DNA from: Gordonia gummivorans
Lineage (GTDB): Bacteria > Actinomycetota > Actinomycetes > Mycobacteriales > Mycobacteriaceae
Direction: 5' to 3'
Length of the DNA: 64,000 nucleotides
Assembly (NCBI RefSeq): GCF_022513585.1
Contig: NZ_JAKWBF010000026.1
Location: forward strand, 1-64,000
In this document: one piece after another, positions 1 through 64,000 of the stretch
Layout: each line of letters begins with the position of its first letter
How positions within the stretch are numbered: the first letter of the stretch is position 1
Position numbers and translations under genes: made by a program
The notes under the pieces: model-generated
Databases searched by the model: none
What the model was told of the DNA's origin: nothing
The model's input: only the letters and a program-made list of their open reading frames with translations

Positions 1-11
1 GCGGCCCCGGC

Positions 12-42
<31 letters not shown>

Positions 43-45
43 GCC

Positions 46-522
46 TCACTCGTCGAGACGCTCGGTCGCCCAGGCGATCAGGCCGGGCATCGACCGTTCG
101 ATCTGCTCGCGCGTCACAGTGAAGTCGTCGTTGCCGCCGTAGTACGGGTCGGCGAGGTCGAGGTCGTCGGGATCGGCCGCCTCGTCGAACGACCGCAGTA
201 GCCGGACCCGGTCCCCGAGACGTTTGCGCTCGAGTTCGTGGACATGCCCGGAGTCCATCGCGACCAGCAGATCCGCGTTGAAGTGCTCCGGACCGAGTTG
301 GCTGGCGACGTGTGCGTCGGAGTAGCCGTGCGCCAGCAATTCGGTACGTGCACGGTTGTCGGCGGGTTCCCCGACGTGCCAACCACTGGTACCGCAACTG
401 GTCACCCGCACCGCGTCGCCGAGCCCCGCGTCGTCGAGTGCCGAACGAAAGATGTTCTGGGCCATCGGGGATCGGCAGATGTTGCCGGTGCAGACGAAGC
501 TGATGTGTAGCTGTTCAGACAC
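46..522 (-). CDS. ptpA: Low-molecular-weight protein tyrosine phosphatase PtpA
   Basis: This 158-residue enzyme hydrolyses phosphotyrosine on proteins. The P-loop CTGNICRS starts at Cys11 (nucleophile) with Arg17, and the general-acid motif DPYYG follows at Asp125. Both match the LMW-PTP family in spacing and total length. I chose the GTG at 522 because the protein then begins nine residues before the P-loop, as is usual; a longer upstream extension would be atypical. The start overlaps the end of ptkA by 8 bases, so the two are probably co-translated. In M. tuberculosis the orthologous PtpA is secreted and is phosphorylated by PtkA. No signal peptide is visible here. Confidence 0.93.
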   Translation of the reverse strand: MSEQLHISFVCTGNICRSPMAQNIFRSALDDAGLGDAVRVTSCGTSGWHVGEPADNRARTELLAHGYSDAHVASQLGPEHFNADLLVAMDSGHVHELERKRLGDRVRLLRSFDEAADPDDLDLADPYYGGNDDFTVTREQIERSMPGLIAWATERLDE

Positions 523-1201
523 CCAATACCTCGCGCAGATCTGCAATCGATGCGACCGTCCACGTCGCATCGCGGCCTTCGCCTACTTGAGAGTAACCCC
601 ATCCGACGAGAATCGCTGGAATCCCGAATCGGGCCGCACCGTCGACGTCGTGGCTGCGGTCGCCGATCATCACCACCGGCACCCGCGGATGGCGGGTCGC
701 GGGGTCGACGGTGATGCCGAGTTCGTTCAGCGCGTGCTCGATGACGTCGGACTTCTGCCGTCGTGACCCATCGTCGCTGGCACCGGCGATCACCTGGAAG
801 TACGACGCCAGCCCGAAGTGCTCGAGAATCGCCCGCGCCGTGTTCTGGTTCTTCGATGTCGCGACGGCCAGCACCCGGCCGGTCGACGCGAGGTCGGCCA
901 GGACGCGGTCCATACCGTCGAAGACGGAGTTCTCCAGCCAGCCGGTCTCGGTATACCGCTGCCGGTAGGCGGCCATCGCCTCGTCGGCGACCTCGGACGT
1001 GAGTCCGAGCGCCAGCAGCGAATCGATCATGGGCGGGCCGGCGATTCCGCGCACCACCTCGGGAGGGGGCTCGGGTGCGTCCACCGCGGCCAGGGCATGG
1101 CGGAAACTGTTGGCGATGCCCTCGAAGCTGTCGGTGATGGTGCCGTCGAGGTCGACGAGCAGCGTGGTGGCCGGATTGCGGGGGTCTGGCAGCGACGTCA
1201 C
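515..1201 (-). CDS. ptkA: HAD-superfamily protein, PtkA-like (tyrosine kinase/phosphatase family)
   Basis: This 228-residue HAD-fold protein has the nucleophile motif DLDGT at residues 17-21, a 'TSKN' motif II region and the acidic motif GDRSHDVDGA near the end. By sequence alone it resembles phosphoglycolate phosphatases. By position (directly upstream of and overlapping ptpA, divergent from cobC) it corresponds to M. tuberculosis Rv2232/PtkA, reported as a protein tyrosine kinase acting on PtpA. The kinase role is inferred from context. GTG 1201 is used; GTG 1216 is an alternative that adds five residues. Neither has a clear ribosome binding site. Confidence 0.85.
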   Translation of the reverse strand: MTSLPDPRNPATTLLVDLDGTITDSFEGIANSFRHALAAVDAPEPPPEVVRGIAGPPMIDSLLALGLTSEVADEAMAAYRQRYTETGWLENSVFDGMDRVLADLASTGRVLAVATSKNQNTARAILEHFGLASYFQVIAGASDDGSRRQKSDVIEHALNELGITVDPATRHPRVPVVMIGDRSHDVDGAARFGIPAILVGWGYSQVGEGRDATWTVASIADLREVLGV

Positions 1202-1207
1202 CTCTTC

Positions 1208-1223
1208 ATCGTGCACGTAATGT
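1208..1223. promoter_or_regulatory. Overlapping divergent -10 elements of ptkA and cobC
   Basis: The gene starts lie only 3 to 30 bases apart, so core promoters must overlap the genes. On the plus strand TAATGT (1218-1223) lies eight bases before ATG 1232. On the minus strand CACGAT (1213-1208) lies six bases before GTG 1201. Both spacings suit leaderless transcripts, which are common in actinobacteria. This is a motif reading, not proof. Confidence 0.35.
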
Positions 1224-1231
1224 CTGAAGTC

Positions 1232-2329
1232 ATGACATCCGGGTTGCGCGCACAAGGGGTGGGAGTTGAGGGCGGCCTGTACGCATTGGACCGTCACGGC
1301 GACCGAGACGCGCGTCCCGGTTTGGTCGATTTCGCCGTGAACGTGCGGGCCGGCGCACCCGACTTCGTGATCGACGCGGTACGCGACCGGCTCGACGACC
1401 TCGCCCGCTATCCGACCGCCGCCGACGAGGACCGCGCGATCGACGCGATCGCGTCCGCGCACGGTCGGGACCCGAGTGAGGTGCTGTTGCTGGCCGGGGC
1501 CGCCGACGGTTTCGAGATGCTGCCCAGGCTCGCGCCCGCACATGCGGCGCTGATCCAGCCGTCGTTCACCGAACCGGAACTCGTGCTGCGGGCGGCCGGC
1601 GTGCCCATCACCCAGGTCACGCTGCCACCGCCGTGGTGTCTCGGCGGTGACACGGCGATTCCCGAGCACGCCGATCTCGTGGTGCTGGGCAACCCGACCA
1701 ATCCGACGTCGGTGCTGCACGCCCGCGAGGCGATCGCGGCGCTGCGGCGGCCGGGTCGCATCATCGTCGTCGACGAGGCCTTCGCCGATCTGACCGAAGG
1801 GCCCGACGGCCGGCCCGAACCGGAATCGCTGGCCGGTGAGTCCTGGCCGGACGTGATTGTGATACGCAGTGTGACAAAGACTTTCGGCCTTGCCGGGCTG
1901 CGGGCCGGCTATTTGCTGGCCGCTGCGCCGGTGATCGAGATGCTCAGTGCCGGGCGTCGGCCGTGGGCGTTGTCGACGCCGGCGCTCGCCGCGTTGACCG
2001 CCTGCCTGAGCGAGCGTGGTGAGCGTTACCGGGCCGAACAGGCGGCGGCGGTCGCAACCGAACGAGAGCGGATGTGCCGCGAACTCGAACGCATCGGACT
2101 TCGGGTGGCGGCCGAACCGCGCGCGCCGTTCGTCCTGGTGGAGGTGCCCGACGCGCTGGTGATCAAGCAGGGGCTGGCGGAACGGGGCTTCGCGGTGCGT
2201 GGCTGCGTGAACTTCGTCGGCCTCGGCGCCGAGCATCTACGCCTGGCGGTGCGGGCCGCCGAGCCGGTCGCCGAGTTGGTGGCCGCGATCGAGCAGATTC
2301 GAGCGGGTCGGACTGGAGGTCAATCATGA
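1232..2329 (+). CDS. cobC: CobC-like PLP-dependent aminotransferase (Rv2231c family)
   Basis: This is a fold-type I pyridoxal-phosphate enzyme of 365 residues related to histidinol-phosphate aminotransferase and threonine-phosphate decarboxylase (CobD/CobC of cobalamin synthesis). Visible features are GNPTNPTS (153-160), the cofactor-binding Asp181 in DEAFAD, and the Schiff-base Lys216 in SVTKTFGLAGLRAGY. In cobalamin synthesis such an enzyme would supply the aminopropanol arm; here that role rests on homology. ATG 1232 fits a leaderless start; ATG 1220 is an alternative. The stop overlaps the next start as ATGA, so cobC is coupled to the Nif3-like gene. Confidence 0.85.
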   Translation: MTSGLRAQGVGVEGGLYALDRHGDRDARPGLVDFAVNVRAGAPDFVIDAVRDRLDDLARYPTAADEDRAIDAIASAHGRDPSEVLLLAGAADGFEMLPRLAPAHAALIQPSFTEPELVLRAAGVPITQVTLPPPWCLGGDTAIPEHADLVVLGNPTNPTSVLHAREAIAALRRPGRIIVVDEAFADLTEGPDGRPEPESLAGESWPDVIVIRSVTKTFGLAGLRAGYLLAAAPVIEMLSAGRRPWALSTPALAALTACLSERGERYRAEQAAAVATERERMCRELERIGLRVAAEPRAPFVLVEVPDALVIKQGLAERGFAVRGCVNFVGLGAEHLRLAVRAAEPVAELVAAIEQIRAGRTGGQS

Positions 2330-3459
2330 GCGCCACCGATGAATCACTTCTCGTGGGCGACGTGGTCGCCGAGATCGAACGTGCATACCCGCCGGTGTTG
2401 GCCGAGCCATGGGATTCGGCGGGGCTGGTCTGCGGCGATCGTGGCGAACCGGTACGCCGTGCGCTGGTGTGTGTCGACGTCACCGATGGAGTGGTCGACG
2501 CGGCGATCGCCGCAGGGGCCGACTTCGTGCTCGCGCACCATCCGCTGTTGCTGCGCGGCGTGGACTCGGTGGCCGCCGACACCGCCAAGGGGCGGGTCGT
2601 GCATCGGCTGATCCGCCATCGGATCGCCCTGCATACCGCGCACACCAACGCCGACAGCGCCCGACCCGGCGTCTCGGATGCCCTCGCGGCGTCGCTCGGT
2701 GTGCTCGATACCGTCCCCATCGAACCCAAACCCGTTGCCCCCATGGACAAGTGGGTGGTGATGGTGCCGGAGGGCAACACCGAGCAGGTGAGCGAGGCGA
2801 TGTTTGCCGCGGGCGCGGGGGCGATCGGCGAGTACCGCGACTGCGCGTGGTCGGTGGTGGGTACCGGGCAGTTCGAACCGCAGGAGGCGGCGACGCCGGC
2901 CATCGGCGAGATCGGCATGCGCACCCATGTCGACGAGGCCCGGGTGGAGATGGTCGCGGTCCGCGGCCTCCGCGCTACTGTCCTGGCGGCACTGCGAACG
3001 GCACATCCGTACGAGGAGCCCGCTTTCGACATCTTCGAACTCGCCGACGTCGACAGCGATCTCGGATTGGGGAGGGTGGGCAGCCTGGCCCGGCCGGTGA
3101 CTCTCGCCGAGTTCACCGCGCAGGCGGCGGCCGCGCTGCACAGTCCCTGGGGGGTGCGGGCCGCGGGCGACCCGGATGCGCAGATATCGACCGTCGCGGT
3201 GTGCGGCGGCGCGGGTGACTCGCTGCTCGACGCGGTGCGGCGCATCGGCGTCGACGTGTATCTCACGGGTGACCTCCGCCATCACCCGGTCGATGAATCC
3301 CGCCGCGCGGGCGGACCAGCGCTCGTCGATGCGGGTCACTGGGCGACCGAGTTTCCATGGTGCGCACAGGCTGCCGGGCTGTTGTCGGACCGGTTGGGTC
3401 TCGACGTCGAGGTGTACGACAAGCCCACCGATCCGTTCGTGGTCCACCGGTTCGGGTGA
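2326..3459 (+). CDS. Nif3-like dinuclear metal-centre hexameric protein
   Basis: This 377-residue member of the NIF3/YqfO family (PF01784) is often annotated as GTP cyclohydrolase 1 type 2 homologue. Metal-binding His motifs are visible: AHHPLLLRG in the first half, HTAHTNAD, and DAGHWATE near the C-terminus. The central insert between about residues 125 and 235 matches the PII-like domain of the longer actinobacterial and Bacillus forms. It starts at ATG 2326, four bases inside the end of cobC. It corresponds by position to Rv2230c. The biochemical function of the family is unsettled, so I do not assign a reaction. Confidence 0.9.
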   Translation: MSATDESLLVGDVVAEIERAYPPVLAEPWDSAGLVCGDRGEPVRRALVCVDVTDGVVDAAIAAGADFVLAHHPLLLRGVDSVAADTAKGRVVHRLIRHRIALHTAHTNADSARPGVSDALAASLGVLDTVPIEPKPVAPMDKWVVMVPEGNTEQVSEAMFAAGAGAIGEYRDCAWSVVGTGQFEPQEAATPAIGEIGMRTHVDEARVEMVAVRGLRATVLAALRTAHPYEEPAFDIFELADVDSDLGLGRVGSLARPVTLAEFTAQAAAALHSPWGVRAAGDPDAQISTVAVCGGAGDSLLDAVRRIGVDVYLTGDLRHHPVDESRRAGGPALVDAGHWATEFPWCAQAAGLLSDRLGLDVEVYDKPTDPFVVHRFG

Positions 3460-3541
3460 TCGCCGAGCGCAGTCGCCTCGCCTGCGGTGTCGCGTGTGGC
3501 GGCGCGTACGGTTGTGGGATGCCCGAACTCAGGAGGCCCCG

Positions 3542-4279
3542 ATGATCGCGGAGGCCGGTGCCCAGCGACTGCTGCTCGAACTCGCGGACGCCGACGCCGA
3601 GATCGCACGCCTGGACCACCGACGCGCCACCCTCGCTGAGGATGCCGAGATCGCGGACACCGAACGTGAACTCGACGCGGCCCGCGACGACCTCGTGCGG
3701 TCAGAGATCTCCGGCGAGGATCTCACCCGGGAGTATCGTCGGATCGATTCCGAGGTCACCGGTATGGCCGCACGCGAGAAGAAGGACTCGGCGCTTCTGA
3801 CCGCGGGTGGGTTGGCTCCCAAGGCGTTGTCGGAGCTGCAGCACGAGCTGGCCGGTCTGGGCCGACGCCGGTCGGTGCTCGAAGACGACTTGCTGTCGGT
3901 GATGGAGCAGCAGGAGGCGCTGGAAGCCGAACGCGGACGTGCGGCGGCGACCATCGAACACCTCGAGGGCAAGCTCGCCGCGGTGCGTGTACGACGCGAG
4001 GAGTCGATCACCTCGATCGAGACCGACCGTGGGGACAAGCAGCGCCGGCGCGACGACATCGCAGCAGAGGTGGCCCCGGAATTGCTCGCGGTCTACGACC
4101 GTCAGCGGTCGGCCGGACGAGTGGGAGCCGGACTGCTGCGCGCCCGGCGATGCGGTGCCTGCCGAATGGAACTCGACCGCGGCACCATCGCACGGATCTC
4201 TGCCGCATCCTCCGACGAGGTGATCCGGTGTGAGGAGTGCGGGGCGATCCTGGTCCGCACCGCGGAGTCGGGGCTGTAG
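3542..4279 (+). CDS. Coiled-coil zinc-ribbon protein (CT398/Rv2229c-like)
   Basis: This 245-residue protein is almost entirely charged heptad-like helix from about residue 10 to 195. A C-terminal zinc ribbon follows with two CxxC knuckles, CGAC and CEEC (PF02591 type). Homologues such as chlamydial CT398 are structural adaptor proteins; no enzyme motif is present. ATG 3542 is well supported by AGGAGG five bases upstream (3531-3536). The next gene follows after three bases, so it is part of the cobC operon-like run. Its cellular role here is unknown. Confidence 0.9.
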   Translation: MIAEAGAQRLLLELADADAEIARLDHRRATLAEDAEIADTERELDAARDDLVRSEISGEDLTREYRRIDSEVTGMAAREKKDSALLTAGGLAPKALSELQHELAGLGRRRSVLEDDLLSVMEQQEALEAERGRAAATIEHLEGKLAAVRVRREESITSIETDRGDKQRRRDDIAAEVAPELLAVYDRQRSAGRVGAGLLRARRCGACRMELDRGTIARISAASSDEVIRCEECGAILVRTAESGL

Positions 4280-4282
4280 CGC

Positions 4283-4936
4283 GTGGCCGACGCAAAGACC
4301 CCGTCGTGGCAAGGGCAGCGCGGTGAGGCCACTCGGTTGATCCTGCTGCGCCACGGTCAGACCGAACTGTCGGTGCAGCGGCGGTACTCGGGCCGCGGCA
4401 ATCCGGTGCTGACCGAGATGGGGCGGTCGCAGGCCGCGGCTGCGGCAGCCGGACTGGCGAAGCAATTCGACGCGGTGGCCATCGTGTCGTCGCCGTTGCA
4501 GCGCGCGCTGGATACGGCGGGCGCGGTGGCCGGACAGATGGGGCTCGACGTCGTCGAGCATCCGGGACTCATCGAGACGGACTTCGGCGAGTGGGAGGGT
4601 CTGACCTTTCCCGAGGCGGCGGCGCGCGACCCGGAGATTCATGCGCGATGGCTGTCGGACGTCACGGTCCCGACGCCGGGCGGCGAGAGCTTCGCCGCCG
4701 TCGCCGAGCGCGTGAGCGCCGCCAAAGACGAACTGCTTGCGCGGTATCCAGGACAGACGGTGGTGCTGGTCTCGCACGTGACCCCGATCAAGTCGCTGCT
4801 GCGTGAGGCGCTCGGAGTGGGTCCGGAACTGCTGTTCCGACTGCACCTGGACCTGGCGTCGGTGTCGATCACCGAGTTCTTTCCCGACGGCGGTTCGGTG
4901 GTACGCCTCGTCAACGACACCTCCCACTTGCGCTGA
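4283..4936 (+). CDS. Histidine-phosphatase-superfamily protein (phosphoglycerate mutase-like)
   Basis: This 217-residue protein has the catalytic RHGQTE motif with His24 near the N-terminus and a second conserved His in LVSHVTPIK near residue 164. Both are diagnostic of the histidine phosphatase superfamily. The positional counterpart Rv2228c in M. tuberculosis is a bifunctional protein with an N-terminal RNase HI domain and this acid-phosphatase domain. Here only the phosphatase is present: GTG 4283 lies three bases after the previous stop and no RNase H sequence precedes it. The substrate is unknown; in homologues it may be alpha-ribazole phosphate, which would fit cobC upstream. Confidence 0.88.
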   Translation: MADAKTPSWQGQRGEATRLILLRHGQTELSVQRRYSGRGNPVLTEMGRSQAAAAAAGLAKQFDAVAIVSSPLQRALDTAGAVAGQMGLDVVEHPGLIETDFGEWEGLTFPEAAARDPEIHARWLSDVTVPTPGGESFAAVAERVSAAKDELLARYPGQTVVLVSHVTPIKSLLREALGVGPELLFRLHLDLASVSITEFFPDGGSVVRLVNDTSHLR

Positions 4937-4949
4937 AAGCGGTCGGGGA

Positions 4950-5386
<437 letters not shown>

Positions 5387-5581
5387 ATCCAGGATAGCCT
5401 GCCGCCCTGGCCAGGCCGGACCGGTTGGCCCCACACGGTTCGCGGCAATGTCGTTGACGGCGAATACCCCACGGAATGAGCGGATTTCGCGTGCCGCGGG
5501 GTGGGGGTCGGTAGCGTCTGACGCACCGTGACGGCGCCGACGAAGTTCACACAGCCGTCCGGGCAGAGGAGGAGGCGTCGC

Positions 5582-6610
5582 GTGCGCAGTGTGGTCATCG
5601 ACAACCCGGGAGCAGTGCGCATCGACGTCACCCCCGATCCGGTGTTGCCCGATTCGGCGGGTGCGATCGTCGCGATCGAATCGTCGGCGATCTGCGGATC
5701 CGACCTGCATTTCTTCGACGGCGACTATCCGCTCGTGTCACCGCTGGCGCTCGGTCACGAAGCGGTCGGCACGGTGGTGGAGGTGGGAGCCGACGTCGCG
5801 AATCATCGGGTGGGGGACCGCGTGCTGGTGTCGTCGGTGAGTGGGTGTGGCCAGTGCGCCGGATGCGCGACGCTCGACCCGACCCGGTGCGTGCGGGGAC
5901 TGGTCATCTTCGGGGGTGGACTGCTCGGCGGAGCTCAGTCCGAACTGCTCGCGGTGCCTGCTGCCGACTTCCATCTGCTGGCCGTGCCCGACGCCGTCGA
6001 CACCGACACGGCGCTGCTGCTCACCGACAACCTGGTCACCGGGTGGGCAGGTGTCGCACGCGCCGATGTCCCCGAGGGCGGGAGCGTGATCGTCTTCGGG
6101 TTGGGGGCGGTCGGACTGTGTGCGGTCCGCAGTGCTCTCGCTCAAGGGGTGGGAACGGTGTTCGCCGTCGACCCGGTTCCCGGGCGGCGTGCGCGGGCCG
6201 CAGCCGATCGGGTGATCACCCTCGACCCCGCGGATCTCGGTGCGGTGACCGAGGCGACCGGCGGTGTGGGTCCCGACTCGGTGGTCGACGCCGTCGCCTC
6301 CGACGCCACCCTGAACGCGGGGCTGACCTGCGTGCGGGCCGGTGGCACCGTCTCGGTGATCGGTGTGCACGACCTCAACCCTTATCCGTTCCCGGCGACG
6401 ATGTGCTTGGTGCGGAGCGTCACCCTGCGCTCGACGACCGCCCCGGTGCAGCAGTTGTGGCCGACGATCGTCGACGAGGTGCAGTCGGGTCGCCTCGACA
6501 CCAGCGGCATCGTCACCCATCATCTGCCGTTCGACGAAGCGCCGCGCGCCTACGAGTTGGCCGCTGCGCGATCGGCCGATTGCGTCAAGGTGGCACTCGA
6601 ATTGTCGTGA
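5582..6610 (+). CDS. Zinc-dependent alcohol dehydrogenase (MDR family)
   Basis: This 342-residue medium-chain dehydrogenase/reductase has catalytic-zinc ligands in CGSD (Cys38) and GHE (59-60). Structural-zinc cysteines are at 89, 92, 95 and 103, and a Rossmann motif GLGAVGL lies near residue 178. It should oxidise an alcohol or polyol with NAD(P); the substrate cannot be told from sequence. GTG 5582 is chosen because GAGGAGGAGG lies just upstream (5566-5575). GTG 5528 would add 18 residues and has a possible -10 (TAGCGT) before it. It stands between rnpB and an RNB ribonuclease gene, without an obvious pathway partner. Confidence 0.88.
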   Translation: MRSVVIDNPGAVRIDVTPDPVLPDSAGAIVAIESSAICGSDLHFFDGDYPLVSPLALGHEAVGTVVEVGADVANHRVGDRVLVSSVSGCGQCAGCATLDPTRCVRGLVIFGGGLLGGAQSELLAVPAADFHLLAVPDAVDTDTALLLTDNLVTGWAGVARADVPEGGSVIVFGLGAVGLCAVRSALAQGVGTVFAVDPVPGRRARAAADRVITLDPADLGAVTEATGGVGPDSVVDAVASDATLNAGLTCVRAGGTVSVIGVHDLNPYPFPATMCLVRSVTLRSTTAPVQQLWPTIVDEVQSGRLDTSGIVTHHLPFDEAPRAYELAAARSADCVKVALELS

Positions 6611-6652
6611 GGCGGCCGCGGGTTGCGGCGCGGCGGGGATAGTGTCGAAGGC

Positions 6653-8074
6653 GTGCAACGCAGGCTGTCGGCGCCGGACATCGACTTCGAGGCGATCCGC
6701 ATCGAACTCGGCGTGAACGAGGACTACGGCGCTGCCGCACTGGCGGAGGCGCAGCAGGCGACCGACGCGCATGCGGCCGAACGTGAAGACCACACCGACG
6801 TTCCGCTGGTCACCATCGATCCACCCGGATCGATGGACCTCGATCAGGCCGTGCACCTGCGCTCGGATGCCGACGGATATGTCGTCGACTATGCGATCGC
6901 GGACGTGGCCGCGCTCGTGCGACCTGAAGGCGCGCTCGATTCGGAAAGCCGCCGACGCGGGACCACCATCTACTTCCCGGACGGGTCGGTGCCGCTGCAT
7001 CCTCGTGTGCTCTCCGAGGGTGCCGGTTCGTTGTTGCCCGACCAGAAACGGTCCGCCGTGCTGTGGACGATCCGCGTCACGCACGACGGCGAGGTCGCCG
7101 ACGTGGCGGTGCGTCGTGCTTTGGTGACATCGGTTGCGCGCCTGGACTATGCCGGTGTGTCGGCGGACGCGGTGGCGTCCCGGCTGCACCCGTCGATCGC
7201 TGCCCTGCCCGAGTTCGGGGAGCTGCGGCATCGGGTGGCGCTGGCGGCGGGAGCCATCGAACTGGATCTGCCCGATCAGGAGGTGGTGTCGGGGCCGGAT
7301 GGGTGGTCGCTGCAGATCGCTCCGCGAACGCCCGCGGACCTCTGGAACTCACAACTGTCGTTGCTGACCGGACGGTGTGCGGGACAGATCATGCGCGACG
7401 CCGGGATCGGACTGTTGCGGACGCTTCCGCCGGCCGCGCGCGATGCCGTCGCCGAATTGCGTGCGACCGCACGATCTCTCGGGGTGCCGTGGCCGGACGG
7501 GCAGACGCCCGGACAGTTTCTGGCCGGACTGCCGCGCGACGCACCGACGACGCTGGCCGTGATGTCGCATGCCGGTGCACTGATGCGCGGTGCGGGCTAT
7601 CTACCGCTGGGCGTGGGCACAGGCCCCGCAGACCCTCCGGCGGACGACGAGATGATCCACGCCGCGATCGGCGGCGTCTACGCGCATGTCACCGCGCCGC
7701 TGCGTCGGCTCGGCGATCGGTTCGCCACCGAGGTATGCCTGTCGGTCACGTCGGGAAAGCCTTTGCCGGACTGGACTGTCCGGGCATTGCCGACGCTCCC
7801 GAAGATCCTGCGGTCCGCGGATTCGCTCGGGTCGGCGGCCGATCGGGCGAGCGTGGATCTCGCCGAGGCGGTCGTGTTGGCCGACCGCGTCGGCGAACGG
7901 TTCGACGCGGTGGTCTTGCAGGAGGCCGACGGCAAACGACCGGCGCGCATCTTCATCGCCGAACCTGCCGTGGTGGCGTCGTGCGAGGGTTCACCCGCGC
8001 AGGGGAGCAGCATCACCGTGACGCTGACCGCCGCCGACCCCGTGACACGGTCGGTGTCGTTCGCGCCGGCGTGA
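6653..8074 (+). CDS. RNB-domain ribonuclease (RNase II/R family, short form)
   Basis: This 473-residue protein carries the RNB catalytic domain. The active-site acidic cluster is visible in IDPPGSMDLDQA (Asp56, Asp62, Asp64). The family degrades RNA 3' to 5' hydrolytically. At this length it lacks the S1 and cold-shock domains of full RNase R or RNase II, as do many actinobacterial paralogues. It starts at GTG 6653, 42 bases after the dehydrogenase gene. The group II intron lies 49 bases beyond its stop, so the intron does not interrupt it. Confidence 0.9.
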   Translation: MQRRLSAPDIDFEAIRIELGVNEDYGAAALAEAQQATDAHAAEREDHTDVPLVTIDPPGSMDLDQAVHLRSDADGYVVDYAIADVAALVRPEGALDSESRRRGTTIYFPDGSVPLHPRVLSEGAGSLLPDQKRSAVLWTIRVTHDGEVADVAVRRALVTSVARLDYAGVSADAVASRLHPSIAALPEFGELRHRVALAAGAIELDLPDQEVVSGPDGWSLQIAPRTPADLWNSQLSLLTGRCAGQIMRDAGIGLLRTLPPAARDAVAELRATARSLGVPWPDGQTPGQFLAGLPRDAPTTLAVMSHAGALMRGAGYLPLGVGTGPADPPADDEMIHAAIGGVYAHVTAPLRRLGDRFATEVCLSVTSGKPLPDWTVRALPTLPKILRSADSLGSAADRASVDLAEAVVLADRVGERFDAVVLQEADGKRPARIFIAEPAVVASCEGSPAQGSSITVTLTAADPVTRSVSFAPA

Positions 8075-8670
8075 GGGCTGTCCCCTTCCCGTCGCCGCAG
8101 CCCCTCCGCCCCCGCTGGCTGAGGTGCGAGGAGCGCAAGCCGCCGGGCTGAGGAGCCCCATGCGAGGTACGAGCATGGAGCGTCGTACGCCCAGCATGGG
8201 CATTCACTTGGAGGTGGAAGTCCTCCGGAGAGGAAGGTGGTTTAACTCCTAGTCGAGGGCAACTGCGTCACCGTGAGGTGGGGTGGGAAGGAAGCCGGAG
8301 ACGAAATCCTGCACCGAGGTACACGAACCGCATGTGAGGCATGCCAGCTGGGGTGAGCCAGCGACGCATGGTGAAGCCCGTTCCACCGAAGCGGCTGGTG
8401 TGTAAATGCGGCGGTTGTAGGAGGACAGTGAATGTTCTTATCTGGGGAGATCTGTCCTGGTGCGCCGACGAGGTTGTTGTCGGAGCGGCACCATCCGGGA
8501 GGGTGGTGGTGACGGGGCAGAAGTCAGCAGAGGCCGTAGTACCAGCGGGAATCGTGAGTGCTGGGAAGGGCTGAACGTCAGGAATTGATGGTTGTGAACA
8601 GCATTTCTCGTGACGACGACGGTGATCGCCGCCAACCCACGTGTGGTGGGGCAGACGATAGGAGGGACCG

Positions 8671-10008
8671 GTGAATCCGGAAGAGCCTTCGGCTGTGCGT
8701 AGTGGTCGTCCGGCGGATGCTGGGAGCAACGTCAGGGATGGCCAGGGTCTGTGGGAGCAGGTGTTTTCCCCGCAGAACCTGGCCGTTGCGAAGGAACGTG
8801 TCGATCGTAATCGGGGCGCGCCTGGTGTGGATGGCATGACCACCAGCGAGTTGGGTGGGTGGTGCCGGGAGCATTGGGGTGAGGTCAAGGTGGCGTTGGA
8901 TGCGGGCGCGTACCGTCCGTCGCCGGTCCGTCAGGTGTTGATTCCCAAACCTGATGGCGGGCAACGGAAGTTGGGGGTGCCCACGGTGCTGGATCGGTTG
9001 ATCCAGCAGGCTATCGCGCAAGTACTGACCCCGATCTTTGATCCGGGGTTCGTGCCGGTCTCCTATGGGTTCCGGCCGGGTAAGAGTGCCCACGATGCGG
9101 TCAAGGTCGCCAGGTTGGTGATCGAGCAGGGGTATCGGTGGGTGGTCGAGGTAGATCTGGATGCGTTCTTTGATCGGGTCAACCACGACATCCTCATGGC
9201 CCGGGTTGCGCGGAAAGTGTCAGACAAGAGGTTGCTCAAACTGATTCGCGCCTATCTTGAGGCGGGGATCATGGCCGATGGGGTGCGGCAGCCGACGGCA
9301 GTGGGGACTCCGCAGGGGTCGCCGTTGTCGCCGTTGTTGTCCAACATCATGCTCGATGATTTCGATCAGGAGATGTGGGCGCGTGGGCACCGCTTCGTTC
9401 GGTATGCCGACGATATCCGCGTGTTCGTGAAGTCCGAGCGGGCCGCGCAGCGGGTACTGGAGACCAGTACCCGACTGTTGGAGCAGCGGCTGAAATTGAA
9501 GGTGAATCGGCGCAAGTCCTCGATCAACCCGGCCAAGGCTGCGACCTTGCTGGGTTTCGGGTTCTACTTCGCTGCCGAGGTGGTCAAGCTACGGGTCGCA
9601 CCCAAGGCCTGGGCCCGGATGACAGCACGTGTCCGGGCGTTGACCGCTCGGCGCTGGAGTGTGTCGATGGGCTACCGCCTCATGCGACTCAACCAGTACG
9701 TACAAGGTTGGATGGGCTATTTCCGTATGGCCGAGACCGAGGGCAAGTTCCGAGGTCTCGACGGCTGGATGCGTCGCCGGTTGCGGCAGGTTCGGTGGAA
9801 AGAATGGAAGCAAGGCCCAACCCGCGCCCGTGAACTGCGCGCGCTGGGCGTTCCCGCCGGCAAAGCCCGGTCCTGGGGCGGCAGCAGTCGCGGCTCGTGG
9901 CCGGTTTCCGGCTCTCCCATTCTGCAGCGACCACTGACCAACGCCTACTGGGCCCGGTTGGGCCTGATCACCTTCCACCATGCCTGGGCCAAGTTTCAGA
10001 CGACCTGA
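8671..10008 (+). CDS. ltrA: Group II intron reverse transcriptase/maturase
   Basis: The 445-residue intron-encoded protein promotes splicing and target-primed reverse transcription of its own intron RNA. N-terminal RT blocks include RNRGAPGVDG, IPKPDGGQRKLGVPTV and VSYGFRPGKSAHDA. The catalytic YADD is at residues 245-248. The GIIM maturase (domain X) follows, with LNQYVQGWMGYF near residue 345. No C-terminal HNH endonuclease motif (paired CxxC and HH-N) is seen, so mobility probably relies on nicked or single-stranded targets. GTG 8671 is preceded by GGAGGG at 8661. The reading frame is intact. Confidence 0.95.
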   Translation: MNPEEPSAVRSGRPADAGSNVRDGQGLWEQVFSPQNLAVAKERVDRNRGAPGVDGMTTSELGGWCREHWGEVKVALDAGAYRPSPVRQVLIPKPDGGQRKLGVPTVLDRLIQQAIAQVLTPIFDPGFVPVSYGFRPGKSAHDAVKVARLVIEQGYRWVVEVDLDAFFDRVNHDILMARVARKVSDKRLLKLIRAYLEAGIMADGVRQPTAVGTPQGSPLSPLLSNIMLDDFDQEMWARGHRFVRYADDIRVFVKSERAAQRVLETSTRLLEQRLKLKVNRRKSSINPAKAATLLGFGFYFAAEVVKLRVAPKAWARMTARVRALTARRWSVSMGYRLMRLNQYVQGWMGYFRMAETEGKFRGLDGWMRRRLRQVRWKEWKQGPTRARELRALGVPAGKARSWGGSSRGSWPVSGSPILQRPLTNAYWARLGLITFHHAWAKFQTT

Positions 10009-10009
10009 C

Positions 10010-10083
10010 GAACCGCCGTATGCGAGACCCGCACGTACGGTGGTGTGAGAGGAGGGCCGGGAAACCCGGCCCTCCTACTCGAT
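10010..10083 (+). ncRNA. Group II intron domains V and VI
   Basis: Starting one base after the RT stop, GAACCGCCGTATGCG pairs with CGCACGTACGGTGGT to form the conserved domain V hairpin that carries the catalytic core. It is followed by AGGGCCGGG-aaa-CCCGGCCCT, the domain VI hairpin, and CCTACTCGAT, where the branch-point adenosine and the 3' splice site should lie. These are required for splicing, so the intron appears catalytically complete. Confidence 0.78.
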
Positions 10084-10094
10084 TCGAAGTCGAC

Positions 10095-10168
10095 GAGCCT
10101 CGAAGCCCCCTGGTGAGACTCGCTGCGTGGTCGCCCAATTCCCTTTTCTCACCAGCCCTTCGAGGCTC
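10095..10168. repeat. Palindromic intergenic repeat beside the group II intron
   Basis: Two arms face each other: GAGCCTCGAAGccccCTGGTGAG (10095-10117) and CTCACCAGcccTTCGAGGCTC (10148-10168). They match except for the short middle segment, with about 30 bases between them. A further GAGGTGCTCGAGGCGC-like stretch follows on the minus strand (10192-10177). The segment GAGGTGCGAGGAGCGCAAG at the intron 5' junction resembles the same family, so the intron may have inserted into it. From memory, similar GAGCCTCGAA repeats recur between genes in Gordonia and Rhodococcus. Confidence 0.65.
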
Positions 10169-10244
10169 TCGGCTAGCGCCTCGAGCACCTCAGGGAGCGG
10201 GGTGGCGGCTCGGGGAGCGGGTGGGGGTTGCGGAGCGGGTGAGA

Positions 10245-11735
10245 TCAGAGCTTCTTGGCGGACTTGACGTAGTCGGCGATGGCCTTTTCGCCGTCCGCTT
10301 CGAGGCGGGCGTCGATGCGTCCGAGGATGAACATGTCCGGCCCGGGCAGTCGACCGCTGGCGGCGAGTTCGGCGAGCTTGGTCCGATTGATCCGGGAATC
10401 GTTGAAATCGCCCAGGGCGGACTGGATTTCCTTGGCGACGGCGCCGACCTGCTTGTACTTCTTCTTGCCGAGCGGTTCGGCGGCGTCGATGCTGTAGCGG
10501 AGTCGCTTGGCGCGCTTGCGGATCGTGTGCAGCTGCTCTTCCCACTCGTCGGAACCCTCGGGGAGTTCGGCGAGGCGGCCCTGCGCCTTGTTGATGTGCT
10601 TGCGGCTCTTGTCGATCGCCTTGTCGACGGCATCGGTCGCGGGGATGTCGGCGTCCGGGCCGGGGGGCGGTGCGGCGATGAGTTCGTCGATGGCGTCGAG
10701 CAGTGCGAAGTAGCGGGCCGACGACATGGCCGAATGGGCTGCCCGAATCGCGCGGTCGTGCGTGGCGGTTTCGGTTCCGGCGAGCGCGTCGACGAGGGTC
10801 GGGGATGCCGGCTCATCGCGGAGGAGAGATTCATCGAGTGCGAGTTGGACCTCGGAATCGCGCGCTTCGCCGAGGATTCCGGCCAACAGTTTGAGTTCTC
10901 CGTTGAGGTGCGCGGTCCGTTCCGCGTCGAGGACGGTCGGAAAGCCCGACAGGACACTGCGCAGACGTCGGGTGGACACCCGCATCTGGTGCACGGCGTC
11001 CTCCGCGTCGACCCGGACGAGGGGGTCGTAGGCGATCAGCGAATTGCGGTGCAGGGCGATGTCGGTGACGACGAGTTCGAGTGCCGTGGGCTTCTTGGAG
11101 AGCCGCGGTTCGTGGGCGGTGGGAGTCGAGCCGATCGCGCGGGCGAGTTTGGAAGCGCTCGACGGTTCCCGGCCACCAGCCGAGCGCAGGACCTTGTGGG
11201 CGGCCTTGAGGAGCCGGTTGTCGCCGTCGATCAGCTCGAACTCCCACTCGGCCCACTGCTGGCTGTGTCCGCCGGGCAGCAGCGACTGAGCGGTCACCAG
11301 ATCCTCGGCGAACTCCGCCAGCCGGACACCGTCGGGTCCGAGCAGCACGGTCACCGTGCGCGTGGTCGAGATGACCGCGACCGGCGCGAGTCGTCGGGAC
11401 CGCGTCAGGGCGAGGACCGGGGTGAGCAGTTCGGTGGGCACGTCGCCGTCGGCGGGGGCCTGATCGAAGGTCAGTCGGGTCTCGCGACGGGCCCCCGAAA
11501 CCGAGCTCGGACGCTTGAGATGCCACCCCGCATCCGGGCCGCCGGTACGGCGTCGCATGGTGATGGCGTTGCCGGCGAGATCCAGTGTCTCGGTGTCGAA
11601 ATAGGTTGCGTCCAAGGCGAAGGTCTCGGGTTCGACGGCCGACACGACACCCGGCAGCGCGCGTAGATCTGGGGCGCTCTGGCCGGCATCAACATCGAAT
11701 TTGAGCTCGATCTCGATCTGCTCGGATGCGGCCAC
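10245..11735 (-). CDS. CYTH and CHAD domain protein
   Basis: This 496-residue protein has an N-terminal CYTH (triphosphate tunnel metalloenzyme) domain with the hallmark ExExK as E8-I-E10-L-K12, and basic and acidic tunnel strands up to about residue 200. A helical CHAD domain follows, rich in His and Lys/Arg (HQMRVSTRRLRS, HTIRKRAKRLRYSIDA). CYTH enzymes hydrolyse triphosphates and CHAD domains bind polyphosphate granules, so a polyphosphate-related role is the best inference. GTG 11735 has AGGAGG upstream. It corresponds by position to Rv2226 and is followed downstream by the repeat next to the intron. Confidence 0.9.
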   Translation of the reverse strand: MAASEQIEIELKFDVDAGQSAPDLRALPGVVSAVEPETFALDATYFDTETLDLAGNAITMRRRTGGPDAGWHLKRPSSVSGARRETRLTFDQAPADGDVPTELLTPVLALTRSRRLAPVAVISTTRTVTVLLGPDGVRLAEFAEDLVTAQSLLPGGHSQQWAEWEFELIDGDNRLLKAAHKVLRSAGGREPSSASKLARAIGSTPTAHEPRLSKKPTALELVVTDIALHRNSLIAYDPLVRVDAEDAVHQMRVSTRRLRSVLSGFPTVLDAERTAHLNGELKLLAGILGEARDSEVQLALDESLLRDEPASPTLVDALAGTETATHDRAIRAAHSAMSSARYFALLDAIDELIAAPPPGPDADIPATDAVDKAIDKSRKHINKAQGRLAELPEGSDEWEEQLHTIRKRAKRLRYSIDAAEPLGKKKYKQVGAVAKEIQSALGDFNDSRINRTKLAELAASGRLPGPDMFILGRIDARLEADGEKAIADYVKSAKKL

Positions 11736-11786
11736 GGTGCCTCCTGTCGGGAATGTCGGTCTGGTCAGTCTACGGTCCCGCGATCG

Positions 11787-12737
11787 TCACTCCGCAAAGG
11801 CGTCGGTGGCCGTCACCAGGTGGTGTTTGATGCCGGGTTCGAAGGACGCGTGCCCGGCGTCGTCGACGACGTGCAGTTGCGCCGATGGCCAGGCGCGGTG
11901 CAGATCCCACGCGCTGCGCATCGGGCACACCACGTCGTAGCGTCCCTGCACGATGACACCCGGAATGTGTGCGATGCGGTCGATGTCGCGCAGCAACTGA
12001 CCGTCGTCGAGGAAGCCGTGATGGACGAAGTAGTGGTTCTCGATCGAGGCGAAGGCCAGGTCGAAACGGGAACCCTCGTCGGTGGCATCCGGTCGGGGCA
12101 GCAGATAACTCGTCGAGTGTTCCCAACCGGTCCAGGCGCTCGCCGCCGCCTGCGCGATGGCGGGGTCGTCGGAGGTGAGCAGCCGATGGTAGGCGGCGAC
12201 GAGGTCGCCATCGCGTTCGTCGGCCGGGATGGGAGCCAGATAGGACTCCCACAGGTCCGGATAGATGTTCGACGCCCCGGTGTTGTAGTACCAGTCGATC
12301 TCGCTGCGACGCAGCAAGAAGATCCCGCGCAGCACGAGCTCGGTGACCCGATCGGGATGCGTCTGGGCGTAGGCGAGTCCGAGTGTCGAACCCCATGACC
12401 CGCCGAAGACCTGCCATCGGTCGATGAGCAGGTGCTCGCGCAGTGCCTCCATGTCGGCGATCAGGTGAGGTGTCGTGTTCGTGGTGAGGTCTGCGCCGTC
12501 GGCCACGTGCGGACGCGACCGGCCGCAGTTGCGCTGGTCGAACAGGACGATGCGGTAGCGGTCGGGGTCGAAGAAGCGACGCTGGTCCGGTGAGGTTCCG
12601 CCGCCGGGTCCACCGTGCACGAACACCGCGGGCTTGCCGTCGGGATTGCCGGAGGTCTCCCAGTAGATCTGTTGTCCGTCACCGACATCGAGATGGCCGG
12701 CGGCGTACGGTTCGACCGGCGGATAGAGATCGCGCAT
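11787..12737 (-). CDS. pip: Proline iminopeptidase (alpha/beta hydrolase, S33)
   Basis: This 316-residue alpha/beta-hydrolase releases N-terminal proline from peptides. HGGPGGG (about 41-47) forms the oxyanion hole and the nucleophile lies in GGSWGS (Ser114). The acid falls in QGRYDVVCP and the His in DAGHASFEP near the C-terminus. The HGGPGGGT, LFDQRNCGRS and GGSWGSTL strings are characteristic of Pip. ATG 12737 is preceded by TATGGT and a six-base spacer, which fits a leaderless start; GTG 12743 would add two residues. It lies 53 bases downstream of panB on the same strand. Confidence 0.92.
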   Translation of the reverse strand: MRDLYPPVEPYAAGHLDVGDGQQIYWETSGNPDGKPAVFVHGGPGGGTSPDQRRFFDPDRYRIVLFDQRNCGRSRPHVADGADLTTNTTPHLIADMEALREHLLIDRWQVFGGSWGSTLGLAYAQTHPDRVTELVLRGIFLLRRSEIDWYYNTGASNIYPDLWESYLAPIPADERDGDLVAAYHRLLTSDDPAIAQAAASAWTGWEHSTSYLLPRPDATDEGSRFDLAFASIENHYFVHHGFLDDGQLLRDIDRIAHIPGVIVQGRYDVVCPMRSAWDLHRAWPSAQLHVVDDAGHASFEPGIKHHLVTATDAFAE

Positions 12738-12790
12738 GGTCACACCATAGGGTGCGGAATGCGCGATCGGAGTCGGAGGGCGCCGGTCGA

Positions 12791-13645
12791 TCAGTAGGAG
12801 TGCTCGAGACCCGGGAACACGCCGCGTCGGACCTCGTCGGCGTACTGCACTGCGGCATTGCGGAGCTCGGAGCCGACGTCACCGAAACGCTTCACGAACT
12901 TCGCGGTCTTGCCGTCGGTCATTCCGGCCATGTCCTGCCAGACGAGAACCTGGGCGTCGGTCTCGTTGCCCGCGCCGATGCCGACCGTCGGGATGGTGAG
13001 CTTGCGGGTGATTTGGCCTGCGAGGTCGGCCGGGACCATCTCCATCACGACGGCGAAGGCGCCGGCCTCCTGCACGGCGATCGCGTCGGCGATGAGTTGG
13101 TCACCCCCGTCACCGCGACCCTGGACCCGGAAGCCGCCGAGGCCGTTGACACTCTGCGGGGTGAAGCCGATGTGTGCCATCACCGGGATGCCTGCGGCAG
13201 TGAGTGCGGCGATCTGCGGTGCGACACGTTCGCCGCCTTCGAGTTTGACTGCGTGAGCGCCGGACTCCTTGAAGATGCGGACCGCGGACTCGAGGGCCTG
13301 CTGCGGTCCGGCCTCGTAGCTGCCGAAGGTGAGGTCGGCGACGACGAGGGCGTGGGGCGCGCCGCGCACCACGGCACGCATCAGGGGGATGAGTTCGTCG
13401 AGTGTGCAGGGGATGGTGGTGTCGTAGCCGAGCACCACGTTGGCGGCGGAGTCGCCGACGAGCAGTACGGGGATCTCGGCGTCGTCGAAGATGCGTGCCG
13501 AGGAATAGTCGTAGGCGGTGAGCATCGACCACTTCTCGCCTTCGGCTTTCATCTGGGCGAGATGCTGGATGCGGGTCTTGCGGCGACGAGCGGGAGTGGT
13601 GCCAGAAGTGGTGGGAGCAGCACCATAGACCGAAGTTTCGGACAT
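12791..13645 (-). CDS. panB: 3-methyl-2-oxobutanoate hydroxymethyltransferase
   Basis: This 284-residue enzyme is ketopantoate hydroxymethyltransferase, the first committed step of pantothenate and coenzyme A synthesis. It transfers a hydroxymethyl group from methylenetetrahydrofolate to alpha-ketoisovalerate. The TIM-barrel signature motifs are visible: [30 protein letters not shown] (Mg-binding Asp65), [14 protein letters not shown] and IGIGAG-like [13 protein letters not shown] 13645 has a purine-rich GAAAGAGA upstream; an upstream ATG at 13675 in frame would add ten unconserved residues. It corresponds to Rv2225. Confidence 0.96.
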
Positions 13646-13901
13646 CGTTGTCTCTTTCTGCCTCGAGTCCCGCATGGCGGGTACCCGGGTTGATCACGGA
13701 CTCCTCTAGTCTCCCATCGGGGACACGACGCAGAACCCGCGATGGCTATGGCGTTGGTCACAATGACCGGTTGCGGTCCTCGCGTGGGTGTGGGTGCGCC
13801 GCGGGTGTCGCTGCAGGTTGCGTCTCATATTCGGGCTCCCCAGTTCCGCATGGTGGGATGGGCTCGACAAAACGGCAGGACATCGAGTTCGAATTGTGCG
13901 T

Positions 13902-13917
13902 GTAACACAGATTTAAC
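13902..13917 (+). promoter_or_regulatory. Possible GlnR-type box upstream of glnA2
   Basis: GTAAC-acagat-TTAAC fits the actinobacterial GlnR pattern gTnAC-N6-GaAAc except for one base in the second half. It shares the nine bases GTAACACAG with the better site upstream of glnA1. It lies only 13 bases before ATG 13930, unusually close, so it may instead be a chance match or a repressing site. The rest of the 284-base panB-glnA2 gap shows nothing else I recognise. Confidence 0.35.
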
Positions 13918-13929
13918 AGGCTACTTCTA

Positions 13930-15282
13930 ATGTCGGCGACCATGGATCGCCAAAAGGAATTCGTGCTCCGGACCCTCGAAGAGCGCGACATCCGATTCGT
14001 AAGGCTGTGGTTCACCGACGTCCTCGGCTATCTCAAGTCGGTGGCGATCGCTCCGGCAGAACTCGAGGGTGCGTTCGCCGAGGGGATCGGCTTCGACGGT
14101 TCCGCGATCGAGGGATTCTCCCGGGTGTCGGAGGCCGACACCGTTGCCAAACCGGATCCGTCGACGTTCCAGATCCTTCCGTGGACCACCTCGAGCGGTC
14201 GGCATCACTCGGCACGCATGTTCTGTGACATCGCGATGCCCGACGGCACTCCGAGCTGGGCCGACTCGCGTCATGTGTTGCGACGCCAGCTGAACAAGGC
14301 CGCCGACTTGGGCTTCAGCTGTTACGTCCACCCGGAGATCGAGTTCTTCCTCCTCAAGGAAGCACCGCTCGACGGCAGTGTGCCGGTCCCGGCCGACTCG
14401 GGCGGCTACTTCGACCAGGCCGTCCACGACGCCGCGCCCAACTTCCGTCGCCACGCGATCGAGGCACTGGAGTCGATGGGCATTTCCGTCGAGTTCTCCC
14501 ATCACGAGGGTGCGCCGGGGCAGCAGGAGATCGATCTGCGTTATGCCGACGCGCTGTCGATGGCCGACAACGTGATGACCTTCCGCTATGTCATCAAGGA
14601 GGTCGCGATCGGGGAGGGCACCTGGGCCACGTTCATGCCCAAGCCGTTCAGCGAGCACCCCGGTTCGGCGATGCACACGCACATGAGCCTGTTCGAGGGC
14701 GACATCAATGCTTTCCACAACCCGGACGACCCGATGCAGTTGTCGGACACTGGGAAGAAGTTCATCGCCGGCATCCTGCATCACGCCGCCGAGATCAGCG
14801 CCGTCACCAACCAGTGGGTCAACAGCTACAAGCGACTCATCCACGGTGGCGAGGCCCCGACCGCGGCGACGTGGGGTGGTGCCAACCGGTCGGCACTCAT
14901 CCGCTTGCCGCTCTACACGCCCAACAAGGCGTCGTCGCGTCGGGTCGAGGTCCGCAGCCCAGATTCGGCTTGCAACCCGTACCTGACCTTCGCGGTTCTG
15001 CTGGCGGCCGGTCTCAAGGGCATCAGCGAGGACTACGAACTGCCCGACGAGGCCGAGGACGACGTGTGGGCGTTGACCCCGGCGGAGCGTCGGGCGATGG
15101 GCTACAAGGAATTGCCCGGCAGCCTGGCCGAGGCTCTGCACCAGATGGAGAACTCCGAACTGGTGGCCGAGGCGCTCGGGGAGCACGTCTTCGACTACTT
15201 CCTGCGCAACAAGTGGACCGAGTGGACCAACTATCGCAGCCTGGTCACCCCGTTCGAGTTGAAGAGCTACCTGCCCCTGTAG
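13930..15282 (+). CDS. glnA2: Glutamine synthetase GlnA2 (class I, alpha type)
   Basis: This 450-residue class I glutamine synthetase makes glutamine from glutamate, ammonia and ATP. Catalytic features include GFDGSAIEGFSR, EIEFFLL (metal ligands), HHEGAPGQQEIDLRY, NSYKRL and the flap/adenylylation-region sequence RSPDSACNPYLTF. It is very similar to M. tuberculosis GlnA2 (Rv2222c) and lies just upstream of glnE as there. ATG 13930 has no evident ribosome binding site; ATG 13942 matches the M. tuberculosis N-terminus MDRQKEFVLRTLEERDIRFVR better and may be the true start. GlnA2 is normally a secondary, non-essential isozyme. Confidence 0.95.
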   Translation: MSATMDRQKEFVLRTLEERDIRFVRLWFTDVLGYLKSVAIAPAELEGAFAEGIGFDGSAIEGFSRVSEADTVAKPDPSTFQILPWTTSSGRHHSARMFCDIAMPDGTPSWADSRHVLRRQLNKAADLGFSCYVHPEIEFFLLKEAPLDGSVPVPADSGGYFDQAVHDAAPNFRRHAIEALESMGISVEFSHHEGAPGQQEIDLRYADALSMADNVMTFRYVIKEVAIGEGTWATFMPKPFSEHPGSAMHTHMSLFEGDINAFHNPDDPMQLSDTGKKFIAGILHHAAEISAVTNQWVNSYKRLIHGGEAPTAATWGGANRSALIRLPLYTPNKASSRRVEVRSPDSACNPYLTFAVLLAAGLKGISEDYELPDEAEDDVWALTPAERRAMGYKELPGSLAEALHQMENSELVAEALGEHVFDYFLRNKWTEWTNYRSLVTPFELKSYLPL

Positions 15283-15349
15283 TCGTCTGTAGCCGTTCAT
15301 CGTGGCACCCGCCTGTGATGTCCGATCTCGGGTCGCTACGGTTTGTGGT

Positions 15350-18300
15350 GTGACTTACCGTTCTGGCGCGAACCCCTCGGGTTCGAGCGTTCCCGGGACA
15401 CGACCGCCCGGACGGAGTGCGTTGCCCAGCTCCGGTCGTCTCGGTCTGCTGGACAAGGGCGCCGCCGACGACCTGGCCGGATTGGGTTGGAACGACAGTG
15501 CTTCGGTAGATGTTCTGTGGTCGCTGTCGCGCGCACCCGACGCCGACCTCGCTTTGAGGACGCTGACCCGCCTGCGGGCGACTGTCGGCGACGAGTGGCC
15601 GGCGCTCGACGAGGCGATCCGCAGCAACAAGGGTTTCCGTGGTCGCCTGTTCGCGCTGATCGGGTCGTCGGACGCGCTCGCCGATCATCTGGTCGCCGAA
15701 CCCGACAGCTGGCACCTCCTACTCGCCGACGAACTGCCGGACCGGGCCGAGGTGGACCGCCTGATGCTCGCTGCGGTTGACGCGACACCCGAGCCCGGGG
15801 AGATCGAGAAGGGCAACCGGGTCTACCGGGCGGGGTTCGCCGGGCCGAAGTCGGTGGTCGCGTTGCGGCTCGCCTATCGCAATCTCGTGATGCAACTCGC
15901 GGCGCACGACGTGGCGTCCACCGTCGAGGATCTGCCGGTGATGTGGTTCCCCGAAGTGGGCGCCTACCTGGCCGATCTGGCCGACGCGGCGCTGACCGCC
16001 GCACTGGCGGTGGCCTACCGCGAGGTGTACGGCGACAAGCCGATCGGCGTGCGGCTGGCCGTGATCGCCATGGGCAAATGCGGTGCGCGTGAACTGAACT
16101 ACGTCAGCGACGTGGACGTCATCTTCGTCAGTGACCCCGCCGACGGCACGGCCGCCCGGATCGCGGGCGAGATGATGCGCGTCGGCTCGCTGGCCTTCTT
16201 CGAGGTCGACGCTGCACTTCGACCGGAGGGCAAGGCCGGTGCCCTCACCAGGACCCTCGACTCCCACGTCGCCTACTACAACCGGTGGGCCAAGACCTGG
16301 GAATTCCAGGCGCTGTTGAAGTCCCGCGCGATGACCGGCGACATGGAACTCGCCAACGACTACATCGCCGCGGTCAAACCGATGGTGTGGCGGGCGGCCG
16401 ACCGAGAGGACTTCGTGCCCGAGGTGCAGGCGATGCGGCGGCGCGTCGAGTCCCTCGTCCCGGAGGATCTGCGCGCCCGCAACCTCAAGCTGGGCAGCGG
16501 CAGCCTTCGCGACGTCGAATTCGCGGTCCAGCTGCTGCAGATGGTGCACGGACGAGTCGACGAGGACCTGCGGGTGATGGCGACCGTCGACGCGCTCGCC
16601 GCGCTCACCTCGGGTGGTTATGTCGGGCGCGACGACGGCGCGAATCTCAGTGCGTCGTACCAATTCTTACGGCTGCTCGAGCATCGGCTGCAGTTGCAGA
16701 AGATGTCGCGCACCCACCTCCTGCCGGAGTTCGACGACGACGAGAACATGCGCTGGCTCGCGCGCGCCGCCCACATTCGACGCGAAGGTGACCTCGACGC
16801 GACCGGCGTGCTGCGCGAGCAGATCCGGCATCAGAGTCTCCGGGTGCGCCGACTCCACGAAAAGCTGTTCTACCGACCGCTGTTGGAAGCCGTCACCCAG
16901 TTCAAGACCGAGGAACTGACACTGTCGGACGCGTCGGCCGAGCGGCGCCTCGCGGCCTTGGGCTACGCGAAGCCCGACCGCGCGATGAGTCACATCCGGG
17001 CCCTGTCCAACGCGCCCGGCCGCCGCGGTCAGATCCAGCTCCTGATCCTGCCGCAGCTGCTCGAAACAATCAGCCGGACACCCGATCCCGACGCCGGTCT
17101 GCTCAATTACCGGCGACTGTGCGACGTCATGGACGATGCCGACTGGTTTCTCCGTCTCCTGCGCGACGACGGGGTGGTGGCCCAGCGGCTGATGAAGGTG
17201 CTCGGGACATCGGAGTTCATCGCGAACATGCTGATGCGTTCGCCCGAGGTGATCCACCTGTACTCGGACGGACCCGACGGACCCAAGCTGTGCGAGGTTC
17301 GGCCACAGGACGTGGCCAAGGGACTCATCGCCTCGACGGTGCGTCAGCCCGACCTGAAACGTTCTGTGGCGGCGGCACGTTCGCACCGGCGGGCCGAGTT
17401 GGTGCGGGTCGCGTCGGCGGACGTGCTGGGTCTGATGGATGTCCCGGCCGTGTGTGCCGCGTTGTCGAGTGTGTGGGCGGCCGTGCTCAACGCGGCACTC
17501 ACGGTGGTCATCAACGACTCCGAGAAGCAACGCGGGGAACCCGCACCGGCCCGGATCGCAGTCATCGGGATGGGCCGCCTCGGTGGTGGCGAACTGGGCT
17601 ACGGATCGGACGCCGACGTCCTGTTCGTCTGCCAGCCCAACCCCGGTGCCGACGAAGCCGCGGCCGTGCGATGGTCGCAGACGATCGCCGAGCACGTCCG
17701 GACGATGCTGGGTTCGCCCAGCGACGACCCGCCGCTCGAGGTCGACACCGGACTGCGGCCGGAAGGTCGCAACGGTCCGGTCGTTCGCACCCTGGCGGCG
17801 TATGCGGCCTACTACGACCAGTGGGCGCAGCCATGGGAGATCCAGGCGCTGCTGCGTGCGCATCAGGTGGCCGGCGACGACGATCTCGGCGTCGACTTCC
17901 TGCACATGGCCGATCGCATTCGCTATCCCGCCGGCGGGGTGTCGAGCGCGGCGGTCAAGGAGATTCGCCGCATCAAGGCGCGCGTCGACGCCGAGCGGCT
18001 GCCGCGCGGTGCCGACCCGGCGACGCACACCAAACTCGGTCGCGGCGGCCTCGCTGACATCGAGTGGACCGTCCAACTCCTGCAACTGCGGTATGCGCAC
18101 CGCTACCGCACGCTGCACAACACCTCGACGTTGCAGTCGCTGGACGCGATCGGCGGTGCAGAACTGCTGGCCGAGACCGACGTCGCGCTGCTGAAGAACG
18201 CGTGGATCACCGCGACCAAGGCACGTAACGCGCTGGTCCTGGTGCGGGGCAAACCCGTCGACCAATTGCCGGGACCGGGGCGAGCGTTGCGGCAGATCGC

Positions 18301-18406
18301 GTATGCGGCCGGGTGGCCGCAAGACCAGGCCGCAGAGTTCCTGGAGAACTACCTACGCGTCACCCGCCGCGCAAAGGCCGTGGTGCTCAGGGTTTTCGGG
18401 GCTTGA
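15350..18406 (+). CDS. glnE: Bifunctional glutamine synthetase adenylyltransferase/deadenylase
   Basis: This 1018-residue enzyme switches glutamine synthetase off by adenylylating its tyrosine and on by removing AMP. It has two nucleotidyltransferase halves. The N-terminal one has [18 protein letters not shown] near residue 240 (deadenylase). The C-terminal one has [18 protein letters not shown] near residue 740 (adenylylation). Each is followed by a helical linker with RPEG and LRDVEF/LADIEW motifs. GTG 15350 is chosen from the usual family length (M. tuberculosis GlnE is about 994 residues). It lies 67 bases after glnA2. Its main target is GlnA1, encoded 6 kb downstream on the opposite strand. 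Confidence 0.96.
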
Positions 18407-19350
18407 TGCGCAAGTACATCGCCGCGGCCCTGCTGGTGGTCGGCTGGGTGTTGCTCGCCGTGGTCTGCGTCGCGGTCTGGTTGCACTACTACCCGGTGCG
18501 CAGCGGGTTCACCATCCGGATGACCAGCCGCGTGCCGTTGGCGGTGGTGCCGGCGGCCGGTGCACTACTCATCTTCGTACTGCTGCGGCGCTGGTTCATG
18601 CTCGGGTTCGCGGTGATCGCGACGGTCGCCCTGGTCTGGACCCAGTTGCCCCTGTGGATCGGGGAGAATCCGCCGCCGGGCGAACGGTTCACCGTGGTGA
18701 CCGCGAATCTGCGTCTGGGACAGGCGGATCTCGACACGCTGGCCGATCTGGTGGAGCGGTCCGACGCCGATCTGTTGTCGATGCAGGAGGTGACGCCGGA
18801 GGCGCTCGTGCGGATTCGCACGAGTTCGATCGCGCGGGAACTGCCGCACGAGTTCGCGATTCCGGTGCCGCAGTCGGGCGGAACCGCGCTGTTCAGCAAG
18901 CGGCCGCTCGTCGATCCCGCGCCGGTTCCGAACACCGCCGACCGAAACCTCAGCGCGCGGACCGACCTTCCCGGTGCTCCCGGTGCGCGGGTGCTGGCAA
19001 TCCACCCGAGGGCTCCGCTCGGCGGTCAGATCGACAGTTGGCAGCGTGACCTCTCGACGATCGGGGCCTATTTGCGGGCCCTGCCCGACGAGCGGGTGGT
19101 CGCGGCCGGCGATTTCAACTCGACGTGGGACAGCCCGCGGTTCCGTGACCTGCTCACCGACGGATACGCGGATTCCGTGGAACAGGTCGGTGGCGGCTTC
19201 CTACCGACGTTCCCGGCCAATCGCGGACTGCACCCGTGGATCACCCTCGATCATGTGGTGACGCGCGGTTTCGCTGCGGCGAGTGTGAACACCTACGACA
19301 TCCCGGGTTCCGATCATCGTGCCGTGGTGGTATCACTGGTGGCATCATGA
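18406..19350 (+). CDS. Membrane-anchored endonuclease/exonuclease/phosphatase family protein
   Basis: This is a 314-residue protein. About three hydrophobic segments occupy residues 1-85. The EEP fold follows with TANLRL, the metal-binding Glu in LSMQEVT, GDFNSTW and the terminal GSDHRAV. The fold hydrolyses phosphodiester or phosphomonoester bonds. A membrane-anchored form facing outside might act on lipid head groups or extracellular nucleic acid, but the substrate is unknown. ATG 18406 overlaps the last base of glnE (TGATG), and its own stop overlaps the heme oxygenase start. This is the first gene of the segment that separates glnE from glnA1. Confidence 0.87.
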   Translation: MRKYIAAALLVVGWVLLAVVCVAVWLHYYPVRSGFTIRMTSRVPLAVVPAAGALLIFVLLRRWFMLGFAVIATVALVWTQLPLWIGENPPPGERFTVVTANLRLGQADLDTLADLVERSDADLLSMQEVTPEALVRIRTSSIARELPHEFAIPVPQSGGTALFSKRPLVDPAPVPNTADRNLSARTDLPGAPGARVLAIHPRAPLGGQIDSWQRDLSTIGAYLRALPDERVVAAGDFNSTWDSPRFRDLLTDGYADSVEQVGGGFLPTFPANRGLHPWITLDHVVTRGFAAASVNTYDIPGSDHRAVVVSLVAS

Positions 19351-20012
19351 CGACTTCGCCGGACACCGCATCCCCTGTTGCCGACAGCCGGCCCATCTCG
19401 GCGCGGCTGCGTGCGGCCACCGCCGTCGCACACGAGCGCGCCGAGAGCGCGACCTTTGTCGACGACCTGATGTCCGGCCGCCTCGACGCCGGCCAGTACA
19501 CCAGCCTTGCCGCGCAGCTGTACTTCGTCTACCGCGCCCTCGAACAGGTCGGTGACGACTTGTCCGACGACCCGGTGGCGGCGGCGGTGCTCGACGACAA
19601 GCTGCGTCGGCTGCCACGGCTGCACGCCGATCTCGTGTCGCTCGGGATCGATCCGGCCGGCATCACGCCACTGCCGGCGGTCGCCCGGTACGTCGAGGCG
19701 ATCGAGGCCACGCGCGACGACGCGGCGCGCTACGTCGCCCACCACTACACCCGCTACCTCGGCGACCTGTCCGGCGGTCAGGTCGTCGCGCATCGCATGC
19801 GTCAGCACTACGGCCTCGACGACACAGCGCTGTCGTTCTACGCCTTCGATGGCATCGACAAACTCAAGCGCTACAAGGACTCCTACCGCGACCGGCTCGA
19901 CGCGTTGCCGCTCGACGACGCCGCCGTCGAGCGCCTCGTGGAGGAAGCGATCTCCGCCTTCGGTCACAACCAGGCGATGTTCGGCGACCTCGACCACGAC
20001 CGCGCCGCCTGA
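19347..20012 (+). CDS. Heme oxygenase (biliverdin-producing)
   Basis: This 221-residue all-helical HmuO-type heme oxygenase opens heme to biliverdin, CO and iron. The proximal heme ligand is His29 in AVAHERAES, and the distal-helix signature is LGDLSGGQV. Length and motifs match corynebacterial HmuO. ATG 19347 overlaps the upstream phosphatase stop as ATGA, so the two are translationally coupled. No other heme-uptake gene lies nearby, and I saw no clear DtxR box upstream, so iron regulation cannot be argued from sequence. The enzyme is cytoplasmic. Confidence 0.93.
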   Translation: MTTSPDTASPVADSRPISARLRAATAVAHERAESATFVDDLMSGRLDAGQYTSLAAQLYFVYRALEQVGDDLSDDPVAAAVLDDKLRRLPRLHADLVSLGIDPAGITPLPAVARYVEAIEATRDDAARYVAHHYTRYLGDLSGGQVVAHRMRQHYGLDDTALSFYAFDGIDKLKRYKDSYRDRLDALPLDDAAVERLVEEAISAFGHNQAMFGDLDHDRAA

Positions 20013-20041
20013 GTCTCCCCGCGCCCGCCACTACGCTGCCT

Positions 20042-20070
20042 GAGCCCCCTCCGCTGGAGGGGGGCTTTCG
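20042..20070. terminator. Bidirectional hairpin terminator
   Basis: GAGCCCCCTCC-gct-GGAGGGGGGCT followed by TTTC forms a strong stem between convergent genes: heme oxygenase on plus and a holin-like gene on minus. The extra G in the right arm bulges out. Confidence 0.75.
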
Positions 20071-20079
20071 GTTTCACGC

Positions 20080-20487
20080 TCAGCCGGCGGTCTGCTCCTT
20101 CTCCTCGCGGGCGTGCTTGACGCCGGCCTTCGCCAGCAGGAACGGCAGGAGCATGGTGGCGATCGCGGTGACCAGCCACACGATCACGGTGCCCGCGATC
20201 CAGGTCGACGCCCCGGTGATGTCGAGGCCGTCGCCGACGAAAGAGGCGATCAGCAGCGCGACGAACGTCGACACGAGTCCGACCCCGCCGACGAAGGCCT
20301 CCGCGTTGTTGCGCACGACCTTGAAGATGAACGGACCGAGGATGAGCTGTGCGGCCGAGAACACGACGACTGCGACCAGGAAGCCCGCGGCGTGGAGGTT
20401 GAAGTCATCGAGTACGGCCGACGCGACGAGCAGGCCTATCGCCGCCGAGACGAGGTAGACGACGGTGCGGATGATGAGTCGGATCAT
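20080..20487 (-). CDS. Phage-holin-family (PF04020) membrane protein
   Basis: This 135-residue protein has four hydrophobic segments (about 5-27, 33-52, 62-85 and 92-118) and a charged C-terminal tail. The layout and the N-terminal RLIIRTVVYLVSAAIGLL type sequence match the PF04020 / YvlD-like family. The name comes from weak similarity to holins; the family is widespread on chromosomes and no phage genes surround it. Its function is unknown. ATG 20487 starts in a region without a clear ribosome binding site. Confidence 0.82.
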   Translation of the reverse strand: MIRLIIRTVVYLVSAAIGLLVASAVLDDFNLHAAGFLVAVVVFSAAQLILGPFIFKVVRNNAEAFVGGVGLVSTFVALLIASFVGDGLDITGASTWIAGTVIVWLVTAIATMLLPFLLAKAGVKHAREEKEQTAG

Positions 20488-20553
20488 GCACTCATCGTAG
20501 GGGTTTGAGGCACGCCCTAGCGGCTGATCGCCACACCGCGTGACCGGGTCGTG

Positions 20554-21333
20554 TCAGTCGTCGAGCAGCGCGGAGAGTCCGTGGACGATCACCGACAGCC
20601 CGAAGTCCAGCTGCTCGGTGAAGAAGTCGGTCTCGTCGCCGCTTGTTCTATCGCCATCCGCCATGTCGGCGAGGGCTCCGGCGATCCCGGGGTGGGTGTC
20701 GGGGGTTGTCAGGGTGAGGAGCATCGACTCGTAGGACGGCCCGTCGGGGATCGTACCCAGCATGCCCATCTGGCTGGACTGCCGCACGTGCTGGCGGACG
20801 AACCCGTCGACGAGTAGCAGCGCGTTCATTTTCTGTTGGCCGCGCAGTGCAGTTCCGTCGAATGTCCGCACGCCGGTGTCGGTCCAGGACAAGGCATTCG
20901 GGCCCAAGGGTGGTCGGGGGAGCGGGATCGCGGCGAGCCAGGGACGTCGTCGCATCCGCTCGGTCACGGCATGCGCCCATGCGGTGATCCGGCCCTGCCA
21001 GGTCGCCTCGTCGAGAACGGCCCGGTCTGCGCGGCCGTATGCCTCGTCGACCATCACGTCGATGATGTCGTCCTTGCTCTCGACGTAGCGGTAGAGCGAC
21101 ATGGTGGTCATACCCAGCGACTGGGCAATCGCCTTCATGGACACCGATTCCCAGCCGCGTTCGTCGGCGATCGCAACGGCTGCGCGGCCGATCTCGCGGA
21201 CGGACAGGGTTGGTCTGGGCCCGCGGCGCGGTGTGTCGTCGGCTCGGCCCCACAACGCCGCCAGGTACCGAGGTAGCGGGGGGTGTGTTTCTGACGGCGT
21301 GGGATCGGTCGGTCGGGGGCTCATGGGCGACAT
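20554..21333 (-). CDS. TetR-family transcriptional regulator (TetR_C_1 type)
   Basis: This 259-residue repressor has an N-terminal helix-turn-helix in IAQSLGMTTMSLYRYVESKD (near residues 66-85), extending to the IIDVMVDEAYG helix. A C-terminal ligand-binding domain resembles TetR_C_1. It is divergently transcribed from the MFS transporter with 90 bases between starts, the classical layout of a drug-responsive repressor controlling its pump. ATG 21333 and ATG 21324 are both possible; the second has AGG at a better distance. The proline-rich first 25 residues are probably disordered. Confidence 0.9.
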   Translation of the reverse strand: MSPMSPRPTDPTPSETHPPLPRYLAALWGRADDTPRRGPRPTLSVREIGRAAVAIADERGWESVSMKAIAQSLGMTTMSLYRYVESKDDIIDVMVDEAYGRADRAVLDEATWQGRITAWAHAVTERMRRRPWLAAIPLPRPPLGPNALSWTDTGVRTFDGTALRGQQKMNALLLVDGFVRQHVRQSSQMGMLGTIPDGPSYESMLLTLTTPDTHPGIAGALADMADGDRTSGDETDFFTEQLDFGLSVIVHGLSALLDD

Positions 21334-21353
21334 CCTACTTACTGCTTGCGGTG

Positions 21354-21404
21354 TAAACAGATAGGTTCTAGTATCTGCGTATTCAATAAACAGTCTATTA
21401 CGCA
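21354..21404. promoter_or_regulatory. Divergent promoter/operator of the TetR-MFS pair
   Basis: This AT-richer stretch holds inverted repeats CAGATA-N8-TATCTG (21358-21377) and TGCGTA-N17-TACGCA (21376-21404). It also holds two direct copies of TAAACAG (21354-21360 and 21387-21393), the second inside AATAAACAGTCTATT. One or both palindromes are likely binding sites of the adjacent TetR protein. Which one is the operator cannot be decided by eye. Confidence 0.6.
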
Positions 21405-21423
21405 CGCAGATGAGGAGTCTGTC

Positions 21424-22959
21424 ATGACCACACGTTCTCCCTGGTGGGGTCTCAGCGCCCTGTGTCTTCCGATGCTCATCGTGTCGATGGACGTCTCGGT
21501 GCTGTTCTTCGCGGTTCCCTACATCGCGGCCGACCTCGACCCCACGGCCGACCAGCAGCTCTGGATCTTCGACGTCTACGGATTCGTGCTGGCCGGTCTG
21601 TTGCTCACGATGGGGTCGGTGGCCGACCGCATCGGCCACCGAAAGTTACTGATGATCGGCGCCGCGGGATTCGGCGCAGCTTCGGCCCTGGCAGCCTTCG
21701 CGACGAGCGCGGAGATGCTGATCGGCGCCCGGGCCCTGCTGGCGATCGCCGGGGCAACCCTGATGCCCTCGACGCTGGCGATGATCCGACATCTCTTCGA
21801 CGATCCTGACGAGCGCCGGAAGGCGATTGCCACGTGGAATGCGGTCCTCGCCGGTGGTGTCGCCTTCGGCCCGATCATCAGCGGCGTGCTGCTCGAACAC
21901 TTCTGGTGGGGGTCGGTGTTTCTCATCAACATCCCCGTCATGACGTTGCTTCTCGTCGTGGCGCCGGCGTTGCTGCCCGGGCACACGGCCGTACCAGGCC
22001 GACGAGTCGACCTGGTGAGCGCTCTGCTGGCGCTGGCCGCAATCCTGCCGGTGGTCGATGCGATCAAATCGGTTGCCGCGCAGGGATGGTCGGCGTCTCG
22101 GCTGATCACGCTCGGTGTCGGCGTCGCGGTCGGCGCGGTATTCGTGTGGCGGCAGCGACGATTGGCGGATCCACTCGTCGACGTTGTTCTGTTGGGGGAG
22201 CGCCGGTTTGCGACATCGATGACCGTGAATCTCGTGTGTATGTTCGCGATGCTCGGGAACTCGATCCTGATGACCCAGTATCTGCAGTCGGTGCTCGGCT
22301 ATTCGCCGTTGCGCGCGGCGTTGTGGAGCCTTGCACCCACGGTGGTGGTGGGCGCGACCGCCCCGTTGGCAGCGGTCGTCGCCAACCGGATCGGTCGTCC
22401 GGCCGTGATCGTCACCGGACTACTCGTTGGCGCGTCCGGTTTCGTGGTGCTCGCCGCCATGACGGGCACCGACACACTGCTGCCGGTACTGGCCGGCGCC
22501 ACGTTGCTGGCTGCCGGAGTGGTCGCGGCAACGTCGATGATCGCCGACTACGTGGTGGGCGTTGCACCCGCCGAGCGGGCCGGCGCCACGTCGGGATTGC
22601 TGGAGACCACCAGCGAACTCGGCGGAGCACTCGGCATCGCGGTGCTCGGCAGCATCGTCAATGTGGTGTTCCGGATGGATATCGCCAGTCGGTTCGGGGA
22701 TGGGGCGGCCGGGACGTTGGCCGGTGCGCTCGCGACCGCGCAACGCCTCCCGATCGAGCGCGCCGATGCGCTCGTCGACGCGGCTCGCAGCGCCTTCGTC
22801 GACGGGTTGAGTGCCGCCGCTTGGGCCGGCGCCGCCGTCCTCACGTTCACTGCGATGGTCGCGCTTTGGGGTCTGCGTTCATCGCGGGACCGCGTGCCGG
22901 AAAATGATGACGACCTCGCCGTCGGTGGCGACCGTAGCCGGGCGGCGGAGTTCCAGTGA
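21424..22959 (+). CDS. MFS drug transporter, 14-TM DHA2 type (SmvA/QacA-like)
   Basis: This 511-residue integral membrane protein has about 14 hydrophobic segments. Family motifs are visible: motif A as GSVADRIGHRKLL near residue 62, motif D/D1 near LDPTADQQLWIFDVYGFVLAG, and motif C as AVLAGGVAFGPIISG. It should export cationic drugs, biocides or dyes by proton antiport. ATG 21424 has GAGGAG seven bases upstream. The divergent TetR gene is its probable regulator. The C-terminal 30 residues are hydrophilic. Confidence 0.92.
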   Translation: MTTRSPWWGLSALCLPMLIVSMDVSVLFFAVPYIAADLDPTADQQLWIFDVYGFVLAGLLLTMGSVADRIGHRKLLMIGAAGFGAASALAAFATSAEMLIGARALLAIAGATLMPSTLAMIRHLFDDPDERRKAIATWNAVLAGGVAFGPIISGVLLEHFWWGSVFLINIPVMTLLLVVAPALLPGHTAVPGRRVDLVSALLALAAILPVVDAIKSVAAQGWSASRLITLGVGVAVGAVFVWRQRRLADPLVDVVLLGERRFATSMTVNLVCMFAMLGNSILMTQYLQSVLGYSPLRAALWSLAPTVVVGATAPLAAVVANRIGRPAVIVTGLLVGASGFVVLAAMTGTDTLLPVLAGATLLAAGVVAATSMIADYVVGVAPAERAGATSGLLETTSELGGALGIAVLGSIVNVVFRMDIASRFGDGAAGTLAGALATAQRLPIERADALVDAARSAFVDGLSAAAWAGAAVLTFTAMVALWGLRSSRDRVPENDDDLAVGGDRSRAAEFQ

Positions 22960-22964
22960 CACAT

Positions 22965-23009
22965 CGAGCGCGCCGGCGGTTGTCTTGGTGACGACCGCCG
23001 GCGCGCTCG
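22965..23009. terminator. Bidirectional hairpin terminator
   Basis: CGAGCGCGCCGGCGGT and ACCGCCGGCGCGCTCG form a perfect 16-bp stem with a 13-base loop. It lies between the transporter (plus) and the small hypothetical gene (minus), which end toward each other. No U-tract follows. Confidence 0.7.
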
Positions 23010-23019
23010 GTGACGTCTG

Positions 23020-23205
23020 TCAGACGACCTCGACCTTGGAGCCGCGGTGCAGGAGCACCTCGGTTGCGGCGTCGGCGGCGGCTACGAGTTCGACGAGGAA
23101 CTGATCGTCGTCGCGGCGGGTGGTCGTGCGGACGACCCTGTCGGCACCATCGATGCTGATCCGGTCGCCGGGGGCTAGGTCTTCGACGTATCTCGTGCGG
23201 GTCAT
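23020..23205 (-). CDS. Small hypothetical protein
   Basis: This 61-residue acidic protein reads as a compact beta-rich unit (RYVEDLAPGDRISIDG, FLVELVAAADAATEVLLHRGSKVEVV). It resembles a short SH3-like or hypothetical 'modifying' domain, but I do not recognise a family. ATG 23205 lacks a Shine-Dalgarno sequence; TACCGT-like bases just upstream may indicate a leaderless transcript. It lies between two hairpin-bounded genes and appears to be transcribed alone. Regular third-position G/C supports coding. Confidence 0.6.
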   Translation of the reverse strand: MTRTRYVEDLAPGDRISIDGADRVVRTTTRRDDDQFLVELVAAADAATEVLLHRGSKVEVV

Positions 23206-23317
23206 GTCAAATACGGTAAAACGCCTGGTTGTGAGTCGGCAGGGTATTAAGTCCATTTCGTGTTCGAGATCACGTTGTGACGTGCGTTTCGCCCATGCGG
23301 TGGTGTCGGATCCGCCG

Positions 23318-24166
23318 TCAACCCTGCACGTTGCGTGTGCATGTCGAGACGAGGACCTTCGGCGAGCCGCCCTTGACGTACGAGATGGCCGTGCTGATCG
23401 CGCCCTGTCGGGTGGGCGCCCAGCCCCAGCCCCAGTACGAGTTCTCCTGTGACTGTGCGAGTGCCCCGCATGCGTTGCGGAACTCGACGACGGTCGCGCA
23501 GGTCGACACGACGCAGTACTTGAGCGCAGCGATGTTCGCTTGACGTTGCGATGCGGCGTCGACGGCGTACCCCCAGTGGCCGGTGTCGCGCGAGATCGCG
23601 ATGGCGCCGTAGTAGTTCACGGGAACCGGAGTCGTTGTGGTCGTCGTCGTTGTTGTGGTGGTTGTCGTTGTGGTGGTGGTGTCGGGCGACGTGGTCATGC
23701 TGGCCCGCGACGACGAGACCGCCGCGGCCGCATGTGTCGAGTTGTCGTCGTCGCTTCGATTCATCAGAATGCCCGCGACCACAGCGATGACGATGACGAC
23801 CACGGTGGCGATGGCGATCCCGCCGACGATGAGCGCGGTCGATCCGCTCTTCTTGGGCGGCCCACCCTGGGGAGCGACCGGCCAGGCCGGTCCGCTGGGC
23901 GGCCACCCAGGTCCACTCGGTGGCTGGTTCGGCGGGCCGTACGCACCGTAGGGGTTTACGCCCGGGAACTGCTGTGTGTGATGCGGCGGATTCTGATGCT
24001 GCGGGTTTTGATGCTGTGGGTTCTGATGCTGTGGGTTCTGATGCTGGGCCGGGCGACCCTGATTCGGCGGAACACCACCCACGGGCCACTGCGCCGTCGG
24101 GTCGTAGGCACCGGGTGCACCGGGCTGTCGGCCGTGCGGATTGCGTGGGTCGTACGGGTTGGTCAC
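23318..24166 (-). CDS. DUF4189 protein with proline-rich N-terminus and poly-threonine stalk
   Basis: The 282-residue protein has an intracellular Pro/Gln/His-rich N-terminus with a repeated NPQHQ unit. One transmembrane segment follows (ALIVGGIAIATVVVIVIAVVAGIL). Next come a Ser/Ala stretch, a run of about 17 threonines, and a C-terminal extracellular DUF4189 domain (YGAIAISRDTGHWGYAV; NACGALAQS; GWGWAPTRQGA) with paired cysteines. The threonine run probably acts as an extended, perhaps O-mannosylated, stalk. GTG 24166 gives the common VTNPYDP beginning; ATG 24202 is an alternative. The biological role is unknown. Confidence 0.82.
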   Translation of the reverse strand: MTNPYDPRNPHGRQPGAPGAYDPTAQWPVGGVPPNQGRPAQHQNPQHQNPQHQNPQHQNPPHHTQQFPGVNPYGAYGPPNQPPSGPGWPPSGPAWPVAPQGGPPKKSGSTALIVGGIAIATVVVIVIAVVAGILMNRSDDDNSTHAAAAVSSSRASMTTSPDTTTTTTTTTTTTTTTTTPVPVNYYGAIAISRDTGHWGYAVDAASQRQANIAALKYCVVSTCATVVEFRNACGALAQSQENSYWGWGWAPTRQGAISTAISYVKGGSPKVLVSTCTRNVQG

Positions 24167-24234
24167 CGGGTGAGTGTGCCACGTCGGGTTTCTCGGGCAC
24201 ATGTCGAGTGGCCCCGGCGAATCCCCCCGCAAAT

Positions 24235-24276
24235 GACAAGTCCACCCGCCCGGCGGACCGGATGGGTGGACTTGTC
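24235..24276 (-). terminator. Hairpin downstream of glnA1
   Basis: GACAAGTCCACCC (24235-24247) and GGGTGGACTTGTC (24264-24276) form a perfect 13-bp stem. It lies about 110 bases beyond the glnA1 stop, after the tandem array, so it is the likely end of glnA1 transcription. It also precedes the DUF4189 gene on the same strand. Confidence 0.65.
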
Positions 24277-24281
24277 AGAAG

Positions 24282-24392
24282 AGACGATCAGACGTCGCCT
24301 CGTCGGAGACGATCAGATGTCACCGTCGGAGACGATCAGATGTCACCGTCGGAGACGATCAGACGTCGCCTCGTCGGAGACGATCAGACGTC
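24282..24392. repeat. Short tandem array at the glnA1 3' end
   Basis: Units begin AGACGATCAGA and have lengths 25, 23, 23 and 25. They are followed by a partial fifth copy from 24378 that contains the glnA1 stop codon (24384-24386). Two unit types alternate in order A-B-B-A: one ends acgtcgcctcgtcgg, the other tgtcaccgtcgg. The array looks like repeated duplication of the last codons and stop of glnA1. Confidence 0.9.
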
Positions 24393-25817
24393 GTAGTACA
24401 GAGCGAACTCGTACGGGTGCGGACGGATCTGCACCGGCTCGATCTCGTTCTCACGCTTCAGCGCGATCCAGGTCTCGATGAGGTCCTCGGTGAACACGCC
24501 ACCGGCGGTGAGGTATTCGTGGTCCTCTTCGAGCTTGTCGATGACCGCGGCGAGCGACGTCGGGGCCTGCGGGATGCCCTTGGCCTCCTCCGGCGGGAGC
24601 TCGTAGAGGTCCTTGTCGACGGGCTCGTGCGGCTCGATCTTGTTCTTGATGCCGTCGAGGCCGGCCATCATCATGGCCGCGAACGCGAGGTACGGGTTGC
24701 CCGAGCTGTCCGGGCAACGGAACTCGAGGCGCTTGGCCTTCGGGTTGTTGCCGGTGATCGGGATACGCACGCAGGCGGACCGGTTGCGCTGGCTGTAGAC
24801 GAGGTTGATCGGGGCCTCGTAGCCGGGCACCAGGCGCTTGTAGGAGTTGATCGTCGGGTTGGTGAACGCCAGCAGCGACGGCGCGTGGTGCAGGATGCCG
24901 CCGATGTAGTAGCGCGCCAGATCCGACAGACCCGCGTAGCCGGCCTCGTCGTGGAACAGCGGCTTGCCGTCCTTCCACAGCGACTGGTGGGCGTGCATAC
25001 CCGAGCCGTTGTCACCGAAGAGTGGCTTCGGCATGAAGGTGACGGTCTTACCGTTCTGGAAGGCGGTGTTCTTGATGATGTACTTGAACAGCAGCACATC
25101 GTCGGCTGCGTGGAGCAGCGTGTTGAACTTGTAGTTGATCTCCGCCTGGCCACCGGTGCCGACTTCGTGGTGGCCACGCTCGAGGATGAAGCCCGCGTTC
25201 TGCAGGTTGGTCGACATCTCGTCACGCAGATCCACGTAGTGGTCGTACGGTGCGACGGGGAAGTAGCCGCCCTTGGGGCGAACCTTGTAGCCGAGGTTCG
25301 GGCTGCCGTCCGGGTCGGTCGGGGACGCGGTGTTCCACCAGCCCGACTCCGACTCGATCTCGTAGAAGGTGCCGTTCATCTCGGAGCCGAAGGACACCGA
25401 GTCGAAGATGTAGAACTCGGCCTCGGCGCCGAAGAAGCAGGTGTCGGCGATTCCGGTGGAGGCGAGGTAGTCCTCGGCCTTGCGGGCCACGTTGCGCGGG
25501 TCACGGCTGTAGGCCTCGCGGGTGAACGGGTCGTGGACGAAGAAGCTGATGTTCATCGTCTTGGCCTTGCGGAAGGGATCGATCCGCGCGGTTGCCGGGT
25601 CGGGCAGCAGCATCATGTCCGACTCGTCGATCGACTGGAAGCCGCGGACGGACGAGCCGTCGAAGGCGAGCCCTTCTTCGAAGACGTCCTCGTTGAATGC
25701 CGACGCCGGGATCGAGAAGTGCTGCATGACACCGGGCAGATCGCAGAAACGGATGTCGACGTACTCGACACCTTCCTTCTTGATGCCCTCGAGTAGTTCT
25801 TCTTTACTGCTGTACAC
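24384..25817 (-). CDS. glnA1: Glutamine synthetase GlnA1 (class I, beta type)
   Basis: This 477-residue main glutamine synthetase carries the motifs [46 protein letters not shown] and [13 protein letters not shown]. The adenylylation-loop sequence [23 protein letters not shown] contains the Tyr that GlnE modifies. GTG 25817 is chosen because GGAG lies about ten bases upstream and the N-terminus then matches family length; residues before it are not conserved. A GlnR-type box lies 126 bases upstream. It corresponds to Rv2220, with a tandem array directly at its stop codon. It is the dodecameric ammonia-assimilating enzyme. Confidence 0.97.
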
Positions 25818-25942
25818 CGTGCGGTGACTCCTTCGTGATCGGGTGGTCAGTGGTGCTGACACGCCTCATCCGCCACCGAGACACAGCAGCGGATCTCAGC
25901 CTGAACCGTATGGAGGCGACGTTGCCCATGGGTCAAGGGAGT

Positions 25943-25958
25943 GTTTCTCCTGTGTTAC
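25943..25958 (-). promoter_or_regulatory. GlnR box upstream of glnA1
   Basis: On the minus strand the sequence reads GTAAC-acagga-GAAAC, an exact fit to the GlnR pattern gTnAC-N6-GaAAc known from Streptomyces and mycobacteria. It is 126 bases upstream of the glnA1 start in a 290-base divergent gap. Activation of glnA1 by GlnR under nitrogen limitation is the expected role. Confidence 0.7.
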
Positions 25959-26067
25959 GTGGACGGTCTGTTTGACGCACTACAACGCTAGCCGTCGTGC
26001 GGTCCAACCCTATGCCTTCCGATCCCCGCGTCCGGCGTGAACCTCGCTTTCGGAGCGGGATTACCAT

Positions 26068-26095
26068 GGTGAACAGTTGGCGGTGAACAGTTGGC
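26068..26095 (+). repeat. 14-bp tandem duplication in the leader of the RDD gene
   Basis: GGTGAACAGTTGGC occurs twice head to tail, ending just before the GAAGGAG ribosome binding site of the RDD gene. It changes the distance between any promoter (for example TTACCAT at 26061) and the start codon. Confidence 0.9.
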
Positions 26096-26108
26096 GAAGG
26101 AGATTGCA

Positions 26109-26612
26109 GTGGGACGGACCACCGGATCGTGGTTGTCGGGACCTCAGATCGGCCCCGCCGCCGGTGTCGACAACGAGTACCGCGGACAAGATCTCGGGCT
26201 GCCCGAAACGGGTCCCGGGTCATTGGCGAGCGGCTGGCCGCGCGTGGCGGCACTGCTCGTGGACTGGCTGTTGGCCGGCGGCATCTCGTTGCTGTTCGTG
26301 CGATTCGGCTCGCCCAACATGGGCACCGCGATCCTCGGCGTGTGGTTCGTGATCGGCGTACTCGCCGTGACGCTCTTCGGTTTCACCCCGGGCCAGTTCG
26401 CGATCGGACTGCGGGTGGCCCGTGTCGACCACGGACCGGAGCGCGCGTCGGCGGAGGCGGCCGGCGAGGCGCAGCCAGCGGCGGTCGGAATCATCCGGGC
26501 GGTCGCTCGACAGCTGCTCATCGTGTTCCTGGTGCCCGCACTCATCAACGACTACAACGGACGCGCCCTGCACGACCGGGCCACCGGCACCGCGATGGTG
26601 CGCACTCGCTGA
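26109..26612 (+). CDS. RDD-family membrane protein
   Basis: This 167-residue protein has a hydrophilic N-terminus, the RDD-type first helix WPRVAALLVDWLLAGGISLLF, a second helix (ILGVWFVIGVLAVTLFGFTPGQF), and a C-terminal helix AVARQLLIVFLVPALIND ending in RALHDRATGTAMV. That ending is typical of the family. Its role is not established; some RDD proteins act as ion antiporters. GTG 26109 follows AAGGAG. It corresponds to Rv2219A, divergent from glnA1 exactly as in mycobacteria. Confidence 0.88.
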   Translation: MGRTTGSWLSGPQIGPAAGVDNEYRGQDLGLPETGPGSLASGWPRVAALLVDWLLAGGISLLFVRFGSPNMGTAILGVWFVIGVLAVTLFGFTPGQFAIGLRVARVDHGPERASAEAAGEAQPAAVGIIRAVARQLLIVFLVPALINDYNGRALHDRATGTAMVRTR

Positions 26613-26636
26613 TCTGATCCGACGAGCACAGCTATT

Positions 26637-26828
26637 GTCCTCCTGAACTGCGGAAATCTGTGCGTGGGAGCCCTGCAGAGTGCACCTGTCGGGCTGGGGC
26701 GTACAGACATCCGACGGGTGGCGGCATCATCCCTTGGCCTGACCGGGTCGCCGCTGGAGTTGGCATCTGAAACGGTCGCCGTGACGTGCCTGGGAGGGCA
26801 ACCTTGCATCGGTGGCACCTGAGGAGGA
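26637..26828 (+). ncRNA. Candidate structured RNA (unassigned)
   Basis: About 190 non-coding bases are enclosed by complementary ends GTCCTCCT (26637) and AGGAGGAC (26828). Inside are a ten-pair stem CACCTGTCGG / CCGACGGGTG, a GCGGC...GCCGC stem and further short helices. A -10-like TATTGT (26633-26638) lies at its edge. It follows the RDD gene on the same strand and no gene starts downstream of it on plus, so it is not an obvious riboswitch. I could not match it to 6S RNA, tmRNA, SRP RNA, T-box or cobalamin elements. This is a weak call based on pairing alone. Confidence 0.3.
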
Positions 26829-26891
26829 CCGCTTCAGACGGCGCGGCTCTTCCCATCTTCACGATCGCCGACGACGTCGGCGGGTGGGTCG

Positions 26892-27068
26892 CTGATCCGA
26901 AGAGTTCGGGTGACCAGCCTTCCGACCTGGGGAAACACGATGGCGTCCTGCCCGAAAAATCTAGGGGAAGAAGTTTCTTCCCCGAGGTTCACAGTCGTCC
27001 CCCACAAATTTCTGGGGGAGGACACCAAGGGTCGGGGACGAAGTTTCTTCCCCGACTTTTTGTGGGCG
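26892..27068. repeat. Two-hairpin dispersed repeat, copy A
   Basis: About 177 bases match 63251-63423, with about 30 identical bases at GCGTCCTGCCCGAAAAATCT onward. Hairpin 1 is GGGGAAGAA-gt-TTCTTCCCC (26964-26983). It is nested in an outer pairing GTCCT...AGGAC. Hairpin 2 is GTCGGGGA...TTCCCCGAC (27031-27056). It occupies the 684-base gap between the RDD gene and the DUF4191 gene, the rest of which (apart from 26637-26828) shows nothing recognisable. Confidence 0.85.
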
Positions 27069-27296
27069 CATGTTCCTGGCGTCGCCGTCGCCGTCGCCGT
27101 CGGCGGAACGCGGCGACCGGCGATCGGTGACTGAGATCGGGCCCGTCAGCGTCCGCTTCCGGGATATACCCGGAGGACCACCGTCAGGGGCCCGATCCTG
27201 GCCACCGGCCCAACCGCCAACCCTTCCCGCCTCCACGCGAGTTGGTCGCCGACTCGTCAGGTTGGCCTGCTCGATCAGACCAGGCGCGGGAGGCGG

Positions 27297-28040
27297 TCAG
27301 CTCCGGCGACGCGCGGTGCGCTGCATGCTGCGCATCTTCGCATTCGCCGGGAGCGGGCCCTTCGGCATGCCGGGGCCGGGTGCCTTGGAGCCGAGAGCAG
27401 ACAGTCGTCCCTCGAGGGTGTCCATCCGCTTGCCGTCGATGTTCTTGGGCAGCTTGTTGATGTGGCGTTCGAGCTTGGAGAGCGGCACCTGCCCGTCGTC
27501 GTTGCCGACGACGATCTCGTAGATCGGGGTGTCGCCGACCACGCGCGCAGCCTTCTTCTTCTCCTGCGCGAGAAGGGACTTGACGCGGGCGGGGGAGCCC
27601 TCGGCGACGAGGATCACGCCCGGCTTGCCGATGACGCGGTGCACGGCGTCGAGGTGGGAGGTCCCGGAGACCGCCTGCTGAACACGCCACTGACCGCGCA
27701 TGTTGCCCAACGCCCACCCCGCGGCACCGGGCTGGCCCTCGGCCTTGGAGTAGACGCTGCGCTGCACTCGGCGGCCGAACAGGATGAACGCGGCCAGCAG
27801 ACCGAGCACCACGCCCAGCGGCACGAACAGCCATACGGTCCCGAAGACGAAGCCCAGCGCCACGAACACTGCGACGATCAGCACGAACAGACCGATCATG
27901 TACGGCAGAAGGCGCTTGTCCTCCTTGCGCTGCATCTGGAACGCCTGCCACAGCTGCTGGCGCCGTTCCTTCGATGCCTTCTTGCGGGCCTGTTTGGCCG
28001 CGGCCTTTGCCTCTTTGTCCTTGGACTGCGCCTTTGCCAT
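27297..28040 (-). CDS. DUF4191 membrane protein
   Basis: The 247-residue protein has a Lys/Ala/Gln-rich charged N-terminus (MAKAQSKDKEAKAAAKQARKK). Two adjacent transmembrane helices follow at about 49-70 and 75-95, then a cytoplasmic domain (SHLDAVHRVIGKPGVILVAEG; RVVGDTPIYEIVVGNDDGQVPL). This is the actinobacterial DUF4191 family, Rv2219 in M. tuberculosis. Its function is unknown; constant linkage to lipA and lipB suggests a housekeeping role. ATG 28040 is chosen because the sequence before it is not conserved. It lies 66 bases after lipA and is probably in the same transcript. Confidence 0.9.
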   Translation of the reverse strand: MAKAQSKDKEAKAAAKQARKKASKERRQQLWQAFQMQRKEDKRLLPYMIGLFVLIVAVFVALGFVFGTVWLFVPLGVVLGLLAAFILFGRRVQRSVYSKAEGQPGAAGWALGNMRGQWRVQQAVSGTSHLDAVHRVIGKPGVILVAEGSPARVKSLLAQEKKKAARVVGDTPIYEIVVGNDDGQVPLSKLERHINKLPKNIDGKRMDTLEGRLSALGSKAPGPGMPKGPLPANAKMRSMQRTARRRS

Positions 28041-28106
28041 GCACTCCAGCTTACGTCCGGCCGCCACCCCGGTCGGACACAGGTTGGACCTTCCCGCCGG
28101 CTGAGG

Positions 28107-29126
28107 TCAGCGAGCCAGCCGCGCCATCAGGCTCGAGGCCTCTTGGCTGGCCGAACCCTCCTCGGCGAGATGTGCCATCGCCGGTGCGAGGGGCCGTCCG
28201 TGGCGGGCCATGGCCTGTGCGTAGAGGCGGCCCGCGCGATACGACGAGCGAACCAGCGGACCGGCCATCACGCCGGCGAACCCGATCTCGGTCGCGAACT
28301 CGGAGTGATCGACGAACTCCTCCGGCTTCACCCAACGTTCCACCGGATGGTGACGCGCCGACGGCCGCAGGTACTGGGTGATGGTGAGGATGTCGCAGCC
28401 CGCCTCGTGCAGGTCGATGATGGCCGACTGCACCTCACGCGGCGTCTCGCCCATGCCCAGGATCAGGTTGGACTTGGTCACCAGGCCGAAGTCGCGGGCG
28501 GCGGTGATGACCTCCAGCGAACGCTCGTAGCGGAACGCCGGCCGGATGCGCTTGAAGATGCGCGGCACGGTTTCGAGGTTGTGCGCGAGCACCTCGGGGC
28601 GGGCGTCGAAGACCTCGTCGAGCAGGTCGGGCTTGGCGTGGAAGTCGGGGATCAGGTTCTCCACACCGGTGCCGGGGTTCAGCCGATGGATCGCGCGCAC
28701 GGTCTCGGCGTAGAGCCAGGCGCCCTCGTCGGGGAGGTCGTCGCGGGCGACGCCGGTGATCGTCGAATAGCGCAGTCCCATGGCCTGCACGCTCTCCGCG
28801 ACGCGGCGCGGTTCGTCACGATCGAGCGGTGCCGGCTTTCCGGTGTCGATCTGGCAGAAGTCGCAGCGTCGGGTGCACTGTTCGCCGCCGATGAGGAAGG
28901 TGGCCTCGCGGTCTTCCCAGCATTCGTAGATGTTGGGGCAGCCGGCTTCCTCGCACACGGTGTGCAGGCCTTCGCGTTTGACCAGGCCCTTGAGTTCGGT
29001 GAACTCCGGTCCCATCGTCGCGCGGGTGCGAATCCACTCGGGTTTGCGTTCGATGGGCGTCTGCGCGTTGCGGACCTCGAGGCGCAGGAGCTTGCGGCCG
29101 TCAGGGGCTGTGGGGGACGCGGTCAC
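28107..29126 (-). CDS. lipA: Lipoyl synthase
   Basis: This 339-residue radical SAM enzyme inserts two sulfur atoms into protein-bound octanoyl groups to make lipoate. Both iron-sulfur cluster sites are complete: the auxiliary cluster [12 protein letters not shown] (C-x4-C-x5-C) and the SAM-binding cluster CTRRCDFC (CxxxCxxC), followed by [12 protein letters not shown] and [12 protein letters not shown] 29126 overlaps the lipB stop by four bases (GTGA), implying coupling. Products modify the lipoyl domains of SucB, encoded two genes upstream, and the glycine-cleavage H protein (not in the window). Confidence 0.97.
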
Positions 29127-29866
29127 CGTGCCGATCCTACGCTCGTGTGGGTCACCGCATCGGGTGCGGAGTTCTCGGGGAGCGTGCCGTCGAGGGCGGC
29201 GCTCACCGCCTCGGCGACGACGTCGAGCACGTCGGTGATCGCCAGCGACCGGCCCGTCTCCAGACTCAGCGACGTGACGTCGGCATCGGCGATTCCGCAC
29301 GGGACGATCGCCTCGAAGGCGCTCATGTCGGGGTTGACGTTGAGTGCAAAGCCATGCAGCGCAACGCCTTTGGCCACCCGGATGCCGATCTGCCCGAGTT
29401 TGCGTGCGGGTTGCGCCGGCACCCACACCCCGGACCTGCCGTCGACGCGGCCGGTGCTCACACCCAGCGTCGCGCATACCGCGATCAACGCGGCCTCGAG
29501 GCGTCGGACGTAGTCGACGACGTCGAGCGGTTCGCCGAGCTTGACGATGGGGTAGCCCACCAGCTGTCCGGGACCATGCCAGGTGATCCGACCACCGCGG
29601 TCGACGTCGATCACGAGTGAACCGTCGGAGGGACGGTCGGCCTCCTCGGTGCGTTTGCCCGCGGTGTAGGTCGACGGATGCTCGAGCAGCAGCAGGACAT
29701 CGTGATCGAGCGCACCGCTCGCGCGCTCGTCGGCGAGGCGATGCTGGAGCTCGTAGGTGTCGCGGTAGTCGACCGTGCCGAGATACCGGACCTCGATGGG
29801 TGCGGCATCGGCGCGCACCGACCGTCGGCTCCCGGTCGCCGCACTGGTGGTCACGCGGTCAGGCAC
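29123..29866 (-). CDS. lipB: Octanoyltransferase
   Basis: This 247-residue enzyme transfers octanoyl from acyl carrier protein to lipoyl domains, the first step of lipoate synthesis. Signature elements are [17 protein letters not shown], the catalytic Lys in [22 protein letters not shown] and the catalytic Cys in [17 protein letters not shown] 29866 overlaps the upstream gene by eight bases; GTG 29854 in frame is an equally possible start four residues later. It sits in the operon sucB-SDR-lipB-lipA with overlaps at both sides. Confidence 0.96.
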
Positions 29867-30743
29867 GGGTGTACTCCAGTGCCGTGTCGATGTCGGGGTG
29901 GTCGAAGGAGAAGTCGTTGTCGGTGAGCACAGCCGGTACAACGCGCTGACTGATCAGAATCATTTCCTCGGCCATCTCACCACCGGCGACGCGGGCCACG
30001 AAACCGGGCACCGGCAGGATCGCCGGCCGGTGCACCGCGTGCCCCAGGGCCGAGACGAAAGTGCCGAACGGCACCGGCTCGGGCGCGCTCAGGTTCACCG
30101 GCCCGGCGATCGAGGAGTCGAGCACGAACTCGATCGCCCGGAGTTCGTCGACCAGGCTGATCCACGAGAAGTACTGCTTGCCGTCGCCGATCGGACCGCC
30201 CAATCCCAGCTTGAAGATCGGGCGCAGCTTCGCGAGCATGCCGCCCTTCGGGCTGAGCACCGGCGCGGTCCGCAGGAGCACCACTCGGGTGTCGGGTCCC
30301 GCGTTGTCGGTCGCCGCGCGTTCCCAGTCGGTCACCAGGTCGGCCAGGAATCCTTCTCCGGCCGAATCGGTTTCGGTCGCCTCGTGGCTGCCGGTGTCGC
30401 CGTAGAAGCCGGTGGCGCTGGCGCTGACGAAGGTCGGGACGCCAGCATCGCGGACTGCTTCGGCGAGGACCTCGGTCGGGGTGATCCGGGAATCGCGCAA
30501 CTCCTGCTTGAATCGCCCGGTCCAGCGCTGGTTGCCGATGCCCACGCCACCGAGACTGACGACGGCGTCGACACCGGCCAGGCTCTCCGCCGGTACCCCG
30601 AAAGTCTCTGGTTCCCAGCTGAACTCGTCGTCGGACAGCGCTTCACGGCGGACCAGACGGACAACCGTGTGGCCCGCCGCGCGCAACGAGGTGACCAGGG
30701 CTGAACCGATCAGCCCTTGTGAGCCGGCTACGGCTACTCGCAT
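29859..30743 (-). CDS. TIGR01777-family NAD-dependent epimerase-like protein
   Basis: This 294-residue extended SDR has a [10 protein letters not shown] nucleotide-binding start and internal motifs [23 protein letters not shown] and [13 protein letters not shown]1731-like C-terminus ([30 protein letters not shown]) matches the TIGR01777/SDR39U1 family. The substrate is unknown. Its fixed position between the E2 gene and lipB (Rv2216 in M. tuberculosis) suggests a link to lipoate or thioester metabolism, but this is only inference. ATG 30743 directly follows the sucB stop. Confidence 0.92.
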
Positions 30744-32552
30744 CTACAGCCCGAGGTCGGCGGCGAAGGCCGCACCCTCCAGGCGCTTCTTCACGGTGGT
30801 GAGGAAACGACCGGCGTCGGCGCCGTCGATGAGTCGGTGGTCGTAGGTGAGGGGCAGGAACGACATCGACCGCACCGCGATCGACTCCGAACCGTCGTCG
30901 CCGGTGATCACGACCGGACGCTTGACGATGGCACCAGTGCCGAGCATCGCCGCCTGCGGCGGTACCAGGATCGGGGTGTCGAACAACGCACCCTGGCTGC
31001 CGATGTTGGTGATGGTGAACGTGCCACCCGCCAGCTCGTCGGGCTTGAGTCCGCCTGCACCCTTGCGTGCACGGGCCGCGATGTCGGCGATCGCACGCGC
31101 CAAGCCGGCGATCGACAGGTCGTCGGCGTTGTGGATGACCGGTGAGAGCAGCCCCTGCTCGGTGTCGACGGCGATGCCGAGATGCACCTTGTCGTAGTAG
31201 GTGATCTCCCTCTTGTCCTCGTCGATCGACGCGTTGACGTTGGGGTGCGCCTTCAGTGCCTCGACCACGGCCTTGGCGATGAACGGCAGGAACGTCAGGT
31301 TCACACCCTCGGAAGCCTTGAAGGATTCCTTGGCCGCCTTGCGCAGTCCGACGATCTTGGTCATGTCGACCTCGAACACCTGGGTGAGCTGCGCACTGGT
31401 CTGTAGCGACTCGCGCGTCTTCTTCGCGGTGATCTGCCGGATGCGGTTGATCTTCTGGGTGGTCCCACGCAGGGCGGCCAGCTCCGGCTTGATCTCCGGT
31501 GCCGACGTCTTGCCGCCCGATGCCGCGGGGGCGCTCGGAGCCGACGCAGAGGGAGCCGACGCAGAGGGAGCCGGTGCCGACGGAGCAGGCTCGGGTTCGG
31601 GAGCCTTCTTGGCCTCGGCGGCGGCGAGGACGTCCTGCTTACGGATTCGACCGCCCACCCCGGTGCCCTTGACCGAGTCGAGATCGATGTCGTTCTCCGC
31701 GGCCAGCTTGCGCACCAGCGGTGTCACGTACGGTGTCGACTCGACGGTCGGCGGATCCTCGGAAGTGCTTGCGCTCTCGGCCTTCTCGGCCTTCGCCGGT
31801 TCGGGCTCAGGCTCCGGCTCGGGTTCTGGTTCGGGTTCCGGCTCAGGTTCGGCCTCGGCCCCTTCCGGCTCGGGTTCAGGTTCCGGCTCGGACTTGGCCG
31901 CCGACGCGTCGCCGATGACCGCGAGCTTGCCGCCGACCTCGACGACGTCGTCCTCTTCGGCGACGATCTCGAGCAGCGTGCCGGCGACCGGCGACGGGAT
32001 CTCGGTGTCGACCTTGTCGGTGGACACCTCGAGCAGCGGTTCGTCGGCGGCGACCTCGTCGCCGACGGACTTCAGCCAGTTGGTGACGGTGCCTTCGGTG
32101 ACCGACTCGCCGAGTTCGGGCATCAACACGTCGGTGCCCTCGCCCGAACTCGAACCGGTGTCGGCCTTCGGTTTGGGAGCAGGCTCGTCGGTGTTGGTGG
32201 ACGGTGCCTCGGCGGACTTCTCGGCCGGTTCTTCGTCGGATGCGTCCTCGGGCTCTGGTTCCGGCTCGGATTCGGCCTCTGCCGACGAGTCGTCACCGGA
32301 GTCGCCTGCCTCATCGGCATCGCCGATCAGCGCGAGCTCTCCGCCGACCTCCACGACGTCGTCCTCGGCGGCGATGATCTTGGTCAGCACGCCCGACGTC
32401 GGGGCCGGGATCTCGGTGTCCACCTTGTCCGTGGACACCTCGAGCAACGGCTCATCCGCCTCGACGGTGTCGCCCTCCTCCTTCAGCCACCGGGTCACTG
32501 TTCCCTCAGTGACGCTTTCACCGAGGGCGGGCATCTGGACGGAGAAGGCCAT
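30744..32552 (-). CDS. sucB: Dihydrolipoamide acyltransferase E2 (SucB/DlaT, actinobacterial)
   Basis: This is the 602-residue E2 core of a 2-oxoacid dehydrogenase complex. It has two lipoyl domains with lipoylated Lys43 and Lys180 (both in [10 protein letters not shown]), separated by acidic Pro-Glu linkers. A peripheral-subunit-binding domain follows ([29 protein letters not shown]). The catalytic domain ends in [11 protein letters not shown] (His572, Asp576). The second linker includes a long EP dipeptide run and an Ala-Pro-Ser repeat. In mycobacteria this gene (dlaT, Rv2215) serves pyruvate dehydrogenase and peroxynitrite reductase. ATG 32552 follows GGAG. It heads the lipoate operon. Confidence 0.95.
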
Positions 32553-32662
32553 CGTTGTTGACTCCTGAACTCGACACGGTTGTCTGTGCTGTTGTGGTGG
32601 CCGACGGTGTGTGCGCCGTCGGGACACGGGGCTGGTGGCGGGTCAGCGCTCACCCTCGGCTA

Positions 32663-32668
32663 ACCCTA
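32663..32668 (-). promoter_or_regulatory. Possible -10 element of the sucB-lipA operon
   Basis: TAGGGT on the minus strand, about 110 bases upstream of sucB, is a plausible -10 hexamer. No clear -35 is seen. The 36-bp tandem array starts about 75 bases further upstream, so array length could affect this promoter. Confidence 0.3.
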
Positions 32669-32743
32669 CCCGTCGCGGCCCGCCCTGACTCGGTTCGGCT
32701 CGTAATCCCATTCGCGGCGTGACGGTCCCGGCGAGACACCGAT

Positions 32744-32959
32744 GGAACTCGGCCCGCTCGCTTCGCTCCCGGCGCCGGTGGAACTCGGCCCGCTCGCTTC
32801 GCTCCCGGCGCCGGTGGAACTCGGCCCGCTCGCTTCGCTCCCGGCGCCGGCGGAACTCGGCCCGCTCGCTTCGCTCCCGGCGCCGGCGGAACTCGGCCCG
32901 CTCGCTTCGCTCCCGGCGCCGGTGGAACTCGGCCCGCTCGCTTCGCTCCCGGCGCCGGC
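32744..32959. repeat. 36-bp tandem repeat, six perfect-length units
   Basis: Six head-to-tail units of 36 bases begin GGAACTCGGCCCGCTCGCTTC. They differ only at one position near the end (GGTG or GGCG; order T,T,C,C,T,C). Because 36 is divisible by three, all frames stay open and repeated peptides appear on both strands. These overlap the pepB 3' end or lack a start context, so I read the array as non-coding. It fills the 445-base gap between sucB and pepB. Confidence 0.95.
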
Positions 32960-32997
32960 GGATTCGGGTGCGGCCGGCGGGCGGGTGCAGTCGCAGG

Positions 32998-34527
32998 TCA
33001 GCCGTTGCTGCTGATGTCCTCGAGGACGGCCGCGATGGTCCGGACCGGCACGCCGGTCCCACCTTTCGGCGTGTAGCCCCAGGGGCCGCCGGTGTTGAAT
33101 GCGGGGCCGGCGATGTCGATGTGCGCCCACGCCACGTTCTCGGGCACGAACTCCTTGAGGAACAGTCCGGCGGCGAGCATCCCGCCCCATCGGTGCGGGG
33201 TGACGTTGGCCAGATCGGCGACGCGGGATTTGAGGTCGCCGCGAAGCTCGGCGGGCAGCGGCATCGCCCACGCGTTCTCGCCGACGTCGGCCGAACGCGC
33301 CGCCACCCGGTCGCGGAACTCCTCGGTGCCCATGACACCCGGCGTGCGTGTCCCCAGCGCGACCATTTGCGCGCCGGTCAGGGTCGCGGTGTCGATCAGA
33401 TAGTCGGGGTCGTCCTCACAGGCGCGCACGATCGCGTCGGCCAGGACGAGACGTCCCTCGGCGTCGGTGTTGAGCACCTCGACCGTCCGCCCGCCGTATT
33501 GGGTCAGCACGTCGCCCGGCCGTTGGGCAGTGCCCGACGGCATGTTCTCGGCCATCGGCACGGTCGCCGTGACGGACACGTCGAGGTCGAGTCGGGCGGC
33601 GAGGATCGTCGCGGCGATGACCGCGGCCGCTCCGCCCATGTCGGAGGTCATCTGATCCATGTTCGCGGCCGGCTTGATCGAGATGCCGCCGGTGTCGAAG
33701 GTGATGCCCTTGCCGACGAGCGCCACCTTCTTGGCCGACTTCTTTCCGGCATGCGTCAATCGCACGAGACGAGGCAGGCGCGAGGAACCCTTGCCGACGC
33801 CGATGATCCCGCCGTAACCCTGTGCGTCGAGTTCGGTGTCGTCGAGGATCTCGACGGTGAGACCGGCCTTGGCGCCCAACGTCCGGGCCCGAGCGGCGAA
33901 CTCTTCGGGATAGAGGTGGCTCGGTGGGGTGTTGACGAAGTCGCGGGCGATGGCGACGCAGTCGGCGATCGTTGCCGCCCGATCGAGTTCTGTCTTGGCT
34001 TCTTTCGTCTTGGCGTCGACGATCAGCGTGATCTGTCCCGGCAGGGACTTCTTGGGTTTCGTCTTGTCCGACCGGAATTCGTCGAACCGATAGGCGCCCA
34101 GGAAGAGGCCCTCGGCGGCGGCAGGCAGGTTCACCGTCGACAGCGTCGTGGCGGCCGAAGCGACCCCTTCGAGTGACCGGACCGCGACACCCGCCGCCTG
34201 GCGGATCTTGTCGACGGACTCTGCGTCGGCGGTGTCGCCGAGGCCGACCGCGACCACGATGTCGACCGGCAGCGATGCCGGTGCGGCGATCTTGGTGACC
34301 TCGCCGTGTGAACCCGTGGCGCCCAGGGCCGTCAGCGCGGCGGAGATCTCGCCGGCCTGTGCATCGTCGAGCAGTTCTTCGGCGATGACCAGCGTGGGTT
34401 CGGCGTCGTCCTCGGAAGACGGCGCGCTGATCAGGCCGATGACGAGTGCGGTGTCGTCCTTGGCGATCGAGGTGGACAGGTCCAGTTCGGGGCCGCGGGT
34501 GCGGTCGACAGTGTCGTTCTTGCTCAC
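32998..34527 (-). CDS. pepB: Leucyl aminopeptidase (M17)
   Basis: The 509-residue cytosolic aminopeptidase has a divergent N-terminal macro-like domain and a conserved C-terminal catalytic domain. Metal ligands and catalytic residues are visible in [19 protein letters not shown] (Lys and Asp), SDMGGAAAV, and the signature [13 protein letters not shown] with the catalytic Arg. It removes N-terminal Leu and other residues with two metal ions. GTG 34527 is chosen because the long upstream extension is unconserved. It corresponds to Rv2213. A tandem array lies immediately downstream. Confidence 0.95.
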
Positions 34528-34648
34528 CCGCTCAACTCTGCCACAGGGGTCGGACGCGTGGACGACACCGCAATGTGGCGGGACCGGTTGTCGTCGGGCG
34601 ATCACTAAGGTGGACGTTTCACGGCCGGGCACAGAAAGCGGGGGACAC

Positions 34649-35263
34649 ATGACGGCGACACGAGAACGCGCCAGCAGGCGGCGCCGGTCGACCGTCGCCG
34701 TGATTGTCGCCACCCTGTCGGTCGTCGCCGCCGTCGGTGTGATCACGGTCAGCACAGTTGCCGACCGGCTGCCGGGTCTGTCGTCGATCCTGCCGGGGGC
34801 GCGTCCCGACTTCCCGGCCATCGATCCGACGCTCTCACCCGTCCGGGCGCGCATCGTCACCGTGGTCGGCGAACAGTACCGCCGCAATCCGGCGGGCACC
34901 ACGTACTCCGACGGTGTGCGAGAGCCATGGTGCGCCGACTTCGTGAGTTGGACGATGCGCGAAGCCGGTGTGCCGCTGAGTAATCCGAACTCGGGGTCGT
35001 GGCGCATCCCAGGTGTCCTGACGCTCACCGCCCATCTGTCCGACACCGGTCGTCTGCGCCCGCCCGGACACCGCCCGACTCCCGGCGACATCGTGCTCTA
35101 CGACAAGCCGAGCCCGATGGGGCAGCACACCAACATCGTGGTTCGCGTCGACGGCGACGAGATCACCACGGTCGGCGGCAACGAGAGCGGCGGTGTCACG
35201 CTGCGCTCGTACCAACTCAGGAGTGATCCGGGTATTCGGGGTTACGGCGTCCCGGGGCGTTAA
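34649..35263 (+). CDS. Secreted CHAP-domain hydrolase
   Basis: This 204-residue protein has a basic N-terminus and one signal-anchor helix (about 14-38), then a CHAP amidase/peptidase domain. The catalytic Cys95 is in PWCADFVSW, and His near 157 is in [10 protein letters not shown], followed by TVGGNESGG. The fold resembles cysteine peptidoglycan amidases or endopeptidases, so cell-wall cleavage outside the membrane is likely. ATG 34649 follows a GGGGAC stretch. It diverges from pepB across 121 bases and ends ten bases before gcvT. It has no clear counterpart in the M. tuberculosis order. Confidence 0.85.
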
Positions 35264-35273
35264 GTTGAGCACC

Positions 35274-36383
35274 ATGAGTCAACTGCTTGCCGGTCCCATC
35301 GCCGATCGTCACGTCGCGCTCGGTGCCACCTTCGCCGAGTTCGGTGGTTGGAACATGCCGGTGTCGTACGCCGGCACGGTCGCCGAACACAACGCGGTGC
35401 GGGAGAAGATCGGCGTCTTCGACGTCAGCCATCTCGGCAAGGCGCTGGTCTCCGGACCGGGCGCTGCCGACTTCGTGAACTCGGCGCTGACCAACGACCT
35501 GGCCAAGATCGGCCCGGGTAAAGCCCAATACACGCTGTGCTGCAACGAGTCCGGCGGCGTCGTCGATGATCTGATCGCTTACCTCGTATCGAGCGACGAG
35601 GTGTTCTTGATCCCCAATGCCGCCAACACGGCGTCCGTCGTCGAACTGCTCCGGGTGGCCGCGCCGCAGGGTGTGGAGATCACCGACCGCCACCGTGAGT
35701 TTGCCGTGTTCGCGGTGCAGGGCCCGCGCAGCCCGGAACTGCTGGCGGGACTGGGTCTGCCCGCCGACATGGAGTACATGGCGTTTGTCGACGCCGACCT
35801 CAACACCGGCGACGGCAGGTTTCCCGTGCGCGTCTGCCGCACCGGGTACACCGGTGAACGCGGTTACGAGATCCTCCCGCGCTGGGACGACGCCGGACCG
35901 GTGTTCGACACCCTGCTCGACGGCGTCCGCGCCCTCGGCGGCCAGGCTGCGGGCCTGGGCGCGCGTGACACGCTGCGCACCGAGATGGGTTACGCCCTGC
36001 ACGGGCACGAGCTGAGCACGGAGATCACGCCGGTGCAGGCACGGACGAGTTGGGCGGTCGGCTGGAACAAGCCGCAGTTCTTCGGGCGTGACGCGCTGCT
36101 CGCGGAAAAGGAGGCCGGACCGGTTCGGCGCCTGTACGGGCTGCGGGCCACCGGTCGTGGTGTGCCGCGCGCCGACTGCACCGTCCTCGCCGGACCGGGT
36201 GGTGCCCAGATCGGGTTGTGCACGTCGGGTACCTTCTCGCCGACTCTCAAACAGGGCATCGCCCTCGCCCTGCTCGACACCTCCTCCGGAGTGCGCAAGG
36301 GCGACGAGGTGATTGTCGACGTCCGCGGCCGTGACCTGCCCTGCGAGGTGGTCATCCCGCCGTTCGTGCCCAGCCACGTCTGA
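35274..36383 (+). CDS. gcvT: Aminomethyltransferase (glycine cleavage T protein)
   Basis: The 369-residue T protein of the glycine cleavage system releases ammonia from the H-protein-bound intermediate and makes methylenetetrahydrofolate. Motifs include [59 protein letters not shown] and [21 protein letters not shown] 35274 is ten bases after the CHAP gene. No glycine riboswitch is seen upstream and no gcvH or gcvP gene lies in the window. It corresponds to Rv2211c, next to ilvE. Confidence 0.95.
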
Positions 36384-36406
36384 CCTGCAGCCTCGTTGAC
36401 TGGGCG

Positions 36407-36748
36407 TCAGGTGCGCAGGATCTTCGCCATCGCCTTGCCCTTGGCCAGCTCGTCCACGAGCTTGTCGAGGTAGCGGATCTGCTGCATCAGGGGGTCGTCG
36501 ATGTCCTGCACCCGGACGCCGCACACGACGCCGGTGATCTGGTCTGCGTGCGCGTTGAGCCGGGCGTCGGCGAAGAAATCCTCGAAGGTGGTTTCGGCGT
36601 CGATGTGCCGCTTGAGATCGTCGGCGTCGAATCCGGTCAGCCACTCGATGACCTCGTCGACCTCGGCGCGGCTGCGGCCTTTACGTTCCGCCTTGGCCAC
36701 GTAGAGCGGGTACACCGACGCGAAGCTGGTGTGGAAGATCCGATGCAT
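36407..36748 (-). CDS. DUF2200 family protein
   Basis: This 113-residue soluble helical protein matches the DUF2200 pattern ([34 protein letters not shown] at the start; EWLTGFD; TTFEDFF near the middle). The function is unknown in the family. ATG 36748 gives the conserved N-terminus. It lies convergent to gcvT with 23 bases between stops, and divergent from ilvE with about 60 bases between starts. It is an insertion relative to the M. tuberculosis gene order. Confidence 0.85.
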
Positions 36749-36799
36749 GTCCTCATCGTAGGGCGCGGGTGCACGCGAATTCGGTTGTGCCCCGGCGGT

Positions 36800-36805
36800 A
36801 CGATG
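36800..36805 (+). promoter_or_regulatory. -10 element of ilvE
   Basis: TACGAT lies six bases before ATG 36812, the spacing expected if transcription starts at the A of the start codon. This supports a leaderless ilvE mRNA and argues against ATG 36803, which falls inside the hexamer. Confidence 0.5.
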
Positions 36806-36811
36806 GGCGCC

Positions 36812-37918
36812 ATGACCTTGCAGTTCACCCGTACCGAACATCCCCACCCGGTGTCGGAGACGCGGCGCGCCGAGATCCTCGCCGCACCCGGCTTCGGTCG
36901 TCATTTCACCGACAACATGGTGATGATCGACTACGACGCGGACCGCGGGTGGCACAACGCGAAGGTGACCCCGTACGGCCCGATCGCGCTCGATCCGTCG
37001 GCGATGGTGCTGCATTACGGCCAAGAGGTGTTCGAAGGACTCAAGGCCTACCGCCAGCCCGACGGTTCGATCGCGGCCTTCCGCCCCGAGGCCAACGCCG
37101 AGCGGCTGCAGTCCTCGGCAGCGCGCCTCGCGATGCCGCCGCTGCCGGTCGAGGACTTCATCGGCTCGCTGCGCGCTCTGCTCGACGCCGACAACGAGTG
37201 GGTGCCCGCCTCCGGCGGCGAGGAATCGCTCTACCTGCGGCCGTTCATGTTCGCCTCGCAGGCCAGTCTCGGTGTCAATGCGCCGTCGTCGCAGTACATC
37301 TACTCGGTCATCGCCTCGCCCGCGGGCGCCTACTTCTCCGGTGGCATCAAGCCGGTCAGCGTGTGGCTGAGCACCGAGTACGTGCGCGCGGCACCGGGCG
37401 GCACCGGTTTCGCCAAGTGTGGCGGCAACTACGCGGCCGCCTTCCTCGCCCAGCGACAGGCCACCGAGCAGGGCTGCGACCAGGTGGTCTGGCTCGACGC
37501 GGTGGAGCGTCGCTACATCGAGGAGATGGGCGGCATGAACCTCTTCTTCGTCTTCGGATCGGGTGCCGACGCCCGACTCGTGACGCCGGAACTCACCGGA
37601 TCGTTGCTGCCTGGCATCACCCGGAGTTCGTTGCTCACCCTCGCCACCGACGCCGGCTTCGCCGTGGAGGAGCGTCGCATCACCACCGAGGAACTGCGCA
37701 AGGGTGTCGCGTCGGGCGACATCACCGAGGTCTTCGCCTGCGGCACCGCCGCGGTGATCACGCCGGTCGGTCGGGTCAAGGGCGACCACGAGGATTACAC
37801 CATCGGCAACGGCGTGACCGGCGAGGTCACCCAGGCACTGCGCGACACCCTCACCGGAATCCAGCGCGGCACCTTCGCCGACACCCACGGGTGGATGACC
37901 GAGCTCTACCGGCGGTAG
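36812..37918 (+). CDS. ilvE: Branched-chain amino acid aminotransferase
   Basis: This 368-residue fold-type IV PLP enzyme interconverts leucine, isoleucine and valine with their 2-oxoacids. The cofactor Lys202 lies in [13 protein letters not shown]; other motifs are [34 protein letters not shown] and GSLLPGITR. The terminal [12 protein letters not shown] and [13 protein letters not shown] are highly typical. ATG 36812 is preferred because of the -10 spacing. It corresponds to Rv2210c and is convergent with cobS. Confidence 0.96.
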
Positions 37919-37930
37919 TCGGTCCTCGGG

Positions 37931-38713
37931 TCAGAGCAGCAGCCCGACCACCGAGATCGCCACGCCGAGTTCGATTGTCGCGCCGAGGACGTCGCCGCTG
38001 ATGCCGCCCATTCGACGCGCGCAGTGCCGCGAGAACACATCCGCGAAAACGCCGACCACCACCACGGTGAGCATCGCGCCGACGCACGCTCTGACGTCGA
38101 AATCCGTTGTCGACGAACCGAAACCGGCGAGGGCGGCCGCACCGAGCAGGACGGCACCCCAAATCGGTATCGACAACCGTTGCGTCCCGGCCACGAGCGC
38201 GCCGAAACCGTCGGGATGGGCGGGAGGTAACTGTCGCCGGGCCGCGACCACCGCGCTGAACCGTCCCAGTGCGACGGCAAATGCCGCTTCATACCAGCGT
38301 GATTCGACAAACAGTGACCCAAATCCGGTGGCCTGCACCGCGAGTACAAGAACGAGCGTCGCAACCCCGAACGGCCCGACAGTCCCGCTGCGCATGACCT
38401 CGGCTACGCGCGACGGCGGCCCGTAACAGCCGAGCCCGTCGGCGGTGTCGGCGAGACCGTCGAGGTGCATGCCGCGGGTGAGCAGGGCCAGCAGTACGAC
38501 GGCGAGTACGGCGGTCACCGGTACGGGCAGATCGGTCTGTGCTGCCGCCGCGCCGAGGAGGGCGACGAGTGCTCCGAGCACTGCGCCGACGACGGGCACC
38601 GCGGCGAGCACCGCACCACCGAGACGACGATCGGGTTCCTCGTCCGCGCTCCCGACCGGAAAGACCGTCAACCAGCCGAACGCGGTCCGCACGGCGCGCA
38701 GCGGCGAGATCAC
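37931..38713 (-). CDS. cobS: Adenosylcobinamide-GDP ribazoletransferase (cobalamin synthase)
   Basis: This 260-residue polytopic membrane enzyme joins adenosylcobinamide-GDP and alpha-ribazole (phosphate), the final assembly step of cobalamin. The signature HLDGLADTADGLG with its acidic metal-binding residues is near residue 85. RSGTVGPFGV and the repeated hydrophobic helices follow. The stop of the cobU-cobT fusion lies seven bases upstream of ATG 38713, so both are co-transcribed. It corresponds to Rv2208. Confidence 0.95.
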   Translation of the reverse strand: MISPLRAVRTAFGWLTVFPVGSADEEPDRRLGGAVLAAVPVVGAVLGALVALLGAAAAQTDLPVPVTAVLAVVLLALLTRGMHLDGLADTADGLGCYGPPSRVAEVMRSGTVGPFGVATLVLVLAVQATGFGSLFVESRWYEAAFAVALGRFSAVVAARRQLPPAHPDGFGALVAGTQRLSIPIWGAVLLGAAALAGFGSSTTDFDVRACVGAMLTVVVVGVFADVFSRHCARRMGGISGDVLGATIELGVAISVVGLLL

Positions 38714-38720
38714 CGTGCCC

Positions 38721-40454
38721 TCAGTGCTTCTCGTCGCTGTTGTCGCTGACGCCTGCCTCGCCGAAGGTGGCCATCGAACCGAGCAGGTCCACCGCCGAGG
38801 TCACCACCGGAAGCGCCATCAGCGCCCCGCTGCCCTCACCGAGCCGCATGGAGAGATCGAGGACCGGCTTCAGATCGAGGTGTTCCAGTGCCAGCGCGTG
38901 GGCGGGTTCGACCGACCGATGCCCGGCCAGCCACCAGCGCGATGCCCCGGGTGCCAACTCGTTCGCGACCAGTGCGGCGGCCGCGATGACTACACCGTCG
39001 AGGATGACCGGGGTCTTGCGTAGCGCCGCTTGGGCGAGGAAACCGGCAACCGCGGTGAGATCCGCACCGCCGACGGCGGCCAGCAGCGCCAGCGGGTCGT
39101 GGGTGACCGAACGCGCCCGACGCATGCCGTCGCGAATCGCGGCGGTCTTGCGCATCCAGCCCGCATCGTCGATACCGGTACCGCGACCGACGATCTCGAC
39201 CGGCTCGCGCCGCGTGATCGTGCCGATGAGAACGGTGGCGGGAGTGGTATTGCCGATGCCCATCTCGCCGGCGATCAGCAGATCGGTGCCGGAGTCGACG
39301 AGATCGTCGGCGATGGCCCGACCGGCCGCCATGGCAGTGCGCGCCTCGGCGATCGAGATGGCGTCGGTGACACGGAGGTCGTTGCTGCTGCGTCGAACCT
39401 TGTAGCGCGACACCTCCGGTGCGGTGTCGGCGTCGACCGACATGTCCTCCACACGCACCGACGCGCCTGCCGCTCGCGCCAGGACGTTGACCGCAGCCCC
39501 GCCCGACGCGATGTTCGCGACCATCTGGGCCGTCACCTCGGACGGGAACGCGGAGACGCCGGCCTGGGCCACCCCATGGTCGCCGGCGAAGACGACGACC
39601 GCCGGTTGTGTGATGGGCGCAGGGGGGCACTGCCCCTGGCATGCCGAGATCCACACCGCGATCTCCTCGACCCGGCCGAGCGACTTCGGCGGTTTGGTCA
39701 GCGTGAGTTGCCGTTCCCGGGCCGCTCGCGCAACGGATTCGTCGGGCAGGTCGAGCACGCCGAACACCTCGGCGTCGGTGGGATCGAGGTCAGGAGGCGT
39801 GACCGGTGCCGACGACGCGCTCGGCGCCGCGACCGGTTCGGGGAGTGGCGGTGTCGGGACGGGGACCGGCTGAGCGGACGTGGGTGGGCGAGGAGTCGCG
39901 CTCGGTCCGGCCTCGACCACCCGGTCGGTAAGGTCGACGACCCGCCCGGCTACCACCAGGACCACCCGATCGCACACGCTCGCGATGGCAGTGTTCAACG
40001 CGCCGAGCTGATCCTGGAAGGCTCGTCCGGCCGGCGTCGGCGGCACCAGCGACAGCCCGACCTCGGGACTGATCAGCACGACGTCGGCCGTCATCTCGGT
40101 CAGCGCCGCGCACAGATCGTCGAATTCGGCGCTCATATCGACCGCGCTCGACCACCCGTCGAGCACATCGAGGCGCGCGGCCAGCCAGTTGCCGAGATCG
40201 TCGACGAGGGCCGGGATCGCCGGTGCTTCGCGCAGGGTTGCGGCGAGGTCGGTGGTCTCGATCGTCGTGTACCGCGCGTCGCGGCGCGCGCGGTGCGCTT
40301 CGACGCGGGCCACCCAGTCGGCGTCGGACGTGGTGGCCGGGCCGGTGGCCAGATACCGCACCTGTGAGTGTGTGGCGAGTAGCGATTCGCCGTGTCCGGA
40401 CTTGCCCGAGCGCACGCCACCCAATACCAGGGTGCGATTCCCCCGATCGGTCAT
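38721..40454 (-). CDS. cobUT: CobU-CobT fusion (cobinamide kinase/guanylyltransferase plus NaMN:DMB phosphoribosyltransferase)
   Basis: The 577-residue protein joins two lower-ligand-pathway enzymes. Residues 1 to about 185 are CobU: the P-loop GGVRSGKS at 12-19, plus RYLATGPA and SPEVGLSLVPPTPAGR. CobU phosphorylates and guanylylates adenosylcobinamide. A Pro/Ala/Ser-rich linker (about 185-235) follows. From about 235 to 570 is CobT: TKPPKSLGRVEEIAVW, VFAGDHGVA, AGEMGIGNTT and GAPWWLAG-like RWWLAGHRSVEPAH, which make alpha-ribazole phosphate. In M. tuberculosis these are separate genes (Rv0254c and Rv2207, from memory). The reading frame is continuous through the linker. Confidence 0.93.
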   Translation of the reverse strand: MTDRGNRTLVLGGVRSGKSGHGESLLATHSQVRYLATGPATTSDADWVARVEAHRARRDARYTTIETTDLAATLREAPAIPALVDDLGNWLAARLDVLDGWSSAVDMSAEFDDLCAALTEMTADVVLISPEVGLSLVPPTPAGRAFQDQLGALNTAIASVCDRVVLVVAGRVVDLTDRVVEAGPSATPRPPTSAQPVPVPTPPLPEPVAAPSASSAPVTPPDLDPTDAEVFGVLDLPDESVARAARERQLTLTKPPKSLGRVEEIAVWISACQGQCPPAPITQPAVVVFAGDHGVAQAGVSAFPSEVTAQMVANIASGGAAVNVLARAAGASVRVEDMSVDADTAPEVSRYKVRRSSNDLRVTDAISIAEARTAMAAGRAIADDLVDSGTDLLIAGEMGIGNTTPATVLIGTITRREPVEIVGRGTGIDDAGWMRKTAAIRDGMRRARSVTHDPLALLAAVGGADLTAVAGFLAQAALRKTPVILDGVVIAAAALVANELAPGASRWWLAGHRSVEPAHALALEHLDLKPVLDLSMRLGEGSGALMALPVVTSAVDLLGSMATFGEAGVSDNSDEKH

Positions 40455-40457
40455 CGG

Positions 40458-41147
40458 TCAGACTTCGTCGCCCGCTGATACCTGTGGGCTCGGTGCGCGC
40501 ATCCTGCGCATCTGCATCGCCCGGGTGAAGGCGTACCAGCCCAGTTTGAATCCGCCGTCGGCCGAGTCGGGGAAGCGCTCGCGCACCCTCTTGTTGACCA
40601 GGCGACCCAGGATGAACCCGTCGATCGCCATGAAGATCACGAAGATCAGCAGCAACGGGGTGGACAAGTACATCAGTCGAGGCAGGAACATGACGACGAT
40701 CAGCACGATCGCGAACGGCATGAACAGCCCGGCGAAGTTGCGTCGGGAATCGACGATGTCGCGCGTGAACTTGCGGACCGGTCCCTTGTCACGCGGCATG
40801 AGGTAGCGCTCGTCGCCGGCCATCATGCGTTCGCGCTGCTCGAGGCGCTGCGAACGCCGCTGCTCGGAGCGCTCCTTGCGCTCTTCCTTGGACAGCGAGG
40901 TCTTCAGTTCCTTCTTGCGCGCCCGCGCCTCCGAGCGGTTGGTCGGCGGCGGGGCGACCGGCCCGCGTCGCCTGCTCTGCTGCGCGCTCCGTTTCGGCGT
41001 CGGCCTGCCCTTGCCAGGGGTATACGCACTGCCCTTGGTGGATTCGTCGGTCGAGTCGAGGTCCGCGGCATCGACGGTCGAGCTGTCGGCGGTGACCACG
41101 TCGTTCTCGCCCTGCCCGTCGGCATCCTTTTTCCATGGCAGTTTCAC
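40458..41147 (-). CDS. DUF3043 membrane protein
   Basis: This 229-residue protein has a long hydrophilic N-terminus rich in Arg, Lys, Glu and Ser (about residues 1-135) that includes RSEARARKKELKTSLSKEER. Two transmembrane helices follow near 148-190 (LFMPFAIVLIVVMFLPRLMY; TPLLLIFVIFMAIDGFIL), then a short basic tail. This is DUF3043, Rv2206 in M. tuberculosis; its function is unknown. GTG 41147 begins VKLPWKK. It is followed three bases later by the CobU-CobT gene, with which it is likely co-transcribed. Confidence 0.88.
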   Translation of the reverse strand: MKLPWKKDADGQGENDVVTADSSTVDAADLDSTDESTKGSAYTPGKGRPTPKRSAQQSRRRGPVAPPPTNRSEARARKKELKTSLSKEERKERSEQRRSQRLEQRERMMAGDERYLMPRDKGPVRKFTRDIVDSRRNFAGLFMPFAIVLIVVMFLPRLMYLSTPLLLIFVIFMAIDGFILGRLVNKRVRERFPDSADGGFKLGWYAFTRAMQMRRMRAPSPQVSAGDEV

Positions 41148-41194
41148 ACCGTCGAGCCTAGGCGATGAACCCTGCCGACTTCCGTGCGCCTCCC

Positions 41195-41200
41195 TATACT
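41195..41200 (+). promoter_or_regulatory. -10 element of glxK
   Basis: TATACT is one base from the sigma-A consensus TATAAT and lies seven bases before ATG 41208. The transcript is therefore probably leaderless. TGCCGA at 41173-41178 is a weak -35 candidate. Confidence 0.6.
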
Positions 41201-41207
41201 TCCGCGC

Positions 41208-42290
41208 ATGACGGCACCCGCCCACCTGCGTGTCTTGATCGCCCCCGATTCCTTCGGTGACACGTTGTCGGCGGTCGACGCCGCCGACGCGATCGCGGCC
41301 GGCTGGGCCGTTGCCCGCCCGGACGATGTGCTCGTCACAGCGCCGCAATCCGACGGCGGTCCGGGTTTTGTCGACGTGCTGGCGTCGCGGTTCGGGACGG
41401 TCGTCACCGAGAAGGTCAGCGGACCCCTGGGCGCGTCGGTCACGGCGCGATGGCTGCTCGACGAGTCGGGCGACGTCCCGACCGCTTACATCGAATGTGC
41501 GCAGGCCTGTGGGCTGCACCAACTCGGTGGCGGACCCACGCCGCGGACCGCGCAGGCGGCCGACACGTGCGGTGTCGGACAACTGGTGGCGGCGGCTCTC
41601 GACCGCGGCGTCGGGCGCGTGGTGGTCGGGCTCGGCGGCAGCGCGACCACCGATGGTGGCAGCGGGCTCATCGACGCGCTCGGCGGCGCTGCCCAAGCGA
41701 AGGCCCGGTTGGCCGACGTAGAAGTGGTCGCGGCGTCGGACGTGGAGAACCCGCTGCTGGGTCCGATCGGTGCGGCAGCGGTGTTCGGCCCGCAGAAGGG
41801 CGCCGACCCGGACACGGTCGCCCGACTCGAGGAACGCATGACCCAGTGGTCGCGGGTGCTCGCGTCGATCGCCGGCCGCGACATCAGCGGCGAGGCAGGG
41901 GCCGGCGCTGCCGGTGGTCTCGGTGCGGCGTTGCTGGCGGTGGGCGGGCATCGGGTGTCGGGGGCGACGGTGGTCGCCGAGGCCACCGACCTCGACGCCG
42001 ACGTGGCCGCCGCCGACCTGGTGATCACCGGGGAGGGCAAGTTCGACTCGCAGACACTGCGCGGCAAGGTCGTCTCGGCACTGCACGGCGCCGCGACAGC
42101 GGCAGGCGCCCAAACGGTGGTTCTCGCAGGTCAGGTCGCGCTCTCACCAGAGGAGATCGGCGCAGCGGGGATCGCGTCGGCGCACGCCATCGTCGACATC
42201 GCGGGTTCGGTGGAGGTCGCCATGAACGACGCCCGCAACCAGCTGATCCGTCTCGCCGAATCCGTTGCCCGAGGGTGGTCGGTGGATTGA
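41208..42290 (+). CDS. glxK: Glycerate kinase
   Basis: This 360-residue enzyme of the glycerate kinase family 1 (GlxK/GarK) phosphorylates D-glycerate with ATP. Motifs include IAPDSFGDTLSAVDAADAIAAGW at the start, PQSDGGPGF, GLGGSATTDGGSGL, VFGPQKGAD and GAGAAGGLGAAL with GEGKFDSQTLRGK near the end. ATG 41208 sits at the expected transcription start. It corresponds to Rv2205c, divergent from the DUF3043 gene. Confidence 0.93.
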   Translation: MTAPAHLRVLIAPDSFGDTLSAVDAADAIAAGWAVARPDDVLVTAPQSDGGPGFVDVLASRFGTVVTEKVSGPLGASVTARWLLDESGDVPTAYIECAQACGLHQLGGGPTPRTAQAADTCGVGQLVAAALDRGVGRVVVGLGGSATTDGGSGLIDALGGAAQAKARLADVEVVAASDVENPLLGPIGAAAVFGPQKGADPDTVARLEERMTQWSRVLASIAGRDISGEAGAGAAGGLGAALLAVGGHRVSGATVVAEATDLDADVAAADLVITGEGKFDSQTLRGKVVSALHGAATAAGAQTVVLAGQVALSPEEIGAAGIASAHAIVDIAGSVEVAMNDARNQLIRLAESVARGWSVD

Positions 42291-42458
42291 TGACGCGATC
42301 GGGCGATACGCGGGAATAGGCGGCGAAGGAGTACCGTTGACAGCACACGTACTACTGGTTCGCCATCCCGGCACATCAGACATCGCGTCGCGCCACCGAT
42401 CACCCGTCGTCGGTGCGGCAGGGGACAGCCCGGGAACCAACCACCGAGGGAGCATTCC

Positions 42459-42818
42459 ATGACCGTGCAGAACGAATCCGGCGCCGCGACGAGCACCGGC
42501 GTCATCCTGACCGAGGCCGCCGCGTCCAAGGCCAAGGCGCTGCTCGACCAGGAAGGTCGCGACGACCTCTCGCTGCGCATCGCCGTGCAGCCGGGCGGCT
42601 GTGCGGGCCTGCGCTACCAGCTCTTCTTCGACGACCGGTCGCTCGACGGTGACGTGACCGCCGACTTCGCCGGGGTCACCCTGTCGGTGGACCGCATGAG
42701 CGCACCGTACGTGCAGGGCGCGACCATCGACTTCGTCGACACCATCGAGAAGCAGGGTTTCACCATCGACAACCCGAACGCGACCGGCAGCTGCGCCTGC
42801 GGCGACTCCTTCAACTGA
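42459..42818 (+). CDS. erpA: Iron-sulfur cluster insertion protein (ErpA/HesB type)
   Basis: This 119-residue A-type carrier hands [4Fe-4S] or [2Fe-2S] clusters to apo-proteins such as LipA. The three conserved cysteines are present: one in QPGGCAGLRY and two in the C-terminal SCACGDSF. ATG 42459 follows GAGGGAG. It corresponds to Rv2204c, which is adjacent to adoK in M. tuberculosis. The 168 bases upstream contain a TTGACA that could be a -35, but no convincing -10 at the right distance. Confidence 0.94.
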   Translation: MTVQNESGAATSTGVILTEAAASKAKALLDQEGRDDLSLRIAVQPGGCAGLRYQLFFDDRSLDGDVTADFAGVTLSVDRMSAPYVQGATIDFVDTIEKQGFTIDNPNATGSCACGDSFN

Positions 42819-42838
42819 GTCGGACCGAACAGACCTCT

Positions 42839-42878
42839 CACGACGACCGCACCCCGACGCCGGGGTGCGGTCGTCGTG
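42839..42878. terminator. Long perfect hairpin between erpA and adoK
   Basis: CACGACGACCGCACCCCG-acgc-CGGGGTGCGGTCGTCGTG forms an 18-bp perfect stem 20 bases after the erpA stop. There is no following T-run. It may act as a terminator or 3' processing barrier before adoK. Confidence 0.65.
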
Positions 42879-42898
42879 CATCGAGCAGTGCGCAGTAG

Positions 42899-43921
<1,023 letters not shown>

Positions 43922-43929
43922 CGAGTTCC

Positions 43930-43968
43930 GGTTGCCACGGCGCTCGCTTTCCGAGCGCCTTGGCAACC
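43930..43968. terminator. Bidirectional hairpin terminator
   Basis: GGTTGCCA-cGGCGCTCG-ctttc-CGAGCGCC-tTGGCAACC forms a long stem between the convergent adoK and asnB genes, with short T-rich flanks. Confidence 0.8.
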
Positions 43969-43991
43969 AGTTCTGACGTTGGGTCGGCGAC

Positions 43992-45917
43992 CTACACGCG
44001 CACCGGATAGGTGTGGTCGGTGATCTGCGGGACCACGGTCTTCTCGACGAAGATCGCATGCCACACCATGAACATGAGCAGCGTCCACAGCCGTCGGCTG
44101 TTGTCGACCACGCCGTCACGATGCTCGTTCAGCATCGCGATCACCGCGTCCTTGTTCAGGATGTGATCGGTCTGGGAATGCTCGATGGTCTCGTGCGCCC
44201 AGTCGTACATCTCGCTGCCGGCGAGCCAGTGCCGGATCGGCACCGGGAACCCGAGCTTCTTCCGGTGCAGCACGTGGGCGGGAACGATCTGTTCGAGTGC
44301 CTTGCGCAGCGCGTATTTGGTGGTGCCGTGCGCGATCTTCTCGTCGTAGGGGAGTCGTTCGGCGATCGCGAACACCTCGGGATCGAGGAAGGGCACGCGC
44401 AGTTCCAGTGAGTTGGCCATCGTCATCTTGTCGGCCTTGACCAGGATGTCTCCGCGCAACCAGGTGAACAGGTCGATGTGCTGCATGCGGGCGACCGGGT
44501 CCCAGCCCTCGCTCATGGCGTAGATGGGGGCGGTGACGTCGGTGTGGGTCCACTCCGGCCGGTAGTCACGCAGCACGGCGCGCAGCCGCGCGTCGTCGAA
44601 GCTGCGGGCATTGCCGTAGTAGCGCTCCTCGAGCGTCAGCGACCCGCGGTGCAGCAGGCTCTTGCCGCGGGTGCCCTCCGGGATGCGATCCGATGCGCGG
44701 CCGGCGGCGCGACGCAGGATCCCGGGGAGCCGGTCGAAGCCCTTGAGCGACAGCGGTTCCTTGTAGATGGTGTAGCCGCCGAACAGTTCGTCGGCGCCCT
44801 CACCGGACAGGACGACCTTCACGTGCTTGCGGGCCTCGGCGGCGACGAAGTACAGGGGAACCAGGGCGGGATCGGCGACCGGGTCGTCGAGGTACCAGAC
44901 GATCTGCGGGATCGCCTCGATGAATTCGCTGGGGCTGACCACCTTGACGATGTGTCGCGCACCGATGGCCTCCGCCGACTCGACCGCGACGTCGATCTCC
45001 GAATAGCCCTCGCGCTCGAAGCCGGTGGTGAAGGTGATCAGGTCGGGGTTGTGGCGGATCGCGAGCGCCGCGATCGCGGTCGAGTCGATGCCGCCGGAGA
45101 GGAACGACCCGACCGTCACGTCCGCACGCATGTGCTTGGCGACGGAATCGGCGAGAACGTCGGCGATCTCGTCGTAGCGGGACTGCCGGGTGGCGTCGGT
45201 GAACGGATGCACCCCGAACTGCGGGGTGAAGTATCGGCGCACCTCCGGTGCCTTGCCGGGACGCAGGGTCGCGTACGACCCAGACTCCAGGCGGCGGATC
45301 GACGCGTGCAGGGTCTCGGGTTCGGGCACGTACTGCAGGACGGTGTAGTGCTCGATCGCGCGAGGATCGAGCTCGGTGCCCAGGCCGACGCGGTCGATCA
45401 GCTCGAGCAGGCTCTTCTTCTCGCTGCCGAACAGGGTGCCGCCGGGTCCGGTCGCGATGAACAGCGGCTTGATGCCGAACGGGTCGCGCGCGATGAACAG
45501 GCTGCGTTCGTGGGTGTCCCAGATCGCGAACGCGAACATGCCGCGCAGTCGACGCACGGCGTCGGGTCCCCAGTAGTGCACGGCGGCCACGATCGCCTCA
45601 CCGTCACCCTCGGTGGCGAACGTCGCGTCCTCGTCACGGGCGAGTTCGGCGCGGATCTCGACGTAGTTGTAGATCTCGCCGTTGAACACCAGGGCGTAGC
45701 GGTCGGGCTGTTCGGGCGGACCCCAGCGCAGTGGCTGGTGGGAATGCTCGATGTCGATGATCGAGAGTCGGTTGAACCCGAAGACGAGGTCGTCGTCGTG
45801 CCAGGTGCCCGGTTCGTCCGGCCCCCGGTGCCGCATGCAGTGCGAGGCCGCCGCAACCGCGCCGACGGCGTCGGCCGCCGAACCGTCCGATGTCAGCAGG
45901 CCGAGCAGACCACACAC
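43992..45917 (-). CDS. asnB: Glutamine-hydrolysing asparagine synthetase
   Basis: This 641-residue two-domain enzyme makes asparagine from aspartate, ATP and glutamine. It begins V/M-C-G-L-L: Cys2 becomes the glutaminase nucleophile after removal of the first residue, which fixes the GTG 45917 start. Glutaminase motifs RGPDEPG, NRLSIID and VFNGEIYNY follow. The synthetase domain has the ATP-binding SGGIDSTAIAAL (PP-loop), GEGADELFGGY, RVPFLDPEV and KYALRKA. It corresponds to Rv2201 and is divergent from ctaC across 331 bases. Confidence 0.96.
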   Translation of the reverse strand: MCGLLGLLTSDGSAADAVGAVAAASHCMRHRGPDEPGTWHDDDLVFGFNRLSIIDIEHSHQPLRWGPPEQPDRYALVFNGEIYNYVEIRAELARDEDATFATEGDGEAIVAAVHYWGPDAVRRLRGMFAFAIWDTHERSLFIARDPFGIKPLFIATGPGGTLFGSEKKSLLELIDRVGLGTELDPRAIEHYTVLQYVPEPETLHASIRRLESGSYATLRPGKAPEVRRYFTPQFGVHPFTDATRQSRYDEIADVLADSVAKHMRADVTVGSFLSGGIDSTAIAALAIRHNPDLITFTTGFEREGYSEIDVAVESAEAIGARHIVKVVSPSEFIEAIPQIVWYLDDPVADPALVPLYFVAAEARKHVKVVLSGEGADELFGGYTIYKEPLSLKGFDRLPGILRRAAGRASDRIPEGTRGKSLLHRGSLTLEERYYGNARSFDDARLRAVLRDYRPEWTHTDVTAPIYAMSEGWDPVARMQHIDLFTWLRGDILVKADKMTMANSLELRVPFLDPEVFAIAERLPYDEKIAHGTTKYALRKALEQIVPAHVLHRKKLGFPVPIRHWLAGSEMYDWAHETIEHSQTDHILNKDAVIAMLNEHRDGVVDNSRRLWTLLMFMVWHAIFVEKTVVPQITDHTYPVRV

Positions 45918-46248
45918 GTGAGCGCCTCTTTCCGTGGGGACAGACTATTTGGGGGACCGGGTCGCGTCCCGAGTATGCCTCAGCAGGCACCGAGAGTCCG
46001 AAGTGGACCCGCCTCGACGTGCCGTGCTCGTCATTGCTTACACGACCGTGAGCTGGCACTTATCGATTGCTGTGGGGATTGGTTGCGGCAAGGTCCGCCC
46101 CAATCACGAAAGCTTCGCCGTGTTGGTCTACGCTGCGTAGTACTAGGTGCGAGAATTGCCCTGTGAAGTGCGGGCAGTTCTCGCGCTGTGCAGGTCATGT
46201 GGCATGCACCCGGGTGGCGTCGAGCCGGGCCCGGGCGAGCAGGAAGGC
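45918..46248. promoter_or_regulatory. asnB-ctaC divergent region with a ctaC leader hairpin
   Basis: This 331-base gap holds both promoters. On plus, TAGTAC (46138-46143) is a plausible -10. The predicted transcript would begin almost exactly at GCGAGAATTGCCC (46149-46161), which pairs with GGGCAGTTCTCGC (46172-46184): 13 positions, one mismatch. So ctaC mRNA may start with a strong hairpin about 65 bases before its start codon. Nothing recognisable is seen in the asnB-proximal half. Confidence 0.45.
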
Positions 46249-47391
46249 GTGAAATTGGCACACGGTGGACGGCCCCTATCGCGGCGTGTCTCATCAACGT
46301 CGCGGACGTTCAAGAGGATCGGGCTGGTCGCCGGTTTGGCGGTCGCTGCACTGGTCATGACCGGATGCGACGCGCGCGACGCGATGCGTTTCGGCTGGCC
46401 CGAGGGCGTCACGCCGGAGGCCACCAAGATGGGCGACCTGTGGACGTGGTCGGTCATCGCCGCGCTCATCATGGGCATCCTGGTGTGGGCCCTGATCTTC
46501 TGGACCATCAGCTTCCATCGTGCGAACGATGAGAAGAAGGGGGTCTTCCCGCGTCAGACCGCCTACAACGTGCCGCTCGAACTGACCTACACCGCAATCC
46601 CGTTCGTCATCATTGCGGTGCTCTTCTACTTCACCGTCATCGTGCAGAACGATGTGGAAAGCAAGAACAATGACTCCAAGGTCGTCGTCGATGTGACTGC
46701 CTTCCAGTGGAACTGGAAGTTCGGCTACCGCAGCGTGATCCTGGACAACGGTCGGGTGTACCAGGGCGCACAGCCCGGCATCGGCGAGGGCAACCCGTTC
46801 GCCGGTGAGCAGGAACACGAGATGCACCACGGCGAGGAACTGCCGTTCCCGGCCGGCGGTCGCGACGACGACATCCGCACCTACCTGAAGTTCGACAAGA
46901 TCGAGACCGTCGGTTCCTCGAGCGAGATCCCGATCCTGGTGCTGCCGACCGGCAAGCGCATCGAGTTCAATCTCGCTGCGGCAGACGTCATCCACTCGTT
47001 CTGGGTGCCGGAGTTCCTGTTCAAGCGCGACGTGCTGCCCTTCCCGGAACAGAACCACACCGACAACGTCTTCCAGATCTCGTCGATCGACCGTGAAGGT
47101 GCCTTCGTCGGGCGTTGCGCGGAGATGTGCGGCACCTATCACTCGATGATGAACTTCGAGGTGCGTGCGGTCTCGCCGCAGGACTTCGACGCCTACATCT
47201 CCTACCGAGAGCGCTTCCCGGATCGGACCAACGCCCAGGCGCTGGAGTACATCTGCCAGGAACCCAAGTCGGTCACCACCGTGCCCTTCGATACCCGCCG
47301 CAAGTCCAACGGCAGCGTCGAGGCGAGTGGTAATCCCGACAACACGACCCTGTCGAGTTGCCAGATCAAACCGTTGGAGGCGGTCCAGTGA
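46249..47391 (+). CDS. ctaC: Cytochrome c oxidase subunit II (CtaC), lipoprotein
   Basis: This 380-residue subunit of the aa3 oxidase carries the CuA electron-entry centre. It has a lipoprotein signal (LVMTGC), two transmembrane helices (about 62-85 and 105-130), and a periplasmic cupredoxin domain with FQWNWKFGY, HSFWVPEFLFKRDV and the CuA motif GRCAEMCGTYHSMM. A charged insert (about 175-215) is typical of actinobacteria. GTG 46249 follows AGGAAGG. Its stop overlaps the ctaF start as GTGA. It corresponds to Rv2200c. Confidence 0.96.
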   Translation: MKLAHGGRPLSRRVSSTSRTFKRIGLVAGLAVAALVMTGCDARDAMRFGWPEGVTPEATKMGDLWTWSVIAALIMGILVWALIFWTISFHRANDEKKGVFPRQTAYNVPLELTYTAIPFVIIAVLFYFTVIVQNDVESKNNDSKVVVDVTAFQWNWKFGYRSVILDNGRVYQGAQPGIGEGNPFAGEQEHEMHHGEELPFPAGGRDDDIRTYLKFDKIETVGSSSEIPILVLPTGKRIEFNLAAADVIHSFWVPEFLFKRDVLPFPEQNHTDNVFQISSIDREGAFVGRCAEMCGTYHSMMNFEVRAVSPQDFDAYISYRERFPDRTNAQALEYICQEPKSVTTVPFDTRRKSNGSVEASGNPDNTTLSSCQIKPLEAVQ

Positions 47392-47804
47392 AGGTAGAAG
47401 CCCGGCTCTTCGAGCTGCTCACCGTGTTCTTCGCCCTCGCAGGCGTTGCCTACACCCTCTTCACCGTGTTCACCAGCAAGGGAATCGAGTGGGTCGGTGT
47501 TGTCGGCATGTTCTTCAGTGCCGGACTGACGCTGATCGCGGGCACCTACTTCCGATTCGTCGCTCGTCGCGTCGAGATCCGCCCGGAAGACTTCGAGGAC
47601 GCCGAGATCGAGGACGGCGCCGGTGAACTGGGCTTCTTCAGCCCGCATTCCTGGTGGCCCATCCTGATCGCCGGCGGCGCCGCACTCTTCGCCGTCGCGT
47701 TCGCCACCGGCAACATCTGGCTCGCGATCTTCGCCGCCGCGGTGATCATGGGTACGGCAGCAGGATTGGTGTTCGAGTACCACGTGGGACCCGAGAAACA
47801 CTGA
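47388..47804 (+). CDS. ctaF: Actinobacterial cytochrome c oxidase subunit IV
   Basis: This 138-residue membrane protein has four helices (about 5-25, 30-50, 85-105 and 108-128), with an acidic loop EDFEDAEIEDGAGELGFFSPHSWWP. It matches the actinobacterial CtaF family (Rv2199c), a structural subunit of the bcc-aa3 supercomplex. GTG 47388 overlaps ctaC and is preceded by GGAGG. It ends just before a bidirectional hairpin. Confidence 0.94.
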   Translation: MKVEARLFELLTVFFALAGVAYTLFTVFTSKGIEWVGVVGMFFSAGLTLIAGTYFRFVARRVEIRPEDFEDAEIEDGAGELGFFSPHSWWPILIAGGAALFAVAFATGNIWLAIFAAAVIMGTAAGLVFEYHVGPEKH

Positions 47805-47826
47805 CGCTCTCACCGACCAATTCTTG

Positions 47827-47852
47827 TGGCCACACCGAATCCGGTGTGGCCA
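47827..47852. terminator. Bidirectional hairpin terminator
   Basis: TGGCCACACCG-aat-CCGGTGTGGCCA forms an 11-bp perfect stem between the convergent ctaF and PAP2-DAG kinase genes. Confidence 0.75.
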
Positions 47853-47877
47853 TAAGCATGTTCAGGGCTTACGTTGA

Positions 47878-49380
47878 TCAGGCCTGCCGGGGTGCGTACA
47901 CGGCCAGCTGTCGATAGCCGACGCGGAAGCGTGCCTCCCGGTAGCGCTCGCCGATCTCGCCGTCGTGCGCGATGGTGATCTGATCGTCGACGGCGGCGAA
48001 ACCGAACTCGGGCACTTGCATCTCGTGGTACAGCCGCGACCGTTCTAACCGGCCGAGGGCCAGCGCGAGCAGGATTCTGGTGGTCGCCCAGCGGTGATTG
48101 GTCTCCAGGATCCGAACGTCGAGCAGTCCGTCGTCGAGTCGGAGCCGACGCGCCGGGAGGAAACCCGTCGGCTGGTACATCGAGTTGCCGACCAGGAACA
48201 GCGATGTCTCGATCTCGGTGCCGTCGACGTTGATTCGGACGTGCGGAGCCCGTCGCAGGACGCGTAGGACGGCGTAGGCGGTCGCCAGCGGCCGGCTGAT
48301 GCGACTCTGCAGCCGTGTGCGGGTTCGGACGAACTGCGGGTAGGCGCCGATGCTGGCGGTGTTCAGGATGAGCCGGTCGTCGTTGAGCCACACCGTGTCC
48401 ACGCGGGTGGCGGTGCCCGATCGAATGGCCGTCAGTGTCCGGTTGACGTCGGTGCAGCCGAGGTCGCGGGCAAAATGGTTGAACGTCCCTGCGGGGAAGA
48501 CTGCGAGCGGCAGATCGGCGGACAGTGCGATCGCTGCCGCGGTTGCGACGGTGCCGTCACCGCCGGCGATGCCCAACACCTCGGCCCGAGATGCGGCGTC
48601 GCGCAGCACCTCCTCGACGTCGTCGTCGGGAGCGAGTTCGACGATCTCGGCGGCCGGCAGCATGGCTCGGATCCGGTCGAGAACCCGTGCGCCTTGGCCG
48701 TCGCCCGAGGCCGGATTGATCACCACAACAACACCGTTCCCGTCCGGACGTGCCGTGGTCGGTACCGCGGACGGGGTGGCGAGTGAGATCCGCGGACGGG
48801 TGATCGGGGGGACGACCTTGGTGCCGATGGTCGCGATGCTCGCACCGATGCCCAGGCCGGCCATGACGTCACCGGGGTAGTGCGCCCCGGTCGCGACCCG
48901 CGAGATGCCGACCAGCCCGGCCAGCGCCGACAACAGCAGCCCCGCCGGCGGATTCTCCGCGGCCACCCCGGCCGCGAAGGCCGCCGCGCTCGCGGAGTGT
49001 CCCGACGGCAGCGAATTGGATGTCGGCTGTGCGGTGCCGCGTCGAGTGAGCGGTATCGGGCCGACCAGCGGGCGGTTGCGACGTCGAATCCGTTTGGCCC
49101 CCTGATTGGTGACCAGACTGGTCACCGCAAGCGACGCGATGCCACGTGCGGCACCACGCTGCAGGGTGGGCTGTCCGGACAGAGCCATCCCGGCCGCTAT
49201 TGCCATCCACAACTTCGAATGATCCGCTGCGTGAGACAGTTTCGGCATTGTCGCGTCCAGCAACGGGCTGGGGGAGCGGGCGATCGAATCGTAGATCTCC
49301 GCGTCGAGCGAGCCGAGCCCGCGAGTGATCTGACGGACCGCTGCCGTGCGTCGAGCAGTTCTCACGAGTCGGCGTCTCAT
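47878..49380 (-). CDS. PAP2 phosphatase-diacylglycerol kinase fusion
   Basis: The 500-residue protein has two enzyme domains. N-terminal PAP2/VanZ-like phosphatase (about 40-200): KRIRRRNRP, SNSLPSGHSASAAAF and SRVATGAHYPGD supply the three catalytic motifs within hydrophobic helices. C-terminal lipid kinase (about 215-500): VVVINPASGDGQG, GIAGGDGTVATAA and GTFNHFARDLG match the DAG/sphingosine kinase catalytic domain. It could cycle a lipid between phosphorylated and dephosphorylated states, but direction and substrate are unknown. Its position between ctaCF and qcrB differs from M. tuberculosis (Rv2197c/mmpS3). ATG 49380 is used. Confidence 0.92.
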   Translation of the reverse strand: MRRRLVRTARRTAAVRQITRGLGSLDAEIYDSIARSPSPLLDATMPKLSHAADHSKLWMAIAAGMALSGQPTLQRGAARGIASLAVTSLVTNQGAKRIRRRNRPLVGPIPLTRRGTAQPTSNSLPSGHSASAAAFAAGVAAENPPAGLLLSALAGLVGISRVATGAHYPGDVMAGLGIGASIATIGTKVVPPITRPRISLATPSAVPTTARPDGNGVVVVINPASGDGQGARVLDRIRAMLPAAEIVELAPDDDVEEVLRDAASRAEVLGIAGGDGTVATAAAIALSADLPLAVFPAGTFNHFARDLGCTDVNRTLTAIRSGTATRVDTVWLNDDRLILNTASIGAYPQFVRTRTRLQSRISRPLATAYAVLRVLRRAPHVRINVDGTEIETSLFLVGNSMYQPTGFLPARRLRLDDGLLDVRILETNHRWATTRILLALALGRLERSRLYHEMQVPEFGFAAVDDQITIAHDGEIGERYREARFRVGYRQLAVYAPRQA

Positions 49381-49476
49381 GCCTCCACGTTGTCATACGC
49401 CGCGCCACTCGCGAAGCCGGGACAACAGAAAGGCGGCATCATCGCGAAGATGATGCCGCCTCACTGATTCTCAGGA

Positions 49477-51099
49477 CTACTCCTCGAACGGATTGCCGCC
49501 CTTGGCCTGCAATTCGCGCAGAGCCTTCTGCTCGGCCTTCTCGTTCTCGTGTTCGGCCTCGACGTGGCGTCGTTGCTGATCCGGCGGATCCGCGGTCAGA
49601 ATCGATCCGGTACCCGGCGCGCCGGCAGAGCCGAGCTTGTTCATGCGCTTGGGCAGAGCCATTCCCTCGTAGGGGAGTGGGATCGGGTGACCGTGATCGT
49701 CGACCGGGCCGAGGGGCTGGTGCACCTCGATGTACTCGCCCTGCGGCAGACGCTTGATCAGGCCGGTCTCGATGCCGTGCGCCAGGACCGCACGGTCGCT
49801 GCGTTGCAGCGCCAGTGCCCAGCGGTAGGCGATGAAGTACGCCAGCGGCGGTACGACGATCAGGCCGATGCGGCCCATCCACGTCGTCGCGTTCAGCGAG
49901 ATGTGGAACTTCAGCGCGATGATGTCGTTCATGCACGACAGCGTCAGGATGATGTAGAAGGACACCGCCATCGCACCGATACCGGTACGCACCGGGACGT
50001 CACGCGGACGCTGCAGCAGGTTGTGATGCGCGTCGTCGCCGGTCAGCCGCTTCTCGATCCACGGGTAGGTGAACATGCCCGCGAACATGATCGTGATGAT
50101 CACGACCACCCAGAAGATCGCCGGGATCGTGTAGTTGCCCAGATAGAGCTCCCACGCAGGCATCAGACGGGCCAAACCGTCGGTCCACATCATGTAGATG
50201 TCGGGCTGCGACCCGGCCGACACATGCGCCGGGTTGTACGGACCGAGCACCCACACCGGGTTGATCTGGAAGATACCCGCCATCAGCGCCAGCACACCGG
50301 TCACCATGGCGAACATCGCGCCGCCCTTGGCCGCGAAGACCGGCATGATGCGCACGCCGACAACGTTCTTCTCGGTACGGCCGGGGCCGGGGAACTGGGT
50401 GTGCTTCTGGTACCAGACCAGCGCGAGGTGCGCGCCGATCAGCGCCAGGATGATGCCCGGGAACAGCAGGATGTGCAGCACATACATGCGCGGGATGATG
50501 ATCTCGCCGGGGAAGTCACCGCCGAACAGCGCCCAGTGAATCCAGGTGCCGACCAACGGAATACCCAGGACGATGCCGCTCATCGCGGCGCGGACGCCGG
50601 TGCCCGAGAGCAGGTCGTCGGGGAGCGAGTAGCCGAAGAAACCCTCGAACATCGCCAGGATCAGCAGGAAGCAGCCGATGATCCAGTTGGCCTCACGCGG
50701 ACGCCGAAAGGCGCCGGTGAAGAAGATGCGCAGCATGTGGATGATGATCGACGCGGCGAACAGCAGCGCGGCCCAGTGGTGGATCTGCCGGACGAACAGA
50801 CCGCCGCGCACCTCGAAGGAGATGTTCAGGGTGGTCTCGTAGGCCTTGGTCATCATCACGCCGTTGAGCGGCTGATAGGCGCCGTCGTAGATGACCTCGC
50901 TCATCGACGGGTCGAAGAACAGGGTCAGGTAGACGCCGGAGATCAGCAGGATGATGAAGCTGTAGAGCGCGACCTCACCCAGCAGGAAGGACCAGTGCGT
51001 CGGGAAGACTTTGTTGATCTGACGACGCATGCCGGCGGCGAGGTGGTACCTCGAGTCCACCTCTTCGGCCTGCGCGCCGAGACGGTCGGCGATGGTCAT
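49477..51099 (-). CDS. qcrB: Cytochrome bc1 complex cytochrome b subunit (QcrB)
   Basis: This 540-residue integral protein with about eight or nine helices carries both b hemes and the quinol-oxidation site. His ligands lie in [21 protein letters not shown] and in HWALFGGDF...[11 protein letters not shown]...[12 protein letters not shown]. The Qo-site motif PDDLLSGTG (PEWY-type region of actinobacteria) and the long hydrophilic C-terminus are typical. ATG 51099 overlaps qcrA by four bases. It corresponds to Rv2196, the target of telacebec-type drugs in mycobacteria. Confidence 0.97.
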
Positions 51100-52241
51100 G
51101 ACTTACGCTCCCAGAATGCTGGTCCGACGGGCTCGATGAAGTCGCCTGCAGCGACCAGGTAGCCCTCATTGTTCACCGTTATCGGCAGCTGTGCCAGTGC
51201 CCGTGCCGCCGGACCGAAGACCGGTTTCGCGAACTCCAGCGCGTTGAACTGCGACTGATGGCACGGGCAGAGGATGCGGTTGGTGCGCTGCTCGTACAGC
51301 GAGGTCGGGCAGCCGAGGTGGCTGCACACCTTGGTGTAGGCGAAGTAGTCGCCGTAGTTGAAGCTCTCCTGGCCCTTGCGCTTGATGGCGTGCGCGGCGT
51401 CTTCGGGACGGAGCCGGATGAGCATGACCGGGTTGCGAACCGCACGCAGGCTCTGCAGCAGTGCGTGGCGTGAATGCTCGGTCTCGCCGTATCCGTCGGA
51501 CACCCGCCACGGGAACACGGTCTCCATCGCGCCGGCGTCGAGATCCTCGGGACGCACGAGCGCGACCCGCCACGGGTCACCGGTGTCACGGCGCAGGTAG
51601 ACGGTCTCCTTGGGCTGACCCGGAGGGGGAGTCCAGCCGGATGTCCAGAGCGGCGAGTTGTCGCCCTCGGCCCACGGGTTCTTGATGAGGCCGCCGACGA
51701 AGGCGATCAGACCGGTGAACGCGAACGCTCCCAGGCCGAAGGCCGCCGAGCCCAGGATCATCTTGCGACGACCGAGCGTCGAGGTCTTACCGGAGTCGGC
51801 GAGTTCGGCGACGATGGTCTTCTTGTCGACCTCCGACGATCCGCCGTCGTGCCGGTCCTGCACCGAGATCTCGGCCGGCAGGAACTTCTTGGTGATGAGG
51901 ACCAGTGCGATACCGATGGAGAGCACCGAGAGCCCGAACGTGATGCCGAGCAGCGGGGTGTTCAGGGTGTAGCGCCAGTAGTCGGCTTCGTCGGGGAGAG
52001 TGAATTCCCAGTGGTTCCAGATGAAGATGATGAAGCAGGCGATCGCCGAGATTCCCGAGATGGTGAACCAGATCGCGACCTGCCGTTCGGCACGCTTCTC
52101 GACCTTGGACCCCGGCTCCGGGTAGCGCTCGGAGCGGTGGATGATCTCGACACCGTCGAGATTGGTGCCGAGCTTGACCAGCTCTTCCGAGCTCATCTGG
52201 TCGAGTTCGTCCTTCGAAGGGCTGCTTTTGTCGCTGCTCAT
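51096..52241 (-). CDS. qcrA: Cytochrome bc1 complex Rieske iron-sulfur subunit (QcrA)
   Basis: This 381-residue Rieske protein has a hydrophilic N-terminus and three transmembrane segments (about 55-75, 90-112 and 165-190), as usual in actinobacteria. The C-terminal Rieske domain has cluster ligands in [12 protein letters not shown] and CPCHQSQFN. It moves electrons from quinol to the diheme cytochrome. ATG 52241 lies four bases inside the qcrC end and its own stop overlaps the qcrB start, so the three are coupled. It corresponds to Rv2195. Confidence 0.97.
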
Positions 52242-53110
52242 GCGCGAGATCCCATCCACATGGCGGAGGCCACCACGGCGACGACTCCGACAAACCACAT
52301 CACCATGCCCTCACTGACGGGGCCGAAACCGCCGATGCCGAACCCGCCCTGGGGTTTGGACTCGGTCACGTACTTGATGAAGCCGATGATGTCCTTTTTC
52401 TCTTCGTACGACAGCTGCCGATTCGAGAACTTGGGCATGTTCTGCGGTCCGGTCAGCATCGCGGTGTAGATCTGCTGTTCGGTCACACCGTCGAGGTTGG
52501 GTGCGAACTTGCCCGAAGACAGCGCGCCGCCACGTCCGGTGAAGTTGTGACAGGACGCGCAGTTCAGACGGAAGAGCTCGCTGCCGCGGCCGAGGCGCTC
52601 GCCACGAAGCGCTTCGCCGTCCTCGGGGGCGCGAGTCGGGCCGCCACCTTCGGACTGGATGTAGGCGCCGAGCTGGTCGATCTGCGCGGTGGTGAACTTC
52701 GGTGGCTTGCGCAATGCCTGTGCTTCACCGCGAGCTGCGGGCATACGACCGGTGGACACCTGGAAGTACACCGCAGCATCGCCGACGCCGAGCAGTGACG
52801 GACCGCGGTCGGGCACGCCCTGCAGGTTGGCGCCGTGGCAGGTGATGCAGGAGGTCTCGTAGAGCTTGCGGCCATCCTGGATGACGGCGAGATCGCTCGG
52901 GTCGGCGGTCGCGACCTGTGCGTTCGGCGACAGCACGGAGGCGAGCACACCGGCCAGCATCAAGCCCGCGAGCAGCAGCAATGCCCCACTGGCACGCCGA
53001 CGCAGCTTGCGGCGAGCGCGCGCCTTGCGGGCCGTGGCCTTGTTTGCCACTGAGGCGGTGACCTCTGGACCGGCGTCGCTATCCGACGATCGCGGTGGAG
53101 ATGAACTCAT
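52238..53110 (-). CDS. qcrC: Cytochrome bc1 complex diheme cytochrome c subunit (QcrC)
   Basis: This 290-residue cytochrome cc has a basic N-terminus and signal-anchor helix (about 42-62). Two periplasmic c-type domains follow with heme motifs CITCH (near residue 92) and CASCH (near residue 190). A C-terminal transmembrane helix ([16 protein letters not shown]) closes the protein. It passes electrons within the supercomplex directly to oxidase CuA, since these bacteria lack soluble cytochrome c. ATG 53110 follows an AGAGAG stretch. It corresponds to Rv2194. Confidence 0.96.
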
Positions 53111-53223
53111 CTGTGACTCTCTACTAAGCGGACGGACTGTGTTGTTGTGCGTGCGGGTGGTCCCGCGGGGGCTGAAGCGTTATCCGGGCCGCGAGAGCGC
53201 GGGCTGGTGCGCTGCGGCCGATG

Positions 53224-53841
53224 TCATCGGACGAAGTAGATCGTGACGAAGAGGCCGATCCAGACGATGTCGACGAAGTGCCAGTAGTACGAGACGACGA
53301 TCGCGGCTGTCGCCTGTGCCGGGGTGAACTTCGACAGTTTGGTGCGGATCAGCAGGAAGATGAAGGCGACGAGACCACCGATGACGTGCAGGCCGTGGAA
53401 TCCGGTGGCCATGTAGAAGACCGAACCGTAGGCGCTCGACGAGAGGGTCGTGCCCTCGTGCACCAGGTGGTAGTACTCGTAGCCCTGACCGGCAACGAAG
53501 AACGAGCCCATCAGGAAGGTCAGTACGTACCAGCGCCGCAGTCCGAAGACGTCGCCACGCTCGGCCGCGAACACACCCATCTGGCAGGTCACCGACGACA
53601 GGATCAGCACCGTGGTGACCGGGATCGCCAACGCGAGATTCAGCTCGGTCGGCTCGGCCGGCCAGCCGATGTCGGCAGGTGAGTTCGCCCGGGCCACGAA
53701 GTACATCGCGAACAGACCGGCGAAGAACATGAGCTCGCTGGACAACCACACGATGGTGCCGACGCTGACCATATTGGGCCGGTTCAGCGAGTGCACGCGC
53801 GAGGTGATGGCTGTTCCTGAGGTTCCTACAGCGCTTGTCAC
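53224..53841 (-). CDS. ctaE: Cytochrome c oxidase subunit III (CtaE)
   Basis: This 205-residue five-helix membrane protein of the aa3 oxidase shows [23 protein letters not shown] at the start, [24 protein letters not shown] and [14 protein letters not shown] at the end, the standard COX3 signatures. GTG 53841 is used because upstream sequence is not conserved. It is the first gene of ctaE-qcrC-qcrA-qcrB, with 113 bases before qcrC. It corresponds to Rv2193. Confidence 0.95.
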
Positions 53842-53997
53842 AGATGAAGTATGACGGTTCGTAGTAAGCGGTGACCACTTGGGTCGGAAATTGGTCGGAA
53901 CTATTTCTCTCCGCGCAGGTGGGGGCCATGATCGGGGAGGCCCGGCGTGTCCCGCCGACGGCAGTCGCGCACCGTCGATGTGGTTGGCTGGAACGCA

Positions 53998-54489
53998 ATG
54001 AAGCGGAATCATCAAGACGGTGTCACGCCGGGTTCGCGGGATCTCAACGGCCGCGTGGTGCAGCCCGGCCGGTGGGCCCGGCTGCGGAGTCGTTTCGGTG
54101 GGGCCGGCCCGGTTGCGCCGCTGTCGGTCGACGACGCGGACCTCGTCGTCGTCGCAGGTTCCGACGACGACGCCGTCGCGAGTTCCACGGCGCTCGCCGA
54201 GTCGTCGTGGCGGCCCGACGACGAGGTGGTCCTGCGACACATTCTCCGTCTACCGGTGCATCGGAGTGCGGAAGCGGTGTCGATCGCTGCGCTCGATGGG
54301 TATGTCCGCGTAGAGCAAGGGGGTGGGTCGATCAGCGGAGATGATGGCCATGCCCTGGTGGTGTTGGCCAGAGTTCAGCAACTCGACGCCATGCATCTGT
54401 CGCAGGAGCGGTCGAGGATGGCCAGCCTCGGGTCGCGGCATGGTGGCGTCGCACTGTGCTGGCATGTCCTGCAGCGCCCGCCCACCTGA
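53998..54489 (+). CDS. Hypothetical protein between ctaE and trpD
   Basis: This 163-residue predicted soluble acidic protein has a basic start (MKRNHQDG), an Asp-rich middle ([18 protein letters not shown]) and [35 protein letters not shown]. It has no signal or membrane segment and no family I recognise. Regular codon bias supports it, but ATG 53998 lacks a clear ribosome binding site and GTG 53947 would add 17 residues. It ends 46 bases before trpD. It may be a lineage-specific gene or a false call. Confidence 0.5.
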
Positions 54490-54521
54490 CATCGCCGGGA
54501 ATCGGGTGGTTCGAGATGGCC

Positions 54522-54527
54522 TAGGCT
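54522..54527 (+). promoter_or_regulatory. -10 element of trpD
   Basis: TAGGCT lies eight bases before GTG 54536, which fits transcription from the start codon itself (leaderless trpD). Confidence 0.45.
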
Positions 54528-54535
54528 GTAACCCC

Positions 54536-55615
54536 GTGAGCAGCGCCCAGACTCCGCCCGCATCCGCGTACACGTGGCCACAGATCCTCGGCAAGGTCAC
54601 CGATCGACATGACCTGTCCGCGCAGGAAGCCGCCTGGGCGATGAACGAGATCATGACCGACAGCGCCACCGGCGCACAGATCGCGGCCTTCGGTGTCGGC
54701 GTCAAGATGAAGGGCGCCGCGCCCGACGAGCTCATCGGCCTGGCGAATGCGATGTTGTCGCACGCGACCCTGGTCGAGGTGTCGCGCCCCGCGGTCGACG
54801 TCGTCGGAACCGGTGGTGACCGGTCGCACACCGTCAACATCTCCACGATGACGTCGATCGTGATCGCTGCCGCGGGTGTCCCGGTGGTCAAACACGGCAA
54901 CCGCGCGGCGTCGTCGAAGAGTGGTGGCGCGGACGTCCTGGAGGCACTCGGCGTCGCCATCTCGCTGGACGCGAGCGGAGTAGCCCGCTGCGTGGACGAA
55001 CTGGGTATCGGATTCTGCTTTGCCCCGGTGTTCCACCCGGCGTTCCGGTTCACCGGTCCGCCGCGCAAGGAGATCGGTATCCCGACCGTGTTCAACGTTC
55101 TCGGTCCGCTGACCAACCCGGCGCGGCCCGCGCGCGGATTGATCGGGTGCGCGTTCGCGGACCTGGCGCCGGTGCTCGCCCGGGCGTTCGCCGACCGGGG
55201 AGCTGCGGCCCTGGTGGTACGCGGTGACGACGGACTGGACGAACTGACGACCACGACGACCTCGACGGTCTGGCAGGTCGCCGACGGCCAGGTCACTCAG
55301 CTGTCGATCGACCCACTCGATCTCGGCATCGAACGCGTCGAATTGTCTGCGCTGCAAGGTGGCGACGCGACGGTCAACGCGGCGATCGCCCGAGACCTCT
55401 TCGCCGGGACCCAGGGTGCCGTGCGCGATGCCGTGTTGCTCAATGCGGCCGGCGCGATCGTGGCCTTCGAGCAGAGTGCTCCGCTGACTCAGGACGGGCT
55501 GACCGAAGCGTTCCGGGCAGCGCGTGCGCGTGCCGCCGAGGCCATCGATTCGGGTGCGGCACAAGAACTTCTGCAGCGATGGGCCCAGCTCTCGAGCGAA
55601 CTGGCCGCCGGCTGA
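54536..55615 (+). CDS. trpD: Anthranilate phosphoribosyltransferase
   Basis: This 359-residue enzyme joins anthranilate to phosphoribosyl pyrophosphate in tryptophan synthesis. The PRPP-binding [14 protein letters not shown] and [21 protein letters not shown] are complete, with [22 protein letters not shown] and [13 protein letters not shown] further on. GTG 54536 gives a 20-residue leader before the conserved helices. As in M. tuberculosis (Rv2192c), trpD stands alone, separate from the other trp genes. Confidence 0.96.
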
Positions 55616-55631
55616 TCGCGCGCAGGCAGGC

Positions 55632-55910
55632 TCACTCCTCGCCGATGGAGAAGCCGCCCTCGGTGTCGGATCGGGAGTAGCTGCGGAACGCGATGTGGGT
55701 CGCGCTGTGCAACACACCCGGCAGCCGGTTGATCCGGCCGGTGACGACCTCGGCGATCTGCTCGTGGTCGCGCACCCGGATCTTGGCGATGAGATCGACG
55801 TCGCCCGCGCACGAGTAGACCTCGGCGACACCGGGGATGTCGGCGACCGCCTGCGCGGTCTCCGGGATCTGATGAACGTCGGCCGAGATGAGCACGATGG
55901 CGGTGATCAT
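55632..55910 (-). CDS. Lrp/AsnC ligand-binding-domain protein (stand-alone)
   Basis: This 92-residue protein consists only of the RAM/AsnC effector-binding domain (ITAIVLISADVHQIPETAQ; VAEVYSCAGDVDLIAKIRVRDHEQI) without a DNA-binding domain. Such single-domain proteins assemble into oligomers and may bind amino acids or modulate full-length Lrp proteins. It lies convergent to trpD with 16 bases between stops, which invites a link to amino-acid sensing. ATG 55910 is used. Confidence 0.88.
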   Translation of the reverse strand: MITAIVLISADVHQIPETAQAVADIPGVAEVYSCAGDVDLIAKIRVRDHEQIAEVVTGRINRLPGVLHSATHIAFRSYSRSDTEGGFSIGEE

Positions 55911-55975
55911 GGGTGTCACAGTAGAACATCTCGCGAGCATGTCGGGGCACCGTCAACGACTTGCCGAGTTCCTGA

Positions 55976-57796
55976 TCAGCTTGCGCGCAGGGCTGCCGTG
56001 GACGCACTCCGTGTGGTCGTGTCGCGGGCGCGCTGGGCCGTCGCGGACCAGGACAGCCACCGCACAGCCGAGCGAGACGGCAGCGCAAGGGATTCGGTGC
56101 AGGACACGATCCGCGCGTCCGGTTCGGTGATCCACCGGTAGAGCAGCGCCGCTTCCTCCGCGTTGGCGCCGAGCAGCGGGCCCTCGGCAGGTACCACCGT
56201 TTCGGCGGCCGCGACGAGCGCCTCGACCACCGGCATCGGCGCGACGCCACGGATCGCGACCCCCGCGCTGGCGAGGCGGCCGTGTCGGATCACCGCGAAC
56301 TCCCAGCCTCCCGTGCTGTGGGGCCGGGCTGCGACGAACTCGGCGATCGTGCACAGGGCGCTCAGCCGCTGACAGCGGGCGAGGGCGTCGATGGTCAGTG
56401 CGAGGCGGTCGCGGTGCCGGGCGGCCGTCTCGAACAACTGGGCTTGTGCCGCCGCGCCGATCCGGTCCGCCAGGTCCTCGAGGAGATCGTCGGACTCGCC
56501 GCGCAGCAGTCGGCATGCCGCGGTCACCCGGGGCAGATAGTCGGGCACCGTCTGCGGCTCGGTCGACGCCGCCCGACACTGCCCGGGGTGCGGCAGCGCG
56601 CCCGCCGGTGTGGGGGAGTCCAGGCGACACCAGTGGTAGCCCCCGGACCTCGTCCGGCCGGTGCAGGTGCGCAGGCCGGCCGCAGCCGAGATGACGTCGG
56701 CGATCGTCGCGGCGGTGGTTCGGTTGCCGATCGGGCCGATGGCCTCGTCTGTCGGGGTGCGGGACACCTTGAGCCGGGGAAAGCGCTCAGCGGTCACGAC
56801 GATCCACCAACCGCGGTGCGGCTGAGTGGATTTCCGGTTGTAAGCGGGTGCGTGTGCGGCGAGTAGCCGCAGTTCGCGGACCGCGGCCTCGAGTCCGTGA
56901 CTGCATTCGACGTGATCGACGCGCTGCGCGAGCATCACCATCTCGCCCATCCGACGGCGCGGGTCGTTGCCGGTGAAGTAGGACCGCACGCGCCGTCGGA
57001 GGTCGACCGCGGTGCCGACATAGAGGACCTCGTCGGAGGGCCCACGAAAGAGGTAGACGCCGGGTCGGGCCGGCACCCGGTCGGCGAGATGGCGTTTGGC
57101 CCTTAGCCGGGGGTCGGTGCGAGGGAGATAGTCGGTCAGGTCGCGCACGCTGTACACGCCCTGGTTGCCGACGCGCTCGAGGAGGTGGTGGAACACCTCG
57201 ACGGTGGCACGCGCATCGTCGAGTGCGCGGTGAGTGGGGCGGACCGAGACGTCGAAGAGGTCGGCGAGGGCCGACAGCCGCACCGTCGGGGCCTCGTCGC
57301 GGTGCAGGATGCGGCGCGCCATGGTGACCGTGCACAGCGTCAGCGAGAACGGCCACTCCAGATGCAGTCGCAGCGCGTTGCGGCGCAGGAAACCCATGTC
57401 GAAGCGGGCGTTGTGTGCCACCAGGATCGACCCGCGGGCGAACTCGATGAATGCGGGAAGCACCTCTCCGATCCGCGGGGCCGCGCTCACCATGGCGTGC
57501 GTGATGCCTGTCAGCGTGACGATCTGCGGCGGAATGGACCGCTCCGGGTCCACCAGCGTCGCGAACTCGCCGAGCACCTCGCCGCCGCGGATCTTGACCG
57601 CCCCGATCTCGGTGATGCGATCACCGTCCGGGCTCGATCCGGTGGTTTCGAGGTCGACGACGACGAGAGTGGTGTCGAAGAGTGCGCGATCGCTGAAGTC
57701 GTTGGCGAGGCCGGCGGGACCGTTGTTCAGTTCGTCGGCGAGATCTCCGAAGGTGAGCTGACCGGAGTCCACCGCATGACGACCACTCTGCATCAT
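55976..57796 (-). CDS. DEDD exonuclease with GIY-YIG (UvrC-like) domain
   Basis: The 606-residue protein has two nuclease modules. An N-terminal DEDDh 3'-5' exonuclease like DnaQ epsilon has DLETTGSSPDGDRITEIG, TGITHAMV, HNARFDMGFL and HRALDDA. A UvrC-type GIY-YIG domain follows at about 255-340 (RPGVYLFRGPSDEVLYVGTAVDLRRRVRSYF), then an uncharacterised C-terminal half with clustered cysteines. It corresponds to Rv2191. A DNA repair or turnover role is probable, but not proven. ATG 57796 (or 57793) gives MMQSGRHAV. Confidence 0.92.
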   Translation of the reverse strand: MMQSGRHAVDSGQLTFGDLADELNNGPAGLANDFSDRALFDTTLVVVDLETTGSSPDGDRITEIGAVKIRGGEVLGEFATLVDPERSIPPQIVTLTGITHAMVSAAPRIGEVLPAFIEFARGSILVAHNARFDMGFLRRNALRLHLEWPFSLTLCTVTMARRILHRDEAPTVRLSALADLFDVSVRPTHRALDDARATVEVFHHLLERVGNQGVYSVRDLTDYLPRTDPRLRAKRHLADRVPARPGVYLFRGPSDEVLYVGTAVDLRRRVRSYFTGNDPRRRMGEMVMLAQRVDHVECSHGLEAAVRELRLLAAHAPAYNRKSTQPHRGWWIVVTAERFPRLKVSRTPTDEAIGPIGNRTTAATIADVISAAAGLRTCTGRTRSGGYHWCRLDSPTPAGALPHPGQCRAASTEPQTVPDYLPRVTAACRLLRGESDDLLEDLADRIGAAAQAQLFETAARHRDRLALTIDALARCQRLSALCTIAEFVAARPHSTGGWEFAVIRHGRLASAGVAIRGVAPMPVVEALVAAAETVVPAEGPLLGANAEEAALLYRWITEPDARIVSCTESLALPSRSAVRWLSWSATAQRARDTTTRSASTAALRAS

Positions 57797-58419
57797 GTGG
57801 CGAACACTAGTTCGACGGCCCGACAAGTTGCTGCAGTGACACCAGCGACCCCGGATAACCGCAGTGGCAGTTGTGATCGACGGAGTTTGTCGGAGGGTGC
57901 CCCTAGTGTCCAGATCTGAGCGGAGCCTGTCGTCGACGCAGGTACCGCCCGGCGCAGTGGACAGATGACCCACCCGCCAACACGCTGACGACATCCCGAC
58001 AAGGGCAAAATGAGATGGAGATCACAAATGTATGTCGATTGCAGCAGCTGCCCGGGTCGTCCCGTTGCCTGCGACGGATGCGCCATGAACGTCCTCTTGG
58101 GTACTCCAAGCTGGGACGATGGGGCTCACGGCCGGGGTGTTCGGGACCGCCGATCGACGGCTGCGGCCGACGCTGAACTCGACCTCGCCATCGACGTATT
58201 CGTTTCTGCTGCAATGGTGTCCAGCTCCGCTGCACGATCTGCAAGATCGGGGAAAACTGCAGTTCAGGCACGTGGAACGGACCGTGGTCCGCGCATCCTG
58301 CGTGCTGGTTAGCGGGGCGAACAAGTTGGGCCCGTAGTGGCCCAGTGGACAGACCCGCATCCAATTTCGTAACCTTTCCGAGACCTTTGCAGAGCGTCCC
58401 GCTTCACCAAGAAGTGGTC
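57797..58419. other. Intergenic region without recognised gene
   Basis: About 620 bases lie between the exonuclease start and the c-di-AMP riboswitch. Several short open frames exist on both strands but none shows a known domain, good start signals or consistent codon bias. Base composition around 58150-58300 is less G/C-rich than in neighbouring genes. The 3' part should contain the promoter of the riboswitch transcript. Confidence 0.6.
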
Positions 58420-58620
58420 TGCAAGCGGTCACCGCTCAATCGCCCTCGCGGCGAACCGGGGAACCACCAACTTCGGGCGGGTCGGACGTCTGTCGGACCA
58501 GTCTGAATCGGGGTGAATCGCGTACTGAAACCAGGTGTGTCCGGGTGACACACGGGGTAGAGGCATGCGTAGGGCCACTCTTCCGGCCCGAACCCGACAG
58601 CTAACTCGGTAGGCGGTAGA
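58420..58620 (+). promoter_or_regulatory. Cyclic di-AMP riboswitch (ydaO/yuaA class)
   Basis: Three conserved blocks of the ydaO element are in order. ACCGCTCAATC followed by GCGAACCGGGGAACCACC lies at 58431-58468. TCGGGGTGAATCGCG lies at 58508-58522. GCCCGAACCCGACAGCTAAC plus TCGGTAGGCG lies at 58586-58615. It ends about 30 bases before the NlpC/P60 gene. In actinobacteria this class controls wall-hydrolase and rpf genes and turns expression off when c-di-AMP is high. The 5' limit is approximate. Confidence 0.9.
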
Positions 58621-58647
58621 GGGAGAACTTGAAGGAGAACTCGCTTC

Positions 58648-59331
58648 GTGGCCAAACATCGTTTGGAGCAGCCCAACCGCGGGGGCAAGGTTGCCAAGAA
58701 GGCCGTGATCGCAGGATCGATCACACTCGGTTCGCTTGCCGCGGCCGCTGGCCCCGCGCTCGCCGCCCCGGTCGAGGTGCCTGGCCTCGGTACGTTCGAG
58801 GTGCCCGGTCTCGGGCCGTCGCACAAGACCGAGCCGGTCAAGAAGAAGGCAAAGCCCGCCAAGAAGCCGCAAGGCGCAACGGTTGAGATCCCGAACCTGG
58901 GAACGTTCACGGTGCCCGGCATCAACCAGAATCAGATCCCGCCGCAGTTCAAGCCGCGCGGTGGCGCGCCGCTGGGACAGCCGCAGCTGACCACCGGTGA
59001 GAAGGCCGTGAAGGCCGCCGAGAGCAAGATCGGCTCGCCGTACTCCTATGGCGCTGCCGGCCCCAATGCGTTCGACTGCTCGGGCCTCGTCTACTGGTCC
59101 TACAAGCAGGCCGGCAAGACCATCCCGCGTGACAGCTACGGTCAGCTCGGTGGCGGTCGCGCGGTGGCCTACAAAGACGCCAAGCCCGGTGACGTGCTCA
59201 TCTTCAACGGTGGGGGTCACGCCGGTATCTACATCGGCAACGGAATGTTCGTCCACTCCTCGACCTACGGTCAGCCGGTGAAGAAGGCTGCGGTCAAGGA
59301 ATGGTCGCTCGTCGGCATTCGGCGCTACTGA
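58648..59331 (+). CDS. Secreted NlpC/P60 peptidoglycan endopeptidase
   Basis: This 227-residue protein has a basic N-terminus and signal peptide (cleavage near ALA-A, residue 40). A Pro/Lys-rich linker contains two VPGLGTF-like repeats. A C-terminal NlpC/P60 domain has catalytic Cys144 in NAFDCSGLVYW and His in GGGHAGIYIG. It should cut D-Glu-DAP peptide bonds in peptidoglycan. GTG 58648 follows AAGGAGA. Expression is under the c-di-AMP riboswitch directly upstream, and a strong terminator follows. Confidence 0.94.
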   Translation: MAKHRLEQPNRGGKVAKKAVIAGSITLGSLAAAAGPALAAPVEVPGLGTFEVPGLGPSHKTEPVKKKAKPAKKPQGATVEIPNLGTFTVPGINQNQIPPQFKPRGGAPLGQPQLTTGEKAVKAAESKIGSPYSYGAAGPNAFDCSGLVYWSYKQAGKTIPRDSYGQLGGGRAVAYKDAKPGDVLIFNGGGHAGIYIGNGMFVHSSTYGQPVKKAAVKEWSLVGIRRY

Positions 59332-59360
59332 GCGCGAACCGGCAGCGTAATGACTTCGGA

Positions 59361-59398
59361 TTTGGGCGGATCACGCATTCAGGCGTGATCCGCCCAAA
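59361..59398 (+). terminator. Hairpin terminator
   Basis: TTTGGGCGGATCACGC-attcag-GCGTGATCCGCCCAAA forms a perfect 16-bp stem 30 bases after the first NlpC/P60 gene, separating it from the second. Confidence 0.85.
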
Positions 59399-59578
59399 CC
59401 ACTTGGCTACCCAGGAGGAATCCGGGGTGGCCAAACCGGTCATCCGGTGGCAGGCACACAACTAGGGTTGCTCATCAGAGGGAGTTGGGGGCGTGGGGGA
59501 TTCTCCGCACACAGCGACGCCCGGTGGGCCGTGCCAGATGCCGGATCGACCGTGAGTTTCGACAGGAGTGATGGCAAG

Positions 59579-60652
59579 GTGGTAACCCGTTCGCGAGGCG
59601 CACGACGAGTGATCTCGTCGCGCTCGGCGCCCGCTGCGCTGGCTGCCGGTCTGTTGGCGATTCTGGTCGCCCTGCCGCTGGGTATCGGCGGTACCGGCGA
59701 CGCGCAGGCGATTCCCGCACGTACGGCCGATCAGCTGCTCATTCGCTACAAGCAGCTCGGCATCGACGCGGAGAAGACCGCGGAGTCGATGCACAACGCG
59801 CAGATCGAATACGACAAGCAGCGCCGGCTCGTGGTCACGTCCCGCCGTGCCGCAGCCACTGCGCAGCGTTCGCTCGACCAGTCGCAGGTTCAGCTCGATC
59901 TGTATCAGGGCCGCGTCGACTCGATCGTGCGCGCCAGCTACCGCGGCGCGCGTATCAACGGGCTGTACGCGGTTCTCGTCAGTGACTCGCCGCAGTCCCT
60001 GCTCGACCAGATGTCCGGGCTGGACATGATCGCCCGCCAGGCCGCCCGGGACCTGACCAACCTCAAGCAGGCTCGCAAGCGCGCCGCGTCGGCGAAGGTC
60101 GACGCCGAGCGTGCCGCGACGACCGCCACCGAGGCCGTCTCGCGCGTCGAACGGGTGCGCGGCAACCTGCAGACCAAACGGGCCAACATGCAGCTGCAGG
60201 CCATTCAGATCCGTGCCGTCTACAAGTCGATGACGGGTAAGCAGCTCGCCGAACTGCAGGGACCGAAGTTCACCTTCGACCCCCGGCTCGTGCCGCGCGG
60301 AACGTCGCTGCCGCTGATCGCCGTGCAGGCCGCGCTGACCAGGATCGGTGACCCGTACGTCTGGGGAGCCACCGGACCGAATTCCTTCGACTGCTCGGGA
60401 CTCATGGTGTGGGCCTACAAGCAGGCAGGAAAGACACTGCCACGCTCGAGTGAGGCGCAGTTGGCCTCCGGACGTGCGATCGACCGCAACAATCTGGAAC
60501 CGGGCGACCTGATCATCTATTACCCCGGCGCCACCCACGTGGGGATGTACGTGGGCGACGGTTACGTCATCCACGCATCCACCTTCGGCGTCCCTGTCAA
60601 GGTGGTCCCCATCGACGAGGCCGGACCGTACAATGCGGCTCGCCGGTACTGA
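59579..60652 (+). CDS. RipA-like NlpC/P60 endopeptidase with coiled-coil N-terminus
   Basis: This 357-residue secreted hydrolase has a signal peptide (1 to about 44, ending GDAQA). A long helical coiled coil follows (about 50-230; QLLIRYKQLGIDAEKTAESM, TTATEAVSRVERVRG), as in RipA/PcsB proteins where it autoinhibits. A C-terminal NlpC/P60 domain has Cys272 in NSFDCSGLMVW and His in GATHVGMYVG. It corresponds to Rv2190c. GTG 59579 has AGGAG ten bases upstream; GTG 59552 would add nine residues. Confidence 0.92.
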   Translation: MVTRSRGARRVISSRSAPAALAAGLLAILVALPLGIGGTGDAQAIPARTADQLLIRYKQLGIDAEKTAESMHNAQIEYDKQRRLVVTSRRAAATAQRSLDQSQVQLDLYQGRVDSIVRASYRGARINGLYAVLVSDSPQSLLDQMSGLDMIARQAARDLTNLKQARKRAASAKVDAERAATTATEAVSRVERVRGNLQTKRANMQLQAIQIRAVYKSMTGKQLAELQGPKFTFDPRLVPRGTSLPLIAVQAALTRIGDPYVWGATGPNSFDCSGLMVWAYKQAGKTLPRSSEAQLASGRAIDRNNLEPGDLIIYYPGATHVGMYVGDGYVIHASTFGVPVKVVPIDEAGPYNAARRY

Positions 60653-60700
60653 ATGACGTGACACGCGACTCTGGCGTCCTGAAGTGGACGCGGGGCACCG

Positions 60701-62110
60701 GTGCGTGAGCATCGGACGAGCCGCTCGCTGTCGGTGGCTGCGGCATCAGCGGTGATTCTCGGGACGCTCGTGGGGTGTTCATCGGGTCCACCGCCGACGG
60801 TGATCACGTCCACATCGTCGGTTCCCGCCACGCCGTCGACCGCCGACAACGTCTATGAAGCGCAGCGTTCCGCGGGCGTGACCGCGCTGCTCGACTCGTT
60901 CAGCCGTGCCGTGGTGCGTGGTGACCGGCGGGCGGTGGCCGCACTGCTCGACGAGAGTGCTCCCGCGGCGTTCCGCAATCGCCTCATGGTGGTGACCGCG
61001 AACTTCGCCGACGACTCGTCGGCGTCGGAAAGCGCGTCGTCGGAGGGTCGCGGGTCGGCGTTGCGCCCGGCCGTCTTCCGATATCAGCTCGCGCCGACCG
61101 AAGAAGCCGAGGCACTGGTGTCTTCCGAAGTGCAGGAGGCGCTGGACGAGCAGGGCAGTTCGGACTCCTGGGTCGCGCCGGTCGAACTTCATCACGCGCT
61201 CGGCGGTGCGTCGAAGCCCGGCCTCGCCGAGCCCGAGATGGTGGATTCGGCGCAGTTGGTCGTGGCCCGTTATGGCGACAGCTGGAAGATCGTGGGTGAT
61301 GCGACGCTGGCCGGACGCCCCGCCGCCGACAAACAGATGTGGGATCTGCCCGGCCTCGAGGTGCGCGATGTTCGGACGGCCGGCGGCGAGTCGGTGATCG
61401 CGTCGTATCCCGACACTGCGACCGAGGTGGGCCGTCTTCAGGAGCTGTTGGGAGGGGCGGTTACCGCCGTCACCGACTTCTGGGGGACCGCGTGGCCCCA
61501 GCGTGCGCTCGTGGTGGCCACGGCCCGTGACGCGGAGTTCGAGGCGCTGGCACCAGGCAGTGTGATCGGCGGGGCCGCGGCCGCCACGGTGTACGACCGG
61601 ATCGACGCCCGTAAGCGTGTGGCGGTCGGACAGCGGGTGGTGCTGACGCCGGAGGCGCGATCGTTGCCGACGCCCGCGCTCGGCGTCGTCATGCGACACG
61701 AACTCACCCATGTGGCCGCGCGGCTGAGTACAGCCGTGGGCGCGCCGATGTGGATCACCGAGGGCGTGCCCGAGTACGTCGGCCGCAAGGACACATACCG
61801 TCGCTTCGCCGACGCCGCTCCCGAATTGGCGGCCGAGGTGACCGACTCGGGTCCACCGGCCGCCTTTCCGTCAGACGCAGCCTTCGCCGCCGGCGGGGAC
61901 GCGTCGCAGCTGGCTTACCAGTCGGCGTGGTCCATCGCGGCCTACGTCGCGCAGCGCTACGGTGAGACGCGACTCAAGCAGCTCTATCTCGGTGTCGCCT
62001 CCACGGTGGACGTCGGACGTCAGGATGCCGCCATCGCGACGGTGCTGGGTATCACGCGTGCCGAGTTGGTGTCGCGCTGGCAGCGGTGGCTGACCGAACA
62101 GGTTCGATGA
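60701..62110 (+). CDS. Lipoprotein with HExxH metalloprotease-like motif
   Basis: This 469-residue protein starts with a lipoprotein signal (LVGC, Cys26). An NTF2-like region follows (about 55-220). A C-terminal domain has HELTH at 333-337 followed by WITEGVPEYVG, the layout of a gluzincin zinc peptidase with a downstream Glu ligand. So it may be a membrane-attached protease acting in the envelope; activity is inferred. GTG 60701 starts 48 bases after the RipA-like gene. pimB' follows after 19 bases, suggesting one transcript. It corresponds by position to Rv2189c. Confidence 0.85.
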   Translation: MREHRTSRSLSVAAASAVILGTLVGCSSGPPPTVITSTSSVPATPSTADNVYEAQRSAGVTALLDSFSRAVVRGDRRAVAALLDESAPAAFRNRLMVVTANFADDSSASESASSEGRGSALRPAVFRYQLAPTEEAEALVSSEVQEALDEQGSSDSWVAPVELHHALGGASKPGLAEPEMVDSAQLVVARYGDSWKIVGDATLAGRPAADKQMWDLPGLEVRDVRTAGGESVIASYPDTATEVGRLQELLGGAVTAVTDFWGTAWPQRALVVATARDAEFEALAPGSVIGGAAAATVYDRIDARKRVAVGQRVVLTPEARSLPTPALGVVMRHELTHVAARLSTAVGAPMWITEGVPEYVGRKDTYRRFADAAPELAAEVTDSGPPAAFPSDAAFAAGGDASQLAYQSAWSIAAYVAQRYGETRLKQLYLGVASTVDVGRQDAAIATVLGITRAELVSRWQRWLTEQVR

Positions 62111-62129
62111 CGGTGAGCCGGTCTGGGCG

Positions 62130-63254
62130 ATGAAGCGAACTCTGTTGATCACCAACGACTTTCCGCCGCGGCCCGGTGGCATCCAGTCGTACCTGCAGAA
62201 CCTTGTCGATCTGCTGCCGCCCGACGAGATCGTCGTGTACGCACCGCGTTGGCGTAAGCAGTCCCACGTCGAGTTCGACGCCGCGGTGCCCTACAAGGTG
62301 TATCGGCACCCGACGACGCTGATGCTGCCGACGCCGCTGGTGGCGCGCCGTGCCGCTCGAATCGTGGCGCAGGAGAACATTTCGACGGTGTGGTTCGGTG
62401 CGGCCGCACCACTGGCGGTGCTGGCCCCCGCCGTTCGACGCGCCGGCGCGCAGCGGGTGATCGCCAGTACTCATGGCCACGAGGTCGGTTGGTCGATGCT
62501 CCCGGTGGCCCGCCAGGTTCTCGGGTTCATCGGTCGACATGTCGATGTGATCACGTTCGTAAGCCGTTACACGCGTGGGCGTTTCGCGTCGGCCTTCGGT
62601 CGCCACGCCGCACTCGAGTACCTGCCGCCGGGTGTCGACGTCGAACGCTTCACGCCGAATGCGGAGCGGCGCACCGAGATTCGGAGCCGGCTCGGCCTCG
62701 GCGACCGTCCGACCATCCTCTGCCTGTCGCGGCTCGTGCCTCGGAAAGGTCAGGACACGTTGATCCGGGCACTGCCGCTGATCCGCCGCACGGTGCCCGA
62801 CGCGGTCCTGGTCATCGTCGGTGGGGGGCCGTACGCCGACAAGCTCCACCAACTCGCCGACGAGTCCGGCGTGGCCGACCACGTGGTGTTCACCGGAGGC
62901 GTTGCGTCCGAAGACCTTCCCGCCTATCACAGCGTCGCCGACGTGTTCGCGATGCCGGCCCGGACCCGTGGCGGCGGCCTGGACGTAGAGGGTCTCGGGA
63001 TCGTCTATCTCGAGGCGTCGGCCTGCGGGGTGCCGGTGGTTGCCGGCCAATCCGGGGGTGCGCCCGAGACCGTTGTCGAGGGGGTCACCGGCACCGTCGT
63101 GGACGGCACCGACGTCGACGCGGTCGCCATGGCCATCCTGTCGATCCTCGGAGATCGGGCGGCGGCCGCCGAGATGGGCAGGCAGGCAAGACGTTTCGTC
63201 GTCGATAATTGGCAGTGGCAGCACATGGCCGCACGGCTGCGGCAGTTGCTCTGA
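62130..63254 (+). CDS. pimB: GDP-mannose-dependent alpha-(1-6)-phosphatidylinositol monomannoside mannosyltransferase
   Basis: The 374-residue GT4 glycosyltransferase (PimB', Rv2188c) adds the second mannose to phosphatidylinositol monomannoside, a precursor of PIMs, lipomannan and lipoarabinomannan. Motifs include ITNDFPPRPGGIQSYL, STHGHEVGWS, PGVDVERF, CLSRLVPRKGQDTLI and the GT4 EX7E-type GLGIVYLEASACGVPVV. It acts on the inner face of the membrane. ATG 62130 is used. Presence of PimB' supports a mycolate-type actinomycete. The two-hairpin repeat begins at its stop codon. Confidence 0.94.
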   Translation: MKRTLLITNDFPPRPGGIQSYLQNLVDLLPPDEIVVYAPRWRKQSHVEFDAAVPYKVYRHPTTLMLPTPLVARRAARIVAQENISTVWFGAAAPLAVLAPAVRRAGAQRVIASTHGHEVGWSMLPVARQVLGFIGRHVDVITFVSRYTRGRFASAFGRHAALEYLPPGVDVERFTPNAERRTEIRSRLGLGDRPTILCLSRLVPRKGQDTLIRALPLIRRTVPDAVLVIVGGGPYADKLHQLADESGVADHVVFTGGVASEDLPAYHSVADVFAMPARTRGGGLDVEGLGIVYLEASACGVPVVAGQSGGAPETVVEGVTGTVVDGTDVDAVAMAILSILGDRAAAAEMGRQARRFVVDNWQWQHMAARLRQLL

Positions 63255-63423
63255 TCCGAAGAGGACGGTGACCAACCCGCTGAACTGGGGAATGTGTCAG
63301 CGTCCTGCCCGAAAAATCTAGGGGAAGAACTTCTTCCCCGAGGTTCGCAGTCATCCGCGAGAATTTTCTGGGGGAGGACACCAAGGGTAGGGGAAGAAGT
63401 TTCTTCCCCTACTTTTGTGGCGG
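63251..63423. repeat. Two-hairpin dispersed repeat, copy B
   Basis: This is the second copy of the element at 26892-27068. It starts with CTGATCCGAAGAG at the pimB' stop. It keeps GCGTCCTGCCCGAAAAATCT, hairpin 1 as GGGGAAGAA-c-TTCTTCCCC (one base shorter loop than copy A), GGGGGAGGACACCAAGGGT, and hairpin 2 as GTAGGGGAAGAAG...TTCTTCCCCTAC, with the stem ends changed in a compensating way. Confidence 0.85.
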
Positions 63424-63477
63424 ATCGCGATTCCTTCGCTCGACGACGATGTTCCCGGTTCCGAGGACTGCGCTGCG

Positions 63478-63500
63478 ACAGGGACCTCGTCCCTGTTTCT
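63478..63500 (+). terminator. Hairpin terminator after pimB'
   Basis: ACAGGGAC-ctc-GTCCCTGT followed by TTCT is a compact intrinsic terminator for plus-strand transcription. Confidence 0.65.
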
Positions 63501-63503
63501 AAT

Positions 63504-63534
63504 CAGAGACCGTCGGAACCGCTGACGGTCTCTG
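63504..63534. terminator. Second hairpin between pimB' and fadD15
   Basis: CAGAGACCGTC-ggaaccgct-GACGGTCTCTG forms an 11-bp perfect stem. It can serve the minus-strand fadD15 transcript. The remaining bases up to 63652 hold nothing I recognise. Confidence 0.55.
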
Positions 63535-63652
63535 ACTACGAGTGAGGTTTCTGTGACGGTGGCCGCAATTGCGGCGGCGAGCAGGTTTCTGGCGACAAGT
63601 GCGGCTTCTGCGACGAGGCCGCGCTCCTCCGCGTGGGCGAGTGAGTCGACGG

Positions 63653-64000
63653 CTACTTCGCGTAGATCGCCTCGATGTCGTCGGCGAACTTCTCGGCGAC
63701 GACGTTGCGCTTGACCTTCAGAGTGGGGGTCATCTCCCCGGTCTCCTCGGTGAAATCGGTGGGCAGAATCCGGAACTTCTTGATGGCCTCGGCATGCGAC
63801 ACGGTCGCGTTGGCGTCGTCGATCGCGGCCTGCACCGCTGCGCGCAGATCCGGGTCGTCGGCCAGTTGGGCGACCGTGGCCGCTGCCGGCTTGCCGTTGC
63901 GTTCCTTCCAGGCCGGGAATGCCTCCGGGTCGATGGTGATGAGTGTCGCGATGAACGGCTTCTGGTCGCCGACGACCATCGCCTGTGACACGAGGGCGCT
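63653..64000 (-). CDS. fadD15: Long-chain fatty-acid-CoA ligase, C-terminal part (FadD15-like)
   Basis: Only the last 115 residues are in the window; the gene continues beyond base 64000. The sequence ([51 protein letters not shown] at the end) is the C-terminal lid domain of bacterial long-chain acyl-CoA synthetases. The catalytic Lys lies in TPTLKVKR. It corresponds to Rv2187. The AMP-binding domain lies outside, so completeness cannot be judged. Confidence 0.92.

What the first reader, a model, noticed from the sequence alone, without database searches (positions are those of the whole stretch)
26892..27068. A ~175-bp two-hairpin element present twice in this window
Copies at 26892-27068 and 63251-63423 share long identical blocks and two hairpins built around GGGGAAGAA/TTCTTCCCC. 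The copies differ by single-base indels in the loops, which shift every reading frame. Hairpin 2 changed on both sides of its stem (GTCGGGGA/TTCCCCGAC versus GTAGGGGA/TCCCCTAC). That pattern preserves structure rather than peptide. Two copies in 64 kb suggests many per genome: a miniature mobile element, a small-RNA family or a protein-binding site. I know of no named family that matches.
Basis: partly seen in the sequence, partly recalled or inferred. Interest (0 to 1): 0.82.

Follow-up and report, generated by a model that had tools for sequence, protein, structure and literature searches.

The report
Mobile hairpin cassettes at gene ends
The repeated hairpin element belongs to a family of roughly 140 hairpin-rich DNA pieces in this Gordonia genome that sit just after genes, often starting on the gene's own stop codon, and that probably spread as mobile DNA and may end transcription in both directions.

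Summary
The genome (a Gordonia species, 5.3 Mb) holds about 140 places matching a ~120-bp three-hairpin core. Diverged relatives occur in 11 of 58 other Gordonia genomes. The exact signature palindrome is absent from 186 sampled genomes of 30 other genera. In this species the core rides in units of 160-462 bp between successive recognised ends: left CTGAYYCGAAGAG, right a hairpin plus GGGTGGGTCG, then usually CTGA again; units lie head to tail. Of 95 left ends, 29 lie exactly on the stop of a called gene and 39 follow another unit's right end. The core lies between convergent genes at 52 of 85 placed loci here and 20 of 33 elsewhere in the genus. Across species, 18 of 31 stem pairs show compensatory changes. 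Best reading: a lineage-specific, non-autonomous mobile cassette that lands at CTGA, often on stop codons, and carries a terminator-like core. Its layout resembles REP/BIME repeats, but no Y1 (REP-type) transposase was found in the genome; the mobilising enzyme is unknown. Termination and mobility are inferred, not shown.

The parts
26614..26891 (+). Upstream unit of the same kind without the three-hairpin core; left end CTGATCCGACGAG; right-end hairpin GCCGAC-GAC-GTCGGC at 26867-26881, then GGGTGGGTCG
   Evidence: sequence; R2 match G000:C31:26846-26917, E 2.2e-16 (this stretch was among the 29 used to build R2)
26892..27256 (+). Unit containing copy 1; left end CTGATCCGAAGAG at 26892; right end about 27256 is degenerate and inferred
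26947..27068 (+). Three-hairpin core of copy 1
   Evidence: R1 match, 141.3 bits (R1 was built with this copy)
26964..26983 (.). Hairpin 1, GGGGAAGAAGTTTCTTCCCC; on the minus strand it is followed by TAGATTTTTC (terminator-like)
26994..27023 (.).
27031..27056 (.). Hairpin 3, GTCGGGGACGAAGTTTCTTCCCCGAC, followed by TTTTT at 27057-27061
   Evidence: not flagged by the terminator scan
27127..27197 (.). Extra foldback module (GATCGGGCC...GGCCCGATC), also found downstream of the core in other copies
   Evidence: column C+
26109..26612 (+). Gene upstream of the array; its stop TGA (26610-26612) is separated by one base from the left end of the first unit (CTGA 26614-26617)
   Evidence: home-made gene call, sequence
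27297..28067 (-). Convergent gene downstream of the array
63251..63424 (+). Copy 2: left end CTGATCCGAAGAG and core (core 63304-63424); hairpins 63321-63339, 63350-63379, 63387-63412; T run 63413-63416
62130..63254 (+). Gene whose TGA stop (63252-63254) is the TGA of copy 2's left end
63653..63991 (-). Convergent gene downstream of copy 2 (cut by the window edge)

Best explanation
A Gordonia-specific dispersed repeat. Its core is three hairpins in a row, similar on both strands, placed after stop codons and mostly between convergent genes. I think the core acts as a portable bidirectional transcription terminator. In this species it is carried inside non-autonomous mobile units (160-462 bp between recognised ends) that insert at CTGA, often the stop codon of the upstream gene, so that the host gene keeps a stop codon. 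Because a unit is usually followed by another CTGA, further units can join head to tail. Shown: copy number, unit ends, tandem order, fixed orientation of the ends to each other and to the core, gene-end placement, stem conservation with compensatory changes, and lineage-specific presence. Inferred: mobility, target choice, and termination. Unknown: the enzyme.
For: About 140 places in the own genome (151 rows at E <= 1, 9 of them opposite-strand duplicates counted by eye, 150 of 1265 candidates scored). 116 right-end junction matches at E < 1e-3 (29 of them trained the model). Exactly 338 bp between successive left ends in L071, L074, L081, L084 and L171. 95 left ends in sense and 5 antisense relative to the core or right end; reversed-motif control 1; 29 exactly on a called gene stop and 39 after a right end. 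By eye, left flanks of the type-2 unit differ between copies unless a right end precedes (14 of 18 copies where the left end was found). Gene context of 88 loci: convergent 52, co-directional with the gene 25, against it 3, divergent 5, undetermined 3; the window without its two element gaps has 9 convergent and 11 divergent of 51 pairs, giving p = 9e-7 for the convergent excess and 0.011 for the divergent deficit; 25 against 3, p = 3e-5. Other Gordonia species: 20 convergent, 9 tandem, 4 divergent of 33 placed (5 of 38 not placed); in 12 of the 20 convergent ones both stops lie within 40 nt of the core. Stems on 46 sites: 86.8% paired and 137 compensatory cells, against shuffle means of 79.6% (highest 81.0) and 61 (highest 78); slid controls at most 66.4%. 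A T run of 3 or more after the last hairpin in 40 of 43 readable tails on one strand and 28 of 38 on the other. One orthologous site is filled in G031 and G032, decayed in G027, and lacks the segment in G034 and G025.
Against: No transposase or recombinase was linked to the units: no PF01797 match in the own genome, one IS110 copy without convincing unit ends, and no unit with a gene inside recognised by eye in 20 further loci (a few ends there flank called genes and were not resolved). No close relative was available, so no empty site or target duplication could be read in this species (best flank matches 78% for the upstream gene and 87% for the downstream gene of copy 2). 29 of 43 readable + strand tails have only three T in a row, and the terminator scan did not flag hairpin 3 on the + strand in either copy (1 and 3 sites found, shuffle mean 0.6 each). 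For own copies the consensus fold pairs hairpin 1 with hairpin 3 into one long arm instead of three hairpins, as does the best single fold of copy 1; copy 2 folds as separate hairpins. CTGA is already the commonest stop context (29 of 54 window genes), so landing on stops may partly reflect that plus loss of harmful insertions. 27 of 95 left ends are neither at a called stop nor after a recognised right end. All five sites compared between the sisters G031 and G032 are shared, so no recent movement was seen; the absence in G034 and G025 could also be a deletion.
Confidence: 0.55

Rival explanations
1. Purely selfish miniature elements without a role in termination. They sit at gene 3' ends only because insertions in genes and promoters are lost; the hairpins are needed for the move itself (single-stranded DNA recognised by a transposase).
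For: Lineage-specific amplification; tandem units and recognisable ends; right-end hairpin with compensatory changes near the CTGA junction.
Against: In the other Gordonia species looked at, the core stands without these unit ends, yet its three stems show compensatory changes and in 12 of 20 convergent cases both stops lie within 40 nt.
Confidence: 0.25
2. A BIME-like DNA site: a binding place for gyrase or a nucleoid protein that relieves supercoils between convergent genes.
For: Same placement as reported for REPs (between convergent and unidirectional ORFs, downstream of coding regions; PMC3733652 passages); some cores match the model on both strands.
Against: No protein-binding data; G-T pairs in the stems fit a folded strand as well as a duplex site.
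Confidence: 0.12
3. A family of small RNAs or RNA-processing/stability elements in 3' UTRs.
For: Same-strand position after co-directional genes, 25 against 3, and conserved stems.
Against: Convergent placement and matches on both strands do not single out one RNA strand; no promoter-like site in the two regions scanned, though other promoter types are not covered by that scan. No expression data here.
Confidence: 0.08

Closest known systems
REP / BIME repeats (repetitive extragenic palindromes and their mosaics)
   Same: High copy, palindromic, intergenic, mosaic, between convergent and co-directional genes, patchy among species.
   Different: About 120-bp three-hairpin core in larger units with stop-codon-containing ends, joined head to tail; no conserved unpaired GTAG/GTGG foot; no Y1/RAYT transposase match in the genome.
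MIRUs (mycobacterial interspersed repetitive units)
   Same: Described as apparently mobile and placed on the signals of neighbouring genes (start codons with a coupled ORF; PMC12548453 passage); tandem copies (recalled).
   Different: MIRUs are described as carrying a coupled ORF; here the units are hairpin-rich, follow gene ends and mostly face a convergent gene. No sequence comparison with MIRUs was made.
IS200/IS605-derived miniature elements
   Same: Subterminal hairpins and a short tetranucleotide flanking the left end (general description, PMC6006769 passages); fixed orientation.
   Different: No Y1 transposase found in the own genome; guide sequences not identified; left-end hairpin not tested.
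Bidirectional intrinsic terminators
   Same: G+C-rich hairpins followed by a T run, between convergent stops.
   Different: Three hairpins, strong sequence conservation, dispersed as a repeat, usually only three T.

Membership tests
REP/BIME with RAYT | REP-associated Y1 tyrosine transposase (PF01797) in the genome | tested here: not met
   No match in the own genome at E <= 0.001, 6 of 6 candidates scored; control positive in 5 of 14 genomes. Other Gordonia genomes not tested.
REP/BIME with RAYT | GTAG/GTGG tetranucleotide 5' to the hairpin foot | tested here: not met
   In 30 own copies the base after GT at the foot of hairpin 3 is A in 16 and C in 13 (gap in 1), and these bases pair inside the stem
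REP/BIME with RAYT | Intergenic, mainly convergent or unidirectional context | tested here: met
   52 convergent, 28 co-directional, 5 divergent of 85 placed
IS200/IS605 miniature element | Hairpin close to each end | tested here: inconclusive
   Right-end hairpin: 94.3% paired, 19 two-sided cells (0 of 500 shuffles reach either), but the number of pairs with two-sided change, 2 of 6, is reached by 419 of 500 shuffles. Left-end hairpin CCGAAGAGTTCGG seen, not tested.
IS200/IS605 miniature element | Fixed short target flanking the left end | tested here: inconclusive
   CTGA at the left end and after the right end in most units listed, but no empty site available
MITE with DDE-type ends | Terminal inverted repeats and target-site duplication | tested here: inconclusive
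   Core ends are imperfect inverted repeats; by eye the unit ends are not inverted copies of each other; no empty site to read a duplication
MIRU | MIRU consensus sequence and internal coupled ORF | not tested
   MIRU sequence not compared
Intrinsic terminator | G+C-rich stem followed by a T run | tested here: inconclusive
   Scan: 1 site near copy 1 and 3 near copy 2 (shuffle mean 0.6 each), hairpin 1 on the minus strand in both, hairpin 3 on the + strand in neither; T run of 3 or more in 40 of 43 (+) and 28 of 38 (-) readable tails, 29 of the 43 with exactly three
Any Rfam family | Score at or above the gathering cut-off | tested here: not met
   No Rfam match at either copy

The most novel reading that the evidence does not exclude
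A new kind of non-autonomous mobile cassette that carries its own stop codon and a two-way terminator, lands by an unknown recombinase on CTGA stop codons, and regenerates its landing site so that cassettes pile up head to tail at the ends of genes.
Probability: 0.4. Interest if true: 0.78.

Novelty: new variant of a known kind. Interest (0 to 1): 0.6.

Why it matters
If true, it shows a way for mobile DNA to be nearly harmless in a gene-dense genome: land on the stop codon, keep the stop, and end transcription. It would be a Gordonia counterpart of REPs and MIRUs, without a detectable REP-type transposase in this genome, so it makes the open question of what moves such repeats testable. About 140 related gene-end sites also offer a natural library for studying termination in this group, where terminators are poorly understood (recalled).

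Tried and rejected
Rejected or not supported: RAYT/Y1-driven REP (no PF01797 match in the own genome). IS110-driven unit (one IS110 copy; only weak chance-like matches to the unit ends near it). Plasmid or phage source (no blastn match of window 26850-27150 in either collection). Conserved peptide: loop indels of 1-2 bases across copies, no formal frame test. Exact-core scan of named genomes: 0 matches, own genome possibly left out. The palindrome scans of named genomes (101 stretches, stopped at its limit) and of viral contigs (54 stretches) gave many hits in unrelated bacteria; I used them only for the Gordonia record names and did not read the stretches. The paper search on MIRU/DTGA mostly listed heart papers; one search gave nothing I used. 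One search aligned copies without turning minus-strand loci and was replaced.

Weak points of my own work. Gene calls come from a home-made codon model, not an annotation. The background for gene order is only the window's 53 gene pairs (51 without the two element gaps). The 88 loci were picked mainly as better-scoring matches plus one subfamily, out of about 140, and include one array twice (L002 and L108). The 33 placed loci include one orthologous pair (L043, L044) and one pair from the same cluster (L045, L056). Loci were oriented by the core or right end, so the 95-to-5 strand count shows order among the parts, not relative to genes. In one search, 56 of 102 rows were dropped as opposite-strand or identical duplicates, the alignment was fitted to the model's structure, and related sequences count several times. 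Unit lengths are distances between recognised ends, so an unrecognised end could hide two units.

Full report
WHAT IS THERE. Both copies exist as described, and chance does not explain them (none in 100 shuffles). No Rfam family matches at either copy. Single-strand folding is not unanimous: copy 2 folds as separate hairpins, while the best fold of copy 1 and the consensus fold of 30 own copies pair hairpin 1 with hairpin 3 into one long arm around the central hairpin.

COPY NUMBER AND SPREAD. BLAST of copy 1 against the own genome scored 40 of 190 candidates and gave 77 matches, counting both strands. A covariance model of the core, R1, built from 30 own copies, gave 151 rows at E <= 1 with 150 of 1265 candidates scored; removing 9 opposite-strand duplicates by eye leaves about 140 places, a few of them pieces at contig ends. 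Within the genus, 12 of 59 genomes including the own one match R1 at E <= 0.001. The palindrome GGGGAMGAA-N0-6-TTCKTCCCC, exact stems only, occurs 110 times in the own genome, 15 times in G051 and twice in G027, and in none of the other 198 of 201 sampled genomes of the family, of which 186 belong to 30 other genera; the reversed control is 0 except 1 in one genome. Diverged stems would be missed by that pattern.

UNIT ENDS. In this species the core sits inside larger units. Left end: CTGATCCGAAGAGTTCGGTGACC. Right end: CTTCCCGCCTCCACGATCGCC, a small hairpin, then GGGTGGGTCG, then usually CTGA again. Successive left ends lie exactly 338 bp apart in L071, L074, L081, L084 and L171; spacing between successive recognised ends ranges from 160 (L075) to 462 (L178) where ends are directly successive. 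A junction model, R2, built from 29 own stretches, gives 116 matches at E < 1e-3 in the own genome (143 rows at E <= 1, 150 of 19325 candidates scored); 6 of 58 other genomes have one marginal match each, best 3.6e-4. So these unit ends are largely confined to this species, whereas the core is wider. The right-end hairpin is 94.3% paired with 19 two-sided cells, values that none of 500 shuffles reach; the count of pairs with two-sided change (2 of 6) is reached by 419 of 500 shuffles. Some units lack the core, including the one directly upstream of copy 1 (26614-26891).

STOP CODONS AND ORIENTATION. In 108 loci I found 95 distinct left ends in sense orientation to the core or right end and 5 antisense (reversed-motif control 1). 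39 follow a right end, 29 have their TGA exactly as the stop of a called gene, 26 fit neither and 1 lies inside a called gene. A few of the 26 (L028, L070, L095, L178) follow a sequence ending in CCGCTCC, possibly a second type of right end. The base before CTGA varies among the 29. CTGA is the commonest stop context anyway (29 of 54 window genes, 27 of 60 others). Of 88 loci, 52 are convergent, 25 co-directional with the unit in the gene's direction, 3 against it, 5 divergent, 3 undetermined. The window has 11 convergent of 53 gene pairs, two of which are the element gaps themselves; without them it is 9 of 51, giving p = 9e-7 for the convergent excess and p = 0.011 for the divergent deficit. 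25 against 3 gives p = 3e-5.

OTHER SPECIES. In the G051, G053 and G020 copies aligned, I saw no shared flank around the core comparable to the units here. Of 38 loci from ten other genomes, 33 could be placed: 20 convergent, 9 tandem, 4 divergent; in 12 of the 20 convergent ones both stops lie within 40 nt of the core. On 46 distinct sites from this and other species (7 own loci among the 38 sources), 86.8% of pair cells are standard pairs and 18 of 31 pairs show two-sided changes (137 cells). Shuffles give means of 79.6% and 61 cells (highest 81.0% and 78); slid structures at most 66.4%. Among own copies alone covariation is slight (2 of 25 pairs). Five sites compared between the sisters G031 and G032 are all shared; at one of them the segment is decayed in G027 and absent in G034 and G025. 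This fits gain by lineage (or loss in the other two), not recent movement.

MECHANISM (inferred). The core, placed between stops, similar on both strands, with T runs after the last hairpin on both strands (3 or more T in 40 of 43 and 28 of 38 readable tails; exactly three in 29 of the 43), looks like a bidirectional terminator. Against that, the terminator scan flagged only hairpin 1 on the minus strand in both copies, at a level near the shuffles. The unit ends, fixed orientation, tandem order and differing left flanks look like site-specific insertion at CTGA with the site regenerated. Nothing shows the enzyme: no Y1 transposase in the own genome, one IS110 copy without convincing unit ends, no unit with a gene inside recognised in 20 further loci.

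KNOWN RELATIVES. [quoted passage not shown] REPs are linked to RAYTs (PMC2817692, abstract). A rare Y1 class has hairpins with a CnGA foot, and Actinobacteridae in that sample carried only subclass 1.1 (PMC6006769, passages). MIRUs are described as apparently mobile and inserting at start codons (PMC12548453, passage). The element works like these but meets neither the RAYT nor the GTAG feature of REPs. Open-access searches for Gordonia repeats showed no description in the rows listed (20 of 507, 12 of 438, 2 of 2); subscription papers were not searched.

VERDICT. Real, abundant, structured and lineage-specific; a new variant of dispersed palindromic repeats whose stop-codon landing is the most interesting part. 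Termination and mobility await experiment.

Noticed in passing
window 8267-10083 (+): A group II intron: Rfam domains at 8267-8436, 8486-8571 and 10011-10083 around a gene called at 9052-10008.
   Followed up: no
window 58423-58630 (+) and 4953-5379 (-): A c-di-AMP riboswitch and the RNase P RNA gene.
   Followed up: no
G000 contig ends, e.g. C16:185-256, C79:244-315, C57:197-268, C36:73-146, C30:1-87: Several contigs begin or end within a few hundred bases of these repeats, so the assembly probably breaks at them and the copy number may be a lower bound.
   Followed up: no
L028, L070, L095, L178 just before the left end: A different repeated sequence ending in CCGCTCC precedes the CTGA left end, perhaps a second type of right end.
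   Followed up: no
window 63425-63650 and L020, L030: Another shared module after the core (GGATCGCGATTCCTTCG... GAGGACTGCGCT) in a few copies.
   Followed up: no
G053 and G020 (L045, L056, L141-L148): A diverged core type with stems such as GGGGAAAGA / TTCTTTCC, and close neighbouring copies in G053.
   Followed up: partly
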